DNA of 64,000 nucleotides from assembly GCF_028712165.1 (NCBI RefSeq), contig NZ_JAQTQR010000001.1, forward strand, positions 1-64,000. The letters are read 5' to 3'. The notes beneath the pieces were generated by a model. The model had not been told where the DNA came from. It did not search any database and saw only the letters and a program-made list of their open reading frames with translations. Source of the DNA: Sulfuricurvum sp. (GTDB lineage Bacteria; Campylobacterota; Campylobacteria; Campylobacterales; Sulfurimonadaceae). Position numbers and translations under genes: made by a program. Position 1 is the first letter of the stretch. Every line of letters starts with the position of its first letter. This document shows, piece by piece, positions 1 to 64,000 of the stretch.

Positions 1-47
1 GCAAAGAGAATAAATCTTGCGGCAGATTCTAATATTGGAGAATTCAA

Positions 48-743
48 ATGGCTGGAAAACGCTACAAACAACTTAGTGAAAAAATTGATATGGCAAAAAG
101 CTACTCTGTAGCCGATGCTGCAGCTTTCGTAAAAGAGCTTAAATCTGCAAAATTTGACGAAACCGTTGAAATTGCATTAAACCTTGGTGTTGATCCACGT
201 CACGCTGACCAAATGATCCGTGGTGCCGTTGTGCTTCCTCACGGTACAGGAAAAGTGGTTCGTGTTGCGGTTTTCGCAAAAGGGGCTAAAGTAGACGAAG
301 CTAAAGCAGCAGGTGCCGATATCGTGGGTGCTGAAGATTTGGTTGAGCAAATCAAAGCGGGTAACATCAACTTCGATATCGTTGTTGCTGCACCTGATTG
401 TATGGGTCTTGTAGGTCAAGTAGGACGTATCCTCGGGCCAAAAGGGATGATGCCGAATCCTAAGACCGGTACTGTTACTGCGGATATCGCTAAAGCGGTT
501 AGCAATGTTAAAGGCGGACAAGTTAATTTCCGTGTTGATAAAAAAGGGAACATCCATGCCGGTATCGGTAAAGTGAGTTTCGATACAGACAAAATTGCTG
601 AAAACATCAAAGCATTTGTCGGTGCAATCAACCGTGCTAAACCTTCGACTGCAAAAGGTCGCTATATCAAAAATGCCGCTCTTTCATTAACAATGAGCCC
701 GGCGATCAAATTCGAAACACAAGAACTTTTAGACATTCGTTAA
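48..743 (+). CDS. rplA: 50S ribosomal protein L1
   Basis: Large-subunit protein uL1. It binds 23S rRNA at the mobile L1 stalk and in studied bacteria also represses its own mRNA. The length of 231 residues is normal for bacterial L1, and the family signature [17 protein letters not shown] lies intact at about residues 126-142. The ATG at 48 follows TTGGAG at 35-40. The 47 bases before it are the spacer after an upstream gene, expected to be rplK but outside the window. It opens the visible part of the L11-L1-L10-L12-RNA polymerase cluster. Confidence 0.98.
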
Positions 744-750
744 TAAGGTG

Positions 751-868
751 TCTAACCGGCAAAGCGTTGCTTTGTCTTTATCTTATGGACTGAAGACAGT
801 AGGGGGCTAAGGCCTTAATCAGAAATCTTCTGCCCCGCTTGAAGTTGTTATGTCTGGAAAGGAGAAAC
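751..868 (+). promoter_or_regulatory. L10 leader (autoregulatory mRNA structure before rplJ)
   Basis: The 126-base rplA-rplJ gap carries the features of the conserved L10 leader. A 6-bp hairpin sits at 760-765/769-774. After it comes the segment GACAGTAGGGGGC, then an unpaired-looking CTTAAT (814-819), and a closing GGGGC/GCCCC helix at 803-807/832-836. In family members the L10-L12 complex binds a kink-turn here and represses translation of rplJ and rplL. The call rests on these motifs and on position; a covariance-model match was not run. Confidence 0.72.
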
Positions 869-869
869 T

Positions 870-1355
870 ATGAATAAATCACAGAAATCTGAGATCGTTA
901 ATGCTTTGACTACAGAGTTTAAATCTTCTGCAGCAGTTATTATGTGTGATTATCGCGGTTTGGCTGTGTCTGAACTCGAAGCACTCCGTAAAATTGCTCG
1001 TGAAAAAGATTCAAAAGTTCAAGTTGTAAAAAATACACTTGCAACAATCGCTTTGAACAATGCTGAGATGAGCGGTATCGAAATTAAAGATACTAACATT
1101 TTCGTTTGGGGATCTGATGCAATTGCTGCTTCTAAAACAGCAGTTGATTTCGCAAAATCAAACGATAAATTTGTGATTCGTACGGCGTATATTGACGGCG
1201 AAGTCGCTGATGAGAAAAAAGTCCGTGCATTTGCTACCCTACCTGGACGCGAAGAATTGCTTGGAATGCTCGCATCTGTATGGATGGGACCAGTACGCAA
1301 CTTCACAATCGGACTCGATGCGCTTAAACGCAAAAAAGAAGAAGAAGCAGCGTAA
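870..1355 (+). CDS. rplJ: 50S ribosomal protein L10
   Basis: Protein uL10, the base of the ribosomal stalk, which anchors L7/L12 dimers and so helps recruit translation factors. It has 161 residues, a usual length. The N-terminal RNA-binding half runs MNKSQKSEIV onward with VVKNTLA near residue 55. The C-terminal helix that carries L12 dimers ends in a Lys/Glu-rich tail. AAAGGAG stands six to seven bases before the ATG. Directly preceded by the L10 leader, so it is probably controlled by its own product. Confidence 0.98.
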   Translation: MNKSQKSEIVNALTTEFKSSAAVIMCDYRGLAVSELEALRKIAREKDSKVQVVKNTLATIALNNAEMSGIEIKDTNIFVWGSDAIAASKTAVDFAKSNDKFVIRTAYIDGEVADEKKVRAFATLPGREELLGMLASVWMGPVRNFTIGLDALKRKKEEEAA

Positions 1356-1423
1356 ATACTGCTTTGAAAAATCGCTGAATTTGATTTCGGCATAAATAAA
1401 AAAAATACCAATAGGAGAATACT

Positions 1424-1792
1424 ATGGCTGTAACTAAAGAAGATGTTCTTGAGTTTATCTCAAACTTGTCTGTCCTCGAGCTTTCTGAGCTTGTAAAAGA
1501 ATTCGAAGAAAAATTCGGAGTATCTGCTCAACCTGTAGCGGTTGCTGGCGGTGCTGTTGTTGCTGAAGCAGCAGAAGAAAAAACTGAATTCGACGTTATC
1601 TTGAAAGACGGTGGTGAGAAAAAAATCAACGTTATTAAAGTAGTACGTGCGATGACTGGTCTTGGTCTTAAAGAGGCTAAAGATGCTGTTGAAGGTGCAC
1701 CTACAACAATCAAAGAAGGTATCTCTAAACAAGATGCTGAAGCAGCGAAAAAAGAACTTGAAGAAGCTGGTGCTTCTGTCGAAATCAAATAA
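1424..1792 (+). CDS. rplL: 50S ribosomal protein L7/L12
   Basis: Protein bL12, the flexible stalk protein that contacts EF-Tu, EF-G and initiation factors. It has 122 residues. The N-terminal dimerisation helix (residues 1-32) is followed by an Ala/Val-rich hinge near 35-50 and a globular C-terminal domain with the conserved [15 protein letters not shown] run. TAGGAG precedes the ATG. It forms the distal part of the rplJL unit, before a hairpin-rich spacer that separates it from rpoB. Confidence 0.98.
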
Positions 1793-1803
1793 TCATTTTG
1801 ATC

Positions 1804-1907
1804 GGAGGCACTTGTGCCTCCACCTCCCACAGGGCACTTTACGAAGCGGATTTTAACTTCTTCGTAAAGTGCCCATACGTCGTTATGGACTCAAGGACGC
1901 TTGAGTC
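1804..1907 (+). promoter_or_regulatory. Three consecutive hairpins between rplL and rpoB
   Basis: The 167-base spacer holds three inverted repeats. The first has a 7-bp stem at 1804-1810/1815-1821 with loop CTTG. The second is a perfect 15-bp stem at 1832-1846/1860-1874 with a 13-base loop. The third has a 7-bp stem at 1888-1894/1901-1907. None is followed by a run of T, so they do not look like strong intrinsic terminators. In E. coli the equivalent gap contains an attenuator and an RNase III site that lower rpoBC expression relative to rplJL. The long central stem would suit such a role; the function is inference. Confidence 0.65.
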
Positions 1908-1956
1908 ATAGACTTTGCACTTATCCCTATGGGATCAAAAACTTCGATTGAGGTAG

Positions 1957-10606
<8,650 letters not shown>

Positions 10607-10618
10607 TTATTTCCTTTT

Positions 10619-10655
10619 CGGTTACCTGCGAATGCAGGAACCGATTTTCTTCTTC
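10619..10655 (+). terminator. Rho-independent terminator after rpoC
   Basis: CGGTT (10619-10623) pairs with AACCG (10639-10643), and CCTGC (10625-10629) pairs with GCAGG (10634-10638), with one bulged A and a GAAT loop. The T-rich run ATTTTCTTCTTC follows. It closes the ribosomal-protein/RNA polymerase operon. The remaining spacer up to rpsL presumably holds the promoter of the str operon, but I cannot pick a convincing -10 there. Confidence 0.75.
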
Positions 10656-10779
10656 ACACTTACAACTTCCTTAAAATAAGCTCAAATTAATCATAAATTA
10701 GATACCATTGCGCGTTTATTAGTCCCCCTTTAAGTAGCGGATTAAAATTCTACTGGAACATTTCAACAAAGGAGATTGT

Positions 10780-11160
10780 GTGCCAACAATCAACCAACTT
10801 ATTCGTAAAGAGCGACAAGCGGTAGTGAAAAAATCAAAATCACCCGCTTTGGTGTCATGCCCACAACGTCGTGGTGTATGTACTCGTGTATATACTACAA
10901 CCCCTAAAAAACCGAACTCGGCGCTTCGTAAAGTTGCTAAAGTTCGTTTGACTTCAGGGTTTGAAGTTATTAGTTATATCGGTGGTGAGGGTCACAACTT
11001 GCAAGAGCACTCTATTGTTCTTGTTCGTGGTGGTCGTGTAAAAGACTTACCAGGGGTAAAATACCATATCGTACGTGGTGCTCTTGATACTGCAGGTGTT
11101 AAAGATCGTAAAGTATCTCGTTCTAAATACGGAACGAAAAAAGCTAAGGCTAAAAAATAA
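10780..11160 (+). CDS. rpsL: 30S ribosomal protein S12
   Basis: Protein uS12 of the decoding centre, where streptomycin-resistance mutations fall in other bacteria. It has 126 residues. The conserved decoding-loop run [16 protein letters not shown] and the second loop with [15 protein letters not shown] are present. The start is GTG at 10780, giving [10 protein letters not shown], with AAAGGAG at 10768-10774. It is first in the str operon with rpsG and fusA, and no tuf gene follows fusA. Confidence 0.98.
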
Positions 11161-11212
11161 TCAATTAGTCTGACAAGATTCGGTTTTTGATGACCGTTTT
11201 TTGAGTAAATGA

Positions 11213-11701
<489 letters not shown>

Positions 11702-11717
11702 GATATTCGTAACCCTT

Positions 11718-11745
11718 TGATAACCCTCTCGGGTTATCATTCTCC
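11718..11745 (+). terminator. Attenuator-like hairpin between rpsG and fusA
   Basis: TGATAACCC (11718-11726) is exactly complementary to GGGTTATCA (11731-11739) around a TCTC tetraloop, followed by a short pyrimidine-rich TTCTCC. The stem is perfect but the T run is weak, and fusA follows in the same direction. Partial termination or an RNA-processing site is more likely than a full stop. Confidence 0.55.
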
Positions 11746-11777
11746 TATCCACTATAAACTCTATTAAGGGCTATTAC

Positions 11778-13862
11778 ATGGCAAGATCCCATAAACTTGA
11801 AGACGTAAGAAACATCGGTATCGCCGCTCACATCGACGCGGGTAAAACGACAACAACTGAGCGTATCTTGTTCTACACCGGTGTATCACACAAAATCGGT
11901 GAGGTTCACGAAGGTGCTGCAACTATGGACTGGATGGAGCAAGAGCAAGAACGTGGTATTACCATCACTTCTGCTGCGACAACCTGTGAATGGAGCGGCA
12001 AACAAATCAATATCATCGACACTCCGGGCCACGTTGACTTCACCATTGAAGTTGAGCGTTCTATGCGTGTACTTGACGGTGCAGTAGCAGTATTCTGTGC
12101 AGTTGGTGGGGTTCAACCACAATCTGAAACAGTATGGCGTCAAGCAAACCGTTACGGGGTTCCTCGTATGGTTTTCGTAAACAAAATGGACCGTACCGGA
12201 GCTGACTTTTACAATGTAGAAGAACAAATCCGTGCTCGTCTAAAAGCAAATCCGATCGCTATTCAATTACCAATCGGTGCAGAAGACGGTTTCAAAGGTA
12301 TCGTTGACCTCGTTAAGATGAAAGCGATCCTTTGGGATGAAGATGCTGCGATGGGTTCAAACTATCATGAAGCAGAAATTCCTGCTGATATGGTAGAAAA
12401 AGCAAATCAATATCGTGCACAAATGATGGAAGCAGCTGCTGAGGGTGACGATTCTTTGATGGAGAAATTCTTCGAAGAAGGTGAACTTAGCAATGAAGAG
12501 ATCATGCGCGGGATTAAAGCCGGATGTCTCAAAATGGAAATTATTCCTATGACATGCGGTACTGCGTTTAAAAACAAAGGGGTTCAAACTCTTCTTGACG
12601 CGGTTGTTGATTATCTTCCATCTCCTTTGGAAGTTGCGGCGATCAAAGGGACTAAAGAGGACGACGAAGAGGTTGAAGTTGAAGTTGAATCACGTGATGA
12701 TGCTCCATTCGCCGGTCTTGCGTTCAAAATTATGACTGACCCATTTGTTGGACAGCTTACTTTCGTACGTGTTTACCGTGGTGTTCTTGAATCAGGTACC
12801 TATGCTTACAATACCATCAAAGGTAAAAAAGAGCGTATCGGTCGTCTTTTGAAAATGCATGCTAATAAACGTGAAGAGATCAAAGAACTTTATGCTGGTG
12901 AAATCGGCGCGGTTGTTGGTCTTAAAGATACAACTACCGGAGATACTTTGTGTTCAGAAGCGGATCGTATCGTACTAGAGCGTATGCACTTCCCTGAACC
13001 GGTTATCTCGGTTGCGGTTGAGCCTAAAACAAAAGCGGACCAAGAAAAAATGGGTATTGCTCTTGCAAAATTGGCAGCGGAAGATCCATCTTTCCGTGTT
13101 CATACAGACGAAGAAACTGGTCAAACAATTATCTCCGGTATGGGTGAGCTTCACCTTGAGATTCTTGTTGACCGTATGTTCCGTGAGTTTAAAGTTGAAG
13201 CGGAAGTCGGTGCACCTCAAGTTGCATACCGTGAGTCAATCCGTAACGAAGTTAACCAAGAGTACAAATACGCGAAACAATCAGGTGGACGCGGACAATT
13301 CGGTCACGTATATCTACGTATCAAGCCAGGTGTACCTGGAACCGGTTATATCTTCCACAATGAAATCAAAGGTGGGGTTATTCCTAAAGAATATATCCCT
13401 GCAGTTGAAAAAGGGTGTAAAGAAGCAATGCAAAAAGGTGTTCTCGCGGGTTACCCGATCGAAGATATCGAAGTTGCATTGTATGACGGTTCATACCATG
13501 AGGTTGACTCGAATGAGATGGCATTTAAACTTGCTGCTTCTATGGGCTTCAAAGAGGGTGCACGTAAAGCAAACCCAGCTATCCTTGAACCTATGATGAA
13601 AGTAGAAGTTGAAGTTCCTGAGAACTTCATGGGTGACGTTATCGGTGACCTTAACCGCCGTCGCGGACAAGTTAACAACATGGGTGACCGTTCTGGTAAC
13701 AAAATTGTTGATGCATTCGTACCATTGTCTGAAATGTTCGGTTACTCAACTGACCTTCGTTCAGCAACACAAGGGCGTGCAAGTTATTCTATGGAATTCG
13801 ATCACTACGAAGAAGTTCCACGTAACGTTGCCGAAGAGATTATCAAAAAGCGTAACAGCTAA
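11778..13862 (+). CDS. fusA: Elongation factor G
   Basis: Translational GTPase that drives translocation and, with RRF, ribosome recycling. It has 694 residues. The G motifs are [15 protein letters not shown] (P-loop), DTPGHVDF and NKMD. The remaining EF-G domains follow, including the domain IV segment with [16 protein letters not shown] lies before the ATG. It is the last gene of the str operon; a terminator follows within 60 bases. No tufA lies behind it, so EF-Tu must be encoded elsewhere. Confidence 0.98.
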
Positions 13863-13875
13863 TTCTTTATTCTCC

Positions 13876-13919
13876 GTGTGCCTTTTTGGCACACACATTC
13901 TTTCCTCCCCTTTTTTTTT
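13876..13919 (+). terminator. Rho-independent terminator after fusA
   Basis: GTGTGCC (13876-13882) pairs with GGCACAC (13888-13894) around a T5 loop. The following bases are pyrimidine-rich and end in nine T at 13911-13919. It separates the str operon from the sensor gene at 13939. Confidence 0.75.
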
Positions 13920-13926
13920 ATTTTGA

Positions 13927-13932
13927 TATAAT
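13927..13932 (+). promoter_or_regulatory. Candidate -10 box (TATAAT), possibly for a leaderless mRNA
   Basis: A perfect TATAAT, preceded by TG-A as in an extended -10, lies only six bases before the ATG at 13939. Transcription starting the usual seven or so bases downstream would begin at or next to the start codon. No Shine-Dalgarno sequence lies between. Either the mRNA is leaderless or a later in-frame ATG is used. Confidence 0.5.
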
Positions 13933-13938
13933 CGTTGT

Positions 13939-16578
13939 ATGAGAAAAACAAATATAGTGAGTATTATCTTTTTAGTGATGCTATCGATATCGTCCCTTTT
14001 TGCAAAAGAGGTAGTGTATATCGGTGTTTTGGCGCACAAAAACTTTGAAACGACTCAGAGTACATGGGCTCCTACTGCAGAATATTTGAATCAAAAAATC
14101 CCTGAATACACATTTGAAATCATCCCTCTGAAATTCGAAGATTTTCCCAAATATCTGCGCGACCAAAAAATTGATTTTGTAGTGACGAATTCTGCCTATT
14201 ATGTTGAATTGGAGTATCGGTTCGGTATTTCCAGAATCGCAACATTGAAAAATAAGGGGCTCAACGGAAAAGTGCAAACGAAGTTTGGAGGAGTAATATT
14301 TACTACGGCATCCAATAAACAAATCAAGCAGCTCGATGATTTGAGTGATAAGCGTTTTGCAGCCGTGAATAAAGATTCCTTTGGCGGCTGGATCATGGCG
14401 TTGCGGGAGTTGCATGAGAATCATATACGGTTAGATCCGCATAAAGTAGTATTTTACGGAACACATGAAGCGGTTGTTCATGCTGTTGAGCGAGGCGAAG
14501 CCGATGTCGGGACGGTTCGCACCGATACGTTGGAGCGAATGGCAAAAGAGGGCAAAATTGATATCAATAATTTTACGGTTATCAGCCCTAAAAACTATCC
14601 TGATTTTTTTTACCAAACCAGTACAAGGCTCTATCCGGAATGGCCATTTGCGACTACGAAACATACCCCGGACTCTTTGGCAGAGAAAGTCGCCGTTGCT
14701 CTTATATCGATGCCGGAAAATTCGGATGCGGCAATCGCGTCCAACAGCCTCGGATGGACGATTCCGCTTGATTACCAAAGCATTCATGAATGTCTCAAAG
14801 AACTGGAACTCGGACCTTACGGATATCTTAAAAAAGCTGCCCTTTCGTATTTTATAGAAAAATACGGGGCATACATTCTGATCGGTATCTTAGTATTGAT
14901 CCTATCTCTGATTGTGTTGGCGTATATTGCCAAAATGAATGCACAGCTGCGAGAGACAAAAGATGCACTCAAAGAGATCAATATATCGTTAGAAGAGAGA
15001 GTGACAGAGAAAACACAGCATCTGTACGAAAAAACTCTTATGCTGGAAAAAGCATATCTCAACGAAAAAAATCTCAGAAGTATCCTAAGAACGGTTGCGG
15101 ATGTTAATCAGATGCTTATAACTTCCCGTAGCAAAGAAGAACTTATTGACAAAGCAACTTTGTGTTTGAGCTCTAATGAAGTGTTTAAAAGTGCCAAAAT
15201 TGCAGTAGTGATTAAGGGTGAACTGAGGGTTATGGCTGCATACGGAGTCGGTGATATTAAAAGTGTGACTGCAGTTGATCAAAAAGCGTATGATGAGGGT
15301 AAATCGGTAATGATTACCCGTTTTGATGAGAACGTTCCCGATGAGTGCCGGGAAAATGCGCAACTTTATGGAATAAAAGGGATTTATGCCTTGCCTCTAA
15401 AGCGGAGTACGTATACGGAAGAGGTAATCGGTGTTTTGACAATATGCACCGGTCACGAGAAGGGGTTTAGTCTCGAAGAACAAAATATGATCGAAGAACT
15501 CGCAGGGGATATCGGATTTGCATTTCACTCCTTTTCTCAAAATGAGCATATTGATATGCTGCATGAGGAACAGATCCGAAATTATCAAAATTTTATCGAA
15601 GCACTGGTCAATATGATCGAACAGCGTGATACCTATACGGCCGGACATACTCAAAGAGTAGCTCGTTATTGTGAGTTGATAGCCCGAGAAATGGAACTTC
15701 CTGAAAAAGAAATTCAACAGTTGGTTGAGGCAGCTAAGCTGCATGATATCGGAAAAGTGGTTACTCCCGATTCTGTTTTGCTCAAGCCAGGACGTTTGAG
15801 CCCTTTGGAATATGAACTCATTAAAGAACATGTCACCGCTGGTTATGAGGTTCTTTCAACGGTCCATTTTTATCAAGAGCTCGCAGAGATCATGCTTGAT
15901 CACCATGAACGCTACGACGGAAGCGGTTACCCTAATGGTAAAAAAGGGGGTGAAATCCCATTATTGGGGCATATTCTTGCGGTTGCCGATTCGTTTGATG
16001 CCATGACAACCAACCGTATCTATAAACCGAGAAAAGAGGTTCACGAGTCGTTAATAGAGCTGAATGAACTGAGTGGTATTTTGTACCATCCGGCAGTGGT
16101 CAATGCTGCATGCAAAGTACTTGCAGGGCTAACCATCGATACGAGCATCAGTCAAATAGGTTCCAGCGCTCTCGAAGAAGAGCGAGTCAGCTACTTTTTT
16201 AAAGACAGATTGACAAAACTCTATAATGAAGACTATTTTATGATGATGATTAATGGACGTACCAAACATACTCAGCCTGAAACACTCGATATTATTTCAC
16301 TGTCCGATTTTCATCACTATAATAAACAATATGGATGGGAGAAAGGTAATGAACTGATAGGAGAATTCGCTGCTTATTTGTCTGAAAAACTGCCGGAAGA
16401 TATTATTTTCAGAATATGGGGTGATCGATTTGCTATTGCGGATTTTAAAGGGGATATGGAGTCTTTGTTAAGGGATTCCCCATTAACTGCCAGCGGTGTT
16501 CATGCTAAAACGAAAAAAATTACGTCAAGTGTTGAAAATTTACAGGTATTAATGCGTGAAGAGACAGCAGAAATCTAA
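13939..16578 (+). CDS. Membrane sensor: PhnD-like binding domain, GAF, HD-GYP and degenerate GGDEF
   Basis: An 879-residue sensor predicted to bind a small anion outside and hydrolyse cyclic-di-GMP inside. Residues 1-22 form a signal or anchor segment. Residues 25-295 resemble the PhnD-type (phosphonate/phosphite ABC) periplasmic binding fold. A membrane helix spans 311-331 and is followed by a coiled coil to about 375. GAF-like sequence covers 380-530. The HD-GYP domain has HDIGK at 602-606 and HHERYDGSGYP at 655-665, so the metal site looks intact. The C-terminal GGDEF-like domain reads IWGDRF (826-831) where the signature should be, so cyclase activity is unlikely. The ligand is unknown. 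The 3' end overlaps the convergent FAH gene by four bases. Confidence 0.85.
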   Translation: MRKTNIVSIIFLVMLSISSLFAKEVVYIGVLAHKNFETTQSTWAPTAEYLNQKIPEYTFEIIPLKFEDFPKYLRDQKIDFVVTNSAYYVELEYRFGISRIATLKNKGLNGKVQTKFGGVIFTTASNKQIKQLDDLSDKRFAAVNKDSFGGWIMALRELHENHIRLDPHKVVFYGTHEAVVHAVERGEADVGTVRTDTLERMAKEGKIDINNFTVISPKNYPDFFYQTSTRLYPEWPFATTKHTPDSLAEKVAVALISMPENSDAAIASNSLGWTIPLDYQSIHECLKELELGPYGYLKKAALSYFIEKYGAYILIGILVLILSLIVLAYIAKMNAQLRETKDALKEINISLEERVTEKTQHLYEKTLMLEKAYLNEKNLRSILRTVADVNQMLITSRSKEELIDKATLCLSSNEVFKSAKIAVVIKGELRVMAAYGVGDIKSVTAVDQKAYDEGKSVMITRFDENVPDECRENAQLYGIKGIYALPLKRSTYTEEVIGVLTICTGHEKGFSLEEQNMIEELAGDIGFAFHSFSQNEHIDMLHEEQIRNYQNFIEALVNMIEQRDTYTAGHTQRVARYCELIAREMELPEKEIQQLVEAAKLHDIGKVVTPDSVLLKPGRLSPLEYELIKEHVTAGYEVLSTVHFYQELAEIMLDHHERYDGSGYPNGKKGGEIPLLGHILAVADSFDAMTTNRIYKPRKEVHESLIELNELSGILYHPAVVNAACKVLAGLTIDTSISQIGSSALEEERVSYFFKDRLTKLYNEDYFMMMINGRTKHTQPETLDIISLSDFHHYNKQYGWEKGNELIGEFAAYLSEKLPEDIIFRIWGDRFAIADFKGDMESLLRDSPLTASGVHAKTKKITSSVENLQVLMREETAEI

Positions 16579-17186
16579 CCTAAAACACTCCATTGGCTTT
16601 CAACTAGCAATCTCTCATCACTGTAAATTCGTCCGATAAATTCATCGCCTGTTTTGTACGTATTTACCCCTTTAGGGGTTCCGCTCATAATGATATCACC
16701 GTCTTCAAAACTCATAAAACTTTTTATCTCTTCGATCATTTCCAGCGGTTTATAAATCATCAGTTCATAGGTTGCTTCCTGCGTCAATACGCCATTGATA
16801 TGCAACGTCATACGCAATGATTCCAGCGGTGCATCAAAAGGGACAAAATCACCTAATACGCACGAGCCGTCAAACCCTTTGGCTCTCTCCCATGGAAGCC
16901 CTTTGGCTTTGAGATGGTTTTGGATATCGGCCTTGGTAAGGTCAAGGCCGAATCCGATTCCGGCTATTTTGTCCTCTATAATCAAAAAGCATATTTCCCC
17001 CTCAAAACGGGTGTCGGTAGAGATAAAACGGAGGGTATCGGTGATGGCAGAGTTGGGTTTGTTGAAAACGACCATGGAAGAGGGGATTTCATTGTTCAGT
17101 TCATGGATATGCTCGACGTAGTTGCGCCCGATGCAAACGATTTTAGATGGGGCAATCAGGGTATCGTTAAAGAGAAGTGTTTTCAT
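16575..17186 (-). CDS. Fumarylacetoacetate hydrolase-family protein
   Basis: A 203-residue FAH-fold enzyme like the short YcgM/acylpyruvase group, which cleave or decarboxylate acylpyruvates or oxaloacetate. Visible are the start of the fold, IVCIGRNYVEH, the metal-binding E-x-E in FEGEICFLI, the following GLDLTKADIQ, and PWERAKGFDGSC. The substrate cannot be read from the sequence. Its ATG overlaps the stop of the WD40 gene (ATGA), so it is the last gene of a three-gene minus-strand operon. A metabolic enzyme coupled to two exported proteins is an odd partner. Confidence 0.85.
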   Translation of the reverse strand: MKTLLFNDTLIAPSKIVCIGRNYVEHIHELNNEIPSSMVVFNKPNSAITDTLRFISTDTRFEGEICFLIIEDKIAGIGFGLDLTKADIQNHLKAKGLPWERAKGFDGSCVLGDFVPFDAPLESLRMTLHINGVLTQEATYELMIYKPLEMIEEIKSFMSFEDGDIIMSGTPKGVNTYKTGDEFIGRIYSDERLLVESQWSVLG

Positions 17187-19690
17187 TTTTGAATTCCGTT
17201 GATTATTTTTTTGACTTCATCAGGTTTGAAATATTTTTGATAAGTAGCATCATCGATTGGATTTCCTGATAGGTCGGTTAAAAACATTCTGCCATTAGTC
17301 GATGCATTGAAATATCCCTGTGGTGTTAGAATAATCCATTCGCCGTTGTCATAAGCCTGTAGAATTGCTAATTCTTTTCCAGTGACGGTTTCAAAAACTT
17401 TGATGGCATTTTCAGCTGTAGAAAGGAAAAAATACCGATCATCGTTGCTAAACTGACGAAGCATTCCATAGCTTGTCGGATAGGTAAACTCGTATTCATA
17501 TTGAGATGTTTTGAGATTGAGAAGGCGAATTTTACCCTCTTTTTTGTACTCTTCCTGGGTAATGAGCATGTAATTGCCGTCGTGGGAAAGTTCATGTCGA
17601 TAGGGAATTCCATGCAACATTTTCGTGCCTCTAGGTTCATTTTGAATATTGTTCCATAGGATGGCACTATTTTGACGATCACGGGATAGGAGCTGATGTT
17701 TATTTGGTAAAATTTCCAGGCTTTGGATGCTTTGTTCATGTCCAAGCAGTCTAAAGCGCTCAAGACCATTACGAACATCCCACAAACTAACGCTACCGTC
17801 ATTTTCACCAAGAATAATATAATTAGAATCTGGGACAACTACAAAAGTAGTTGCAAGCCGTGGAAGGGAGCGTTCCAAAATACCGGTTTTTAAATTCCAG
17901 ATGTTTATGCTTCCTTGTTCTGGACGCCATCCATAGCCGTCAGTATTGCTTCCATCGGGAAGACGATTAAGAGATATTATGTATTTTCCGTCTGTAGAAA
18001 GTTGAAATGGATTTGAGTTACCACTTGGATTTGGAATCGTATAATCGAGTTTGGACTGATTAACATCCCATACCATAATATTGCGTTCTAAATTTGCTGA
18101 AGCAACGATTTTAGATTCGTCAGGTGAGAGTTCGACTTGGATGGAGCTAGTTGGATGGGATGTCTGTCCTCCTCCGAAACGGGCTAGTTCTTTTTGCTCT
18201 AAAAGGTCATAAAGAAGGACCTCATTTCCTCGTGTACCCAAGGCAACCCGTTTACCATCTGAGAAATATCGAGTTTGATAAATGGTTTCTTTGTAGGTAT
18301 TTTGATTTTGGGCAGATTGCATAACAGTTGCATTTTGTAAATCGAAAGCAAGCGAAGGAGTGACTTGGAATTGCTTGTCTTGTTTTTTGGATTCAGAAAA
18401 AGAGATGATGGATGTAGGATTATAATTTAATCGTATCAATTTCTCCGGATGTGCAAGTTCAAAAAGATACAGTGCAGAGGTATCTAGGGAAGTTTTATGA
18501 TGAAATGCGGCATAGGTATTGGTAAGAACGAGAGATTCAAAAATTCGATTGAGTGAAATCGAATGAGAATAAACTTTAGTCCCCGATTTCAGATTCCACA
18601 CATGAAATTCTTTTTGTGCTAACTCTACGGCAAAAGTTTGATCCGGTGAATAGTAGATCTCATTACGTGAAGTGTTGAGTTCTGCAGGGAGATTTGCTGG
18701 ATGTTTGACCACCCGCTTCCATGCATATACTCGTTCTGGTGGTGTAGGAGTTGGAGTGATGTCTTGACCGGTTTTAATGTTAAAAGCGGCAGTTTGACCA
18801 TCCGTATTTTCATAATGAAATGGGGTGTTTTCAGGGATAATGTTTAATCCACTTGACCAATGAATTTTTCGCACATTGACAGTATAGAGAAGTTTGTTTT
18901 GAATTAAATCCCAGCATATGAGAGGTGTATGGTAATTGAATATAAATAACTTTTTGTCATCATCTGTGATTACTAAACTGCTAACACGTTCGTAAGGTAA
19001 CGAATAGATTATTTTCTTTGTTTGAATGTCTATTATCTCCAAAGGTCTATTATTATCAAAAAGCATGATCCAGTTCTTATGAAAAAATGATCGGCGACCA
19101 TCTGTCTTGAGTGTATAAATTTCTTTTTGCGATTGTATATCATAAACACGGATGTCTTTACTCGTACGCGTCATTAGATATTTTTGATCAGGTGTAAAAG
19201 CCATGTCGTAAATATTTTCAGGGATATGAGACTTGATCTCAAATTTCGATTTCTCTTGAATGATAGATTTTGGAGATTTGAATGATGGTGTTTGTGCTTT
19301 TTCAAGCTCTTCTTTAGTCGATTTGGTGATACATGTCCATCGATTATTTATCCATTCGAGCGTGCCATTATATTTTTGACATTGTTTTTGTTGTTTGTCG
19401 TCATCATTTGGCCTATCTTTAGGAATGCTTACTGGGTTGATGCAATGCCACTGATTTTTAATTTTTATATGCTGATATCCTCTTGTGATACACTTGGGTA
19501 TTGGAAATGGATTAGTCAAATTGTCTGTATATGTTTCAATGATTTCAAAACATTGTGCAACGTTTTGATTGCCATATTTTCCATAAAGAAAGCCATGCTT
19601 TTCGCAAGATAATTGATCCTCTAGTTCATTGGCATACAGTGATAAACTCACTAAAATAGATATTAAAATCCAGTTAAATCTATGTTGCAT
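17183..19690 (-). CDS. Exported WD40-type beta-propeller protein
   Basis: An 835-residue protein with a signal peptide at 1-20 (SILVSLSLYA). Three N-terminal Cys pairs at C29/C47, C67/C83 and C104/C120 have similar spacing and a Gly a few residues after the first Cys, suggesting a tandem disulfide mini-repeat. From about residue 150 to 780 come repeated WD40-like blades (LYDLLEQKELARF, NIWNLKTGILERS, LWDVRNGLERFRL). The end, EWIILTPQGYFNAST, is a module I know from WD40 proteins joined to caspase-like domains, but the protein stops soon after it. The start overlaps the LprI-like gene by 28 bases. Function unknown; protein binding in the periplasm is the likely role. Confidence 0.75.
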   Translation of the reverse strand: MQHRFNWILISILVSLSLYANELEDQLSCEKHGFLYGKYGNQNVAQCFEIIETYTDNLTNPFPIPKCITRGYQHIKIKNQWHCINPVSIPKDRPNDDDKQQKQCQKYNGTLEWINNRWTCITKSTKEELEKAQTPSFKSPKSIIQEKSKFEIKSHIPENIYDMAFTPDQKYLMTRTSKDIRVYDIQSQKEIYTLKTDGRRSFFHKNWIMLFDNNRPLEIIDIQTKKIIYSLPYERVSSLVITDDDKKLFIFNYHTPLICWDLIQNKLLYTVNVRKIHWSSGLNIIPENTPFHYENTDGQTAAFNIKTGQDITPTPTPPERVYAWKRVVKHPANLPAELNTSRNEIYYSPDQTFAVELAQKEFHVWNLKSGTKVYSHSISLNRIFESLVLTNTYAAFHHKTSLDTSALYLFELAHPEKLIRLNYNPTSIISFSESKKQDKQFQVTPSLAFDLQNATVMQSAQNQNTYKETIYQTRYFSDGKRVALGTRGNEVLLYDLLEQKELARFGGGQTSHPTSSIQVELSPDESKIVASANLERNIMVWDVNQSKLDYTIPNPSGNSNPFQLSTDGKYIISLNRLPDGSNTDGYGWRPEQGSINIWNLKTGILERSLPRLATTFVVVPDSNYIILGENDGSVSLWDVRNGLERFRLLGHEQSIQSLEILPNKHQLLSRDRQNSAILWNNIQNEPRGTKMLHGIPYRHELSHDGNYMLITQEEYKKEGKIRLLNLKTSQYEYEFTYPTSYGMLRQFSNDDRYFFLSTAENAIKVFETVTGKELAILQAYDNGEWIILTPQGYFNASTNGRMFLTDLSGNPIDDATYQKYFKPDEVKKIINGIQK

Positions 19691-20847
19691 CGGACACCTT
19701 TACACATCATTGTATTAAAATCATAAAGTGCGGAGTGACCTAAATTACCGGTTGGCATGGAAACTCCTTTTTCGAGGAAAAAAGTTGCTGAATTCCCTCC
19801 ATATAACCCTTCTGGTAAGCTAAAAGGTTTCAAAATAACGAAACCTTTAAATACGTGAGGTTTACTCTTATTCGGATTTGGTGTGGCAACTTTAGGAAGA
19901 TTTTTATTTTTAGGAAGATTTTCTAACCATCTATTAAGGTCTTCAGGTGTTACAGCCCGAAGGATACCTTTGCTTACGGCATCATAGAGAGCTTCATCTT
20001 TTTGTAGAGGAGCGTCTTGATGGTTTAGTGATGCTATAGGGGTGTCAGCTGAGGTATACAACATCTCTTGATCACTAATAGGATCACCTATAAAAATATA
20101 ACCGTCTTTGGCATAATAGACGCTATCGACATTTTTGTGGAACAGTTTATTTGAGAGAGGATTTACACGGCTGAGAGATTTTTCTTCAATTGTAAAGCTA
20201 CCGCAGCCGTAGTTTTTCTCAATCGAAATAGTTTTAATCGGCACTGTTTTTGGAAGTCCTGAAATAGCCTGTGTATGGTAGCCCATGATATAAGCCGCTT
20301 CGATTTTTGTTCCTTCTGTCCATGAAACATCCCAAATGGCTGCATCATATGAACCAAAAATTAAAGCAACCGGTTTTTTTGGAGAATTGACAATCACGCG
20401 AAAGATGGAAGCGTTTTCCCCTTTTTCTCCGATACGATAATCAGATCCCATCCCTCTGTAAGCTCCTGCTGCGAAAACCGTCATGTTTTTTGGAAATATT
20501 CTATCAAAACCGCATTCGGTATCTTGCCCTGTAAATTGAATGATTTTTGTTTTACTTTCGGCTGTGATTTTTTTGATTTTTTGAGAGAGTTCAAGATTTC
20601 GTTGTTGGTACACATCGATTAAACATTCACAGTCATTTCCTTTGCACAATTGTTTTGTAGATGAAGACCAGTTTTGATTGTTTTCACGAAATTGTTTAAG
20701 TTCATAGTTATCTAAAAGATTGAGTAGTTTGTTAGATTGTGAGGATTGTTTTTGTTGAAGGAGTGTATACAGCGGATCTGTACATGTTTGCAATTCCCCA
20801 TGAGCTAAAGATAAAATGGAAATAAGTACAAAAGGGATGAAACGCAT
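19663..20847 (-). CDS. Exported protein with LprI-like N-terminus, unknown function
   Basis: A 394-residue protein with a signal peptide at about 1-17 (PFVLISILSLAHG). Residues 22-90 resemble the LprI/DUF1311 fold: a Leu-rich helix, W60, C68, C73, C75 and a downstream YQQRNLEL. Some members of that family inhibit lysozyme. The middle (residues 120-200) has the pattern FAAGAYRG...ALIFGSYDAAIWDV...AAYIMGYHTQ, which reads as a compact beta domain I cannot name. Last two conserved Cys lie near the C-terminus (MMCKGVRC). It overlaps the WD40 gene, so the two are probably made together and may interact. The ATG is at 20847. Confidence 0.6.
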   Translation of the reverse strand: MRFIPFVLISILSLAHGELQTCTDPLYTLLQQKQSSQSNKLLNLLDNYELKQFRENNQNWSSSTKQLCKGNDCECLIDVYQQRNLELSQKIKKITAESKTKIIQFTGQDTECGFDRIFPKNMTVFAAGAYRGMGSDYRIGEKGENASIFRVIVNSPKKPVALIFGSYDAAIWDVSWTEGTKIEAAYIMGYHTQAISGLPKTVPIKTISIEKNYGCGSFTIEEKSLSRVNPLSNKLFHKNVDSVYYAKDGYIFIGDPISDQEMLYTSADTPIASLNHQDAPLQKDEALYDAVSKGILRAVTPEDLNRWLENLPKNKNLPKVATPNPNKSKPHVFKGFVILKPFSLPEGLYGGNSATFFLEKGVSMPTGNLGHSALYDFNTMMCKGVRCNIDLTGF

Positions 20848-20870
20848 TCGAACTCTTTTTTGTTTAGTCT

Positions 20871-20892
20871 AGCATAAAATAGTTAAATTATA
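20871..20892 (-). promoter_or_regulatory. Candidate -10 boxes for the LprI/WD40/FAH operon
   Basis: On the minus strand TATAAT lies at 20892-20887 and TATGCT at 20876-20871, about 40 and 24 bases before the ATG at 20847. Both fit the group's -10-centred promoters with no recognisable -35. Which one is used cannot be decided from the sequence. Confidence 0.35.
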
Positions 20893-20908
20893 TGTTGATA
20901 TGTTTTAT

Positions 20909-21028
20909 TTATAAAGCTCTACATTGCGGGACTTTATCCTCTTCAGGTCTTTCAAGAAACTCAAGAGTGAGGCTGTAATCGACTTTGGACGGAATAAAAA
21001 GGGAAGCATTATAGTGGACGGTATTCAT
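20909..21028 (-). CDS. Possible small protein of 39 residues
   Basis: The 245-base gap between the divergent genes at 20847 and 21093 contains a minus-strand frame opening at ATG 21028 and closing with TAA at 20909. It encodes a mixed-composition peptide starting MNTVHYNASLFIPSKVDYSL and ending KVPQCRAL. Codon choice is like that of the neighbours and there is no low-complexity sequence. The ribosome site is weak (CGAGATTAAC before the ATG). No known domain is recognised. It could be a genuine small gene, the tail of a decayed gene, or chance. Confidence 0.42.
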   Translation of the reverse strand: MNTVHYNASLFIPSKVDYSLTLEFLERPEEDKVPQCRAL

Positions 21029-21092
21029 GTTAATCTCGTATTAATACTTTTCAGTAAGGTTCGTGATATGATAACGTATATAAGGGGTTCAT

Positions 21093-21644
21093 ATGCAACG
21101 AAAATTTTCATCTTCATTTAGAATTTGGCATTGGTTACAGGCAATTGCCATGTTTGGACTTTTCATCACCGTCGTATTGCGTGAGAGTGTTATGCACAAA
21201 TCTCAGATAGGTTCGATCGTCAAAACGAAACTTGCTGAAATCGGGACAGTTATTACGGATGAACAGGCAGTGGTTATTGGAAAAGCAGTGAGAAGTCCGA
21301 TGTGGGATTGGCATATATATTTAGGGATCGCGGTAGCCATATTGCTGGTGTGGCGAATTGCATTGGTGATTAAAAACGGGTTTGGCTTTGATGAAAATCC
21401 GCATATGCAAAAGGTTTATAAGCTTTATAAGGCAGTATATCTACTTTTGGCGATTATGTCTCTCAGCGGCCTAACTCTCTATTGGAAGCTTGCAGGCTCA
21501 GCCAAGGATACGGTAGAGACTGTTCATATGTATCTTGGATGGAGTTTATTTGCTTTTATAGCCGTTCATCTTATCGGAGTTGTTCTTGCTGAAAAAAGTG
21601 ATCAAAGCGGTCTTGTTTCACGAATGATTAACGGAGCGGAATAA
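21093..21644 (+). CDS. Cytochrome b561-type membrane protein
   Basis: A 183-residue integral membrane protein of the cytochrome b/b561 type. Four hydrophobic helices are visible. The His residues expected to hold haem lie in RIWHWLQA (helix 1), WDWHIYLG (helix 2), VHMYLGWS and AVHLIGVV (helices 3 and 4). Such proteins pass electrons between the quinone pool and a partner redox enzyme. No partner is encoded nearby, so the acceptor is unknown. AAGGGG precedes the ATG. The 3' end overlaps the convergent bpt gene by 17 bases. Confidence 0.85.
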   Translation: MQRKFSSSFRIWHWLQAIAMFGLFITVVLRESVMHKSQIGSIVKTKLAEIGTVITDEQAVVIGKAVRSPMWDWHIYLGIAVAILLVWRIALVIKNGFGFDENPHMQKVYKLYKAVYLLLAIMSLSGLTLYWKLAGSAKDTVETVHMYLGWSLFAFIAVHLIGVVLAEKSDQSGLVSRMINGAE

Positions 21645-22377
21645 ATCGATCCCATAGTGCTTGTTCATCTTCTTCCGGACGCCCTTTCAGATAGAGAGAA
21701 GGGGTGTAATCGATTTTATACGTTAAGCTTTGGCACCCTTCGACGTAGTATCCCAGATAGATCCATTTGCGGTTTAGACGGCGGGCAAATTCGATCTGTT
21801 GCAGCAGTGTATAGCGACCGAGTGACTGGGCGTTGTATTCGGGATCGTAGTAGCAATAGAGGGCACTTATCCCCTCATCTAATATATCGATCAGATCCAC
21901 AGCTATTAGTTTGTCTTTGTCAAAATAGAGTACCTCATAGCCGAAATCACCATGTCCGTGGACGAAAGATGCATAATAGTTTTTCGGATCGCTTTTAGGG
22001 GCATCCCAGGCACGTGTATGATGTTTGTAGCGGTGGTATCGATCAAAAAGCGACAGATGATCCCGCGTAAGGGTCGGTTGACGGATAACGGTAGTTAGAT
22101 GGGCATTTTTGCGGAGGATTCGTCGTTCGGACTTACTGAAAGTGTAATTTTCAACATCAATTTTGAGGCTTTCACAGGCACGGCATTCAGAACAGATCGG
22201 ACGAAAGTACATCGCACCGAAGCGTCGCCAACCCCGTAAAATGAGATTTTCGCATTGCTCTTTGGTGCACTCTTGGATGACTTTATAATGGATGGTTTGG
22301 GAGTTGCCCGAAATATAAGAGCACGGCTCGTGGAGCGCACACTCTTTGAGGATGGTATTTTGATTATTCGTCGTCAT
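21628..22377 (-). CDS. bpt: Aspartate/glutamate leucyltransferase (Bpt)
   Basis: A leucyl-tRNA-protein transferase of the Bpt/ATE family, 249 residues. It adds Leu to N-terminal Asp or Glu, making a destabilising residue for ClpS-ClpAP. Family marks are [15 protein letters not shown] at the N-terminus, the cluster [20 protein letters not shown], and the C-terminal block [18 protein letters not shown] followed by YLGYYVEGC. The start overlaps the end of prfB by 14 bases, so the two are probably translated together. Confidence 0.9.
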
Positions 22378-23473
22378 CTTTGCGGCTAAGAGAGATTAGG
22401 ACACCTTCGATCATTTCATCGATATCTCCATCGAGAATGGCGCTGATATTGGAATACGGGATTCCGGAACGGGTGTCTTTGACTTGTTGATACGGAGCAA
22501 GGACGTAGGAGCGGATTTGATGGCCCCAGCCGTTTTCGCTTTTTTCGATTCCGTCAACTGCCGCTTGCTTTTTCTCCATTTCAAGTTCATAAAGGCGGGA
22601 TTTGAGCATTTTGAAAGCAGTCGCTTTGTTTTTATGCTGTGAACGGTCATTTTGACACTGTACAACGATCCCGGATGGGATATGGGTGATACGGATCGCC
22701 GATTCGGTTTTATTGACGTGCTGACCCCCTGCGCCGGATGCACGGTAGGTATCGATACGGATGTCGCGGTCTTCGATTTCGATATCGATATCATCGTCAA
22801 GTTCCGGAGAAACCATGACCGAGGTAAAACTGGTATGACGTTTCGCCGCAGAATCGTACGGGCTGATACGAACGAGACGGTGGATTCCGTTTTCGTTTTT
22901 GAGATATCCGTAAACATTGACCCCTTTGATAAGGAGCGCGGCATCTTTGATTCCTGCTTCATCACCGGATTGGTAGTCGAGCATTTCGACCGTGAAGTCA
23001 CGTCGCTCTGCCCAACGGGTGTACATACGAAGCAGCATCGACGCCCAGTCTTGAGACTCGGTTCCACCCGCTCCCGGATGGATGGTAACAATGGCATTGT
23101 GGCTGTCGTGTTCCCCTGAGAGGAGAACTTCAACTTCCATTGATTTTACATTATTTTCTAATGCACCTGCATCGGCAAAGAGCGATTCAATCGTCTCTTC
23201 GTCCCCTTCGTCTTTTGCCATATCATACAGATCGACGGCATCGCCGAGGGTATTAAAGGTTTTAGAGTATTTGGCCAGACGACGTTCAAGCTGCGTTTTC
23301 TCTTTTTGGATGACTCCGGCAGCTGTTGCATCGTTCCAAAAGCCATCGGAATTTTCGAGGGCTTCGATCTCGCCGAGGCGCTTGGTGATCTCCTGTGGAC
23401 GTACGACATCAGTGACGTTTTGCATCTTAATCGTCAAGGTTTTAAGTAATTCGGTATATTCGTAATGATCCAC
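22364..23473 (-). CDS. prfB: Peptide chain release factor 2
   Basis: Class-I release factor for UGA and UAA codons, 369 residues. The peptidyl-tRNA hydrolysis motif is [12 protein letters not shown]. The whole gene is in one frame from the GTG at 23473 ([10 protein letters not shown]), with CAGGA upstream, so there is no programmed +1 frameshift of the E. coli kind. The codon-recognition tripeptide that is SPF in E. coli RF2 reads SPY here ([15 protein letters not shown]). Divergent from panC with a shared promoter region. Confidence 0.96.
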
Positions 23474-23493
23474 GTATTTATTCCTGTGGTTGT

Positions 23494-23501
23494 ATTATAA
23501 T
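23494..23501. promoter_or_regulatory. Palindromic -10 shared by prfB and panC
   Basis: ATTATAAT is its own reverse complement and so presents TATAAT on both strands: 23496-23501 on plus, 30 bases before panC, and 23499-23494 on minus, 21 bases before the prfB GTG. A second minus-strand TATAAT lies at 23511-23506. One of these should serve prfB. Confidence 0.55.
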
Positions 23502-23530
23502 TGCGATTATATTCTAAAGAGGCTAAAACG

Positions 23531-24352
23531 ATGATTATCGCACGTTCACGGCAAGAACTTCAAGCTGCGCTTGATACTAAGAGAGGCTCGATCGGATTTG
23601 TCCCGACGATGGGTGCGCTTCATATCGGTCATCGAACGTTGATTGAAGCCGCACGACGTGAGAATGAGACGGTAGTTGTCTCTATTTTCGTTAATCCGAC
23701 ACAGTTCCTGCCGGGAGAAGATTTGAGCAAATATCCCCGTCGTGAGGAAGCCGATTTTAAAATTTGCGAGCTCAGCGGAGTGGATGTATTGTTTTATCCC
23801 GATGTAGCAGGAATGTACGAAACCGATGAGGTACGCGTTTGTGCTCCCGATGTGCGAGGATTTATTCTTGAAGGTGCATCTCGTCCAGGGCATTTCGACG
23901 GAGTGCTGACGGTGGTGATGAAATTGCTGAATATGGTGCGTCCGAGTCGTGTCTATTTTGGAAAAAAAGATGCGCAGCAGTTGGCGTTGATTACACAGAT
24001 GGTTGACAATCTTTTTATGGATGTCAAGATTATCCCGATGGAGACAGTTCGGGAAAAAGACGGATTGGCACTGAGCAGTCGAAATGTTTATCTGGATGAG
24101 AAACAACGGGTAGAAGCATTGAAACTTTCCGCGTCACTGAAAGAGGCAACGAAGATGGTCATGCAGGGCAATTTGGATGCAGAAAAGATTAAAGCGGCCA
24201 TGATGAATCTCCTTCAGCCGTTAGACGTGGAGTATGTCGCAATCGTGAACCGTCAGTTCGAATCGATCAAAGAGGTAGTGATCGGCAATACGATCGTATT
24301 GGTCGCAGCACGCGTCGGGACAACCCGTCTGATCGATAACGTATGGATGTAA
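23531..24352 (+). CDS. panC: Pantothenate synthetase
   Basis: Pantoate-beta-alanine ligase, the last step of vitamin B5 synthesis: pantoate, beta-alanine and ATP give pantothenate and AMP. It has 273 residues. The nucleotidyl-transferase HIGH motif is in FVPTMGALHIGHRTL, and the second signature is LSSRNVYL. I choose the ATG at 23531 with AAAGAGG at 23516-23522. The frame is open back to 23501, but that codon lies inside the TATAAT box. The stop overlaps the region before the lipoprotein gene. Confidence 0.96.
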   Translation: MIIARSRQELQAALDTKRGSIGFVPTMGALHIGHRTLIEAARRENETVVVSIFVNPTQFLPGEDLSKYPRREEADFKICELSGVDVLFYPDVAGMYETDEVRVCAPDVRGFILEGASRPGHFDGVLTVVMKLLNMVRPSRVYFGKKDAQQLALITQMVDNLFMDVKIIPMETVREKDGLALSSRNVYLDEKQRVEALKLSASLKEATKMVMQGNLDAEKIKAAMMNLLQPLDVEYVAIVNRQFESIKEVVIGNTIVLVAARVGTTRLIDNVWM

Positions 24353-24354
24353 CA

Positions 24355-24882
24355 GTGAAAAAGCAGTGCCTTATCCTCCTCGCAGGGTTGCTGATAGGAG
24401 GGTGTGCTCCTAAAATCGGACAGGATATTCTCATCGAGCCTCAGGGAAATATACGGTTTGAGAATTCGGGTTCTCAAATCATGATGGGAATTTTGACCCT
24501 CTTGGGGGTTGGAAATGAAAAGGAACCTCTCAGGCTGGGAAGTGATCTGAAAGTGACTAACAAGTGGCACAGTGATTTAAAACTGATTTCCCTCACGTAT
24601 ACTCTTGAAGATGAGAATGAGGAGATTGTAAAAGGGGAAGCTATCATAGAGAAAAATAAATCTATTGTAGTAGAATCCGGCAAAGATAAGATAATCCCTC
24701 TGGTGTTTGCAATCGATTCCAAGTCTTTAAATTCCAATCGAATGATCGGGATATTTCAATCCAAGCGCAAACTGATTCTCCGGGGAGATGCCGTTATCGA
24801 AGTATGGGGGATTCAGCACCATTACCCGTTTGAAAAAGAGGTGACGAAGCTGATCGTTAAAGCGCTTAAAGCGGGTGTGTAG
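24355..24882 (+). CDS. Lipoprotein, possibly LEA14/WHy-like
   Basis: About 175 residues, starting at the GTG at 24355 just after the panC stop. An ATG at 24343 in the same frame overlaps panC and is the alternative. The N-terminus KKQCLILLAGLLIGGC is a lipoprotein signal with lipobox LIGGC. The middle (LKVTNKWHSDLKLISLTYTL, then a segment ending in VPLVFAI-like strands) recalls the LEA14/WHy beta-sandwich seen in exported bacterial lipoproteins; this fold call is inference. The 3' end overlaps the convergent PBP gene by 17 bases. Confidence 0.65.
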   Translation: MKKQCLILLAGLLIGGCAPKIGQDILIEPQGNIRFENSGSQIMMGILTLLGVGNEKEPLRLGSDLKVTNKWHSDLKLISLTYTLEDENEEIVKGEAIIEKNKSIVVESGKDKIIPLVFAIDSKSLNSNRMIGIFQSKRKLILRGDAVIEVWGIQHHYPFEKEVTKLIVKALKAGV

Positions 24883-26665
24883 GAGTGGGTTCTGCCGCTG
24901 CTGCTGCCGCTGCAGCGGGATCGACTGTTAGAAATTTTTCTTCGATCATCATATCTACAATCGCTTTGAATACAGGTACGGAAGTGATAGAAGCAAAATA
25001 GACGGTACGCGGATTGTTGACCATGATACCGATGGTGTAGTTGTGCTTTCCGTCGTTGGCAAATCCGATAAACGAAGTATGATAGTTGTTGCTGTATCCT
25101 CCGTTTTTGGCAATATGTGCCGTCCCTGTTTTTCCTCCAACCTCGATTCCCGGTGTTTTTGCGACTGTTCCGGTTCCTTCATTGACGGTTTTGATTAAAA
25201 TGCGTTTCATTTGTTCCGCAGTTGCAGGGGAAATGACTTGAATAGGAGCTTGAACCTGCATCGGAATGACGCGTCCGTTGTCATCGATCAAGGAATCAAC
25301 AACCATCGGATTGATCAATTTTCCTCCGTTATTAAAGACATTAAATGCTTTGACCAGCTGCATCGCATTGGCACGCATACCGTATCCGTAGGCCGTGATC
25401 GCTTTGTAGAGGTAGTTGTTTAACTGTGCTGAACTAGGGACAGACCCCCGTTTTTCATAAGGGAGATCGATACCGCTGAAGTGGGTAAATCCGAAGCGTT
25501 TGAGTCCTTCGGTAAATTCGACACCGTTTAATTTTTGAGCCAGTTGGGCAATACCGATATTGGAAGAATAGACGATAACGTCTTCGGCGCTGAGCATACT
25601 GAATTTATGTTCATCTTTAATTGTTTTCCGCCCCATAGTATAACTTCCGTTATGGCCGTTGACCATGTCATACGGGTTGATGAGATGCTGCTCAAGAAGC
25701 AGGGAAAAGATGACCGGTTTGATTACAGACCCCGGTTCATAGCTGTATTCGATTGCATTGGTGTTGAGTGAAGGATAATCTTCTTTGGTAATATGGCTGG
25801 GGTCAAAACGGTTTGAACTTGCCAAAGCAAGAATTTTACCGCTCTTAGAATCCATAACAGTGGCGATGATCTCATCGGCTTGAAGCTTATCTTTAATCCT
25901 ATCGGTGATCGCTTCGACACGTGCTTGTAAGGCGATCGGTATGTTGAGCTTGATATTTAGTCCGTTGATCTGACGTTTGAAGTCACTTTTTTTATTTAAA
26001 ATCAAATAACCGTTGACATCACGCAGTGCTTTTTGGGTTCGGTTTTGCTGCGGATTGAGCTCTTCATCAAAAAATTTCTCTAATCCTTTGATCCCGTAAA
26101 CGCGGGTATAACCGTCTTCTTCAATTTTTCTCGGGTATCCCAAGAGGGGGGTGAGAAGTTTGCCGTAAGGATATTCGCGTGCTTCACCGCTCTCGATGAT
26201 ACTGAGTCCTTGGAGAATTCGATCGCCATCGGGTGTTTCGTATTCGATAAATACGTGGAGGCGGCGCAATTCAAATGCGAGTGTTTTAAGGTACATCGCT
26301 TCTTTCGGACTGATATGGTAGCTCAGTGTTACGGAACCTTTACGGGTATGGAGACGTTGACGGATCTCTTCGGGAGAAATACCGCTGTAGATACTGAAAA
26401 GCTGTATAAAGAGTTCTTCTTTACCCGGATCGATGTTGCGTGTATTGACTACCGCTTTATACAGTTTTTGGGTTGTCGCGATGTGAAATCCATCCGCACT
26501 GATAATGGATCCGCGCTGCGCTTTGCCTGATTCTTCAGAGTAAATAGAGGGGATGGCACGAGTGTGTACGGCAGTGTAAAGCATAACCGCCAAAAAGATG
26601 ACGAAGCCGAACATTAAAACGAGAAAAAGTGCTAATATCTTTTTTGATTTATTGGAATGGCGCAT
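24866..26665 (-). CDS. ftsI: Class B penicillin-binding protein (FtsI/PBP2 type)
   Basis: A monofunctional transpeptidase of septal or lateral cell-wall synthesis, 599 residues. There is one N-terminal membrane anchor (ALFLVLMFGFVIFLAVML). The N-terminal pedestal covers about residues 45-240. The transpeptidase domain has SVIK (in YEPGSVIKP), SSN (VYSSNIGIAQ) and KTGT (GGKTGTAHIAK). The C-terminus is a run of eight Ala followed by EPTPTHPL, encoded by a GC-rich triplet tract. It follows flgB-flgC-fliE in the same direction, the usual arrangement in Campylobacterota, where it is named pbpB or ftsI. Confidence 0.9.
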   Translation of the reverse strand: MRHSNKSKKILALFLVLMFGFVIFLAVMLYTAVHTRAIPSIYSEESGKAQRGSIISADGFHIATTQKLYKAVVNTRNIDPGKEELFIQLFSIYSGISPEEIRQRLHTRKGSVTLSYHISPKEAMYLKTLAFELRRLHVFIEYETPDGDRILQGLSIIESGEAREYPYGKLLTPLLGYPRKIEEDGYTRVYGIKGLEKFFDEELNPQQNRTQKALRDVNGYLILNKKSDFKRQINGLNIKLNIPIALQARVEAITDRIKDKLQADEIIATVMDSKSGKILALASSNRFDPSHITKEDYPSLNTNAIEYSYEPGSVIKPVIFSLLLEQHLINPYDMVNGHNGSYTMGRKTIKDEHKFSMLSAEDVIVYSSNIGIAQLAQKLNGVEFTEGLKRFGFTHFSGIDLPYEKRGSVPSSAQLNNYLYKAITAYGYGMRANAMQLVKAFNVFNNGGKLINPMVVDSLIDDNGRVIPMQVQAPIQVISPATAEQMKRILIKTVNEGTGTVAKTPGIEVGGKTGTAHIAKNGGYSNNYHTSFIGFANDGKHNYTIGIMVNNPRTVYFASITSVPVFKAIVDMMIEEKFLTVDPAAAAAAAAEPTPTHPL

Positions 26666-26679
26666 AGAGTAAGGCTAAA

Positions 26680-26982
26680 TCACATTTGCGTTCGTGTGAT
26701 TTCTTTATAAGCATTGAGCGCCTTGTTCCGTACTTCAAGCATCAGTTTCATACTGATTTCGGCTTTGTCGATGGCGATTGCGGCTTGATGAAGATCTTTG
26801 ACCGAACCTGTCGCGATATCGCTCATCGCTTTTTCGCTGTCAACTTGCATTTGGTTGACATTGCCGAGAGCATTTTTAAGTTCTTGAGCAAAATCGGTCC
26901 CTCCGCCTTCGACGGCATTGCCGCTTTTGTTGGCCAGCAGATCGGCGGTGGAGAGAGATTTTATCGATTGAATAGTGGCCAT
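26680..26982 (-). CDS. fliE: Flagellar hook-basal body protein FliE
   Basis: Small rod-base protein that joins the MS ring to the flagellar rod, 100 residues. The conserved C-terminal part is seen in SVKDLHQAAIAIDKAEISMK and EVRNKALNAYKEITRTQM, typical of FliE. AAGGAC precedes the ATG. Third in the flgB-flgC-fliE unit and 14 bases before the PBP gene. Confidence 0.95.
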   Translation of the reverse strand: MATIQSIKSLSTADLLANKSGNAVEGGGTDFAQELKNALGNVNQMQVDSEKAMSDIATGSVKDLHQAAIAIDKAEISMKLMLEVRNKALNAYKEITRTQM

Positions 26983-26998
26983 AATAGTTTGTCCTTAC

Positions 26999-27493
26999 TT
27001 AGTTCTGCAATATACTTATGGCGCTTCCCGCCATATTTTTTGCACTTTCAAATGCGGCTACGTTCGCTTGATAGGAGCGTGTTGCTTCTACTAAATCGGC
27101 CATTTCGATGACAGGATTAATATTTGGATATGCAACGTACCCTTTTGCATCCGCATCCGGATGAGAGGGATCGTATTTCATTTTAGGTGCCGAATCGTCA
27201 CGTGTAATTTTATCCACGACGACACTCATGATAGCAGGGTTGGCTTTGAGCCCGGATAACCCTTCTTTTAGCGGATCGCTATAGCTAAGCGCGGAAGTTT
27301 GTTCTTCCAATGCTTTATTGTAAACGCTGTTGAAATCCACCGCTTTAAAGACAACCTCTTGACGGCGATAAGGTCCACCTTCATCGGTTCGTGTTGTTTG
27401 GGCATTTGCGATATTGGAACTGATAGTGTTGACGCGAACACGTTGAGCGGAGAGCCCGTAGCCGCTGATATCAAAGCTGTCTAAAAATGCCAT
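26999..27493 (-). CDS. flgC: Flagellar basal-body rod protein FlgC
   Basis: Proximal rod protein, 164 residues. The N-terminal rod signature is SGYGLSAQRVRVNTISSNIA with the following NAQTTRTDEGGPYRRQ. The C-terminal helix (VIEMADLVEATRSYQANVAA) is that of the rod/hook family. AAGGAT precedes the ATG. It follows flgB with nine bases between. Confidence 0.97.
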   Translation of the reverse strand: MAFLDSFDISGYGLSAQRVRVNTISSNIANAQTTRTDEGGPYRRQEVVFKAVDFNSVYNKALEEQTSALSYSDPLKEGLSGLKANPAIMSVVVDKITRDDSAPKMKYDPSHPDADAKGYVAYPNINPVIEMADLVEATRSYQANVAAFESAKNMAGSAISILQN

Positions 27494-27502
27494 GGATTAT
27501 CC

Positions 27503-27934
27503 TTACGATGTTTTTGCAGAAGCGTCGATGACACTTTTGAAAATAGCGGAATCTTTTTTAAGTGCGGCAGTCAGGGCATTAAACATGGTCGAGTTTTTTG
27601 CCATTTCTGTCGTTTCCACATCTAAATCAACGCTGTTCCCGTCATTACGCGCCATATGACCGTCACGGAAAAAGGTAGTCGGTTTACTGTTGCTTGCATT
27701 CTCAGTTCCATCCAAATGTGCACCGTTGGTTCGGGCCATCGTAAGAGTTTGAGATTTGTCTGCAAAGATCGTAGCACTTTTTTGTGCCAGAACCTCTTCG
27801 AAACGGAGATCTCTCGGGCGATAATAAGGGGTATCGGCATTCGCAATATTTCCGGCGATCATATCTTGACGTGCCGCACGGTAATCCATCGCGCTTTCCA
27901 TCAAATCATGTGCTAGTGAAATATTGATTCCCAT
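27503..27934 (-). CDS. flgB: Flagellar basal-body rod protein FlgB
   Basis: Proximal rod protein, 143 residues from the ATG at 27934 (MGINISLAHD). The frame extends to 27973, but that start would fall on the sigma-54 promoter; the shorter start has AAAGGGG just upstream. The rod signature is RAARQDMIAGNIANADTPYY. It heads the flgB-flgC-fliE-PBP operon. Confidence 0.96.
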   Translation of the reverse strand: MGINISLAHDLMESAMDYRAARQDMIAGNIANADTPYYRPRDLRFEEVLAQKSATIFADKSQTLTMARTNGAHLDGTENASNSKPTTFFRDGHMARNDGNSVDLDVETTEMAKNSTMFNALTAALKKDSAIFKSVIDASAKTS

Positions 27935-27970
27935 TTTATCCCCTTTCTCTAAAGAACTGTTTATTTGGCT

Positions 27971-27989
27971 CAAGCAAAAAACATTCCAA
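27971..27989 (-). promoter_or_regulatory. Sigma-54 promoter for flgBC-fliE
   Basis: The minus strand reads TTGGAATGTTTTTTGCTTG. The GG and GC dinucleotides are exactly ten bases apart, as the -24/-12 consensus of RpoN promoters requires, and TTGGAA/TTGCTT is the form seen in Campylobacterota flagellar promoters. Transcription would begin near 27962, 28 bases before flgB. This implies control by RpoN and a FlgR-type activator. Confidence 0.85.
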
Positions 27990-28157
27990 TCGCTTTTTAT
28001 CGAACTCTATTCTAAAGAACGATATACTATTGACAAATTATACATCAACTATTAAATTTTTCTGCCTCGTAAGAGATTAGCTTTAGTGCCGAAGCGGCTA
28101 GCATTGCTATTTTGGGATGTGCTCCAGGATAGCGTTTAATATTAAGTAGTAATAAAA

Positions 28158-29336
28158 ATGCCTGATAAAAAATTATTTCTATTAACAACAGCTCTGATTA
28201 CGATAGGAATAATCTGTTCCTATACGCTCTCAGCCTATACGGTTATTTTATTTGAATACGATGATTTTCACTTCGTAATACGTGAATTGATTGTCGGAAT
28301 TTTTTCTATTGTACTTATGTGGTTTCTAGCACAGTTAGACCCTGATATCTGGCTGCATCGTCTGGGATTGGGGCTGTTTTTTGGCGGGATAGCATTGATG
28401 CTGATCATGCCTTTTCTCCCTGCATCGTTGGTAAGCGAAGTGGGCGGGGCGAAGCGTTGGATCAAATTATTCGGCTTTTCACTGGCTCCGGTTGAATATT
28501 TTAAAATCGGATTTGTCTACTTTTTGGCGTGGAGTTTTTCGCGTAAACTGGGGCACCACGATAATATGGGAGTTGTGGAAGAGTTTAAACGCTTTTTCCC
28601 GTATGCGGCGATTTTTATTTTGGTAATGTTTTTGATCGCATTTTTACAAAATGACTTGGGTCAGGTTATCGTTTTGGCATTGACTTTAGCCTTCATGCTC
28701 TTTTTTGCCGGGAGCAGTTTTCGCTTTTTTATGACTCTAATCGGAGGCTCTGTCTCGTTTTTCCTCTTTTTTATTCTCACTTCCGAGCATAGGATCAATC
28801 GGATTCTATCATGGTGGGCGACGGCGCAGAGTACGGTTTTGGCTTTTTTCCCCGAATCGATTGCCAAACATTTGCGGATTGAAAACGGTGAAGAAGCCTA
28901 TCAGATCGGACATTCGCTCAATGCAATCCATAACGGAGGCATTTTCGGCACCGGTTTGGGCGGCGGAACGTTTAAGCTCGGATTTTTGAGTGAGGTACAT
29001 ACCGACTTTGTTTTGGCCGGGATCGCCGAGGAGTTTGGATTTATAGGGGTTTTGGGTGTAGTAATTATATTTGCAATGATACTGCATCGTCTTTTTAAAA
29101 TCGCTAATCGCTCCCATAATGACACGGCATATTTGTTTAGTTTAGGAGTAGGGCTGTTGATCACGTTTGCATTTATGGTTAATGCGTACGGTATCAGTGG
29201 ATTAACTCCGATCAAAGGGATTTCGGTACCATTTTTGAGTTACGGCGGATCGACGATGATGGCTTCGGCGATTGGTATCGGGATGGTATTGATGCTGTCT
29301 AAAAAAATTACGTATAAATCAGGTGATAAGAAATGA
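28158..29336 (+). CDS. ftsW: SEDS glycosyltransferase FtsW
   Basis: Polytopic peptidoglycan polymerase of the SEDS family, 392 residues with about ten membrane helices. Marks include VGGAKRWIKLFGFSLAPVEY, the extracellular FLSEVHTDFVLAGIAEEFGF and the final PFLSYGGSTMMASAIGIG. RodA is the alternative, but the neighbour murG and the septal-type PBP in the divergent operon favour FtsW. No good ribosome site precedes the ATG. The stop overlaps a 33-codon frame leading to murG. Confidence 0.88.
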   Translation: MPDKKLFLLTTALITIGIICSYTLSAYTVILFEYDDFHFVIRELIVGIFSIVLMWFLAQLDPDIWLHRLGLGLFFGGIALMLIMPFLPASLVSEVGGAKRWIKLFGFSLAPVEYFKIGFVYFLAWSFSRKLGHHDNMGVVEEFKRFFPYAAIFILVMFLIAFLQNDLGQVIVLALTLAFMLFFAGSSFRFFMTLIGGSVSFFLFFILTSEHRINRILSWWATAQSTVLAFFPESIAKHLRIENGEEAYQIGHSLNAIHNGGIFGTGLGGGTFKLGFLSEVHTDFVLAGIAEEFGFIGVLGVVIIFAMILHRLFKIANRSHNDTAYLFSLGVGLLITFAFMVNAYGISGLTPIKGISVPFLSYGGSTMMASAIGIGMVLMLSKKITYKSGDKK

Positions 29337-29434
29337 TAAAAGCACACAAGTGTGCGTGGGCACTCTGCCGAAGAGAACTTAGCGTTAGCGTAGGCATCGG
29401 GATGTATTCCGATGGCGTTAGGAAAAACAAATGA
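29333..29434 (+). CDS. Possible 33-residue coupling ORF between ftsW and murG
   Basis: The 94-base gap between ftsW and murG is filled by one open frame. Its ATG (29333) overlaps the ftsW stop as ATGA, and its TGA (29432-29434) overlaps the murG ATG as ATGA. The peptide begins MIKAHKCAWALCRRELSVSV and ends GVRKNK. It may keep ribosomes moving from ftsW to murG. The DNA also contains a hairpin (CATCGG/CCGATG), so it could instead be a short repeated element that happens to be open. Confidence 0.4.
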   Translation: MIKAHKCAWALCRRELSVSVGIGMYSDGVRKNK

Positions 29435-30447
29435 ATATCATCTTTACGGGCGGTGGAACAGGGGGACATCTTGTTATTGCCCTCTCATTGGCAGAGACGG
29501 CAAAAGCACGAGGACATCGGGTTGTCTTTATCGGTTCACAATCAGGTCAGGATCATCAATGGTTCGGAGACAGTCCCCTTTTTGAAAATGCCCATTTTTT
29601 AGATACGACCGGGGTTGTCAATAAAAAAGGGTTGGGAAAACTCGGTGCATTGTGGAAAGTTTTGAAAGCTCTGATCCGCTCGCGTTCCCTTATCCGAGAA
29701 TTTGGTGCCGATGCGGTAGTGAGTGTCGGAGGATTTTCGGCGGCACCTGCAGCACTGGCTGCGGTTGTATCGGGTATCCCTTTGTATATTCATGAACAAA
29801 ATGCGATTACGGGCAAGCTCAATCGGTTGCTTCGCTCTTATGCGAAGGGGTTTTTCAGCTCCTACGAAGAGGGTGAATTTCATTGCGATTATCCGGTCAA
29901 CGAACGCTATTTCCAAAATGCCCGAATACGACAAGATGTGAAAACCGTGATTTTTTTAGGCGGATCGCAAGGGGCGAAATTCATCAACGATTTAGCTCTT
30001 GAGATTGCACCGTGGCTGAGTGAGAAAGGGATACATATTATCCATCAGTGCGGTGTTAAAGAAGAAGAGAGAGTAAAATCAGCGTACCATGAATTGGGCA
30101 TTGAAGCTGAAGTATACGGGTTTACTACTCAGATTACAGAACTGATAGAACGAAGCGATTTTGCGGTGAGCCGTTCTGGAGCGAGTACCTTATGGGAACT
30201 TTGTGCGGCAGGTGTTCCGGCGTTTTATATCCCATTTCCCCATGCGGCAGCCGATCATCAGTTCCACAACGCCCAGTATATTATTCACCATAATTGCGGA
30301 TGGTGTGAGCGTCAGAGTGAAGGAATCGCCGATAAACTTAAAGAGGCGATTGCAAGCGATATTGGACCAAAGAGTGAAGCACTTTCACGTCTTATCGCTC
30401 CGAATGGGGCAGAACACATTATCCAAAAGATTGAAGAAGCGGTTTAA
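29431..30447 (+). CDS. murG: UDP-GlcNAc:undecaprenyl-PP-MurNAc-pentapeptide transferase
   Basis: GT28 glycosyltransferase that makes lipid II from lipid I at the inner face of the membrane, 338 residues, slightly short for the family. Motifs: FTGGGTGGHLVIALSLAE at the N-terminus, HEQNAITGKLNRLL, FLGGSQGAKFIN at the start of the second Rossmann lobe, and SRSGASTLWEL in the donor site. AGGA precedes the ATG. The stop overlaps the end of the convergent micropeptide gene by four bases. Confidence 0.96.
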   Translation: MNIIFTGGGTGGHLVIALSLAETAKARGHRVVFIGSQSGQDHQWFGDSPLFENAHFLDTTGVVNKKGLGKLGALWKVLKALIRSRSLIREFGADAVVSVGGFSAAPAALAAVVSGIPLYIHEQNAITGKLNRLLRSYAKGFFSSYEEGEFHCDYPVNERYFQNARIRQDVKTVIFLGGSQGAKFINDLALEIAPWLSEKGIHIIHQCGVKEEERVKSAYHELGIEAEVYGFTTQITELIERSDFAVSRSGASTLWELCAAGVPAFYIPFPHAAADHQFHNAQYIIHHNCGWCERQSEGIADKLKEAIASDIGPKSEALSRLIAPNGAEHIIQKIEEAV

Positions 30448-30539
30448 ATATTCGTTATTTTGTGGATAACCCATAAACCGAATGCGAGGATAAGGGTACT
30501 TACAATAGCAACAGTAATAGTTCCTGTTTCGAGTTCCAT
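30444..30539 (-). CDS. 31-residue single-helix membrane peptide at the end of the pilus operon
   Basis: The ATG at 30539 lies three bases after the stop of the platform-protein gene, and AGGA sits within that stop region at a proper distance. The product is MELETGT, then a hydrophobic stretch ITVAIVSTLILAFGLWVI, then a short basic HKITNI tail, ending at the TAA at 30444. It looks like a single-pass membrane micropeptide with an acidic head. Its position suggests a small accessory subunit of the pilus machine. No known family recognised. Confidence 0.6.
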   Translation of the reverse strand: MELETGTITVAIVSTLILAFGLWVIHKITNI

Positions 30540-30542
30540 AGT

Positions 30543-31781
30543 TTATCCTGCAAGGTCGACCATCGACCACATCGGCAAAAAGATCCCCAAAGCCAGCACC
30601 AGAACGAATCCGGCAATGGCGGCAATCAAAATCGGCTCGATCATGGTAGCGACGTTATCGACGATATAATCATATCGGCTATTATACACGCGATTCACTT
30701 TGCCCAGCATTGTACCTAACGAGCCACTGCTCTCTCCGGCTTTGATCATCTGCATCACCATCCCCTCGAATTGAGCGCTCTCCGCAAAGCCTTGTGCCAA
30801 TGACCGCCCGTCTTCAATCGCAGTAGGGATTTTTTGGAGTTCTTGTTTAATGTAATTATTCTCAACGACTCCCATCGCAATGTTCAGTGCATCGATCATC
30901 GGAATCCCGGCTTCAGTGAGGACATTAAACAGATAGATGAAACGGCCGATCATCGCATAGTAAGTGACTTTTCCGACAATGAAAATTTTGAGAAAATATT
31001 GATCCGTTTTGAGTCTGAGGACAGGATTTCGGCGGTATGCTAAACTAAATGAGACGGAGAGGATAATCGCTCCTCCGATAATATAGGGGCCATAGATACG
31101 GATGGCGTGTTCGGTCCACAGAAGCAATTTTGTCGGGAAAGGGAGTTCCATCCCGGATTGTTCAAAAAAGGCTTGAAACTGAGGGACGACGAATGTAATG
31201 ACAACCGTAAAAGCGATACTCATCGCAATAAGGATAAAGAGAGGATAGCGTGTTGCTTTTTTGAGCTTTTGGCGGTTGTCAAAAATCTGCTGCATTATGG
31301 ATGAAAGTTTGGCGATGGCAGTACTGAGGGTTCCGGTTTGCTCGCCGAGTTCAAACATCGAAAGGGAGAGAGTCCCGAGTTGGCGCTGATAATTGACGAC
31401 GGCACGGCTGAGGCTGAGACCGCTTTCAATATCCCGTAATACTTCGGTAAAGATCGAACGTATCATCGGATCATGGGTATCGGTGATACTCTCAGAAAGA
31501 CAGGTATTGATCGGCATTCCCGCATCGAGCATTGTGGAGAGTTGATCCAAAAATGCGATGTAGGGTTCGTCTTTGACGCGTCTGTTTTGGATCGGATCGG
31601 TAAAACGACTTTTAATCCGTTCAAATTTCATCGAAAAAGGTTCGGATACCTCTTTGACTTCTACGGGTACGCCGAGCGATTTGTCTCGAAACTTTTTGAG
31701 TGCTTCGGCTTTGTGGGCTGCTTCAAATACACTGGAGCGTTTATGCTTACCTTGTTTGTAGCGTACCCGAAAAAATTTCAC
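30543..31781 (-). CDS. Type IV pilus/type II secretion platform protein (PilC/GspF)
   Basis: Inner-membrane platform protein that transmits the work of the assembly ATPase to pilin polymerisation, 412 residues. Two T2SSF repeats are present, at about 70-190 and 275-400. They carry the conserved FLDQLSTMLDAGMPINTCLS and IYLFNVLTEAGIPMIDALNI, with three membrane helices. The start is GTG at 31781, immediately after the stop of the ATPase gene. This is the partner of the ATPase next to it. Confidence 0.93.
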   Translation of the reverse strand: MKFFRVRYKQGKHKRSSVFEAAHKAEALKKFRDKSLGVPVEVKEVSEPFSMKFERIKSRFTDPIQNRRVKDEPYIAFLDQLSTMLDAGMPINTCLSESITDTHDPMIRSIFTEVLRDIESGLSLSRAVVNYQRQLGTLSLSMFELGEQTGTLSTAIAKLSSIMQQIFDNRQKLKKATRYPLFILIAMSIAFTVVITFVVPQFQAFFEQSGMELPFPTKLLLWTEHAIRIYGPYIIGGAIILSVSFSLAYRRNPVLRLKTDQYFLKIFIVGKVTYYAMIGRFIYLFNVLTEAGIPMIDALNIAMGVVENNYIKQELQKIPTAIEDGRSLAQGFAESAQFEGMVMQMIKAGESSGSLGTMLGKVNRVYNSRYDYIVDNVATMIEPILIAAIAGFVLVLALGIFLPMWSMVDLAG

Positions 31782-33458
31782 TTACATTTCCTTGGTAACA
31801 CGGAGAACTTCATCTAGGGTGGTAATTCCCCCTAAGACTTTGCTGAGACCATCGATAATCATCGGCTCAAACCCCTCTTTTTCCTGTGCATACCGTGCAA
31901 TTTCATATTTGGAGGATTCATCTGAAATCATTTTGGCAATGGTTTCGTTGACCATGAGGATTTCGGAAATCAAAATACGACCGGAATAACCGGTATTATT
32001 GCATTTTGAGCACCCCTGACCGGCATAAAATTTGGAATCCTCGGTAATCCATCTCTCAACTCGGCGAAGAAGATTTTTATGAGGACGGACTTCATGTTTG
32101 CACTCCGTACAGATTTTTCGCACCAAACGTTGCGCTACGATTCCGACCAATGAATCGGCAATGAGATAAGGTTGCAGTCCCATTTGAACCATTCGTCCGA
32201 TAGCGCTCGGAGCATCGTTGGTATGAAGCGTCGAGAAAACCAAATGCCCCGTTAGTGATGCTTGAGCGGCAGAGTTGAGTGTTTCAAAGTCACGGATCTC
32301 CCCTACGAGAATAATATCCGGGTCTTGACGCAAAAAGGACTTCAGTGCTTCGAGAAAGCTGAATCCTACCCGCTCATTAACTTGTACCTGTTGTACCAAC
32401 GGGAGCTGATACTCGATCGGATCTTCAATCGTAAGGACTTTGTTCTCGATGCTTTTGACTTCATTGAGTGCGGCGTAAAGGGTAGTTGTCTTACCGCTTC
32501 CGGTAGGTCCGGTGATGAGGACAATTCCAAACGGAGCATGGATGATTTCATTGAATTTATCCAGATTTTTACCATCAAATCCGAGCTCATGGAGTTTGAG
32601 GAGGATTTTTTGCTGGTCGAGAATACGCATAACAATCGATTCGCCAAAAAGTGTCGGAGTAGTGGAAAGACGGAAGTCGTATTTCCCACCTGCAACATCG
32701 AGGCTGAACCTCCCATCCTGGGCTTTACGGCGTTCGGAGATATCCAAATTTCCCAGCAGTTTGATTCGCGAAGAGAGGGCAGTGTAGATATCCAGATCAA
32801 ATACGAAGGTCTCTTGCAAAATTCCGTCAACACGTGCACGAACCGACATGGATCGGAGTTCCGGCTCGATATGGAGGTCACTGGCACGTCGTAATATGGC
32901 ATCTTTGATCATCAGACTGATGAGCTGCATAACGGAACTTGCATCTCCCTCTGCCCCTTTGGATCCTTCGTTATTGATCTCTTTTTTAACTTCGGCAGCG
33001 ATACTTTGGGTCTTTTTGATAATTTCGAGACGCTGAAAGATATGGGCGATATCTTCGCTGAGTGAGAGATAGACTTTGATCGGTTTGGTCGCGATATTGC
33101 GCTCCAGCGCTTCGAGCGCATCAAAGTTGAGCGGATCGGAAGTAGCGATATAGACATAATCTTCATCTTCTTTAAACGGGATCGCTTTGGCCGCAGTGAG
33201 GAGCGAGATCGAAAATTTGGCAAGAGAGAGGAAATCGATTTTTTCACCGAAAAGGTCGACAAAATCGATTTTGAGTTGTTTAGAGAGGAGCAGTGCCATC
33301 TCTTTATGCGATATCAACCCCTCTTCGACGAGGACTTCTCCCAGTTTTTTGGTGAAGGCTGAATTTTTTTGTTGGGCAAGTGCGTATTCCAGCTGCTCTT
33401 GGGTGATCAGGGATTCGGAAATGAGTAAATCTCCTAATCGTACTTGTTGACGGATCAT
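31782..33458 (-). CDS. Type IV pilus/type II secretion assembly ATPase (PilB/GspE)
   Basis: Cytoplasmic hexameric ATPase driving pilus or pseudopilus extension, 558 residues. The N-terminal MshEN/T2SSE-N domain runs to about residue 150. The ATPase core has Walker A GPTGSGKTTT, the Asp-box region following it, and Walker B IILVGEIRDFET. The zinc loop is CTECKHE ... CSKCNNTG. AAGGAG precedes the ATG. It corresponds to MshE. No PilT-type retraction ATPase is found in the cluster. Confidence 0.95.
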   Translation of the reverse strand: MIRQQVRLGDLLISESLITQEQLEYALAQQKNSAFTKKLGEVLVEEGLISHKEMALLLSKQLKIDFVDLFGEKIDFLSLAKFSISLLTAAKAIPFKEDEDYVYIATSDPLNFDALEALERNIATKPIKVYLSLSEDIAHIFQRLEIIKKTQSIAAEVKKEINNEGSKGAEGDASSVMQLISLMIKDAILRRASDLHIEPELRSMSVRARVDGILQETFVFDLDIYTALSSRIKLLGNLDISERRKAQDGRFSLDVAGGKYDFRLSTTPTLFGESIVMRILDQQKILLKLHELGFDGKNLDKFNEIIHAPFGIVLITGPTGSGKTTTLYAALNEVKSIENKVLTIEDPIEYQLPLVQQVQVNERVGFSFLEALKSFLRQDPDIILVGEIRDFETLNSAAQASLTGHLVFSTLHTNDAPSAIGRMVQMGLQPYLIADSLVGIVAQRLVRKICTECKHEVRPHKNLLRRVERWITEDSKFYAGQGCSKCNNTGYSGRILISEILMVNETIAKMISDESSKYEIARYAQEKEGFEPMIIDGLSKVLGGITTLDEVLRVTKEM

Positions 33459-33468
33459 CCTCTTCTCC

Positions 33469-34191
33469 TTAGTTTGTACTGTTTAATTTCCACGTCCGCA
33501 GCAATTCGGAAGCGGCTTTGGAATCTTTATAGTTGAGATAGAGTTCTAATACCCCTATCGCTTCCGTCTTTTTCCCTTGCGCATAATACGATTTGGCATA
33601 CAAAAGCCATGCATCTTCTGCTTCACGGTTCATCTGATTGGCTTTTTTCGCCCATGTGGCCGCATCGGCAAAGTTTTTCTTTGCATAATAATCACGGGCT
33701 ACGTCAAGAGCCGTTTCGTATTTTGGATTATTTTGATAGGCCTCAAGAGGGGTATCTGCTTTTTGGGTATTGACTTCAAATAAGCGATTGTTTTTAACTG
33801 CCGGTACAGCCACTGCAGTCTCAGGAACTGAAGGAACCGTTAAATCGGGTTTCATGGTTGTTGGGGATGAGGATGGAGCAGGTTTTTGCTCAGGTTTGGT
33901 GCTTACAGGGGTATTTTTTGCCGCTGATTTGTGTACAGTGGGAACATCGGCTTTTTTAGGTTGTGTGCTTTTAACCGGAACAACAGGCGCAGTAGGTGAA
34001 GTTTGTTCCGCTACGGCGGCTGTTTGTTCTGCAGGAACCTGCTTGGTTTGAGACGTGAGCCACATTTGATATCCGGAAATACCTGCAATGACAAACAGTA
34101 TTGTCCCTACAATTTTTAAGGAAAGACGAATGATACGGCGTTGTCGTGCTCTCTCACAACGGGCTACGAGTTGATCAAAATTATCAATCAT
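33469..34191 (-). CDS. TPR-containing pilus biogenesis protein (MshN-like)
   Basis: A 240-residue bitopic protein: a short cytoplasmic N-terminus, a membrane helix at about 28-48 (IVGTILFVIAGISGYQMW), a Pro/Thr/Lys-rich spacer at 55-135, and a C-terminal pair of TPR-like helices (FADAATWAKKANQMNREAED, SYYAQGKKTEAIGVLELYL). The ATG at 34191 has GGAG upstream; an ATG five codons earlier is possible. It overlaps the ATPase gene by eight bases. Position and layout match MshN of MSHA pilus operons. Confidence 0.75.
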   Translation of the reverse strand: MIDNFDQLVARCERARQRRIIRLSLKIVGTILFVIAGISGYQMWLTSQTKQVPAEQTAAVAEQTSPTAPVVPVKSTQPKKADVPTVHKSAAKNTPVSTKPEQKPAPSSSPTTMKPDLTVPSVPETAVAVPAVKNNRLFEVNTQKADTPLEAYQNNPKYETALDVARDYYAKKNFADAATWAKKANQMNREAEDAWLLYAKSYYAQGKKTEAIGVLELYLNYKDSKAASELLRTWKLNSTN

Positions 34192-34978
34192 GGAGTAGCT
34201 CCGCATTCATAGCCGCCATCGTTATGGTACACGAAGAGGGGCGTAGATATTTGGATTTGTTATGGGTATTGGTGTAGTGGAGCAAGTGGAAAAGATGGTA
34301 AAAAATCTTTTTGAAATTACGAAAATTCCCTTCACTCAGCCGGTGGGCTTTTGCTATAAGTTTTGGATTGATTTCATCAATAATTTCGGAAAATCCCATT
34401 TTCATGAGTTCTGAATGGATATAGTTTTTTCCCTCGATGATACTGAGAGGAGAAAGTTCTATCACTCGATGAGGACGGCTTTTAAAATGGGGTGCACGCA
34501 AAATGGCCTCACCTTCACTTCTGTGCATGGCAATGATAAACCAAAATGCTTTGGAATCGCTCAAAATACGGATAAACTCACGCATTTCGGTACTGAGCAA
34601 TTGCGCTTCATCGATCATGATGAGATGATCTGAATTTCCATAGAGTTGAGTGGCTTCCATCCGAAGCTGCTCCATGTCATTTCCCTCAACACTAACACCT
34701 TTGTGATTCAGAAGTTTTTTGAGCAGGTCGATCGGAGTGAGAAAGGGTGTCTCAATAAGGATGATATCCCGTTTATCGGCCCATATGGTGTTAAGATGAT
34801 TGAGCAAAAAGCTTTTTCCGCTTCCCGGCTCTCCAATGAGAAAAATGAGCTGTCGAAAAGAGCTGTTGAGAAGATTCTGGATTTTTTCAATCGCTCCGAG
34901 GGCACTTTGTACCTCGAAATACTCCTCGCTATTGCGCCGTTCTTCGAATCGGTCTGCTGCTTCAAGCCATTTGGACAT
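34184..34978 (-). CDS. AAA ATPase, MshM/ExeA-like
   Basis: A 264-residue AAA+ ATPase. Walker A is FLIGEPGSGKSFLL, Walker B is LIMIDEAQLLS, and the following segment has the sensor region FWFIIAMHRSEGEA. MshM and ExeA-type ATPases help to place or assemble the secretin at the cell wall; the ExeA peptidoglycan-binding tail is absent here, as in MshM. The ATG follows the secretin stop after two bases. Confidence 0.85.
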   Translation of the reverse strand: MSKWLEAADRFEERRNSEEYFEVQSALGAIEKIQNLLNSSFRQLIFLIGEPGSGKSFLLNHLNTIWADKRDIILIETPFLTPIDLLKKLLNHKGVSVEGNDMEQLRMEATQLYGNSDHLIMIDEAQLLSTEMREFIRILSDSKAFWFIIAMHRSEGEAILRAPHFKSRPHRVIELSPLSIIEGKNYIHSELMKMGFSEIIDEINPKLIAKAHRLSEGNFRNFKKIFYHLFHLLHYTNTHNKSKYLRPSSCTITMAAMNAELLHD

Positions 34979-34980
34979 AA

Positions 34981-36501
34981 TCAGTTAAACCGTTTTAGAA
35001 TTGCGTCGTCGATGGAAGGGAAAGCATCCGGTTTCACCAGCGTCGGAGTGATTAGAATAAAGAGTTCACTTTTACGTGTAGATGCGGTCGAACCGTGGAA
35101 AAGTCGGCCAAGTAACGGGATGTCTCCCAATACAGGGACTTTATTATCATAATTATAGGTTTTTTTCTCGATCAGGCCGCCGATAAGAACTTTTTGGGCA
35201 TCTTTGACTTTAACGATCGAGGTCATTTGTTTGACGCGTGTATCCGGCGGCATTGTTCGATTGCTATTGCCAATATCGCTTGATCCCATAGCGGTTGAGG
35301 CATTTAGATCCTCACCGAGCAATTCGCTGGTGACCGGATTGATCCGCATAACGATGTAGCCGTCTTCTGTGACTTCGGGGATAATATTGAGTGTGAGGCC
35401 GACGAAGACCGACCCTAGGGTATTTGTTGTTGTGGCTAGAGTTTGCGTATTTGCCGCAGAGATTGAACCGTTTTGATAGAGATAGCTGAGCTGTTTTCCG
35501 ACGTTTATAACGGCAGGCTGATTGCTCAGTGTCAAAATTTTAGGGTTGGAAAGAACTTCAACATCTCCGTATCGGCTAAGGAAATCGATGAGACCTAACG
35601 GATCAAAATTAACCCCGAAAGAGTAAACCGGATGGGCGACACCCATGTTGTTATAACTGTTGGCATAATTGCCTTTTAGGGACAGACTGAAATCACTCCA
35701 GTTGACTCCGGTTGTGTTGTAGTCATTGTAGGTGAGTTCGATGAGATGCGCTTCGATCATCACTTCCGCATGCATGCGTGATTCAAGTTTTGTCAGGTAG
35801 CGCTGGACAGCATCGATTTGGCGTTTGTTTCCGGTGATGGTGACGACGGCGGCATCACGGTTTACCAGAGCTTTGTTGATCGCTTCGTTGTACTCTTCAT
35901 CAACTTGCAGAATTTGTTGGATATGCTCACGCATCTGATCCCATAGCGTGAATTTTGATAGAGCATGAACATTGGTATAATCGGTATTGGAACCGCTATT
36001 GGAATTGTTTGTTCCTAAAGAAGATCCGCTATAGGAAGATGAATTACTATTAAAACCATTTGTTCCATTATTTGAGTTGACAGCTGTATTAGCTCCCGGA
36101 CCAACGGTGATCGATTTAGTCGATTCGGTAGTGAGCTGTGAAATATTGATGTAATCGACATTGAGGTTGACGGTTTTGGTATAAGAGACGCGGACTATCC
36201 CTTTGTCTTCATCATAGGTATAAAAAAGGTTATGATCATCAAAAATAAAACCAAAAAGTTCCGCAACGGTATAGTCTTGGATATTGACCATATCAAGAGG
36301 CCGAGATAGACGCTCTTTTGCTTTTTGATCTTCGAAAACAACGCTGATATGGCATGTCTGTGCAACATCGCGTATAAGATCCATGAGGGTAAGCGCCGAT
36401 CCCCGATTTTGATAGGCACTGAGGCTAAAGCGTTTGTCTTCACACTCTTTGGCTTGGAGCAGAGAAAAAAGCAGTAAAAGCAGTAAAAATATTTTTTTCA
36501 T
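34981..36501 (-). CDS. Secretin, MshL/PilQ family
   Basis: Outer-membrane secretin through which the pilus passes, 506 residues. I start it at the ATG at 36501 (MKKIFLLLLLLFSLLQAKEC, a signal peptide), which overlaps the upstream stop as ATGA. The N0-like domain covers 30-110. A Ser/Asn/Gly-rich linker lies at about 130-175. The N1 domain (AAVVTITGNKRQIDAVQRYL) is followed by the secretin core with PKILTLSNQPAVINVGKQ and the signature VPVLGDIPLLGRLF. The length matches MshL more than the longer PilQ. Confidence 0.93.
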   Translation of the reverse strand: MKKIFLLLLLLFSLLQAKECEDKRFSLSAYQNRGSALTLMDLIRDVAQTCHISVVFEDQKAKERLSRPLDMVNIQDYTVAELFGFIFDDHNLFYTYDEDKGIVRVSYTKTVNLNVDYINISQLTTESTKSITVGPGANTAVNSNNGTNGFNSNSSSYSGSSLGTNNSNSGSNTDYTNVHALSKFTLWDQMREHIQQILQVDEEYNEAINKALVNRDAAVVTITGNKRQIDAVQRYLTKLESRMHAEVMIEAHLIELTYNDYNTTGVNWSDFSLSLKGNYANSYNNMGVAHPVYSFGVNFDPLGLIDFLSRYGDVEVLSNPKILTLSNQPAVINVGKQLSYLYQNGSISAANTQTLATTTNTLGSVFVGLTLNIIPEVTEDGYIVMRINPVTSELLGEDLNASTAMGSSDIGNSNRTMPPDTRVKQMTSIVKVKDAQKVLIGGLIEKKTYNYDNKVPVLGDIPLLGRLFHGSTASTRKSELFILITPTLVKPDAFPSIDDAILKRFN

Positions 36502-36851
36502 GGAGTATCCTTTATACCGAGTACATGTCGGGTAGAACTGACGCTGATCATATTCAGGCGATTTCCCTCTTTTAAACCGACGAAATTGTTTTGAATATAC
36601 GCGACTTCTTGATTGTTGACATGATCGCCGACACGATACCATGCGCCGTTGATGAAGGCTTTGTTATTCATGACTGCAGTGACAACGGTAGGGGGAATTT
36701 CAGGCACCTTCATCATAGGAGGTGGAGGAAGCAGAGTGTTAAGTGCTGCAGATTTCGGTTTTGAGGTTTTAATAAACGGATCATACATTTGTGCGTGCAG
36801 CAGATGCGATCCGCTTAGGCATAACAAGAGGCAGATCGGAATTCGTCTCAT
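36498..36851 (-). CDS. Periplasmic pilus protein, MshK/PilP-like
   Basis: A 117-residue exported protein with a signal peptide at 1-20 (IPICLLLCLSGSHLLHA). A Pro-rich stretch PPPPMMKVPEIPP is followed by a small beta domain (NKAFINGAWYRVGDHVNNQE) like the single HR domain of MshK/PilP. These proteins connect the inner-membrane PilN/O complex with the secretin. It overlaps genes on both sides by four bases. Confidence 0.72.
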   Translation of the reverse strand: MRRIPICLLLCLSGSHLLHAQMYDPFIKTSKPKSAALNTLLPPPPMMKVPEIPPTVVTAVMNNKAFINGAWYRVGDHVNNQEVAYIQNNFVGLKEGNRLNMISVSSTRHVLGIKDTP

Positions 36852-37477
36852 AAACCGACTCCCATATAGAGGATGACCGCTTCAAAACGGGGTTTTTCTT
36901 CATCGGAACGGATTTGTACGCTTTGCACTTCCACAAGGGTGTTTTGCCCCTCAATAAAGGTCAAAAAGTCGGCAATGGCAGGGAAACTTCCTGTTCCGGT
37001 GATTGTGAGTTTTTTGTACTGTTTTACTTTGCCGAAGAACACTTTATCGGTATCTACCGACTCCATGAGCTCAACTTTAAGGCCAAGTCTGACGGAACGT
37101 TCCAGCAGAAGGTCAAGCATCGCGGCGTAACGTCGATTATCGAAAACAAGGCCTTGAGATGCAGCCATTTGGACTAACAAAGCCTGTTTCTCATCTTCGA
37201 GCGAAGCGGTATGTGCTTCTTCTTTAATCAGTGCATTGGCACTTTGAGCGATTTTTGCCCGATAGGCATCCGGAGAGTTTTCACTAATCTGTTTTACCAG
37301 AAGTGTGTTTTGTTCTTGTAAAGATGTTAATTCATCCAGTGCGTCTGAGAGGTAAAACATCCATCCCATCACTAAAATACCGATGGCGCTGCCGATATAG
37401 ATGAGCCATCTTTGCTGAGCGTTATACCCTAAGAGCTGCTCATCCAGGTTATCGAGCTGTACGTCTAAATCGTTCAT
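36848..37477 (-). CDS. Inner-membrane pilus alignment protein, PilO/MshJ-like
   Basis: A 209-residue bitopic protein. The membrane helix is at about 24-43 (WLIYIGSAIGILVMGWMFYL). A coiled coil at 45-105 is followed by a ferredoxin-like periplasmic domain (KLTITGTGSFPAIADFLTFI). It pairs with the PilN half of the preceding gene in the alignment complex. Four-base overlaps on both sides imply coupled translation. Confidence 0.8.
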   Translation of the reverse strand: MNDLDVQLDNLDEQLLGYNAQQRWLIYIGSAIGILVMGWMFYLSDALDELTSLQEQNTLLVKQISENSPDAYRAKIAQSANALIKEEAHTASLEDEKQALLVQMAASQGLVFDNRRYAAMLDLLLERSVRLGLKVELMESVDTDKVFFGKVKQYKKLTITGTGSFPAIADFLTFIEGQNTLVEVQSVQIRSDEEKPRFEAVILYMGVGL

Positions 37478-38937
37478 CGCGTTACCTTTACAAGGCTGCT
37501 GTACGTAGTTGTGTTAGTGTCCAGCTTGATCTCATGGGTCTCGACATTTTGGTACCCTCTCGCGTAGAGCCCGCTCATAAGTTTGGCAATGTCATCACGC
37601 TTGCGGTAGTCGGAAACGACGAGGAGACTCATCTCTTTGGAACCGTTTTGTTCCATCAGCAGTGTACCGAGTCGGTAACGTCCCAATTCGGCAGTCGTAT
37701 CGAAAAGAAACTGCTGACGTGCGGCATGCATATCGTGAATCAAAGCAGCTGTCTCTTCGGCTCCGTGGTAGAGAGCAATTTCTTCTTGGAGTGTTTTGCT
37801 TTTATTCTGCTGTTCTTGGAGTCGGGCATTGTTTTGTTTGAGAGTAGAGGAGAGCTCTGTTGTCTCATGCTTGAGCGTTTCCAACTGAGCGCTAAGCTCG
37901 TTTTGGCGATCTTCTTCGTTGCTGCTCATCCATCCGACACAGAGTGATGAGATCAGAACAATGAGCAGAGCGCCGCCGACGAGTCCTAAAAATTTGCCGC
38001 TTTCTCGATAATACCACGGAGCTTTACGAGGGTATGGGGAGAGGTTGAGCGCATTCTCTTTGGTAGAGAGGAAATAATCGCCGCACAGTGCATCATGAAT
38101 ATCTATCGGAGCACTACCTTCGCGTGTAAGTGCGGAAACACGGATGTCACTGACACCATAGGCGTTAAAAATACTCTCCAATCCGGGAATACTTGCCCCC
38201 TCGAAATCGAGATAACCGTTATCGATCCCGCTGAGTCCGAAAAGTCCTCTTTTATGATTGATCGTGTGGACGATTCTTTCGATGTTTTTAGCAATCCGAT
38301 CTTGGAGAAGGATATATTTGTTCAGTTCATCGGGGGCATAATTTTCTTCGATGAGCCCTTTGGTATGGAGGAAGCTTTTGAGTTTCGGTAAATCGAGTCC
38401 TGTCTCAACTGCAATAGAAGCGAGTGTTTCAATACTGCGATGGGCAATGTAACGTCCCTCTTGATAAATTGCTGCATACGCCTCTTCGTCGCCCCAATAG
38501 ATAAACAGATCATTTTTGGCATTTAGTTGAGGATAGAGCGAGTGATAGACTATAAATCCCGGGATAATCTGATCGATTGCGCCGCATTTGGAGAGGGAGT
38601 CCGCGAAATACTCATGCGCTTTGGTATGGGAGAGGGCAAAGACTTCGACGAGGATACTGTCATCCGCAGCGATCGTATGGCGGATAAAATCGATCGTGTA
38701 CTCTTCGTCGCTGTTTAAATTTCCCTCTTCGAACATCCGAATTTCAACCTGAATTCGCAGTTCATTATCACTGAGACGATCGGAAAGTTTAAGAGTATGG
38801 GTATTGAGCAGTGTAAGAGGGATGATAGAACCCGACGGCAACTCTTTGAGTTCACGAGAAGAGCCTTCACTCAGAACACCATCATGGTAGGTACGGATCC
38901 GATCGTGTTCTATGAAAAGGATTTTTTGGTTTTCCAT
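37474..38937 (-). CDS. PilM-PilN-type fusion protein (MshI/GspL-like)
   Basis: A 487-residue protein that joins two functions usually split into PilM and PilN. Residues 1-300 form an actin-like (ASKHA) cytoplasmic domain of the PilM/GspL kind. A membrane helix at about 308-328 (FLGLVGGALLIVLISSLCVG) is followed by a long coiled coil to 385 and a PilN-like ferredoxin fold at the end. This layout matches MshI and GspL. It links the ATPase side with the periplasmic PilO and MshK proteins. Confidence 0.78.
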   Translation of the reverse strand: MENQKILFIEHDRIRTYHDGVLSEGSSRELKELPSGSIIPLTLLNTHTLKLSDRLSDNELRIQVEIRMFEEGNLNSDEEYTIDFIRHTIAADDSILVEVFALSHTKAHEYFADSLSKCGAIDQIIPGFIVYHSLYPQLNAKNDLFIYWGDEEAYAAIYQEGRYIAHRSIETLASIAVETGLDLPKLKSFLHTKGLIEENYAPDELNKYILLQDRIAKNIERIVHTINHKRGLFGLSGIDNGYLDFEGASIPGLESIFNAYGVSDIRVSALTREGSAPIDIHDALCGDYFLSTKENALNLSPYPRKAPWYYRESGKFLGLVGGALLIVLISSLCVGWMSSNEEDRQNELSAQLETLKHETTELSSTLKQNNARLQEQQNKSKTLQEEIALYHGAEETAALIHDMHAARQQFLFDTTAELGRYRLGTLLMEQNGSKEMSLLVVSDYRKRDDIAKLMSGLYARGYQNVETHEIKLDTNTTTYSSLVKVTR

Positions 38938-38995
38938 TGCCCTGCTTGCCGCGTTTTTGTTGCTACTGTAAAACGGTAAAATTAAAATTAAAATT

Positions 38996-39433
38996 TCAGT
39001 TATTGCAGGGGATTATAGCATATCCCGTTCCACTAAAGAGACGAATAGTGCTGTTTTTATCACCATTGTTAAAAAATATGTTTAAATCGGATCGGATCAA
39101 TGTACTTAATGTTACCGAATTGCCATCGTGTGGACGGCCTGTACCGTCAAAACAGACGGTTGTTACATTAGGTACCATGGTTATGACAGATTTAATTTCA
39201 TGTTTCGGAGCCTCATCACTTGAGAGAGCAGATGGGGTGAGGGTGACACATCCTGAGGGATCGAGGGCGTTATTTCCCATCGCACGGTAGCGCGCCTCTT
39301 TGAGTTTGAGAAGGGTATACTGAGCATCCTGTCGGGTGTAATCGGGACGGCTCATATAAAACCCGATACCGCTGAGGACACCGATCAGGACAATGACAAA
39401 AATCAACTCAATGAGGGTGAAACCATTTTTCAT
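38996..39433 (-). CDS. Prepilin-type protein (class III leader, Glu5)
   Basis: A 145-residue prepilin. The leader MKNG is followed by FTLIELIFVIVLIGVLSGIG, the standard type IV pilin N-terminus with Glu5. The globular part has two Cys pairs' worth of residues (CVTLTP, VCFDG, final IPCNN). It is the prepilin nearest to the assembly genes and the one most like a major pilin or GspH; which pilin is major cannot be decided. 58 bases separate it from the PilMN gene. Confidence 0.88.
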   Translation of the reverse strand: MKNGFTLIELIFVIVLIGVLSGIGFYMSRPDYTRQDAQYTLLKLKEARYRAMGNNALDPSGCVTLTPSALSSDEAPKHEIKSVITMVPNVTTVCFDGTGRPHDGNSVTLSTLIRSDLNIFFNNGDKNSTIRLFSGTGYAIIPCNN

Positions 39434-39897
39434 GGGCGTTGCAAACTCCTTCGTTCCAGACGGACTTTGTTTCCGAGTTTTAGGGATGGATTTAATTTCG
39501 GATCTTGAGACGTGACTACGACCGTCATGTCGATCATGCCGTGTGATTCAGGGGTATCTATCGATACGATACGATTGCAGTTCCATGTTGACCCATTGTT
39601 GTCTTTGCCTTGAAACAGATAATATTTAGTAACATCGATATCGGCATGAAAGCGTCCATCCGGTGAATCGACGGAGATGACAGGGATACAGGTGTTGTTG
39701 ATTTGACGATTATATCCACTGATATGCAGCAGTGCCGCTTCGGTCGCACTTTGTAAAAACAGCTCGGCCTGTTCTCTCGTATAGCTGTCGGCGTAATGTT
39801 TGGCTCCCAATGAAGCATAGCGCATAGTGATGGTGACAATCCCTCCTATGAAGAGGATGATGAGAAGCACTTGAGACAGGCCGAATGCGCGGCGCAT
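39430..39897 (-). CDS. Prepilin-like minor pilin lacking Glu5
   Basis: A 155-residue protein in the middle of the prepilin genes. The leader-like MRRA is followed by FGLSQVLLIILFIGGIVTIT. The hydrophobic helix is right, but the FTLIE motif is replaced by FGLSQ, so Glu5 is missing. Pilins without Glu5, such as GspK, act at the tip of the filament; PilX-like is the alternative. It overlaps the next gene by four bases and the previous by one. Confidence 0.75.
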   Translation of the reverse strand: MRRAFGLSQVLLIILFIGGIVTITMRYASLGAKHYADSYTREQAELFLQSATEAALLHISGYNRQINNTCIPVISVDSPDGRFHADIDVTKYYLFQGKDNNGSTWNCNRIVSIDTPESHGMIDMTVVVTSQDPKLNPSLKLGNKVRLERRSLQRP

Positions 39898-40733
39898 TAG
39901 AAAACCACCTTTTGTTTGGATAATCGTACCGGATTGCCTCCGCGAACGGTGCGGTTGGTATCGATGGCGAGGCGGATCGTACCGTTTATCATTTGGGCAC
40001 GGAAGGCATTGACGTTAGTAGCCAAAACACTGACATTTCCATCGCAAAAATTTTGATTTTTCCATGGGCGGTAGTTATAAAAGAGCAGGAGGGTATCATT
40101 ATTGAACGCGGATGTTTTGGCGCATGATGAAGCATCCTCTTTTCGAGTTACGGCATAGGCAGAATCAACAAGGTTGTATTTTTCATAAATGATATCCGGA
40201 GGGGTTCCGCTCAAGGTGATGGTATTAACCGCACTGGCGGTAATATTATAGTCATGTCGAATACCTTCATCAAACGAACCTGAAAAAATCAGAACCATGT
40301 CTGATAAGGCAAATGAGCTTCCCCATTTATCTTGTTCGGTTGCGAGTACAGCCGTTAAATCGGTATTGGGAGATGAAAGGGTCGGTTTTAAAGATGCGTC
40401 CATGTCAATAAAACCACTGTAATCATGTGCCAGATAACTTTCGGAAGCTAATCCGTACCATTCAATAATTTTTTTATTAACGGTTTCGGAAAGGGGCAAA
40501 TAAGGACGCGAATCTGATTCATTAAAGCCGACAACCGACATCGGAGCACGGTTATAAAGGAGGATACTGATTTGATCAAGTGCACTTTGGGAGTCGATGG
40601 AGAGCGTCGTGAGTATTTTGGCTTTTTCGCTGCGAAGGGTAATCGCCTCAAACGCTTTAAACATACCGACAGAGAGGATTCCCGTAATGGCAATCGTGAT
40701 GATGATCTCAATCAGGGTAAAAGCGCGCCGCAT
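39897..40733 (-). CDS. Prepilin-type protein, large minor pilin
   Basis: A 278-residue prepilin with leader MRRA and the N-terminal helix FTLIEIIITIAITGILSVGM, Glu5 present. The residue before the cleavage site is Ala, not the usual Gly. The long globular domain resembles minor pseudopilins of the GspJ/PilW kind in size. Its ATG overlaps the previous stop by one base (TAATG). Part of a set of four consecutive prepilin genes. Confidence 0.85.
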   Translation of the reverse strand: MRRAFTLIEIIITIAITGILSVGMFKAFEAITLRSEKAKILTTLSIDSQSALDQISILLYNRAPMSVVGFNESDSRPYLPLSETVNKKIIEWYGLASESYLAHDYSGFIDMDASLKPTLSSPNTDLTAVLATEQDKWGSSFALSDMVLIFSGSFDEGIRHDYNITASAVNTITLSGTPPDIIYEKYNLVDSAYAVTRKEDASSCAKTSAFNNDTLLLFYNYRPWKNQNFCDGNVSVLATNVNAFRAQMINGTIRLAIDTNRTVRGGNPVRLSKQKVVF

Positions 40734-41377
40734 TACCAGTTCCTCGAATTGATCTGAATATTTCCGATATTAAATGAATGGTATTGCAGTGAGGCGATAC
40801 ACCCTTTGTGCTGGCTATCGCTGCCGTATCCGACCCTAACGAGGATGTATTTGGTATTTGAGGTTTGATTTGCCGCTTTGGGATTGGTGCTTAGGACAGC
40901 GGTTCCGGTTGCTGCGGGATCATCAACATAGAGTACGGTTGTTCCGATTGCAAAGAGCCCTTTTTTAAGCGTCGAGGAACAATTTTTATCGGCAGTGAGA
41001 TTGGTGTCGTGATAGTCGTCGATATCGTTACTTTCCGCATCTTCTTTTCCTATAGGACCGGCATTGTAAGCCGTGGTTTCGATACAGTTGCGTCCTCCTA
41101 CGAATCCTCCGATTCGGTAACCGGAAGTGAGATTGCAATCGTAGGCCGGATTTCCCGCATTGACGTTTAGGATTTGAGGATTTTGGGTGTTGTTGTTGTC
41201 CCACGGCAGATTGATGATAAGCCCCATCTGCGCCATTGCATCGTACATCGCCTCTTCTTTGATCGTTGTTTGGGTGCTTTGGTTCATCGACATGATTAAT
41301 CTGGGAATAACGGTAAATACGATCCCGATGATCACCATCGACAATATCAGTTCAATCAGTGTGAGACCTTTTCTCAT
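40733..41377 (-). CDS. Prepilin-type protein, minor pilin
   Basis: A 214-residue prepilin with leader MRKG and LTLIELILSMVIIGIVFTVI, Glu5 present. Several Cys occur in the globular part (YDCNLTSGYR, GRNCIETTAY, KNCSSTLKK, HKGCIASL), so it is probably disulfide-stabilised. It follows the large surface protein with an ATGA overlap, which places its synthesis under the same mRNA. Likely a minor pilin near the filament tip. Confidence 0.85.
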   Translation of the reverse strand: MRKGLTLIELILSMVIIGIVFTVIPRLIMSMNQSTQTTIKEEAMYDAMAQMGLIINLPWDNNNTQNPQILNVNAGNPAYDCNLTSGYRIGGFVGGRNCIETTAYNAGPIGKEDAESNDIDDYHDTNLTADKNCSSTLKKGLFAIGTTVLYVDDPAATGTAVLSTNPKAANQTSNTKYILVRVGYGSDSQHKGCIASLQYHSFNIGNIQINSRNW

Positions 41378-44300
41378 CGAAAGAGTTTTACCCCTTTATT
41401 GGTGATATTTTTAGCAGGGGTCATTTCAAAGTCACTTCCGTTAAAGGTACCGCTGTTTACTCCGGTAACTCCTGCATTGGCATTTGTATAGTCGTATTTG
41501 AAACATGGGTGTTGGGTACATGTTCCCGAATAGAGATAACCGTATGTCGAAGAATACCACAGCCATTTGCTAATGTCCAAATGGACGGTTTGATCGGCGG
41601 TTGAGGTGACTTTTATGATTTGTATCCCCTCTTGGGGTGCTGTGGTGACATCGATATTGCTATTAGAGGTTCCTGCACTAAAGCCTCCTTGGATCACATT
41701 CCCCTGATTGGCGGCGTCATGATTTAGGTTTCGGTACCAATGGAGAATATTTTGAGGCATACCGCTGACAAAACCGCCGGAGGTGGTACTGTAGACTTCA
41801 AATTCTATTGGCACATCAACAGGTGAAATATTGGTAGCAATATCGTATGCACGGACACGGCCGTAGACAAAGTGAGCGCTTCCCAACGGTGTGCCAGTTC
41901 CAGCGGTATCGGGATCGGTAGCGGTTGCCGAAGTAACAGTAAAATAAAACGGGTTTAGAGGTTTTGTCTCGTTTCGATCAAAATTTAGCTCTATATTGGG
42001 GGTTACGGTACCATTATTAAATAATCCGTTATTGAAGGTTAGTATCCACGGATCACCTTTGAGTACATTGGAATTTACGCCGCTTAACGCTTCAGAATAG
42101 AGAATTTTGCTGAGAGGGTCAGGAATAACAGAGTGTAGAAGTGTCACTGTCGTATCTTTGGAATAACACCCTTCCGTATAGTTTTGGGTGGTGATATTTT
42201 CATCATTTTTGGCGGTGATGATGAGGCCGAGCTGTGCCGACATATTGAGATCATTTGAGAGGTAGGTAAATCCGCCTCCGAAATTTGAGAGGGTTGCATT
42301 GACGTCAAAATGATCCGGTGTAATGTTCAACGAGAGATTGTTTTCAATGTTGCACCCGAGCAGCCCTTGAGCGTTCATTGTAGTCGTATTGCTATCAACG
42401 ATACAATCATTGCTCCGGTCTATAGTAGTCCATGTTGTGTCTTTTGTATTGAGGTAAATTATCCCCACATCGGTTGCTTTTGCCGTTGATGAATTATTGT
42501 CATTTTGAAAGAGAAGCGAAAACGGCTCAGTCGGACTTATACTTGATTTTAAAAATCCGCTTGATACAGGACAATTTGGATTTGGTACTTGAAGTTCCGT
42601 CGTCACATTTGCTGTGCCGTTGTATCCGGTTCCGCTATTGAGTGCAGAGATTTGTAACGTAAAATCAGCAGCTTTAGTCGATCCTGTCGGCGAGGTAATA
42701 CCAAATGAAGGAGGACGAATAGCAAAACTATCGCTTGAACAATATAATTCACTGGAATTGGTCTCAATCATGAGTTTGATATTGGAGTAAGCTTTGGCGA
42801 TGTTTAGATTAGGAATAGTAATGACTCTGTTGGTTTCGTTGATATCATATGCACCGTTGGATAGGAGGGTGAATAATTTTGGGGTAGTAGCGTTGCATGA
42901 GGCAGCCAAGGCGTCGATTGCATAAATATTCTTGATTTTTCGTGAGGGAATAGTACCGCTATCGGCACAGGCAACGGTTACATTCACGTCAAATGGTTGA
43001 TTTGCAATACGGGTTTGAAGCCGATAAGAAGGAGTTAGAGTCGTATCATAGCTGTGGTAGGGTTCATATTTGAATGAAGTACACTCTGTAACCAGTGTCC
43101 CTTGCTCAACACGGATATTATCAATCCAGCTACCGTATCCGTCATCGGATGATGAAGGCTCTTCAAAAGAAATTTTATCTATTCCGGCAGTTCCGGTGAC
43201 CTGTATTTGCGCGGTTTGCCATCCGGCAGTATTTCCTTCGACTTGCGTCACAGCAACGTCGTTCCATTTGGCGATTATGACATCGCTGTGGGAAGTGTCC
43301 CGTTTTCGATAATCAAACGAAATGATGTAGTTTGTCCCTGCAACTGTATCGAGTGTTTGCCATATTTTATCGACTTGACCGCCATTACCATCGATTTCAG
43401 TAAAGATGGTGCCATCGCTGGCTGCCGGGGCAGTAGTGTTTTCCCATGTTTCTAAATAGTAAGCGACATTCCATCCGCAAAGGCCGTCCCGCAAATGAAC
43501 GGTTCCACCGGCAACGCCGTCCCAGGTTTGTACAATATTCGAATTACACTGAATTTCAAAACTCGGATTGGCGATGAGGTTGCCTCCGGTCGGAAGACAG
43601 CAACATGGAAGTGTTCGTGCGGTTCCGTCATAATTATTTTTACTATTTTCGTTGGTATAGATATTTAAAATCTCTGAATCAGACAAGGTGGCATCAAAAA
43701 CTTTGAATTCATCAACACCGCCTTCGAGATAGGCATCAGCACTCCAGTTACTTTTTCCGATGTAATTTTTGGTCCGTGCGACGTTTGCAGGTATCTTCAT
43801 TGTCGTAGATTGAGCTATCATAACTCCGTCTTTGTAGAGTTTACATCCTCCGCTACCGTTGCAGGTAGCTCCCCAAAAATGCCAATTGGTATCTGAAATC
43901 GCATTGGAAGCTACCAAATAATTGTCAGCACCGGGGTCATGAATACCTAACACTAGATTATTCGTCGTCCCTTGTCTCCCTAAAAAGATATTGTTGAGAT
44001 TGGTTCCATTTCCAAAATCGAAGATTCGTTCCCATGATCCTGCACTAGAAAATTTAGCCCACGTCGTTACCGTAAAACCGTCATTGAAATTGGGTTGATT
44101 TTGAGAGAGGGTCGGAAGTTGGATGTATTGTTTATTGGTTCGGGTAAAAAGAGCTCCATTATTGATAATTTGTGCAGAAACCTGCGGAATAATGGTTCCA
44201 TTGTCACTTTTGGGAGTTGCATTATAGTAACTATTGCTACTATCGATTACTTCTCCATTGGTTCCGTTCCAAGCACATTCATCCATTCGGTATTCGGCAG

Positions 44301-46842
44301 CTGTTTGAATCGGAGAATAGCATGCGTTGATCGGACAGGAAGAGAGAGGAGAGTTGTCATAGCCGCTAGGCGCTATTCCGTTCCAAGAGTTACCGTTGAA
44401 GGTATGTGCCGTATTGTTGCGGTACGCGAACGGAGAAGTTCGGAAGCAGTTATTGGTTACTATGGCATTGTGTGACGGGTCAGAATCGATATTGACGGCG
44501 TTATTGGTATTGTTGGTGAATTTCGAATTTTTGATGGTAACATTGAGAGCATTCCAATCTGTTTTGATGCCGTACGTTGCAGCCGTGATACAGACATGAT
44601 CGATAGTAGCTGACGATGCAACAGGAATATAGATACCTGTCCCTCCCGCAGAGATAACAGTGTCTTTGATCGAAAGAATGTGCGCACTTCCCCAGCTTAG
44701 ATTGATGCCGTTATTATTTGTCGTCGCAATGAACCCCTGTCTGATTGTAGAATCCTGACCAAAAACGGCGTTTACACCGTAGGTTTTGGCAGTGATATTA
44801 AAGTTTTGCAGCAGGGTTATCCCAGAGGATGCATTAATACCTATTCCGTTTGTGGAGGTTATATTGATATCGCTCATATTCAAAGTTCCTGAATGTGCGA
44901 TATCGATACCGTTATCGTAGGATTGTATGGATATATTTGAAAAAATATGATTGCCTGATGCGTTGTAAGCTAACGTAATTCCTTTACCTGAAGAGGAAGA
45001 GATAGCAAGATTGGAAAAAGTGTTGTTTAAAGAATTTTGACCGAGATAAATACTATCTGTTTGTGCAGAAACAGAAAGGTTTTGAAAGGTGTGCGAACCG
45101 CTTCCTTGCCAATTATCCGTAATTCCGTAATTCGAAGTTCCTGTTGATGCAATAGAAAGATTTTTTATAGTTGCATCGGATGCTTTTATCGTGAGTCCCG
45201 CGGATGAAGCAGTATTGATCATAACATCGTCACGGTTACCGCTGTAGCCTTGCAGGGTAAGATTGTTTTGGGTAATGGCTAGATTGTTTTCTGTATACGT
45301 TCCTTTACAAATTTGGACAGTGTCTCCTGCCGTAGCTTTCGCAAGTGCGGCTGAGATGGTTGTAAACGATGCAGTGGGACATTCGACTTTATCATCATCG
45401 ACAAGTAAATTATAGACTTGAAACTGTGCGGTTGTTCCGGCTCCGTCATCATCAAGACCATCGGATGCAGCAGAAACGTTCACAGTATAGAGTGACGCTA
45501 CCGCAGGAGCCGAAAACTTGAGCGATAGCATACTGGTGGTATTAGTGGCTAACGCTCCGGTTGTCAGATTACAGTCAAGTGCAGTGGTGTTTTGTGTACA
45601 GCTCCAATTTACTGCTCCGTTGGTAAGTTGTTGAAACGTCATTCCGCTCGGAAGCGAAAGTGAAAGAACCGTATTTGGAGCAGAATCTGGTCCCTTATTG
45701 GAGACGTTTACATCCATTGTAAGCGATTCTGATTCCATGACGATTGAGGGCTGTATGGAGGCACTGACGCTGAGATTGGCATCGTTCACCACTCGGCTAA
45801 GGTCAAAAGATCGGCTGAATACAGCGATCGAGGCAGGTGCTAACGGATGGTCGCGTGTCGATAGCCCATAATCAGGACTTCCGGACCAGGCCCATTTGTT
45901 CCCTGAAATTTTACCGGATCCTTTTGCCCGTTTACTGTCTATCACAAGACCAATATTACGGCTGGTTTCGGCACATTTTCGAAACCAGCCGCCATATGAA
46001 GCGTTATTGATCGCTTTGGAAGCAATAAAGAGATAATTGCTTGTCGGAAAGGCGTTGTTGATAGAGATAGTTCGGCAGGTTTGATCGTATCCTCCAAAGA
46101 CATTTCCGGTCAGAAAGGTTTGGTAATAGACGGGATTTGTACCAGTATCGGTTGCGGTAAAACTGCCAAATTTGTTACTCTCAATGACGAAGTAGCCCAC
46201 TTTTTCGCTTTGGGTGATTGATATTCCGGTTTCAATAAAGTGGCTTTTATCTAAAGCAATTTGTGCTGAAGAAGAGGTAATGTTGTTAATGGTTTCGGTA
46301 ACCCATGGAATAGAGATGGCATTATTGGTTGTTCCTCTGCCTGTGGGGGTATTTCCTGAGGGCAATTCATTATTCATTGTCTGTAATTGGGTGATGACCG
46401 AAGGGGGTTGGCTGTAGGCATGACTGAACGTGAGGGTTGTCCAGCTGTTGGAAATTCGATCGTCATTTACCACATTGGAAATTGTTTTAATACCGGCCTC
46501 AACTTTGGTTCCATCGGGCAGCCGATATACCCCTACGGGGATTGCAACGTAATAGGCCGGGACATTGACATGGGGGCCGTCTTCATAAATACTTTCCATA
46601 ACTTTCGCGCAGAATCCGGTCGTCGTTACATTGGTCAGTTTGATAATGGCATTATTATTCCCGCTGTTATCCATCATCATATATACGACAGGAGGCTGGG
46701 AATAGGTTTGGCGGAAGTTTTGGCAGGTCGCCGCATTTTCGGAATTATCGATGGAGACCGCACCGCTCTCTAAACTGAGAGTTGCGGCATGGAGGAGATT
46801 AAAAGCAAACAAAAGTGTAAAAATAATAATTTTTAGATACAT
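41374..46842 (-). CDS. Giant MshQ-like surface protein: lead gene of the pilus operon
   Basis: An 1822-residue exported protein, started at the ATG at 46842 with a GGGAG ribosome site; a frame extension to 46881 lacks one. The signal peptide is YLKIIIFTLLFAFNLLHA. Two N-terminal segments share the phrase YSQPPxV. Residues 350-480 look like a DUF11-type Ig domain, 485-815 like a right-handed beta-helix with Ser/Asn-rich turns, 845-1065 like a LamG/concanavalin domain (DGFTVTTWAKFSSAG, YIGKSNW), and 1085-1240 like a DUF642-type domain (NPSFEIQ ... WIDNIRVEQG). The last 580 residues resemble MshQ. A CCC triplet sits at about 1074. Likely a pilus-tip adhesin or a protein exported with the pilus; domain names come from pattern, not search. 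Confidence 0.75.
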   Translation of the reverse strand: MYLKIIIFTLLFAFNLLHAATLSLESGAVSIDNSENAATCQNFRQTYSQPPVVYMMMDNSGNNNAIIKLTNVTTTGFCAKVMESIYEDGPHVNVPAYYVAIPVGVYRLPDGTKVEAGIKTISNVVNDDRISNSWTTLTFSHAYSQPPSVITQLQTMNNELPSGNTPTGRGTTNNAISIPWVTETINNITSSSAQIALDKSHFIETGISITQSEKVGYFVIESNKFGSFTATDTGTNPVYYQTFLTGNVFGGYDQTCRTISINNAFPTSNYLFIASKAINNASYGGWFRKCAETSRNIGLVIDSKRAKGSGKISGNKWAWSGSPDYGLSTRDHPLAPASIAVFSRSFDLSRVVNDANLSVSASIQPSIVMESESLTMDVNVSNKGPDSAPNTVLSLSLPSGMTFQQLTNGAVNWSCTQNTTALDCNLTTGALATNTTSMLSLKFSAPAVASLYTVNVSAASDGLDDDGAGTTAQFQVYNLLVDDDKVECPTASFTTISAALAKATAGDTVQICKGTYTENNLAITQNNLTLQGYSGNRDDVMINTASSAGLTIKASDATIKNLSIASTGTSNYGITDNWQGSGSHTFQNLSVSAQTDSIYLGQNSLNNTFSNLAISSSSGKGITLAYNASGNHIFSNISIQSYDNGIDIAHSGTLNMSDINITSTNGIGINASSGITLLQNFNITAKTYGVNAVFGQDSTIRQGFIATTNNNGINLSWGSAHILSIKDTVISAGGTGIYIPVASSATIDHVCITAATYGIKTDWNALNVTIKNSKFTNNTNNAVNIDSDPSHNAIVTNNCFRTSPFAYRNNTAHTFNGNSWNGIAPSGYDNSPLSSCPINACYSPIQTAAEYRMDECAWNGTNGEVIDSSNSYYNATPKSDNGTIIPQVSAQIINNGALFTRTNKQYIQLPTLSQNQPNFNDGFTVTTWAKFSSAGSWERIFDFGNGTNLNNIFLGRQGTTNNLVLGIHDPGADNYLVASNAISDTNWHFWGATCNGSGGCKLYKDGVMIAQSTTMKIPANVARTKNYIGKSNWSADAYLEGGVDEFKVFDATLSDSEILNIYTNENSKNNYDGTARTLPCCCLPTGGNLIANPSFEIQCNSNIVQTWDGVAGGTVHLRDGLCGWNVAYYLETWENTTAPAASDGTIFTEIDGNGGQVDKIWQTLDTVAGTNYIISFDYRKRDTSHSDVIIAKWNDVAVTQVEGNTAGWQTAQIQVTGTAGIDKISFEEPSSSDDGYGSWIDNIRVEQGTLVTECTSFKYEPYHSYDTTLTPSYRLQTRIANQPFDVNVTVACADSGTIPSRKIKNIYAIDALAASCNATTPKLFTLLSNGAYDINETNRVITIPNLNIAKAYSNIKLMIETNSSELYCSSDSFAIRPPSFGITSPTGSTKAADFTLQISALNSGTGYNGTANVTTELQVPNPNCPVSSGFLKSSISPTEPFSLLFQNDNNSSTAKATDVGIIYLNTKDTTWTTIDRSNDCIVDSNTTTMNAQGLLGCNIENNLSLNITPDHFDVNATLSNFGGGFTYLSNDLNMSAQLGLIITAKNDENITTQNYTEGCYSKDTTVTLLHSVIPDPLSKILYSEALSGVNSNVLKGDPWILTFNNGLFNNGTVTPNIELNFDRNETKPLNPFYFTVTSATATDPDTAGTGTPLGSAHFVYGRVRAYDIATNISPVDVPIEFEVYSTTSGGFVSGMPQNILHWYRNLNHDAANQGNVIQGGFSAGTSNSNIDVTTAPQEGIQIIKVTSTADQTVHLDISKWLWYSSTYGYLYSGTCTQHPCFKYDYTNANAGVTGVNSGTFNGSDFEMTPAKNITNKGVKLFR

Positions 46843-46869
46843 TTGCTCCCCTTTCTCCAACCTGATATT

Positions 46870-46896
46870 ATTATAATACAAATTGACTCAATTATA
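46870..46896 (-). promoter_or_regulatory. Candidate -10 boxes of the pilus operon
   Basis: On the minus strand TATAAT occurs at 46896-46891 and at 46875-46870, about 50 and 28 bases before the ATG at 46842. The second lies in a self-complementary ATTATAAT (46870-46877), so it also reads TATAAT on plus. No sigma-54 element is visible, so the pilus operon is not under the flagellar regulon by this evidence. Confidence 0.45.
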
Positions 46897-46916
46897 CGGA
46901 TAAAAGCCCTTTTCGC

Positions 46917-46922
46917 TATAAT
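46917..46922 (+). promoter_or_regulatory. -10 box of leuA
   Basis: CGCTATAATCACG gives a perfect TATAAT 59 bases before the leuA ATG. The upstream T-rich DNA without a spaced -35 is normal for the group. A leader of about 50 bases would result; no attenuator with Leu codons is seen in it. Confidence 0.55.
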
Positions 46923-46981
46923 CACGCCACTCATTTGCACTCAGCAAGGGCAATGAGAAGAGATTATTATAGGAGTTTCGT

Positions 46982-48649
46982 ATGAAACACGCATCCGCGG
47001 GCAAATATCGCCCTTATCCACAAGTTGATTTGCCAAATCGTATTTGGCCATCTCGTACCATCACGCACGCCCCTATCTGGTGCAGTGTCGATCTTCGCGA
47101 CGGAAACCAGGCGTTGATCACCCCGATGAATTTGGATCAAAAACTTTCTCTTTTCAAACTCTTGCTGAAACTCGGATTTAAAAATATTGAAGTGGGATTT
47201 CCTTCCGCCTCGAAGGTCGAATTTGATTTCTTGCGCACCTTGGTCGAGCAAAAATTGATTCCCGATGACGTTACGGTTCAGGTCCTCGTTCAAGCGCGCG
47301 AACACTTGATCGACAAAACGTTCGAGGCCCTTGCGGGGGTCAAAAAAGCGATCGTCCATTTGTACAACTCGACGTCGGTGGCGCAGCGTAAGATCGTCTT
47401 TGGAAAAGAACAGGATGAGATTATCGCATTGGCATTAGAGGGTGTCGATATGGTCAAAGCCCGTGTGGCCAAGCACGACGGCGAGATCATGCTCGAATAT
47501 TCTCCCGAGAGTTTTACAGGTACGGAGCTTGAATTTGCCGCCCGTATCTGTAACGCCGTGACCGATCGATGGGGAATCAGCGCTGAGCGCAAAGTCGTGA
47601 TCAATCTCCCCGCAACGGTCGAGATGGCGACACCGAACGTCTATGCCGATCAGATCGAGTGGATGAGCCGTCATTTGACGAATCGCGAGCACGTATTGAT
47701 CTCGACCCATACCCATAATGACCGCGGAACCTCGGTTGCCGCGACGGAACTTGCCTTGTTGGCGGGTGCCGATCGTGTCGAGGGGACGTTGCTCTCTAAC
47801 GGCGAACGCACCGGAAACGTCGATATCATCACGTTGGCGCTTAATATGTACACCCAAGGGGTTGATCCGGAATTGGATTTCAGCGATTTGGAGACGGTTG
47901 TTCGGGTTGTCGAAGAGTGTACCGATATGAAAACCCATGAGCGTCATCCGTACGTCGGCGAGTTGGTGTACACGGCGTTTTCAGGGTCACACCAAGACGC
48001 GATCAACAAAGGGTTGGCGTATCAACGAGCCAAAGAGGACGCATTCTGGGAAGTACCGTATTTGCCGATCGATCCGTCGGATGTGGGGCGTAACTACGAG
48101 GGGATTATCCGAATCAATTCCCAATCGGGCAAGGGGGGCGTAGCCTATGTCCTCGAAGATAAATTCGAGTACTCGCTTCCGAAAAAAATGCATCCGGAAA
48201 TCGGGCGCATCGTTCAACAGGTGACTGACGAAGCGGGGCGCGAACTCTCCAGCGAAGAGATTTTGGCCATTTTTGAAAAGACCTATTTCGGCGAACCGCA
48301 TGACATCGAGTTTGTTGACTACTCTGTAATTTCGGAGAGTGCAAAAGACAAACTCGTCAAATGTGTCCTCGAATACACCCATAACGGGAAAACGATCCGA
48401 AGCGAGGGGCAGGGGAACGGTCCTATCGATGCGTGCAAAAATGCATTGATGCAGGAATATTCGCATAATTTCAAAGTCCTCTCGTACTCTGAGCATTCAC
48501 GCGGAGAGCTTTCCAGCGCCGAAGCAGTCGCCTATATCGAGATTCAAACAGACAGTCTGGAGAAATTTTTCGGTGTCGGGTGCGATAACGATATTACGGT
48601 CGCTTCGATCAAAGCGATGTTTAGCGCATTGAATCGGGCGTTTTCGTAA
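46982..48649 (+). CDS. leuA: 2-isopropylmalate synthase, type 2
   Basis: First committed enzyme of leucine synthesis: acetyl-CoA plus 2-ketoisovalerate gives 2-isopropylmalate. It has 555 residues, the length of the second LeuA type. Marks are the N-terminal PQVDLPNRIWPSRTITHAP, the metal-site DLRDGNQAL, and HTHNDRGTSVAATELALLAG. A C-terminal regulatory domain ends VASIKAMFSALNRAFS. The gene uses GC-rich codons more than its neighbours. Its last 50 bases recur, diverged, at 50986-51035, which suggests that this 3' end was a recombination site. Confidence 0.95.
   Translation: MKHASAGKYRPYPQVDLPNRIWPSRTITHAPIWCSVDLRDGNQALITPMNLDQKLSLFKLLLKLGFKNIEVGFPSASKVEFDFLRTLVEQKLIPDDVTVQVLVQAREHLIDKTFEALAGVKKAIVHLYNSTSVAQRKIVFGKEQDEIIALALEGVDMVKARVAKHDGEIMLEYSPESFTGTELEFAARICNAVTDRWGISAERKVVINLPATVEMATPNVYADQIEWMSRHLTNREHVLISTHTHNDRGTSVAATELALLAGADRVEGTLLSNGERTGNVDIITLALNMYTQGVDPELDFSDLETVVRVVEECTDMKTHERHPYVGELVYTAFSGSHQDAINKGLAYQRAKEDAFWEVPYLPIDPSDVGRNYEGIIRINSQSGKGGVAYVLEDKFEYSLPKKMHPEIGRIVQQVTDEAGRELSSEEILAIFEKTYFGEPHDIEFVDYSVISESAKDKLVKCVLEYTHNGKTIRSEGQGNGPIDACKNALMQEYSHNFKVLSYSEHSRGELSSAEAVAYIEIQTDSLEKFFGVGCDNDITVASIKAMFSALNRAFS
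48600..48649 (+). repeat. Direct repeat, copy 1: last 50 bases of leuA
   Basis: This segment and 50986-51035 align without gaps over 50 bases with 38 identities: the first 13 and 17 of the last 18 match. It includes the leuA stop codon. The two copies bound a 2.3-kb block of accessory genes. Confidence 0.7.
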
Positions 48650-48657
48650 TTCTTCTT

Positions 48658-48685
48658 GTCATTCCGTGCTTGACACGGAATCTAT
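48658..48685. repeat. REP-like palindrome 1 after leuA
   Basis: GTCATTCC...GGAATCTAT frame: ATTCCGTG (48661-48668) pairs with CACGGAAT (48674-48681) around CTTGA, followed by T-rich DNA. It can act as the leuA terminator. The form resembles the GTCATTCC/GGAATCC intergenic palindromes of many proteobacteria. Confidence 0.6.
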
Positions 48686-48699
48686 TTATTTTTATCTTC

Positions 48700-48727
48700 G
48701 TCATCCCCGATCAGGTCGGGAATCCAT
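48700..48727. repeat. REP-like palindrome 2
   Basis: Begins GTCATCCC and ends GGGAATCCAT, with CCCGA (48706-48710) pairing with TCGGG (48716-48720). It shares the ends GTCATYCC and GGAATCYAT with palindrome 1, 14 bases upstream. The pair therefore looks like two units of one repeat family. Confidence 0.55.
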
Positions 48728-48745
48728 TATTTATTCTTATTTGTC

Positions 48746-49471
48746 TTAATTATGCAATTTTGTCATGCCATACTCATAATGAGCACAAGCTTCAATCCCT
48801 TTTCCCTCTTTATTAAAATCCTTATTGTAGCCATCTTTTAAATAGGTCAAAATATTTGTAAGACGTTTAATTGTTTTATCTAGTTTAAAATCAACTTTGA
48901 TCATGGGATTTGGATAAATTGGAGCATTACCTTTCGAAGGTTCAGGTTTAAAGAAATTTTTTCGAGCTGCCCTAAGATGTGTATGCAATGTGTTGATATG
49001 TAAATATACAAAATGAACATTAGTAAGGATGTCATTGTGAGTAATTGATACAATATCTTGACTTTTCAATTCAGTCAATAATTTATAAATATCTTCAACA
49101 CTATCAAGAATTCTATCGAAGTCAAGGTAGGTAATTTTTTCTTTAGATTTTTCATTCTCTAGTGACATTAATCTTGATTTTATTAAACATAGTTGAAAAA
49201 ATGTATTTCTAATTTGATTTGAAATTTCTCGATTTTTTATATTAACGGTAGTCTCAATATTCAAAACAACAGAATAAGAAGCAAGAAGTGCGGATATAAG
49301 TATGCCTAATGCACCGATTAAAGATAGATTTTCTTGCCAAGTTTGATATATTAAATAGGAAATTACTATTATCAAAACTAAGGCAAAACTTCTCAGTATT
49401 TTAATAATTCTACTTGTTGGAATTTTTGCAAATAATATTTTTTGAATTTTATTCATTTGATTGAAATTCAC
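48746..49471 (-). CDS. Hypothetical membrane protein, AT-rich
   Basis: A 241-residue protein of unknown function. Two membrane helices lie at about 29-45 and 50-70 (LIGALGILISALLASYSVVL). The remaining 170 residues are mostly helical and presumably cytoplasmic. The start may be GTG at 49471, overlapping the DUF2442 stop, or ATG at 49456. Codons are much more AT-rich than in leuA or alaS, suggesting transfer. The layout recalls two-helix plus helical-domain membrane proteins of defence or stress islands, but no family is recognised. Confidence 0.7.
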   Translation of the reverse strand: MNFNQMNKIQKILFAKIPTSRIIKILRSFALVLIIVISYLIYQTWQENLSLIGALGILISALLASYSVVLNIETTVNIKNREISNQIRNTFFQLCLIKSRLMSLENEKSKEKITYLDFDRILDSVEDIYKLLTELKSQDIVSITHNDILTNVHFVYLHINTLHTHLRAARKNFFKPEPSKGNAPIYPNPMIKVDFKLDKTIKRLTNILTYLKDGYNKDFNKEGKGIEACAHYEYGMTKLHN

Positions 49472-49761
49472 GCCGCTTCGTTTGAATTATCTCGAAAATC
49501 CCCAATATTTTTGTTTTCATAGAGATCGGCAATAGGAAAACATAAATCGTAATCGTTCCATTCCAAATCACCATCGGTGATCGAAAAGTTTTTAAATAAT
49601 GCCAAATCAGAATATTTGGCAATGTGCGGGTTATGGGAGGTACGGATAAAGTTTTCAAAATTGATCGTTTGTGTCGTTTGATCGTTAAAATGCAAACGAA
49701 TTTTGTATCCGTCTATATACTCAGCGTTTTCGATGATTATGATTTGACCTTCGGTAATCAT
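49468..49761 (-). CDS. DUF2442 protein
   Basis: A 97-residue DUF2442 protein. The pattern is that of the family: DGYKIRLHFNDQTTQTINFE (strand, D-G, 'fedG' type turn) and the later SITDGDLEWNDYDLCFPIADLYE, corresponding to 'G.i.W..g.dl.pe.Ly'. Molecular function unknown. It overlaps the DUF4160 gene by four bases (ATGA). DUF2442 and DUF4160 genes are commonly paired, and a toxin-antitoxin-like role has been suspected but is not shown. Confidence 0.85.
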   Translation of the reverse strand: MITEGQIIIIENAEYIDGYKIRLHFNDQTTQTINFENFIRTSHNPHIAKYSDLALFKNFSITDGDLEWNDYDLCFPIADLYENKNIGDFRDNSNEAA

Positions 49762-50063
49762 TTTACTTTTCCTTCTATTTTGATGCAGTTAACTTGTTTG
49801 TGCAAGACAAAATAATCAATCCATTTTTGGACAATTTCACTCTGAAACGTTTCAACCAATTTTTGGAACTCTCTAAGTTCATTTGATGGTAAAGGTCTTT
49901 TTCCTTTGACCTCTTTGATAATAATTTTAGAAATTTTACCATCGATAATAATGAACTCGGCTTTGGACTCGCACCCTTGGTATTTGCCGTGAACGTGCAC
50001 TGGTTCGTGCTCGTTGCTGTAAAAAAGTATAGAAATCCCTAAATATTCAAAAATTTTGGGCAC
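49758..50063 (-). CDS. DUF4160 protein
   Basis: A 101-residue DUF4160 protein. The family start MPKIFEYLGISILFYSNEHE and the His-rich turn EPVHVHGKYQG are clear; the end normally carries a KIEPL-type tail, here IKIEGKVK. The start is GTG at 50063 with AAGGAG upstream. It forms a two-gene unit with the DUF2442 gene. Function unknown. A collapsed homologue lies divergently at 50165. Confidence 0.85.
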   Translation of the reverse strand: MPKIFEYLGISILFYSNEHEPVHVHGKYQGCESKAEFIIIDGKISKIIIKEVKGKRPLPSNELREFQKLVETFQSEIVQKWIDYFVLHKQVNCIKIEGKVK

Positions 50064-50089
50064 ATATACTCCTTTTACTTGATGCTATA

Positions 50090-50112
50090 AGTATATCAAA
50101 ATGCAATATAAT
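50090..50112. promoter_or_regulatory. Divergent -10 boxes between the two DUF4160/DUF2442 modules
   Basis: TATACT on the minus strand at 50095-50090 lies 27 bases before the DUF4160 GTG. TATAAT on the plus strand at 50107-50112 lies 53 bases before the ATG of the DUF4160 remnant and serves the plus-strand DUF2442 gene. The intergenic DNA is otherwise AT-rich and featureless. Confidence 0.4.
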
Positions 50113-50164
50113 ATCACCTACAGATAGCACATCGTTACAATAACCGATAAAAAGGAAGTTGACG

Positions 50165-50222
50165 ATGCCTGAAATTAGCTCAAAACGATCAAAGACCGGA
50201 AAAAATTGAACCCTTGAAATAA
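50165..50222 (+). pseudogene. DUF4160 remnant: head and tail joined by a deletion
   Basis: An ATG at 50165 with AAAAGGAAG upstream begins MPEISSK, like the start of DUF4160 proteins (MPxIS). The frame stops after 14 codons. One base off-frame, from 50187, the DNA reads DQRPEKIEPLK and then TAA (50220-50222), like the usual KIEPL end of the family. So about 60 bases hold the first few and last dozen codons of a gene of about 90 codons, joined out of frame. It sits just before a DUF2442 gene, exactly where a DUF4160 partner is expected. Confidence 0.65.
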
Positions 50223-50233
50223 GGAGTAGTAAA

Positions 50234-50467
50234 ATGAAATACACCGTTGTCGATGCACATTATTTACATGATTACAAAATCGATATGACTTTCGAAGACG
50301 GTAAACATGGTGTTGTTGATCTTTTAGAATATACCAAGCGCGGTGGAGTGTTTGCCAATTTCGGGCACATTGATTATTTTAAAATTTTTACTATCGATTA
50401 CGGGACATTAGTTTGGGACGGTGAAGTAGATATCGCACCTGAACGACTCTACGAAAAAGCCGTCTAA
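50234..50467 (+). CDS. DUF2442 protein
   Basis: A 77-residue DUF2442 protein with the typical sequence: YLHDYKIDMTFEDGKHGVVD, FANFGHIDYFKIFTIDYGT and LVWDGEVDIAPERLYEKA. AAGGAG precedes the ATG. Its DUF4160 partner has collapsed to a remnant directly upstream. It is therefore an orphan half of the module whose intact form lies divergently at 49468-50063. Function unknown. Confidence 0.88.
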   Translation: MKYTVVDAHYLHDYKIDMTFEDGKHGVVDLLEYTKRGGVFANFGHIDYFKIFTIDYGTLVWDGEVDIAPERLYEKAV

Positions 50468-50513
50468 CGCTCACTCTTCTAATAATATCAGCTACAAATT
50501 AAAAGGAAAAATT

Positions 50514-50978
50514 ATGGAAAACGAAGAAGTCGAATATGCAGGATTTTGGATTAGGTCGGGTGCTACTTTGATAGATACTATTTTGTTTTTGATGATTGCA
50601 TGGCCTTTATTATTCATGATCTACGGTAGCGATTATTTGGAAATGAGTTCTAATAGCTTAGCAATAGGTCCTGCGGATGCAGTTATAAATTATATTTTCC
50701 CTCTTGTTGCTGCTGTCATCTTATGGGTAAACAAAGCCGGAACGCCTGGAAAATTAGTCCTTGGATTACGAGTAGTCGATGCTCAATCCGGTGAGCATCT
50801 AAGTTTTGGACAAGCAATCGGGAGATATTTTGCTTACATTCCTGCCATGATTCCACTGATGATGGGTCTTTTTTGGGTAGGTTGGGATAGCAAAAAACAA
50901 GGTTGGCATGATAAATTAGCGGGTACGGTGGTGATTAGACAAAAAAACCGTACCGAAAAAGTTCAGTTTTCAAAATAA
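50514..50978 (+). CDS. RDD-family membrane protein
   Basis: A 154-residue RDD protein with three membrane segments: one after the first charged block (GFWIRSGATLIDTILFLMIA), one at about 60-78, and one near 110-125. The family pattern continues with NKAGTPGKLVLGLRVVDAQS and DKLAGTVVI. The Arg-Asp-Asp triad is partly kept (R13, D18). RDD proteins are mostly unknown; some affect ion or stress tolerance. It ends just before the second leuA tail, making it the last gene of the patch. Confidence 0.85.
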   Translation: MENEEVEYAGFWIRSGATLIDTILFLMIAWPLLFMIYGSDYLEMSSNSLAIGPADAVINYIFPLVAAVILWVNKAGTPGKLVLGLRVVDAQSGEHLSFGQAIGRYFAYIPAMIPLMMGLFWVGWDSKKQGWHDKLAGTVVIRQKNRTEKVQFSK

Positions 50979-50985
50979 CATTATT

Positions 50986-51035
50986 TTCGCTTCGATCAAT
51001 ACAATCTACAATACGTTAAATCGGGCGTTTTTGTA
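50986..51035 (+). pseudogene. Diverged leuA 3'-end fragment (direct repeat, copy 2)
   Basis: The 50 bases align gaplessly with the last 50 of leuA (38 identities). In the same frame they read FASINTIYNTLNRAFL and stop, against VASIKAMFSALNRAFS in LeuA. The fragment therefore comes from the end of another leuA gene rather than from a recent copy of this one. No more leuA sequence lies before it. It suggests a leuA end displaced when the block 48650-50985 arrived. Confidence 0.65.
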
Positions 51036-51047
51036 ACCATTTTCTTT

Positions 51048-51066
51048 ATTCCCGCTTAGCCGGGAA
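51048..51066. repeat. Palindrome after the second leuA tail
   Basis: TTCCCG (51048-51053) pairs with CGGGAA (51061-51066) around CTTAGCC. It stands 12 bases after the stop of the leuA fragment, as palindrome 1 stands about 11 bases after the real leuA stop. It probably was that gene's terminator. Confidence 0.5.
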
Positions 51067-51098
51067 CGCTTCTAATTCCTCTTTAACGCCATCTTCGT

Positions 51099-51104
51099 TA
51101 TAAT
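51099..51104 (+). promoter_or_regulatory. -10 box of alaS
   Basis: CGTTATAATCGCG contains TATAAT 32 bases before the alaS ATG. It lies downstream of the leuA fragment and its palindrome, so alaS is transcribed on its own. The same CG-TATAATC-CG surrounding occurs before leuA. Confidence 0.6.
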
Positions 51105-51136
51105 CGCGCAATTTTTACCAGTATTGTGAGTAAACC

Positions 51137-53692
51137 ATGATGGATGTCCGCGAAGCCTTTTTGGCCTTTTTTGAATCAAAACAACACGAACGTGCCGCGA
51201 GTTCCCCACTCGTTCCCGATGATGCAACCTTGCTTTTCACCAATGCGGGAATGGTACCGTTCAAGTCGATCTTTACAGGGGATATACCGATTCCCTCTAA
51301 TCCTCGTGCGACCAGTGCGCAAACGTGTATCCGTGCCGGCGGCAAGCATAATGACTTAGAGAACGTCGGTCATACGGCGCGCCACCATACCTTTTTCGAA
51401 ATGCTCGGAAACTTCAGTTTCGGCGATTACTTCAAAGAGGAAGCGATTGCCTATGCATGGGAGTTTGTCACCGAAGTGATGAAATTGCCGAAAGAGAAAC
51501 TCTGGGTTACTGTCCATGAGAGCGATGACGAGGCCGAAGAAATTTGGAAAAAACACATTGCGGCGGATCGCATCATGCGTCTTGGGGATAAAGACAACTT
51601 CTGGCAGATGGGAGATACTGGGCCGTGCGGACCGTGTTCGGAAATCTTCATCGATCAGGGTGCGGAACACTTCAACGGACCGGAAGATTACATGGGGGGA
51701 GACGGTGACCGTTTCCTCGAAATCTGGAACCTCGTATTTATGCAGTATGAGCGCAATACCAAAGGCGAGTTGAACCCGTTGCCGAAACCATCGATCGATA
51801 CCGGTATGGGATTGGAACGGGCTACTGCGGTACTCGAAGGGGTAACCAGCAACTACGACAGTTCGCTGTTTATGCCGATTATCCGTAAAGTAGAATCTCT
51901 CATCAAAAAACCGTATGAATATGCAAGCGGTGCTTCATATCGCGTTATCGCCGATCATATCCGTACCGTTACATTCCTCCTTGCACAGGGGACAAACTTC
52001 TCGAACGAAGGGCGCGGATACGTGCTTCGCCGTATTTTGCGCCGTGCGGTTCGTCACGGGTATTTGCTCGGATTTACCAAACCGTTTATGTTTGAAGTTG
52101 CCGACACCGTTGCCGAGTTGATGGGGAAACAATACCCTTACATTGTTGAAAAACTTGCCGTCCTAAAAGAGCAAATCATGCTCGAAGAAGAACGTTTCTT
52201 TAAAACGATCGCATCGGGAATCGAACTCTTTAACGAAGAGCTCAAAAATACCAAAGAGATTTTCAGCGGAGAAGTGGCATTTAAACTCTACGATACGTTT
52301 GGATTCCCTCTCGATTTGACCGAAGATATGTTAAAAGAGAAAAATCTTTCCCTCGATGTGGAGACGTTTGAAACGCTTATGTCTGAACAGCGCAAGCGTG
52401 CAAAAGCGGCGTGGAAAGGTTCAGGGGATGCTCACGTAGAGGGGGATTTTAAAACCCTTCTCGAAACATTCGGTGTGAACTCGTTTATCGGATACGCCTA
52501 TACAAAAGCACCGGTTAAAATTCAAGCCCTTTTGGGTGAGAATTTCGAGCGTGTTGATCAGCTGCATGCACACCAAAGCGGTTGGGTGCTTCTCGAAGAG
52601 ACTCCGTTTTATGCTGAAAGCGGCGGACAATGCGGTGACAGCGGAACCCTCGGCGATAAAGCGGTCGTTACCGATACGAAAAAATTCCACGGCTTAAATC
52701 TTTCACACGTCGAGACCAAAGAAACCATCAGTGTCGGTGATACGGTCGAAGCGATCGTCGATCCTTCACGTAACGAAATTGCAAAACATCACTCGGCTAC
52801 GCACTTATTGCATGCTGCATTGTATGAGATTTTGGGTGAGCATATTTCACAAGCGGGTTCATTGGTCGAACACAATCGTCTCCGCTTTGACTTCTCCCAT
52901 CCTAAAGCGATGTCTCACGAAGAGATCGCTTTGGTCGAAGAGCGGGTCAATTATCATATCTTCCATGCGCTGGAAGGGATGACTCGTGAGATGAGCATCG
53001 ATGAAGCGAAAAAAAGCGGTGCGAAAGCGCAGTTCGGTGAAAAATACGGCGATACCGTACGTGTTGTTAATTTCGGAACGGCTTCGGTTGAGTTCTGCGG
53101 CGGTATCCATGTTGATAACACGGCAACTATCGGAACATTTGTAATCGTAAAAGAGAGCGGTGTGAGTGCCGGAGTACGCCGTATCGAAGCGGTATGCGGT
53201 AATGCGGCGTACAACCTCTTTAAATCGCAGCGCCATCTTCTCGAAGAGGTCGAAGCATCGGTTAAAAACCGCGATGTATTGGCAGGGATCGAGCGTCTTA
53301 AAGAGCAGGTGAAAACCCTCAAACATGAGATGTCAACATTGGCTTCTTCTACCAAAGAAGAACTCACAGTGACGATGATGGGCAATACCGCAGTTGTTGT
53401 TGCCGAACTCACAGCGGGAGATATCAAAGAACGTATCGATGAGCTCAAAAATCAGCACGATTCGGTTGCGGTAATCCTTTTCCAAGTCAAAGACGATAAA
53501 GTTCTTTTGGCAGCCGGTGCGAAAAATACGGCGCTCAAAGCGGGAGATTGGATCAAAGCTATCGCCCCTATCCTCGGAGGCGGGGGCGGCGGACGTCCTG
53601 ATTTCGCTCAGGCGGGCGGAAAAGATATCACAAAAATCGGCGATGCCAAAGAAGCGGCACTCGAGTATGTTACGAAGGAACTTTCCAAATGA
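51137..53692 (+). CDS. alaS: Alanyl-tRNA synthetase
   Basis: Class II synthetase that charges tRNA-Ala and clears mischarged Ser and Gly, 851 residues. The catalytic part has [29 protein letters not shown] and [10 protein letters not shown]. The editing domain has the zinc motif [12 protein letters not shown] and the later CGGIHVDNT. The C-terminal domain ends with [15 protein letters not shown]. The start could also be the second ATG at 51140. Its stop overlaps the next gene by four bases. Confidence 0.98.
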
Positions 53693-54225
53693 AAGAATTT
53701 TTAATCGAAACGTTTGCGCACCACCGCGATCTAATTATTTTTCTCCATATCATCAGTGCCGTAATCTGGGTCGGCGGAATGATCGCAGTCCGTTTTGCGG
53801 TACATCAGTCGTTGGCGCTTATCCCTGATCCGAAACTCCGGTTGGAGCGCTCAGCGCATGTTTTGAAGCGTCTTTTTACGATTGTATGGCCGTTTGTGAT
53901 TGTTTTGATCGTTACGGCTGTTTTGATGGCGGTTGGATTTCAATTTCGTGCAGCGGCGATGGATGCTTCCGGAAATGTAATCAATGAATACATGATGAGC
54001 GTATACAATACGGTTCATATCAAAGAGGCGATTTGGGTCATAATGTCCATCAATCTTGGTGCCATGATGTTTCGCCGACGCAAAGCTGAAAAAGCGTTAC
54101 GTGAAGGCGATCTGGAAGAGGCTAAAAATATGCTTGGACTGATTGCCAAATACATGGTTCCGGTCAATATCGCTCTGGGTGTAATCGCTATTTTCATCGG
54201 TGTCGTCCTAAGAAACGTCCACTAA
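53689..54225 (+). CDS. Four-helix membrane protein, CopD-like
   Basis: A 178-residue integral membrane protein. Helix 1 holds [20 protein letters not shown], with a buried His and the W-x-G-G pattern of the CopD/HemJ-like group. Further helices lie at about 65-85, 110-128 and 155-173, with a second His at 112 (VHIKEAIW). Haem or copper binding is possible but not shown. It is coupled to alaS by ATGA. Confidence 0.6.
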
Positions 54226-54229
54226 ATAC

Positions 54230-54775
54230 ATGTTGCGTCTCGCTTCTGCTTCCATCACCCGCGCTGAGCTTCTAAACGCTGCGGGTATCTCCTATCTGCA
54301 AGAGTCGGTCGATTTCGATGAGGACTCTATTATAGCCCCGACTCCAAAGAATTTTGTGTATCAGGCAACACTCGGAAAATACAAAGTCAATCTGGAAAAG
54401 TTCGGGTGCAGTGATTATCCCCTCCTTGTCGCCGATACGGTGGTTACGGCTCACGGAAAGATTTTGCGTAAGGCAAAAGATGAAGACGATGCCCGTCAAA
54501 TCCTGCAGATGCAAAGCGGTTCGGACGTCGCTATTATTACCTGTATGATCTATAAAACTCCCCGCCTTGAACTGATCGATATCTCTTCTACCCATTATTT
54601 TTTTAATCCGTTTAATCCGGATGCGATCGAGCAGTATATACAAAGCGGGGATTGGCAGGGCAAAGCGGGTGCCTGTATGGTAGAGGGATTTTGTAAGCCC
54701 TATATTCGTGAAGTACGTGGGTTCGAGAGTACCGCGATGGGGCTTTGTGTCGAAGTGTTGAAGCCGTTTTTATGA
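54230..54775 (+). CDS. maf: Maf-family nucleotide pyrophosphatase
   Basis: A house-cleaning NTP pyrophosphatase of the Maf/HAM1-related group, 181 residues, probably hydrolysing non-canonical or pyrimidine NTPs. The family start LASASITRAELLNAAGISY, the DTVV of the active site (LLVADTVVTAHG) and GKAGACMVEGF are visible. The position between alaS and pbpA matches other Campylobacterota. The stop overlaps the bioF-like ATG (ATGA). Confidence 0.93.
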   Translation: MLRLASASITRAELLNAAGISYLQESVDFDEDSIIAPTPKNFVYQATLGKYKVNLEKFGCSDYPLLVADTVVTAHGKILRKAKDEDDARQILQMQSGSDVAIITCMIYKTPRLELIDISSTHYFFNPFNPDAIEQYIQSGDWQGKAGACMVEGFCKPYIREVRGFESTAMGLCVEVLKPFL

Positions 54776-55875
54776 ACCCGTATGAAAATGAACTGAAAGC
54801 CCTCAAACGTTCCGGCCGTTTCCGTGAACGGACTGTTCGGGATGAGACGTTGATTGATGCGGCATCCAACGACTATCTGGGATTAGCTCATAATAAAGAG
54901 CTTCATATCAAAGCGTGTGCAACACTCTCTCAGTACAGCGATCATGCTCCCAAAGCCTCCATGCTGGTTAACGGCTATCATCCGATTCACTCTCTTTTTG
55001 AAGAGGCTTTATGTAAAGCAAACGGGTTTGAAGCAGGGATCGTCATGGGGAGCGGATTTAATGCCAATATCGGCCTCATTGAAGCTCTCGTACGCAAAGG
55101 CGACGTGCTGCTGATGGATGAGGAATATCATGCCAGCGGCGTTGCAGGGGCTCGGATGTGTGAGGGAGAAGTGATCTATTTCCCCCATAACGATTCAGAG
55201 GCATTGAAAACATTACTGCTGCAAAACAGCCCAAAGCGGATGATTGTTGCGGTTGAGGGGATTTACTCCATGGGGGGTGATCTTGTACCGCGTGAGATTA
55301 TCGAACTCGCCATAGAGCATAAGGCGATTTTGATTTTGGATGAAGCGCACAGCAGCGGAGTAATCGGTGAGTCATTGATGGGGATACTCGATCATTATGG
55401 TATTGCTCCGACTCCGCTGATGATCAAAATGGGGACATTGGGCAAAGCGTACGGAAGTTTCGGTGCCTATGTTCTCTCATCCAAACACATCAGTGAGTAT
55501 CTGATCAACCGTGCCAAAAACGTCATTTACGCAACCGCTCCTTCGCTTTATGATACGGCATTGGCACATCATGCGCTGGACTATATCCAAAGCCATTCTA
55601 AAGTATTACGGGAACAAATTGCGCTTCGACAAAACATTATTTTAGAAACGCTCGGAATCCGCTGTGCCGGTCTGATTGTTCCGATTGAAATCGGGGATAA
55701 TCACGAAGTAATGCGGTTGCAGAAGCAGATAAAAAATGAGCTTGGAATACACGTCGGTGCGATCCGTCAGCCGACGGTGAAAAAAGCGATCCTCCGGCTC
55801 ATTGCGAGGCTTGATATCGATGCAGCTCTTTTGGCTCAGGCATGTGAGCGATTAACACAGATTTGGGTAAAATAA
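54772..55875 (+). CDS. bioF: 8-amino-7-oxononanoate synthase family protein
   Basis: PLP-dependent alpha-oxoamine synthase, 367 residues. BioF joins pimeloyl-ACP/CoA and Ala in biotin synthesis. Visible are SNDYLGLAHN, the substrate loop MDEEYHASG, LDEAHSSGVIG with the PLP-contacting D and H, and the PLP Lys in MGTLGKAYGSFGAY. The start is the ATG at 54772, overlapping the maf stop; an earlier in-frame codon at 54745 lies inside maf. Other biotin genes are not nearby, so another oxoamine synthase is possible. Confidence 0.85.
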   Translation: MNPYENELKALKRSGRFRERTVRDETLIDAASNDYLGLAHNKELHIKACATLSQYSDHAPKASMLVNGYHPIHSLFEEALCKANGFEAGIVMGSGFNANIGLIEALVRKGDVLLMDEEYHASGVAGARMCEGEVIYFPHNDSEALKTLLLQNSPKRMIVAVEGIYSMGGDLVPREIIELAIEHKAILILDEAHSSGVIGESLMGILDHYGIAPTPLMIKMGTLGKAYGSFGAYVLSSKHISEYLINRAKNVIYATAPSLYDTALAHHALDYIQSHSKVLREQIALRQNIILETLGIRCAGLIVPIEIGDNHEVMRLQKQIKNELGIHVGAIRQPTVKKAILRLIARLDIDAALLAQACERLTQIWVK

Positions 55876-55879
55876 CGCG

Positions 55880-56578
55880 ATGAATATCATTGCGATTGAT
55901 CGGCTGAAAATCACCCATAATGATAAAATTCTGGTGGATCTATCGTTTGAAATTCGGCGTTCATTGGCATTGGTCGGACAAAGCGGAAGCGGCAAATCGC
56001 TTACGTTAAAGGCCCTTTTGGGGATGTCCGATACATCCTTGAATGTTCTTCTTGAAAAGCAGTGTGATTTTGAGTGGAAATTGGGCAAATCGGTGGCCCT
56101 GGTTCCTCAAAATCCGTTCACTGCATTGTCGCCGTTGACACGAATCAAAGATCAAATGTTCCTCTCAAAAGAGCGCAGTTTAGAACTGTTTTCTCTTTTG
56201 GGTCTGGATGCATCATTGCTGGAACGGTTTCCCCCTGAGCTCTCGGGGGGACAGTTGCAGCGGGTTGTTGTTGCTATTGCTTTGGGTTCTTATCCGAAGC
56301 TGTTATTACTGGATGAGCCGACAACCGCACTCGATCCTGCCTCAAAAGAGGTTATGATTACGTTGTTAAAAACATTGCAAGATAAAATGGGATTCAAAAT
56401 GCTGTTTGTCACCCACGATATGGGTGTGGCATCGGAATTGTGTGAAGATATTTGTGTGATTCGCGAAGGGCGTATGATCGAGAAAGGGGTGATCGAAGAG
56501 GTAACCCGTTTTCCAAAAGAGAGTTATACCCAAGCGTTAATCGACGCCGAGTTTAAAACCAGAGGATTCAGACATTGA
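55880..56578 (+). CDS. Orphan ABC transporter ATP-binding protein (NikD/DppD type)
   Basis: A compact 232-residue ABC ATPase. Motifs: Walker A LVGQSGSGKSLTL, Q-loop VPQNPF, signature LSGGQLQRVV, Walker B LLLLDEPTTALDP and switch His VTHD. The closest class is the NikD/DppD peptide-nickel group, but the C-terminal extension is short. No permease or binding protein is adjacent. Its stop overlaps a TTG that could start pbpA, so the two are probably co-transcribed. Confidence 0.88.
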   Translation: MNIIAIDRLKITHNDKILVDLSFEIRRSLALVGQSGSGKSLTLKALLGMSDTSLNVLLEKQCDFEWKLGKSVALVPQNPFTALSPLTRIKDQMFLSKERSLELFSLLGLDASLLERFPPELSGGQLQRVVVAIALGSYPKLLLLDEPTTALDPASKEVMITLLKTLQDKMGFKMLFVTHDMGVASELCEDICVIREGRMIEKGVIEEVTRFPKESYTQALIDAEFKTRGFRH

Positions 56579-56604
56579 TAGAAGAACTGCCGCTAAGGAA
56601 GAGA

Positions 56605-58566
56605 ATGAAAAAATATATATTGATAGGGCTTGGAATTATTGTACTGATTCCCGTCGTTTTTTTAGGGTACATTATTTACTCTTTTGAATACGAAACCAAA
56701 CGCCTTATCAACTATCAACCCCGCTTGACGACAGAAGTGTATGACCGAAACGGGAATAAAATCGCCAATCTCTTCAGCGATGAACATCGTTATTATGTTT
56801 CATATCCTAATATTCCTCCTATGTTGACGGAAGCATTATTGGCTATTGAAGACACCACTTTCTTTGAACATAACGGAGTCAATCCGGATGCCATTATGCG
56901 GGCAATCATCAAAGACGTGACCTCAGGGCATTTGGTTGAGGGGGCTAGTACCATCACGCAACAGCTCGTTAAAAATACGTTATTGACCCGCGAGAAAAAA
57001 TTCTCCCGTAAGTTCAAAGAGGTTTTGTATTCGATCCGTATCGAGCAGGAATTGACAAAAGAACAGATTTTAGAGCGTTATTTCAATGAGATCTATTTGG
57101 GTCATGGTTATTACGGAATTAAAACAGCGGCGGATGGATATTTTCACAAACAACTCAAAGAGTTGTCGCTAAAAGAGATAGCGATGCTAGTCGGATTACC
57201 GAAGGCACCTAATTTTTACTCTCCTACCAAAAACTATGAACTTTGTCTGGGACGTGCAAACCGCGTTGTCGGGCGAATGTATGAGTTAGGATGGATTGAT
57301 CAGCCGACGTATGAAAAAGCGACGCAAGAGCGCCCGAAAGTCTATAACGATACATTAAGCAAAAATTCCGGTCCTTATATTATCGATGAGGTTATGCGCC
57401 AACTGGGTGATGCTTTCCCGGATATTCGCAGCGGCGGGTATAAAATTTATACCACCATCGATATGAGACTGCAGGAAGCGGGATACAAGGCTCTTCAATC
57501 CGGTCGTAATGAGATTATCAAACGAGCACAGGATGCCGGCGATTTGGATGAAAATATGCAGCGTCAGCTGAATGGGGCTCTTATCAGTCTCGACCCGCGC
57601 AGCGGAGAGATTTTGGCGATGGTCGGAGGGTATGATTACGCTTTGAGTCCATACAACCGTGTAACTCAGGCGAAGCGTCAACCGGGTTCGGCGTTCAAAC
57701 CTTTCCTCTACCAAGTCGCATTGGACAGCGGTATGTCTCCGGCTTCGATGGTTCCCGACATCGCTCGTACCTATTCGTATGCGGGTGATGACGGTGAAGA
57801 AAAAACATGGCAGCCGAAAAACTATAAGAATGAATACAAAGGGATGGTTACGATTCGTGATGCATTGACCCATTCTCGCAACTTGGCGACGATCAATATG
57901 GTCAGCGATATGGGATTTTCAAAAGTTACAGAGGGGTTGAGACGTTTGGGTATTACAGAAAATCTGCCGCCTGACCTTTCGATCGCTTTGGGGACGATTT
58001 CCATCTCTCCGATCGATTTGGCAAAATATTACACGATGTTTGCCAGCGGAGGGGCTTTAACGAACCCGATACTGATACGTGAAGTTCTTACTCCTACCGG
58101 GCAAACCCTTCGGTATGAAAATAAAAGCCGTCAGGTTGAGACTCCGGAACAAATATATTTGATGACGTCGATTCTTAAAGACGTTGTTACTCGCGGTACT
58201 GGGACAGGCGCACGTGTTGGAGGGATCGAGATTGCCGGCAAAACCGGAACAACCAACAAAAACGTTGATGCATGGTTCGCAGGGTATTCACCTACTGTCG
58301 AAACGGTAGTGTGGTTTGGACATGATGACAATACACCGATGCGCCGCAGCGAAACCGGTGGACGGGCAGCAGCGCCTGTTTTCCGTTATTATTATGAAGA
58401 TTTATTACGAATCTATCCTAATACAAAACGCTATTTTGATGTTCCTGCAGGAGTGTATCAAGCACCAACGGATCAAAACGGCAGTGAGAATTTCACCGAT
58501 ACTTCTGCCGCACCGGATGCAACTCAGGAAGAGGCTCCGAAAACGGATGAAAAGTTAGTATTCTAA
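56605..58566 (+). CDS. pbpA: Penicillin-binding protein 1A (bifunctional)
   Basis: Class A PBP with glycosyltransferase and transpeptidase activity, 653 residues. The membrane anchor is ILIGLGIIVLIPVVFLGYII. The GT51 domain has AIEDTTFFEHNGV and GASTITQQLVKN. The transpeptidase has SAFKP (in QPGSAFKPFLYQ), SRN and KTGTTNKNVDAWF. I choose the ATG at 56605 with AAGGA upstream; a TTG at 56575 in frame overlaps the ABC gene. The C-terminal tail is Asp/Glu/Pro-rich. Convergent with the DedA gene (four-base overlap). Confidence 0.95.
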   Translation: MKKYILIGLGIIVLIPVVFLGYIIYSFEYETKRLINYQPRLTTEVYDRNGNKIANLFSDEHRYYVSYPNIPPMLTEALLAIEDTTFFEHNGVNPDAIMRAIIKDVTSGHLVEGASTITQQLVKNTLLTREKKFSRKFKEVLYSIRIEQELTKEQILERYFNEIYLGHGYYGIKTAADGYFHKQLKELSLKEIAMLVGLPKAPNFYSPTKNYELCLGRANRVVGRMYELGWIDQPTYEKATQERPKVYNDTLSKNSGPYIIDEVMRQLGDAFPDIRSGGYKIYTTIDMRLQEAGYKALQSGRNEIIKRAQDAGDLDENMQRQLNGALISLDPRSGEILAMVGGYDYALSPYNRVTQAKRQPGSAFKPFLYQVALDSGMSPASMVPDIARTYSYAGDDGEEKTWQPKNYKNEYKGMVTIRDALTHSRNLATINMVSDMGFSKVTEGLRRLGITENLPPDLSIALGTISISPIDLAKYYTMFASGGALTNPILIREVLTPTGQTLRYENKSRQVETPEQIYLMTSILKDVVTRGTGTGARVGGIEIAGKTGTTNKNVDAWFAGYSPTVETVVWFGHDDNTPMRRSETGGRAAAPVFRYYYEDLLRIYPNTKRYFDVPAGVYQAPTDQNGSENFTDTSAAPDATQEEAPKTDEKLVF

Positions 58567-59126
58567 CTTTTTTTCTTAGTTGCCTGCGAGAGATAGATCC
58601 ACACGCCTGCCCCGATGATGATCAGCATCAGAGGTGCAAGATAGGGTTTGTTCGCTATCACTTTATACCCCTCGATTAACGCTCCTCCGAAAAGAAAGCT
58701 TCCTCCCCCTACGACAACCGCCCAAATCACTGCACCGAGTGCATTATACGCGCTGAATTTCCAAAAATCGTATTTGGTTAAACCGATAGCCAGAGGGACA
58801 AGTGTTTTAAGACCGTAGATGAATTTTTTGATCACGATAATCCATGAACCGCGGCGTTTGAGCAGCAAGTGCGAAAAAGCCAGTTTTCGACGGTGTTTAC
58901 GGAAATGTTCCATCATCTCTTTTTTATGATAACGAGACATGTAAAACATGAGAGAATCACCGATAAAGTTGGCAGCAAAAGCGATTGCTATCGAAAGGGA
59001 TAAATCCATTTTCCCCATAAAACTAAGAACTCCAGCGCCGATTAGTGCGACCATCCCTCCACCGAGAGAATAAAGAAATACGACGGCATATCCATACGTC
59101 GCGAGGTTTTTTAACATATCATCCAT
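58563..59126 (-). CDS. DedA-family membrane protein
   Basis: A 187-residue polytopic protein of the DedA/VTT family, whose members flip undecaprenyl phosphate or phosphatidylethanolamine and keep the membrane potential. The family features are GAGVLSFMGKMDLSLSIAIA, FIGDSLMFYMSRYHKKE (the G-D-x-x-x-Y pattern) and FIYGLKTLVPLAIGLTKYDF with a conserved Arg replaced by Lys. It starts four bases after uvrB in the same direction. A C-terminal tail of three Lys. Confidence 0.85.
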   Translation of the reverse strand: MDDMLKNLATYGYAVVFLYSLGGGMVALIGAGVLSFMGKMDLSLSIAIAFAANFIGDSLMFYMSRYHKKEMMEHFRKHRRKLAFSHLLLKRRGSWIIVIKKFIYGLKTLVPLAIGLTKYDFWKFSAYNALGAVIWAVVVGGGSFLFGGALIEGYKVIANKPYLAPLMLIIIGAGVWIYLSQATKKKS

Positions 59127-59129
59127 AAA

Positions 59130-61103
59130 TTATAATTTCCTTATTTTTGCTATTTCATCACGAAGCCGTGCGGCCTCTTCAAATTCCAGCTTTTTAGCCG
59201 CTTCTCTCATTTTCAAATTCAACTCTTCGATTAACTTTTTCCGTTCTGCCGCCGGAAGCGTTTTTGCTTTTTTAGAGCGGTTGTAGAGATCGCCTACATC
59301 TTCGAGTTTGAGATTTTCATCGAGAGAGCGTTTGGTCGTCGTCGGGGTTATTCCATGCACCGTATTGTAATCTTCTTGTATTTTACGACGTTTGGTTGTC
59401 GTAGCAATAGCACGTTCCATCGATCCGGTAATCTTCTGTGCGTATAAAATGACCCGTCCGTGTTCATTCCGTGCAGCACGGCCGATAGTTTGGATCAGGG
59501 CGGTTTCAGAGCGTAAGAACCCCTCTTTATCGGCGTCTAATATAGCAACAAGACTCACCTCCGGCAGATCAAGTCCTTCTCGCAGGAGATTGATCCCGAT
59601 GAGGACATCGAAGTCTCCGACACGGAGTCCGCGGATAATCTGGTTTCGTTCGATGGCATCGATCTCGGAGTGCATATACTGCACTTTGATCCCCAAATCG
59701 GCGAGGTATTTGGTGAGGGCTTCCGCCATTTTTTTGGTGAGTACCGTGACGAGGACACGATCGCCGAGGGCAACCGTTTTTTTGATCTCATCATGCAAAT
59801 CTTCAACCTGATTTTCAGAGGGCTTGATAGTGATGATCGGATCGAGCAATCCGGTCGGACGGATGATCTGATGGGCAATGGTAGTACTGATATCCAGCTC
59901 TTGTGCCGAAGGGGTAGCCGAGACAAACATATAATGAGATGATTTGTTCATAAACTCATCGATCATCAACGGACGGTTGTCCAATGCGCTCGGGAGACGG
60001 AACCCGTAATCGACGAGTACCTCTTTACGGCTCCGATCCCCTGCAAACATCCCTCGAAACTGAGGGAGACTGACATGTGACTCATCGACGATGATGAGAA
60101 ATTTATCGTGATGGAGGAGAAAATAATCCAAGAGGGTATACGGAGCTTCTCCCGGCAATTTATCGGTGAGATGACGGGAGTAGTTTTCGATCCCCTTGCA
60201 CATCCCTGTTGCTTGCAGCATTTCGAGGTCAAATTCACATCGCTGTTTGAGACGCTGTGCTTCGACGATTTTTCCCTGTTTGTCGAGTTCGGCAAGGCGT
60301 TCTCCCAGTTCATCCTCGATCCGTTTGATGGCACGGGAAAGTTTCTCCTGCCCCACGGCAAACTGGCTTGTTGCGTAGATAGTGACACTCTCTTGTTTTT
60401 CGGTCATAGTGTTGCTTAACGGTTCAAAAAAGGTTAAACGCTCCACTTCATCCCCGTAAAATTCGATACGTACCGCTTGATCTTGCCAGTACGGAGGATA
60501 GATATCGACCACTTCGCCGTTGACGCGAAAATGACCGCCGTCAAAATAGGTGTCATTTCGGGCATATCCCATCTCGACGAGACGAAGGAGGAGCTTTTTC
60601 TGGTTAATATCATCCCCGATGGCAATAACCTGAACCATTTTCTCGTACTCTTCTGGATCACCCAACCCGTAATTCGCCGATACGGAAGCGACGACAATGA
60701 CGTCGTCATAGCTGAGAAGATTTGCAGTAGCCGAGAGTCGCAGGCGTTCCAATTCATCATTGATAGAGCTGTCTTTTTCGATAAATAAATCTTGTCTCGG
60801 AATGTAGGCTTCGGGCTGATAATAATCGTAGTAGCTGATGAAATATTCGACGTGGTTTTCGGGAAAGAAAGAGCGGAATTCGCTGTAGAGTTGTGCCGCA
60901 AGGGTTTTATTATGGGTCATGATGATCGTCGGCAGCTGAACGCTTTCGATCACTTTTGCCATCGTATAGGTTTTACCGCTCCCTGTGACCCCTTCGAGGG
61001 TAACATAGCGTTCTCCGTTTTTAATGCCACTGGAAAGTGCTTCGATAGCAACGGGCTGATCACCGGCAGGCTGATATGGGGTATGAACTTTAAAAACCGG
61101 CAA
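59130..61103 (-). CDS. uvrB: Excinuclease ABC subunit B
   Basis: Damage-verifying helicase of nucleotide excision repair, 657 residues. Walker A is [13 protein letters not shown], the beta-hairpin region holds [12 protein letters not shown], and motifs include [12 protein letters not shown] and [24 protein letters not shown] domain ([20 protein letters not shown]) closes the protein and binds UvrC. The start is TTG at 61103 ([16 protein letters not shown]); no ATG or GTG lies upstream in frame. The rare start may hold expression down. Confidence 0.97.
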
Positions 61104-61140
61104 TGAGTGACCCTGAAATAGTTTAGTTTATAATAGCCGA

Positions 61141-61146
61141 ATTATA
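61141..61146 (-). promoter_or_regulatory. Candidate -10 box of uvrB
   Basis: The minus strand reads GCTATAATTCGG, a TATAAT 38 bases upstream of the TTG start. No LexA-type operator palindrome is evident in the gap. Confidence 0.45.
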
Positions 61147-61171
61147 GCGGAAAACCTGTTGTCATTAAGGA

Positions 61172-61633
61172 TTACTGATCGATAGAGTGTTTCGGGGCTA
61201 TAGTTTCCGGAAGCTCAATCCAAAGCGCTTTAAGAGAGAGATCAAGATCGTATATGAACAAAAAAAGCGAGAGTATCAGGCTGATGATACTCGAAATAAA
61301 CAGGGTCACGAGGAGATACGTCATATTAAAATGGTACAGGGCGGATCCAAACAGACCGATGATGATAAATGAAACGAGCAAAACGCTCAATACAGCCATA
61401 AAATTGCTGTTTCTAATGATTTTTGCTCTAAGAGTAAGTATTTTAAGTTCCGATAAAATACGCTCACTATCTGTGCCGGAAGAACTGCGGTATTCAATAG
61501 AGAGTTGACGAGTCCTATCGACGATGCGTCCGAAACGGTTCGTGAGACTCAAAATGATTAAGCCGATTCCGGAAATAAGAATGACCGGACCGATTGCCAA
61601 TTGTAACGTTTCGATAAGATCTGAGAGCAGCAT
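61172..61633 (-). CDS. DUF2721 membrane protein
   Basis: A 153-residue protein with three membrane helices at about 12-33 (AIGPVILISGIGLIILSL), 72-95 and 98-122. The polar link NRFGRIVDRTRQLSIEYR and the later LRAKIIRNSN match DUF2721. Function unknown. I choose the ATG at 61633 (MLLSDLIETL) with AAAAGGAAT upstream; the frame is open to 61657 but that start lacks a ribosome site. Confidence 0.82.
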   Translation of the reverse strand: MLLSDLIETLQLAIGPVILISGIGLIILSLTNRFGRIVDRTRQLSIEYRSSSGTDSERILSELKILTLRAKIIRNSNFMAVLSVLLVSFIIIGLFGSALYHFNMTYLLVTLFISSIISLILSLFLFIYDLDLSLKALWIELPETIAPKHSIDQ

Positions 61634-61789
61634 AAAATTCCTTTTAAAAATCGGCAATAAAAACCCTCAATCGGTTTGTTATGATATAAGGAATTATAGC
61701 GGAATAAGTGTTTTTCATGATTCGACACAGTTGTATCTAATACTATACTATTGAATAAGAATTTTAAATATTACTTGATAATTAACTGA

Positions 61790-61795
61790 TATAAT
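61790..61795 (+). promoter_or_regulatory. -10 box of the FecR-OmpA-CHASE2 operon
   Basis: CTGATATAATGG gives a TATAAT 35 bases before the fecR-like ATG. An in-frame ATG at 61794 lies within the box and cannot be the translation start if this promoter is used. Confidence 0.55.
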
Positions 61796-61829
61796 GGATA
61801 ATTGTGTAAAAAAAGGAGGTGCATTCATC

Positions 61830-62261
61830 ATGAAAAATTTAATTGGATTTTGTATACTCTGTTCGGCAGTATTAGTATGGGGTGGTGAAAGTATTGCTAT
61901 TGCAAAGAATGTAAAGGGTACAGTTCAGGTAAAAAGAGACGGCACGTATTTAAATGTTGTCAAAGGTTCAGACTTGCAAGCCGGCGATATTCTTCAAACT
62001 TCAGATAATAGCGCTGTCGGATTAACCTTCAACGATGGTAGCGTCCTTTCAATAGGGGCGAAAAGTATGATGGAATTAAACAAATATCTCTTTAAACCTT
62101 CGTCGAACGAGTATGACTTTGATGTAACTCTTAAGAAAGGAACAGCGGCATTTGAATCCGGAAAAATAGGAAAACTTGCTCCTCAAAAAGTAGCTTTTAG
62201 GGTTCCTCAAGGTTCGATAGGAATACGCGGTACAAAATTTCTTGTTGATGTGGAGGAATAA
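61830..62261 (+). CDS. Exported FecR-domain protein
   Basis: A 143-residue exported protein with a signal peptide (MKNLIGFCILCSAVLVWG). The FecR domain runs IAKNVKGTVQVKRDGTYLNV, LQAGDILQTSDNSAVGLTFN and ends VPQGSIGIRGTKFLVDV, the classic 'g.v.vRGT.f.v' close. It lacks the N-terminal helix of anti-sigma FecR proteins, so it is a free periplasmic FecR fold. AAGGAGGT precedes the ATG. Such genes often stand before OmpA and CHASE2 genes, as here. Confidence 0.88.
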   Translation: MKNLIGFCILCSAVLVWGGESIAIAKNVKGTVQVKRDGTYLNVVKGSDLQAGDILQTSDNSAVGLTFNDGSVLSIGAKSMMELNKYLFKPSSNEYDFDVTLKKGTAAFESGKIGKLAPQKVAFRVPQGSIGIRGTKFLVDVEE

Positions 62262-62266
62262 TCATC

Positions 62267-62863
62267 ATGGTCACTTTTTTAGTATCTGCAGTGATTTTGC
62301 TATCACTTCCGTTTTTAGTTTCATCTCCGAAAACAACAGTGGTTTTGCTGGATAACAACAAAGAGCATAATGCTATTGATGTGACTACCGAAGGTGGAAA
62401 AGTCGCTTTGGACAAGCCGTATATGCTTACCAGCTTATCAACATCAACGGCAAAACCGCAGCCGGTGACACAAGGGGATGAAACTCTTATCAATGAGAAG
62501 TATAAAGATACGCTTGCTCCGCTCCCGCACATGCCGACCAGTATGCTCTTTTACTTCGAAGAAGGCTCTGACCTATTGGTTCCGGAATCTAAAGAGCAGA
62601 TTGGGAGCTTGGTTCAGCTTATTAAAACGGAAGAGCCCTGTATTGTTGATATCATAGGTCATTCGGATACAGTAGGTACAGCAGAAAGTAATTTTGAATT
62701 GGCATTAAAACGTGCGCAAACTCTTAAATTGTTTTTGGAAGATAATAATGTGACTATGAAAAAGGTCAATGTGCAATCCTATGGAGAAAGTGATCCGCTC
62801 ATACCGACCGGTGATAATGTTTCAGAACCAAAGAATAGACGAGTCGAAGTTATCGTCAGATAA
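62267..62863 (+). CDS. OmpA-family peptidoglycan-binding protein
   Basis: A 198-residue protein with an N-terminal hydrophobic anchor (FLVSAVILLSLPFLV) and a spacer. The C-terminal OmpA domain covers about 90-198: MLFYFEEGSDLLVPESKEQ, then IIGHSDTVGTAESNFELALK with the peptidoglycan-binding D and R region, then NRRVEVIVR. It presumably ties its partners to the cell wall. GGAGG inside the end of the FecR gene can serve as its ribosome site. Confidence 0.88.
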   Translation: MVTFLVSAVILLSLPFLVSSPKTTVVLLDNNKEHNAIDVTTEGGKVALDKPYMLTSLSTSTAKPQPVTQGDETLINEKYKDTLAPLPHMPTSMLFYFEEGSDLLVPESKEQIGSLVQLIKTEEPCIVDIIGHSDTVGTAESNFELALKRAQTLKLFLEDNNVTMKKVNVQSYGESDPLIPTGDNVSEPKNRRVEVIVR

Positions 62864-64000
62864 ATGAAGATGCAATCGAAGATTCTTTTTATTGTCTCTT
62901 TTCTTCTAAGTACCCTTTTCTATATAGGATGGTGGAACAGTTCAATACTCACGTATGCAGATTACAAAATATATGATTTTCTTACGTCATCTCAATCAAA
63001 TCCTCCATCAGGGAAGGCTACCGTTATTGTCGAAATTGATGAGAAAAGTCTTCGGGCATTGGGTCAATGGCCATGGCCAAGAGTTGTTACTGCATCGCTC
63101 ATAAAAAAAATTACGGCACAGCATCCGGCTGCCGTTTCGCTAGACCTCATTTTTCCTGAAGAAGACAGAACTTCTCCTGTTACACTGAGTGCTTTTTACA
63201 ACCAATTTTTCAATCTTAAAACGGACTTTGGCGGGATTCCGGATGCACTGAAAGATAATGATCGCATTCTTGCAGATTCGATGAAAAACCACAATATCGT
63301 ATTGCCTGTTTTCTTTAATACGATTGCTGCGGGAAACAAAGAGTGCCTTCTGCCATCACAAACTTTTTTGCAAGAAAACAAAACGCTCATCGGATTGTAT
63401 GAAAGTCCAAGTTTGTTGTGCAGTCTGCCTGTAATTCAGGACAAAGCGAAAGCTATAGGGCATATACAAGCATCTCCTGATCAGGATGGAACTTTCAGAC
63501 GGGTGCCTTTACTGATTCGATACCAAAATACGCTGATACCGACACTGGGACTCGCAGCTCTTGCCTCTATCGACCCGGATATAAAATGGGAACAAGACGA
63601 TACCTATATTCACGATATTACTTTTGATATTCTCGGACACAGATTGACTACCGACAAGAAGACAAATGTGCTGTTGGAATTTTATCCTCAAAAGTGGTAT
63701 CGCACCATTTCGGCGTTAGATGTGTTAAATGGAAACTATGACTCTTCTCTTTTTCAAGGAAAGTTTGTTTTTATCGGGGCAACGGCAATGGGATTGTATG
63801 ACCAATATACTCTTAGTGATGGTTCAATGCGTCCGGGTGTTTTCGCACATGCAACTCTTGTCGAAAATATGATGAATAACAGTGTGATGACTCAGCCTGA
63901 TTTTTTTAAAATCATTAACATCTCTCTCTCCGGATTGTTGGCACTAATCTTCATGATACTCATGTCCCGTAAGCAATACATAGGGATGGTTGTTATTTTC
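62864..64000 (+). CDS. CHASE2-domain sensor, 3' end outside window
   Basis: Open from the ATG at 62864, directly after the OmpA stop, to the window end (379 codons). The N-terminal helix is ILFIVSFLLSTLFYIGWW. The CHASE2 sensor domain follows: VIVEIDEKSLRALGQWPWPR, AAVSLDLIFPEED, IGHIQASPDQDGTFRRVPLL, FVFIGATAMGLYDQYTL and PGVFAHATLVENMM. A membrane helix begins near residue 346. The missing part normally carries more helices and an output domain, most often an adenylate/guanylate cyclase. The FecR and OmpA neighbours suggest a cell-envelope signalling unit. Confidence 0.85.
   Translation, partial: MKMQSKILFIVSFLLSTLFYIGWWNSSILTYADYKIYDFLTSSQSNPPSGKATVIVEIDEKSLRALGQWPWPRVVTASLIKKITAQHPAAVSLDLIFPEEDRTSPVTLSAFYNQFFNLKTDFGGIPDALKDNDRILADSMKNHNIVLPVFFNTIAAGNKECLLPSQTFLQENKTLIGLYESPSLLCSLPVIQDKAKAIGHIQASPDQDGTFRRVPLLIRYQNTLIPTLGLAALASIDPDIKWEQDDTYIHDITFDILGHRLTTDKKTNVLLEFYPQKWYRTISALDVLNGNYDSSLFQGKFVFIGATAMGLYDQYTLSDGSMRPGVFAHATLVENMMNNSVMTQPDFFKIINISLSGLLALIFMILMSRKQYIGMVVIF

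Follow-up and report, generated by a model that had tools for sequence, protein, structure and literature searches.

Long duplications of the target sequence accompany the insertion of restriction–modification (RM) genes in Helicobacter pylori (Nobusato et al. 2000, as cited in PMC1643837 and PMC3874152). In the case of the e14 prophage of Escherichia coli K-12, the incoming DNA gives the 3′ codons of icd, and the original gene end survives beyond the prophage as a pseudogene (PMC6379469). Toxin–antitoxin (TA) modules are found in genomic islets, such as ccdO157 in the folA–apaH interval and parDE in the relA–mazG interval (PMC7167474, PMC2654758), and the integration mechanism of TA systems was described in a review as unelucidated (PMC7167474). 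DhiTA of Dickeya dadantii, a DUF4160/DUF2442 pair, is listed as a type II TA system (PMC8198452).

The leuA–alaS interval of a Sulfuricurvum genome (G000, 2.72 Mb; Campylobacterota) resembles each of these systems in part. It lies in the window, that is, the whole stretch of 64,000 nucleotides analyzed here (contig C115). As far as the citing papers describe the RM insertions, the likeness consists in a small, putatively addictive module with no evident recombinase of its own, in long and variable flanking duplications (on the order of 100 bp), and in the phylum, but the Sulfuricurvum modules belong to type II TA families (DUF4160/DUF2442, BrnT/BrnA, and ParE), and their repeat copies at loci other than leuA differ mainly by synonymous changes, which points to an imported gene end there. 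As at icd, a new gene end is supplied and the old one is left beyond the insert; e14, however, is a prophage with a site-specific integrase, whereas the Sulfuricurvum modules measure 0.5–0.75 kb, sit at many genes, and no integrase was seen with them. As in the genomic islets, the space between two core genes is taken by TA modules in some cases and by other small insertions in others, but in Sulfuricurvum the join can be located from the relict gene end and the empty sites. In the literature searched, no report of a long-target-duplication scar for TA modules was found beyond citations of the RM work, and the extension of this type of insertion from RM genes to TA modules looks new.

The repeated end of leuA

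When the final 50 bases of leuA (copy 1) were run without gaps along either strand of the entire window, they matched a second stretch (copy 2) at 38 of 50 positions, and the runner-up in the 128 kb of both window strands together matched at 30 of 50. The features from leuA to alaS are as follows.

46982–48649, plus strand: leuA, alpha-isopropylmalate synthase, intact (Pfam HMGL-like, IPMS_D2, and LeuA_dimer); its C-terminus, ITVASIKAMFSALNRAFS, is nearly invariant in the genus
48600–48649, plus strand: copy 1, the leuA 3′ end in use
48662–48680, no strand: palindrome after copy 1, TTCCGTG-CTTGA-CACGGAA, read off the sequence
48746–49471, minus strand: 241-aa protein of unassigned function; clear relative in G035 only, in the same leuA–alaS interval and broken by stops there
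49468–49761, minus strand: DUF2442 protein, DhiA-like putative antitoxin; 81–85% protein identity with G015, G018, and G022, in the same interval
49758–50063, minus strand: DUF4160 protein, DhiT-like putative toxin; 92–97% protein identity with G015, G018, and G022
50159–50233, plus strand: truncated DUF4160 gene, with an internal deletion of ~196 bp relative to G029
50234–50467, plus strand: DUF2442 protein, DhiA-like, next to the truncated partner; 95% to the G029 protein
50514–50978, plus strand: RDD-family membrane protein; no close relative in the genus (best ~33%)
50987–51036, plus strand: copy 2, the original leuA 3′ end as a relict, stop codon included, from alignment to empty-site leuA ends
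51049–51066, no strand: native leuA–alaS hairpin, TTCCCG...CGGGAA, found in empty-site relatives
51069–51136, plus strand: conserved alaS upstream region, common to empty and occupied sites
51137–53692, plus strand: alaS

The repeat is gapless, and the reading frame of copy 2 closes on the same TAA as leuA (51034–51036); the preliminary description had called the repeat gapless and in frame and placed copy 2 one base too low, at 50986–51035. The palindromes that it had noticed after the two copies are also present, that following copy 2 being the leuA–alaS hairpin native to relatives with an empty site. It had further described the genes between the copies as AT-rich and of unknown function. 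The former holds, with a GC content of 26–38% between the copies versus 46–55% in leuA and alaS, but the latter does not hold for all of them, as the DUF4160/DUF2442 pair, the second DUF2442 protein, and the RDD membrane protein are recognizable. The nucleotide matches between G000 and G029 behind the DUF4160 deletion are 1443–1530/2836–2923 and 1524–1817/3120–3413. The absence of an integrase that it had reported agrees with the Pfam search, which found neither an integrase-like gene in the interval nor any other recombinase in its cargo, and no tRNA that could serve as an insertion target is present in the window. An integron cassette array would be expected to show IntI and cassettes in a single orientation, but the genes run in both orientations and the window cargo contains no integrase.

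Nine genomes of the genus have empty sites, in which only 92–109 bp separate leuA from alaS (G011 and eight more). From ~50976 to 51136, the window can be aligned continuously with these sites, through the leuA end, the hairpin, and the alaS promoter, best with G011 (94% over 118 bp) and further with G026, G006, G031, G030, G027, G036, and G008. Because the sequence from ~50980 to alaS is thus colinear with the native context in the relatives, copy 2 is the displaced original leuA 3′ end, still attached to the DNA that natively follows it, and the gene now works with copy 1. Copy 2 reads FASINTIYNTLNRAFL, whereas the LeuA C-terminus of the genus is almost always ITVASIKAMFSALNRAFS; therefore, copy 2 no longer works as a gene end. 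That an AT-rich stretch resembles the leuA end by chance is hardly credible. Of the 12 differences among the 50 bases, 11 do fall within ~21 bases, which counts in its favor, but the runner-up in 128 kb reached only 30 of 50, and the copy 2 match runs on colinearly into the native hairpin and the alaS promoter. The empty-site alignment refutes chance similarity.

The DUF2442 gene at 49468–49761 overlaps the DUF4160 gene at 49758–50063, and both products score above the Pfam cut-off. The pair shares with DhiTA of Dickeya the identical domain pair and the overlapping gene layout, but its matches to the NCBIfam DhiT and DhiA models are weak and fall under the equivalog cut-offs. We refer to it as a TA-like, DhiTA-like pair.

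The leuA–alaS interval in the genus

The interval was compared among ~33 genomes in which leuA and alaS are contiguous. Apart from the nine empty sites, ~11 intervals measure 138–344 bp, and 12 carry 0.7–3.5 kb of cargo. In G009, alaS is inverted and lies ~9 kb from leuA, and in G003 it is on a contig other than that of leuA. The cargo is a mosaic, with blocks recurring in reshuffled sets: the window shares its 241-aa gene with G035, its DUF2442/DUF4160 pair with G015, G018, and G022, and its second DUF2442 gene with G029. By Pfam and NCBIfam family, most of the cargo is TA-like, comprising several subtypes of DUF4160/DUF2442 and BrnT with a CopG-type antitoxin (BrnT/BrnA). For the remaining intervals with cargo, the listed ORFs included no evident recombinase; a part of these intervals was also covered by the Pfam search. 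The preliminary description had named as support relatives with leuA directly before alaS, different cargo at the same point in other strains, and a match of the copy 2 tail to the leuA ends of relatives, and all of these were found, the match extending into the downstream DNA of the native leuA end.

In the other filled intervals, the best 50-mer match to the leuA end was at chance level, except that G015 retains ~24 bp, TTAATCGAGCATTTTTGTAA. Inside the same interval of G015, two copies of a brnA 3′ end (81 bp) bracket a DUF4160/DUF2442 cassette.

Duplicated gene ends at other TA loci

In a survey of TA loci, direct repeats spanning the module were found at 6 of 30 DUF4160 loci in the genus and 4 of 27 in the phylum, at 5 of 30 BrnT loci, and at 2 of 30 ParE loci, counts that include a few repeats afterwards discounted. 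Apparent repeats were set aside as common palindromic repeats (L111 and L208), as an inverted-repeat locus (L172), or as possible assembly effects (L090, L099, and L174). For comparison with non-TA genes, spanning repeats occurred at 1 of 30 GT2 loci, 0 of 30 alaS loci, and 0 of 11 RDD loci; the GT2 repeat was judged to be a pair of tandem paralogues. The flanking direct repeats vary from 46 to 115 bp (50, 81, 81, 84, 86, 101, and 106 bp among them), and the inserts of the simple cases are mostly 509–750 bp long, corresponding to one TA module as judged by family; the window interval holds, besides its TA-like genes, the RDD gene and the 241-aa gene. Inverted repeats around TA modules were rare in the genus survey, and neither a shared terminal motif nor inverted ends of the inserts were seen by eye. 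Across bacteria, direct repeats spanned 21 of 75 DUF4160 loci, and inverted repeats spanned 6 of 75.

A stricter control compared spanning with non-spanning repeats inside the same loci and showed a modest excess of the former. The counts were 9/97 versus 7/194 for genus and phylum (P = 0.045) and 9/44 versus 10/88 across bacteria (P = 0.13). Since accessory regions are repeat-rich anyway, the frequency of repeats alone is not the argument; it is the empty sites and the synonymous changes that carry the claim of a scar.

Two loci show the empty site directly. In G002, a 101-bp repeat of a gene start brackets a DUF4160/DUF2442 module, and the 401-bp sequence predicted for the empty site is unbroken in G008 and G012 but divided in G002 into two parts that overlap by 101 bp. 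In G036, an 81-bp repeat of a gene end brackets a ParE module, and G034, G027, and G001 have the empty site in one piece, while G036 has it in two parts that overlap by 81 bp. Both duplications are precisely bounded and have native flanks on both sides. The working end in G036 stops with CCT TAG at the new junction, and the far copy retains CCG TGA together with the native downstream DNA, the same layout as at leuA. In G015, G016, and G017, the end of an endonuclease-like gene is duplicated around BrnTA. The duplicated gene ends thus include a 5′ end (G002) as well as 3′ ends.

The codon positions of the differences between copies distinguish possible origins of the repeats. If a duplication arises in place and one copy decays, ~0.24 of the changes are expected to be synonymous under random change and, by our own calculation, ~0.39 if the working copy is constrained. 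In five copy pairs from four sister sites, the synonymous fractions were 7/10, 9/11, 4/5, 2/3, and 6/7, in total 28/36 (P = 2e-6 against 0.39); after removal of the two BrnT sites, the total was 22/28 (P = 2e-5). This excess indicates that each copy was once a working end, in a lineage of its own. When the two copies in G017 were compared with relatives, the relict was nearer than the working end to all but one, with a tie at that one. Against the nearest relative of G036, the far copy matches at 77 of 81 positions, which is the background level, and the working end at 73 of 81, below background. Judged from these comparisons, the working end is the foreign copy at both sites. Together with the synonymous excess, the foreign working ends suggest that the arriving module supplied the gene end at the sister sites.

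The idea in the preliminary description that an element carries a gene end with it accordingly gains support from the sister sites, where the differences are synonymous and the working end appears foreign at two, and not from leuA itself. Binned identity to 29 relatives showed no switch to a foreign tract in the leuA body or copy 1, and 5 of 13 changes between its copies are synonymous, which fits plain duplication and decay equally well. Copy 2 is too decayed for the leuA copies to separate import from duplication in place. The comparison made in the preliminary description with classical islands at tRNA genes or gene ends is not supported: no integrase-like gene was seen in the window interval, the events proven by empty sites are single TA modules of 0.5–0.75 kb, the duplication lengths vary from 46 to 115 bp, and 5′ ends are used too.

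Proposed insertion mechanism and its alternatives

We propose, with somewhat better than even confidence, that these modules insert without an integrase, generating a long target duplication, and spread by homologous recombination on the gene end that they carry. A small module would have entered at the leuA end; the second leuA tail would have kept the gene whole, and the original tail, left on the far side, would have decayed. More small modules, among them DhiTA-like pairs, and other genes would have piled up afterward at the leuA–alaS hot spot. The stretch of gene end on a module may act as its homology arm, and ordinary homologous recombination at the same gene end elsewhere would give the arrangement end–module–end. 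The leuA event itself may have followed this route, and the DNA that arrives may be either circular or a fragment taken up by transformation. If the two ends then recombine, the module could be lost again, a loss that TA addiction would penalize. Several points count against this explanation: the leuA copies lie 2.3 kb apart, with an RDD gene beside the relict; their 5 of 13 synonymous changes and the lack of a foreign tract in leuA do not call for import; and spanning repeats exceed non-spanning ones only modestly.

The gene end might instead have been duplicated in place, with TA modules persisting in such scars because their loss through repeat recombination is punished. The varying lengths (46–115 bp), the lack of a common insert-end motif by eye, the single modules, and the use of both 5′ and 3′ ends are as expected from this explanation, and the window leuA copies fit duplication and decay. 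We nevertheless consider it rather unlikely, since the strong synonymous excess at the sister sites and the foreign copy working at two of them argue for import of the gene end; in-place duplication may have been the founding event. Plain allelic replacement, in which chromosomal DNA arriving from another strain recombined inside leuA at one of its ends and was joined illegitimately at the other, part of the old leuA end being left by chance, would account for cargo blocks that are common to several species and reshuffled at leuA–alaS, and for the imported gene ends at the sister sites. It leaves unexplained why unrelated sites share this scar, with a whole gene end, around minimal TA modules, and we judge it improbable. 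We think it very improbable that the interval is the remnant of an integrative element or prophage satellite whose tyrosine integrase acted at the leuA 3′ end and was later lost. An element of this kind leaves an equal footprint, in which a new gene end is supplied and the old end becomes a relict, as with e14 at icd (PMC6379469), but Pfam detected nothing integrase-like in the window interval, and no integrase stands out among the listed ORFs of the other intervals with cargo, a part of which was searched; moreover, the target genes and repeat lengths are many, and the events proven by empty sites are of ~0.6 kb.

Integrase-free insertion with a long target duplication can be extended, tentatively, to a general picture in which small TA modules are integrase-free mobile cassettes with a gene-end homology arm. 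Such cassettes would enter the same gene end of other species by host recombination and keep the target gene working, and they would be locked in, as recombination between the two ends would delete the module and release the toxin. With the leuA relict and the sister sites, joins can be placed precisely, empty sites are at hand, and a test at the codon level can tell in-place duplication from import of a foreign end; these sites also provide a simple reason for the survival of TA modules in unstable direct-repeat settings. The scar of a duplicated gene end thus bears on how TA modules move without an integrase of their own.

Differences between the two leuA ends

Eleven of the 12 differences between the working 3′ end of leuA and the relict copy before alaS are clustered in ~21 bases (50999–51020), on both sides of which the two ends are near-identical. 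This clustering is not accounted for by uniform decay. Upstream of leuA, the opposite strand carries a gene (41374–46881) for a very large secreted-type repeat protein of 1835 amino acids.

leuA and alaS within the genus

The leuA–alaS synteny is broken in G009, where alaS is inverted and lies ~9 kb from leuA (L035/L051), and in G003, where the two genes are on different contigs (L037/L052). The genomes G007, G009, G011, G015, G016, G019, and G025 have a LeuA-like second gene (52–54% identical). In G004, the reading frame of alaS is disrupted by an exact 55-bp repeat (L099, 1825–2034), which is probably an assembly artefact.

Toxin–antitoxin-like modules

The second DUF4160 gene in the window (50159–50233) is truncated: a deletion has removed ~196 bp that G029 retains, and the partner DUF2442 gene (50234–50467) is consequently an orphan. 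Upstream of trxA at another locus (L108, 377–2007), the segment between 46-bp direct repeats holds a DUF4160/DUF2442 pair as well as a RAYT-like transposase gene, the latter flanked by palindromes. The insert that G032 carries at this point is a different one. In L094 (1054–1815 and 2390–2436), a DUF4160/DUF2442 module adjoins a RelE-like module, and copies of one repeat (47–84 bp) are located 5′ of each. These repeat-preceded modules constitute a small toxin–antitoxin array.
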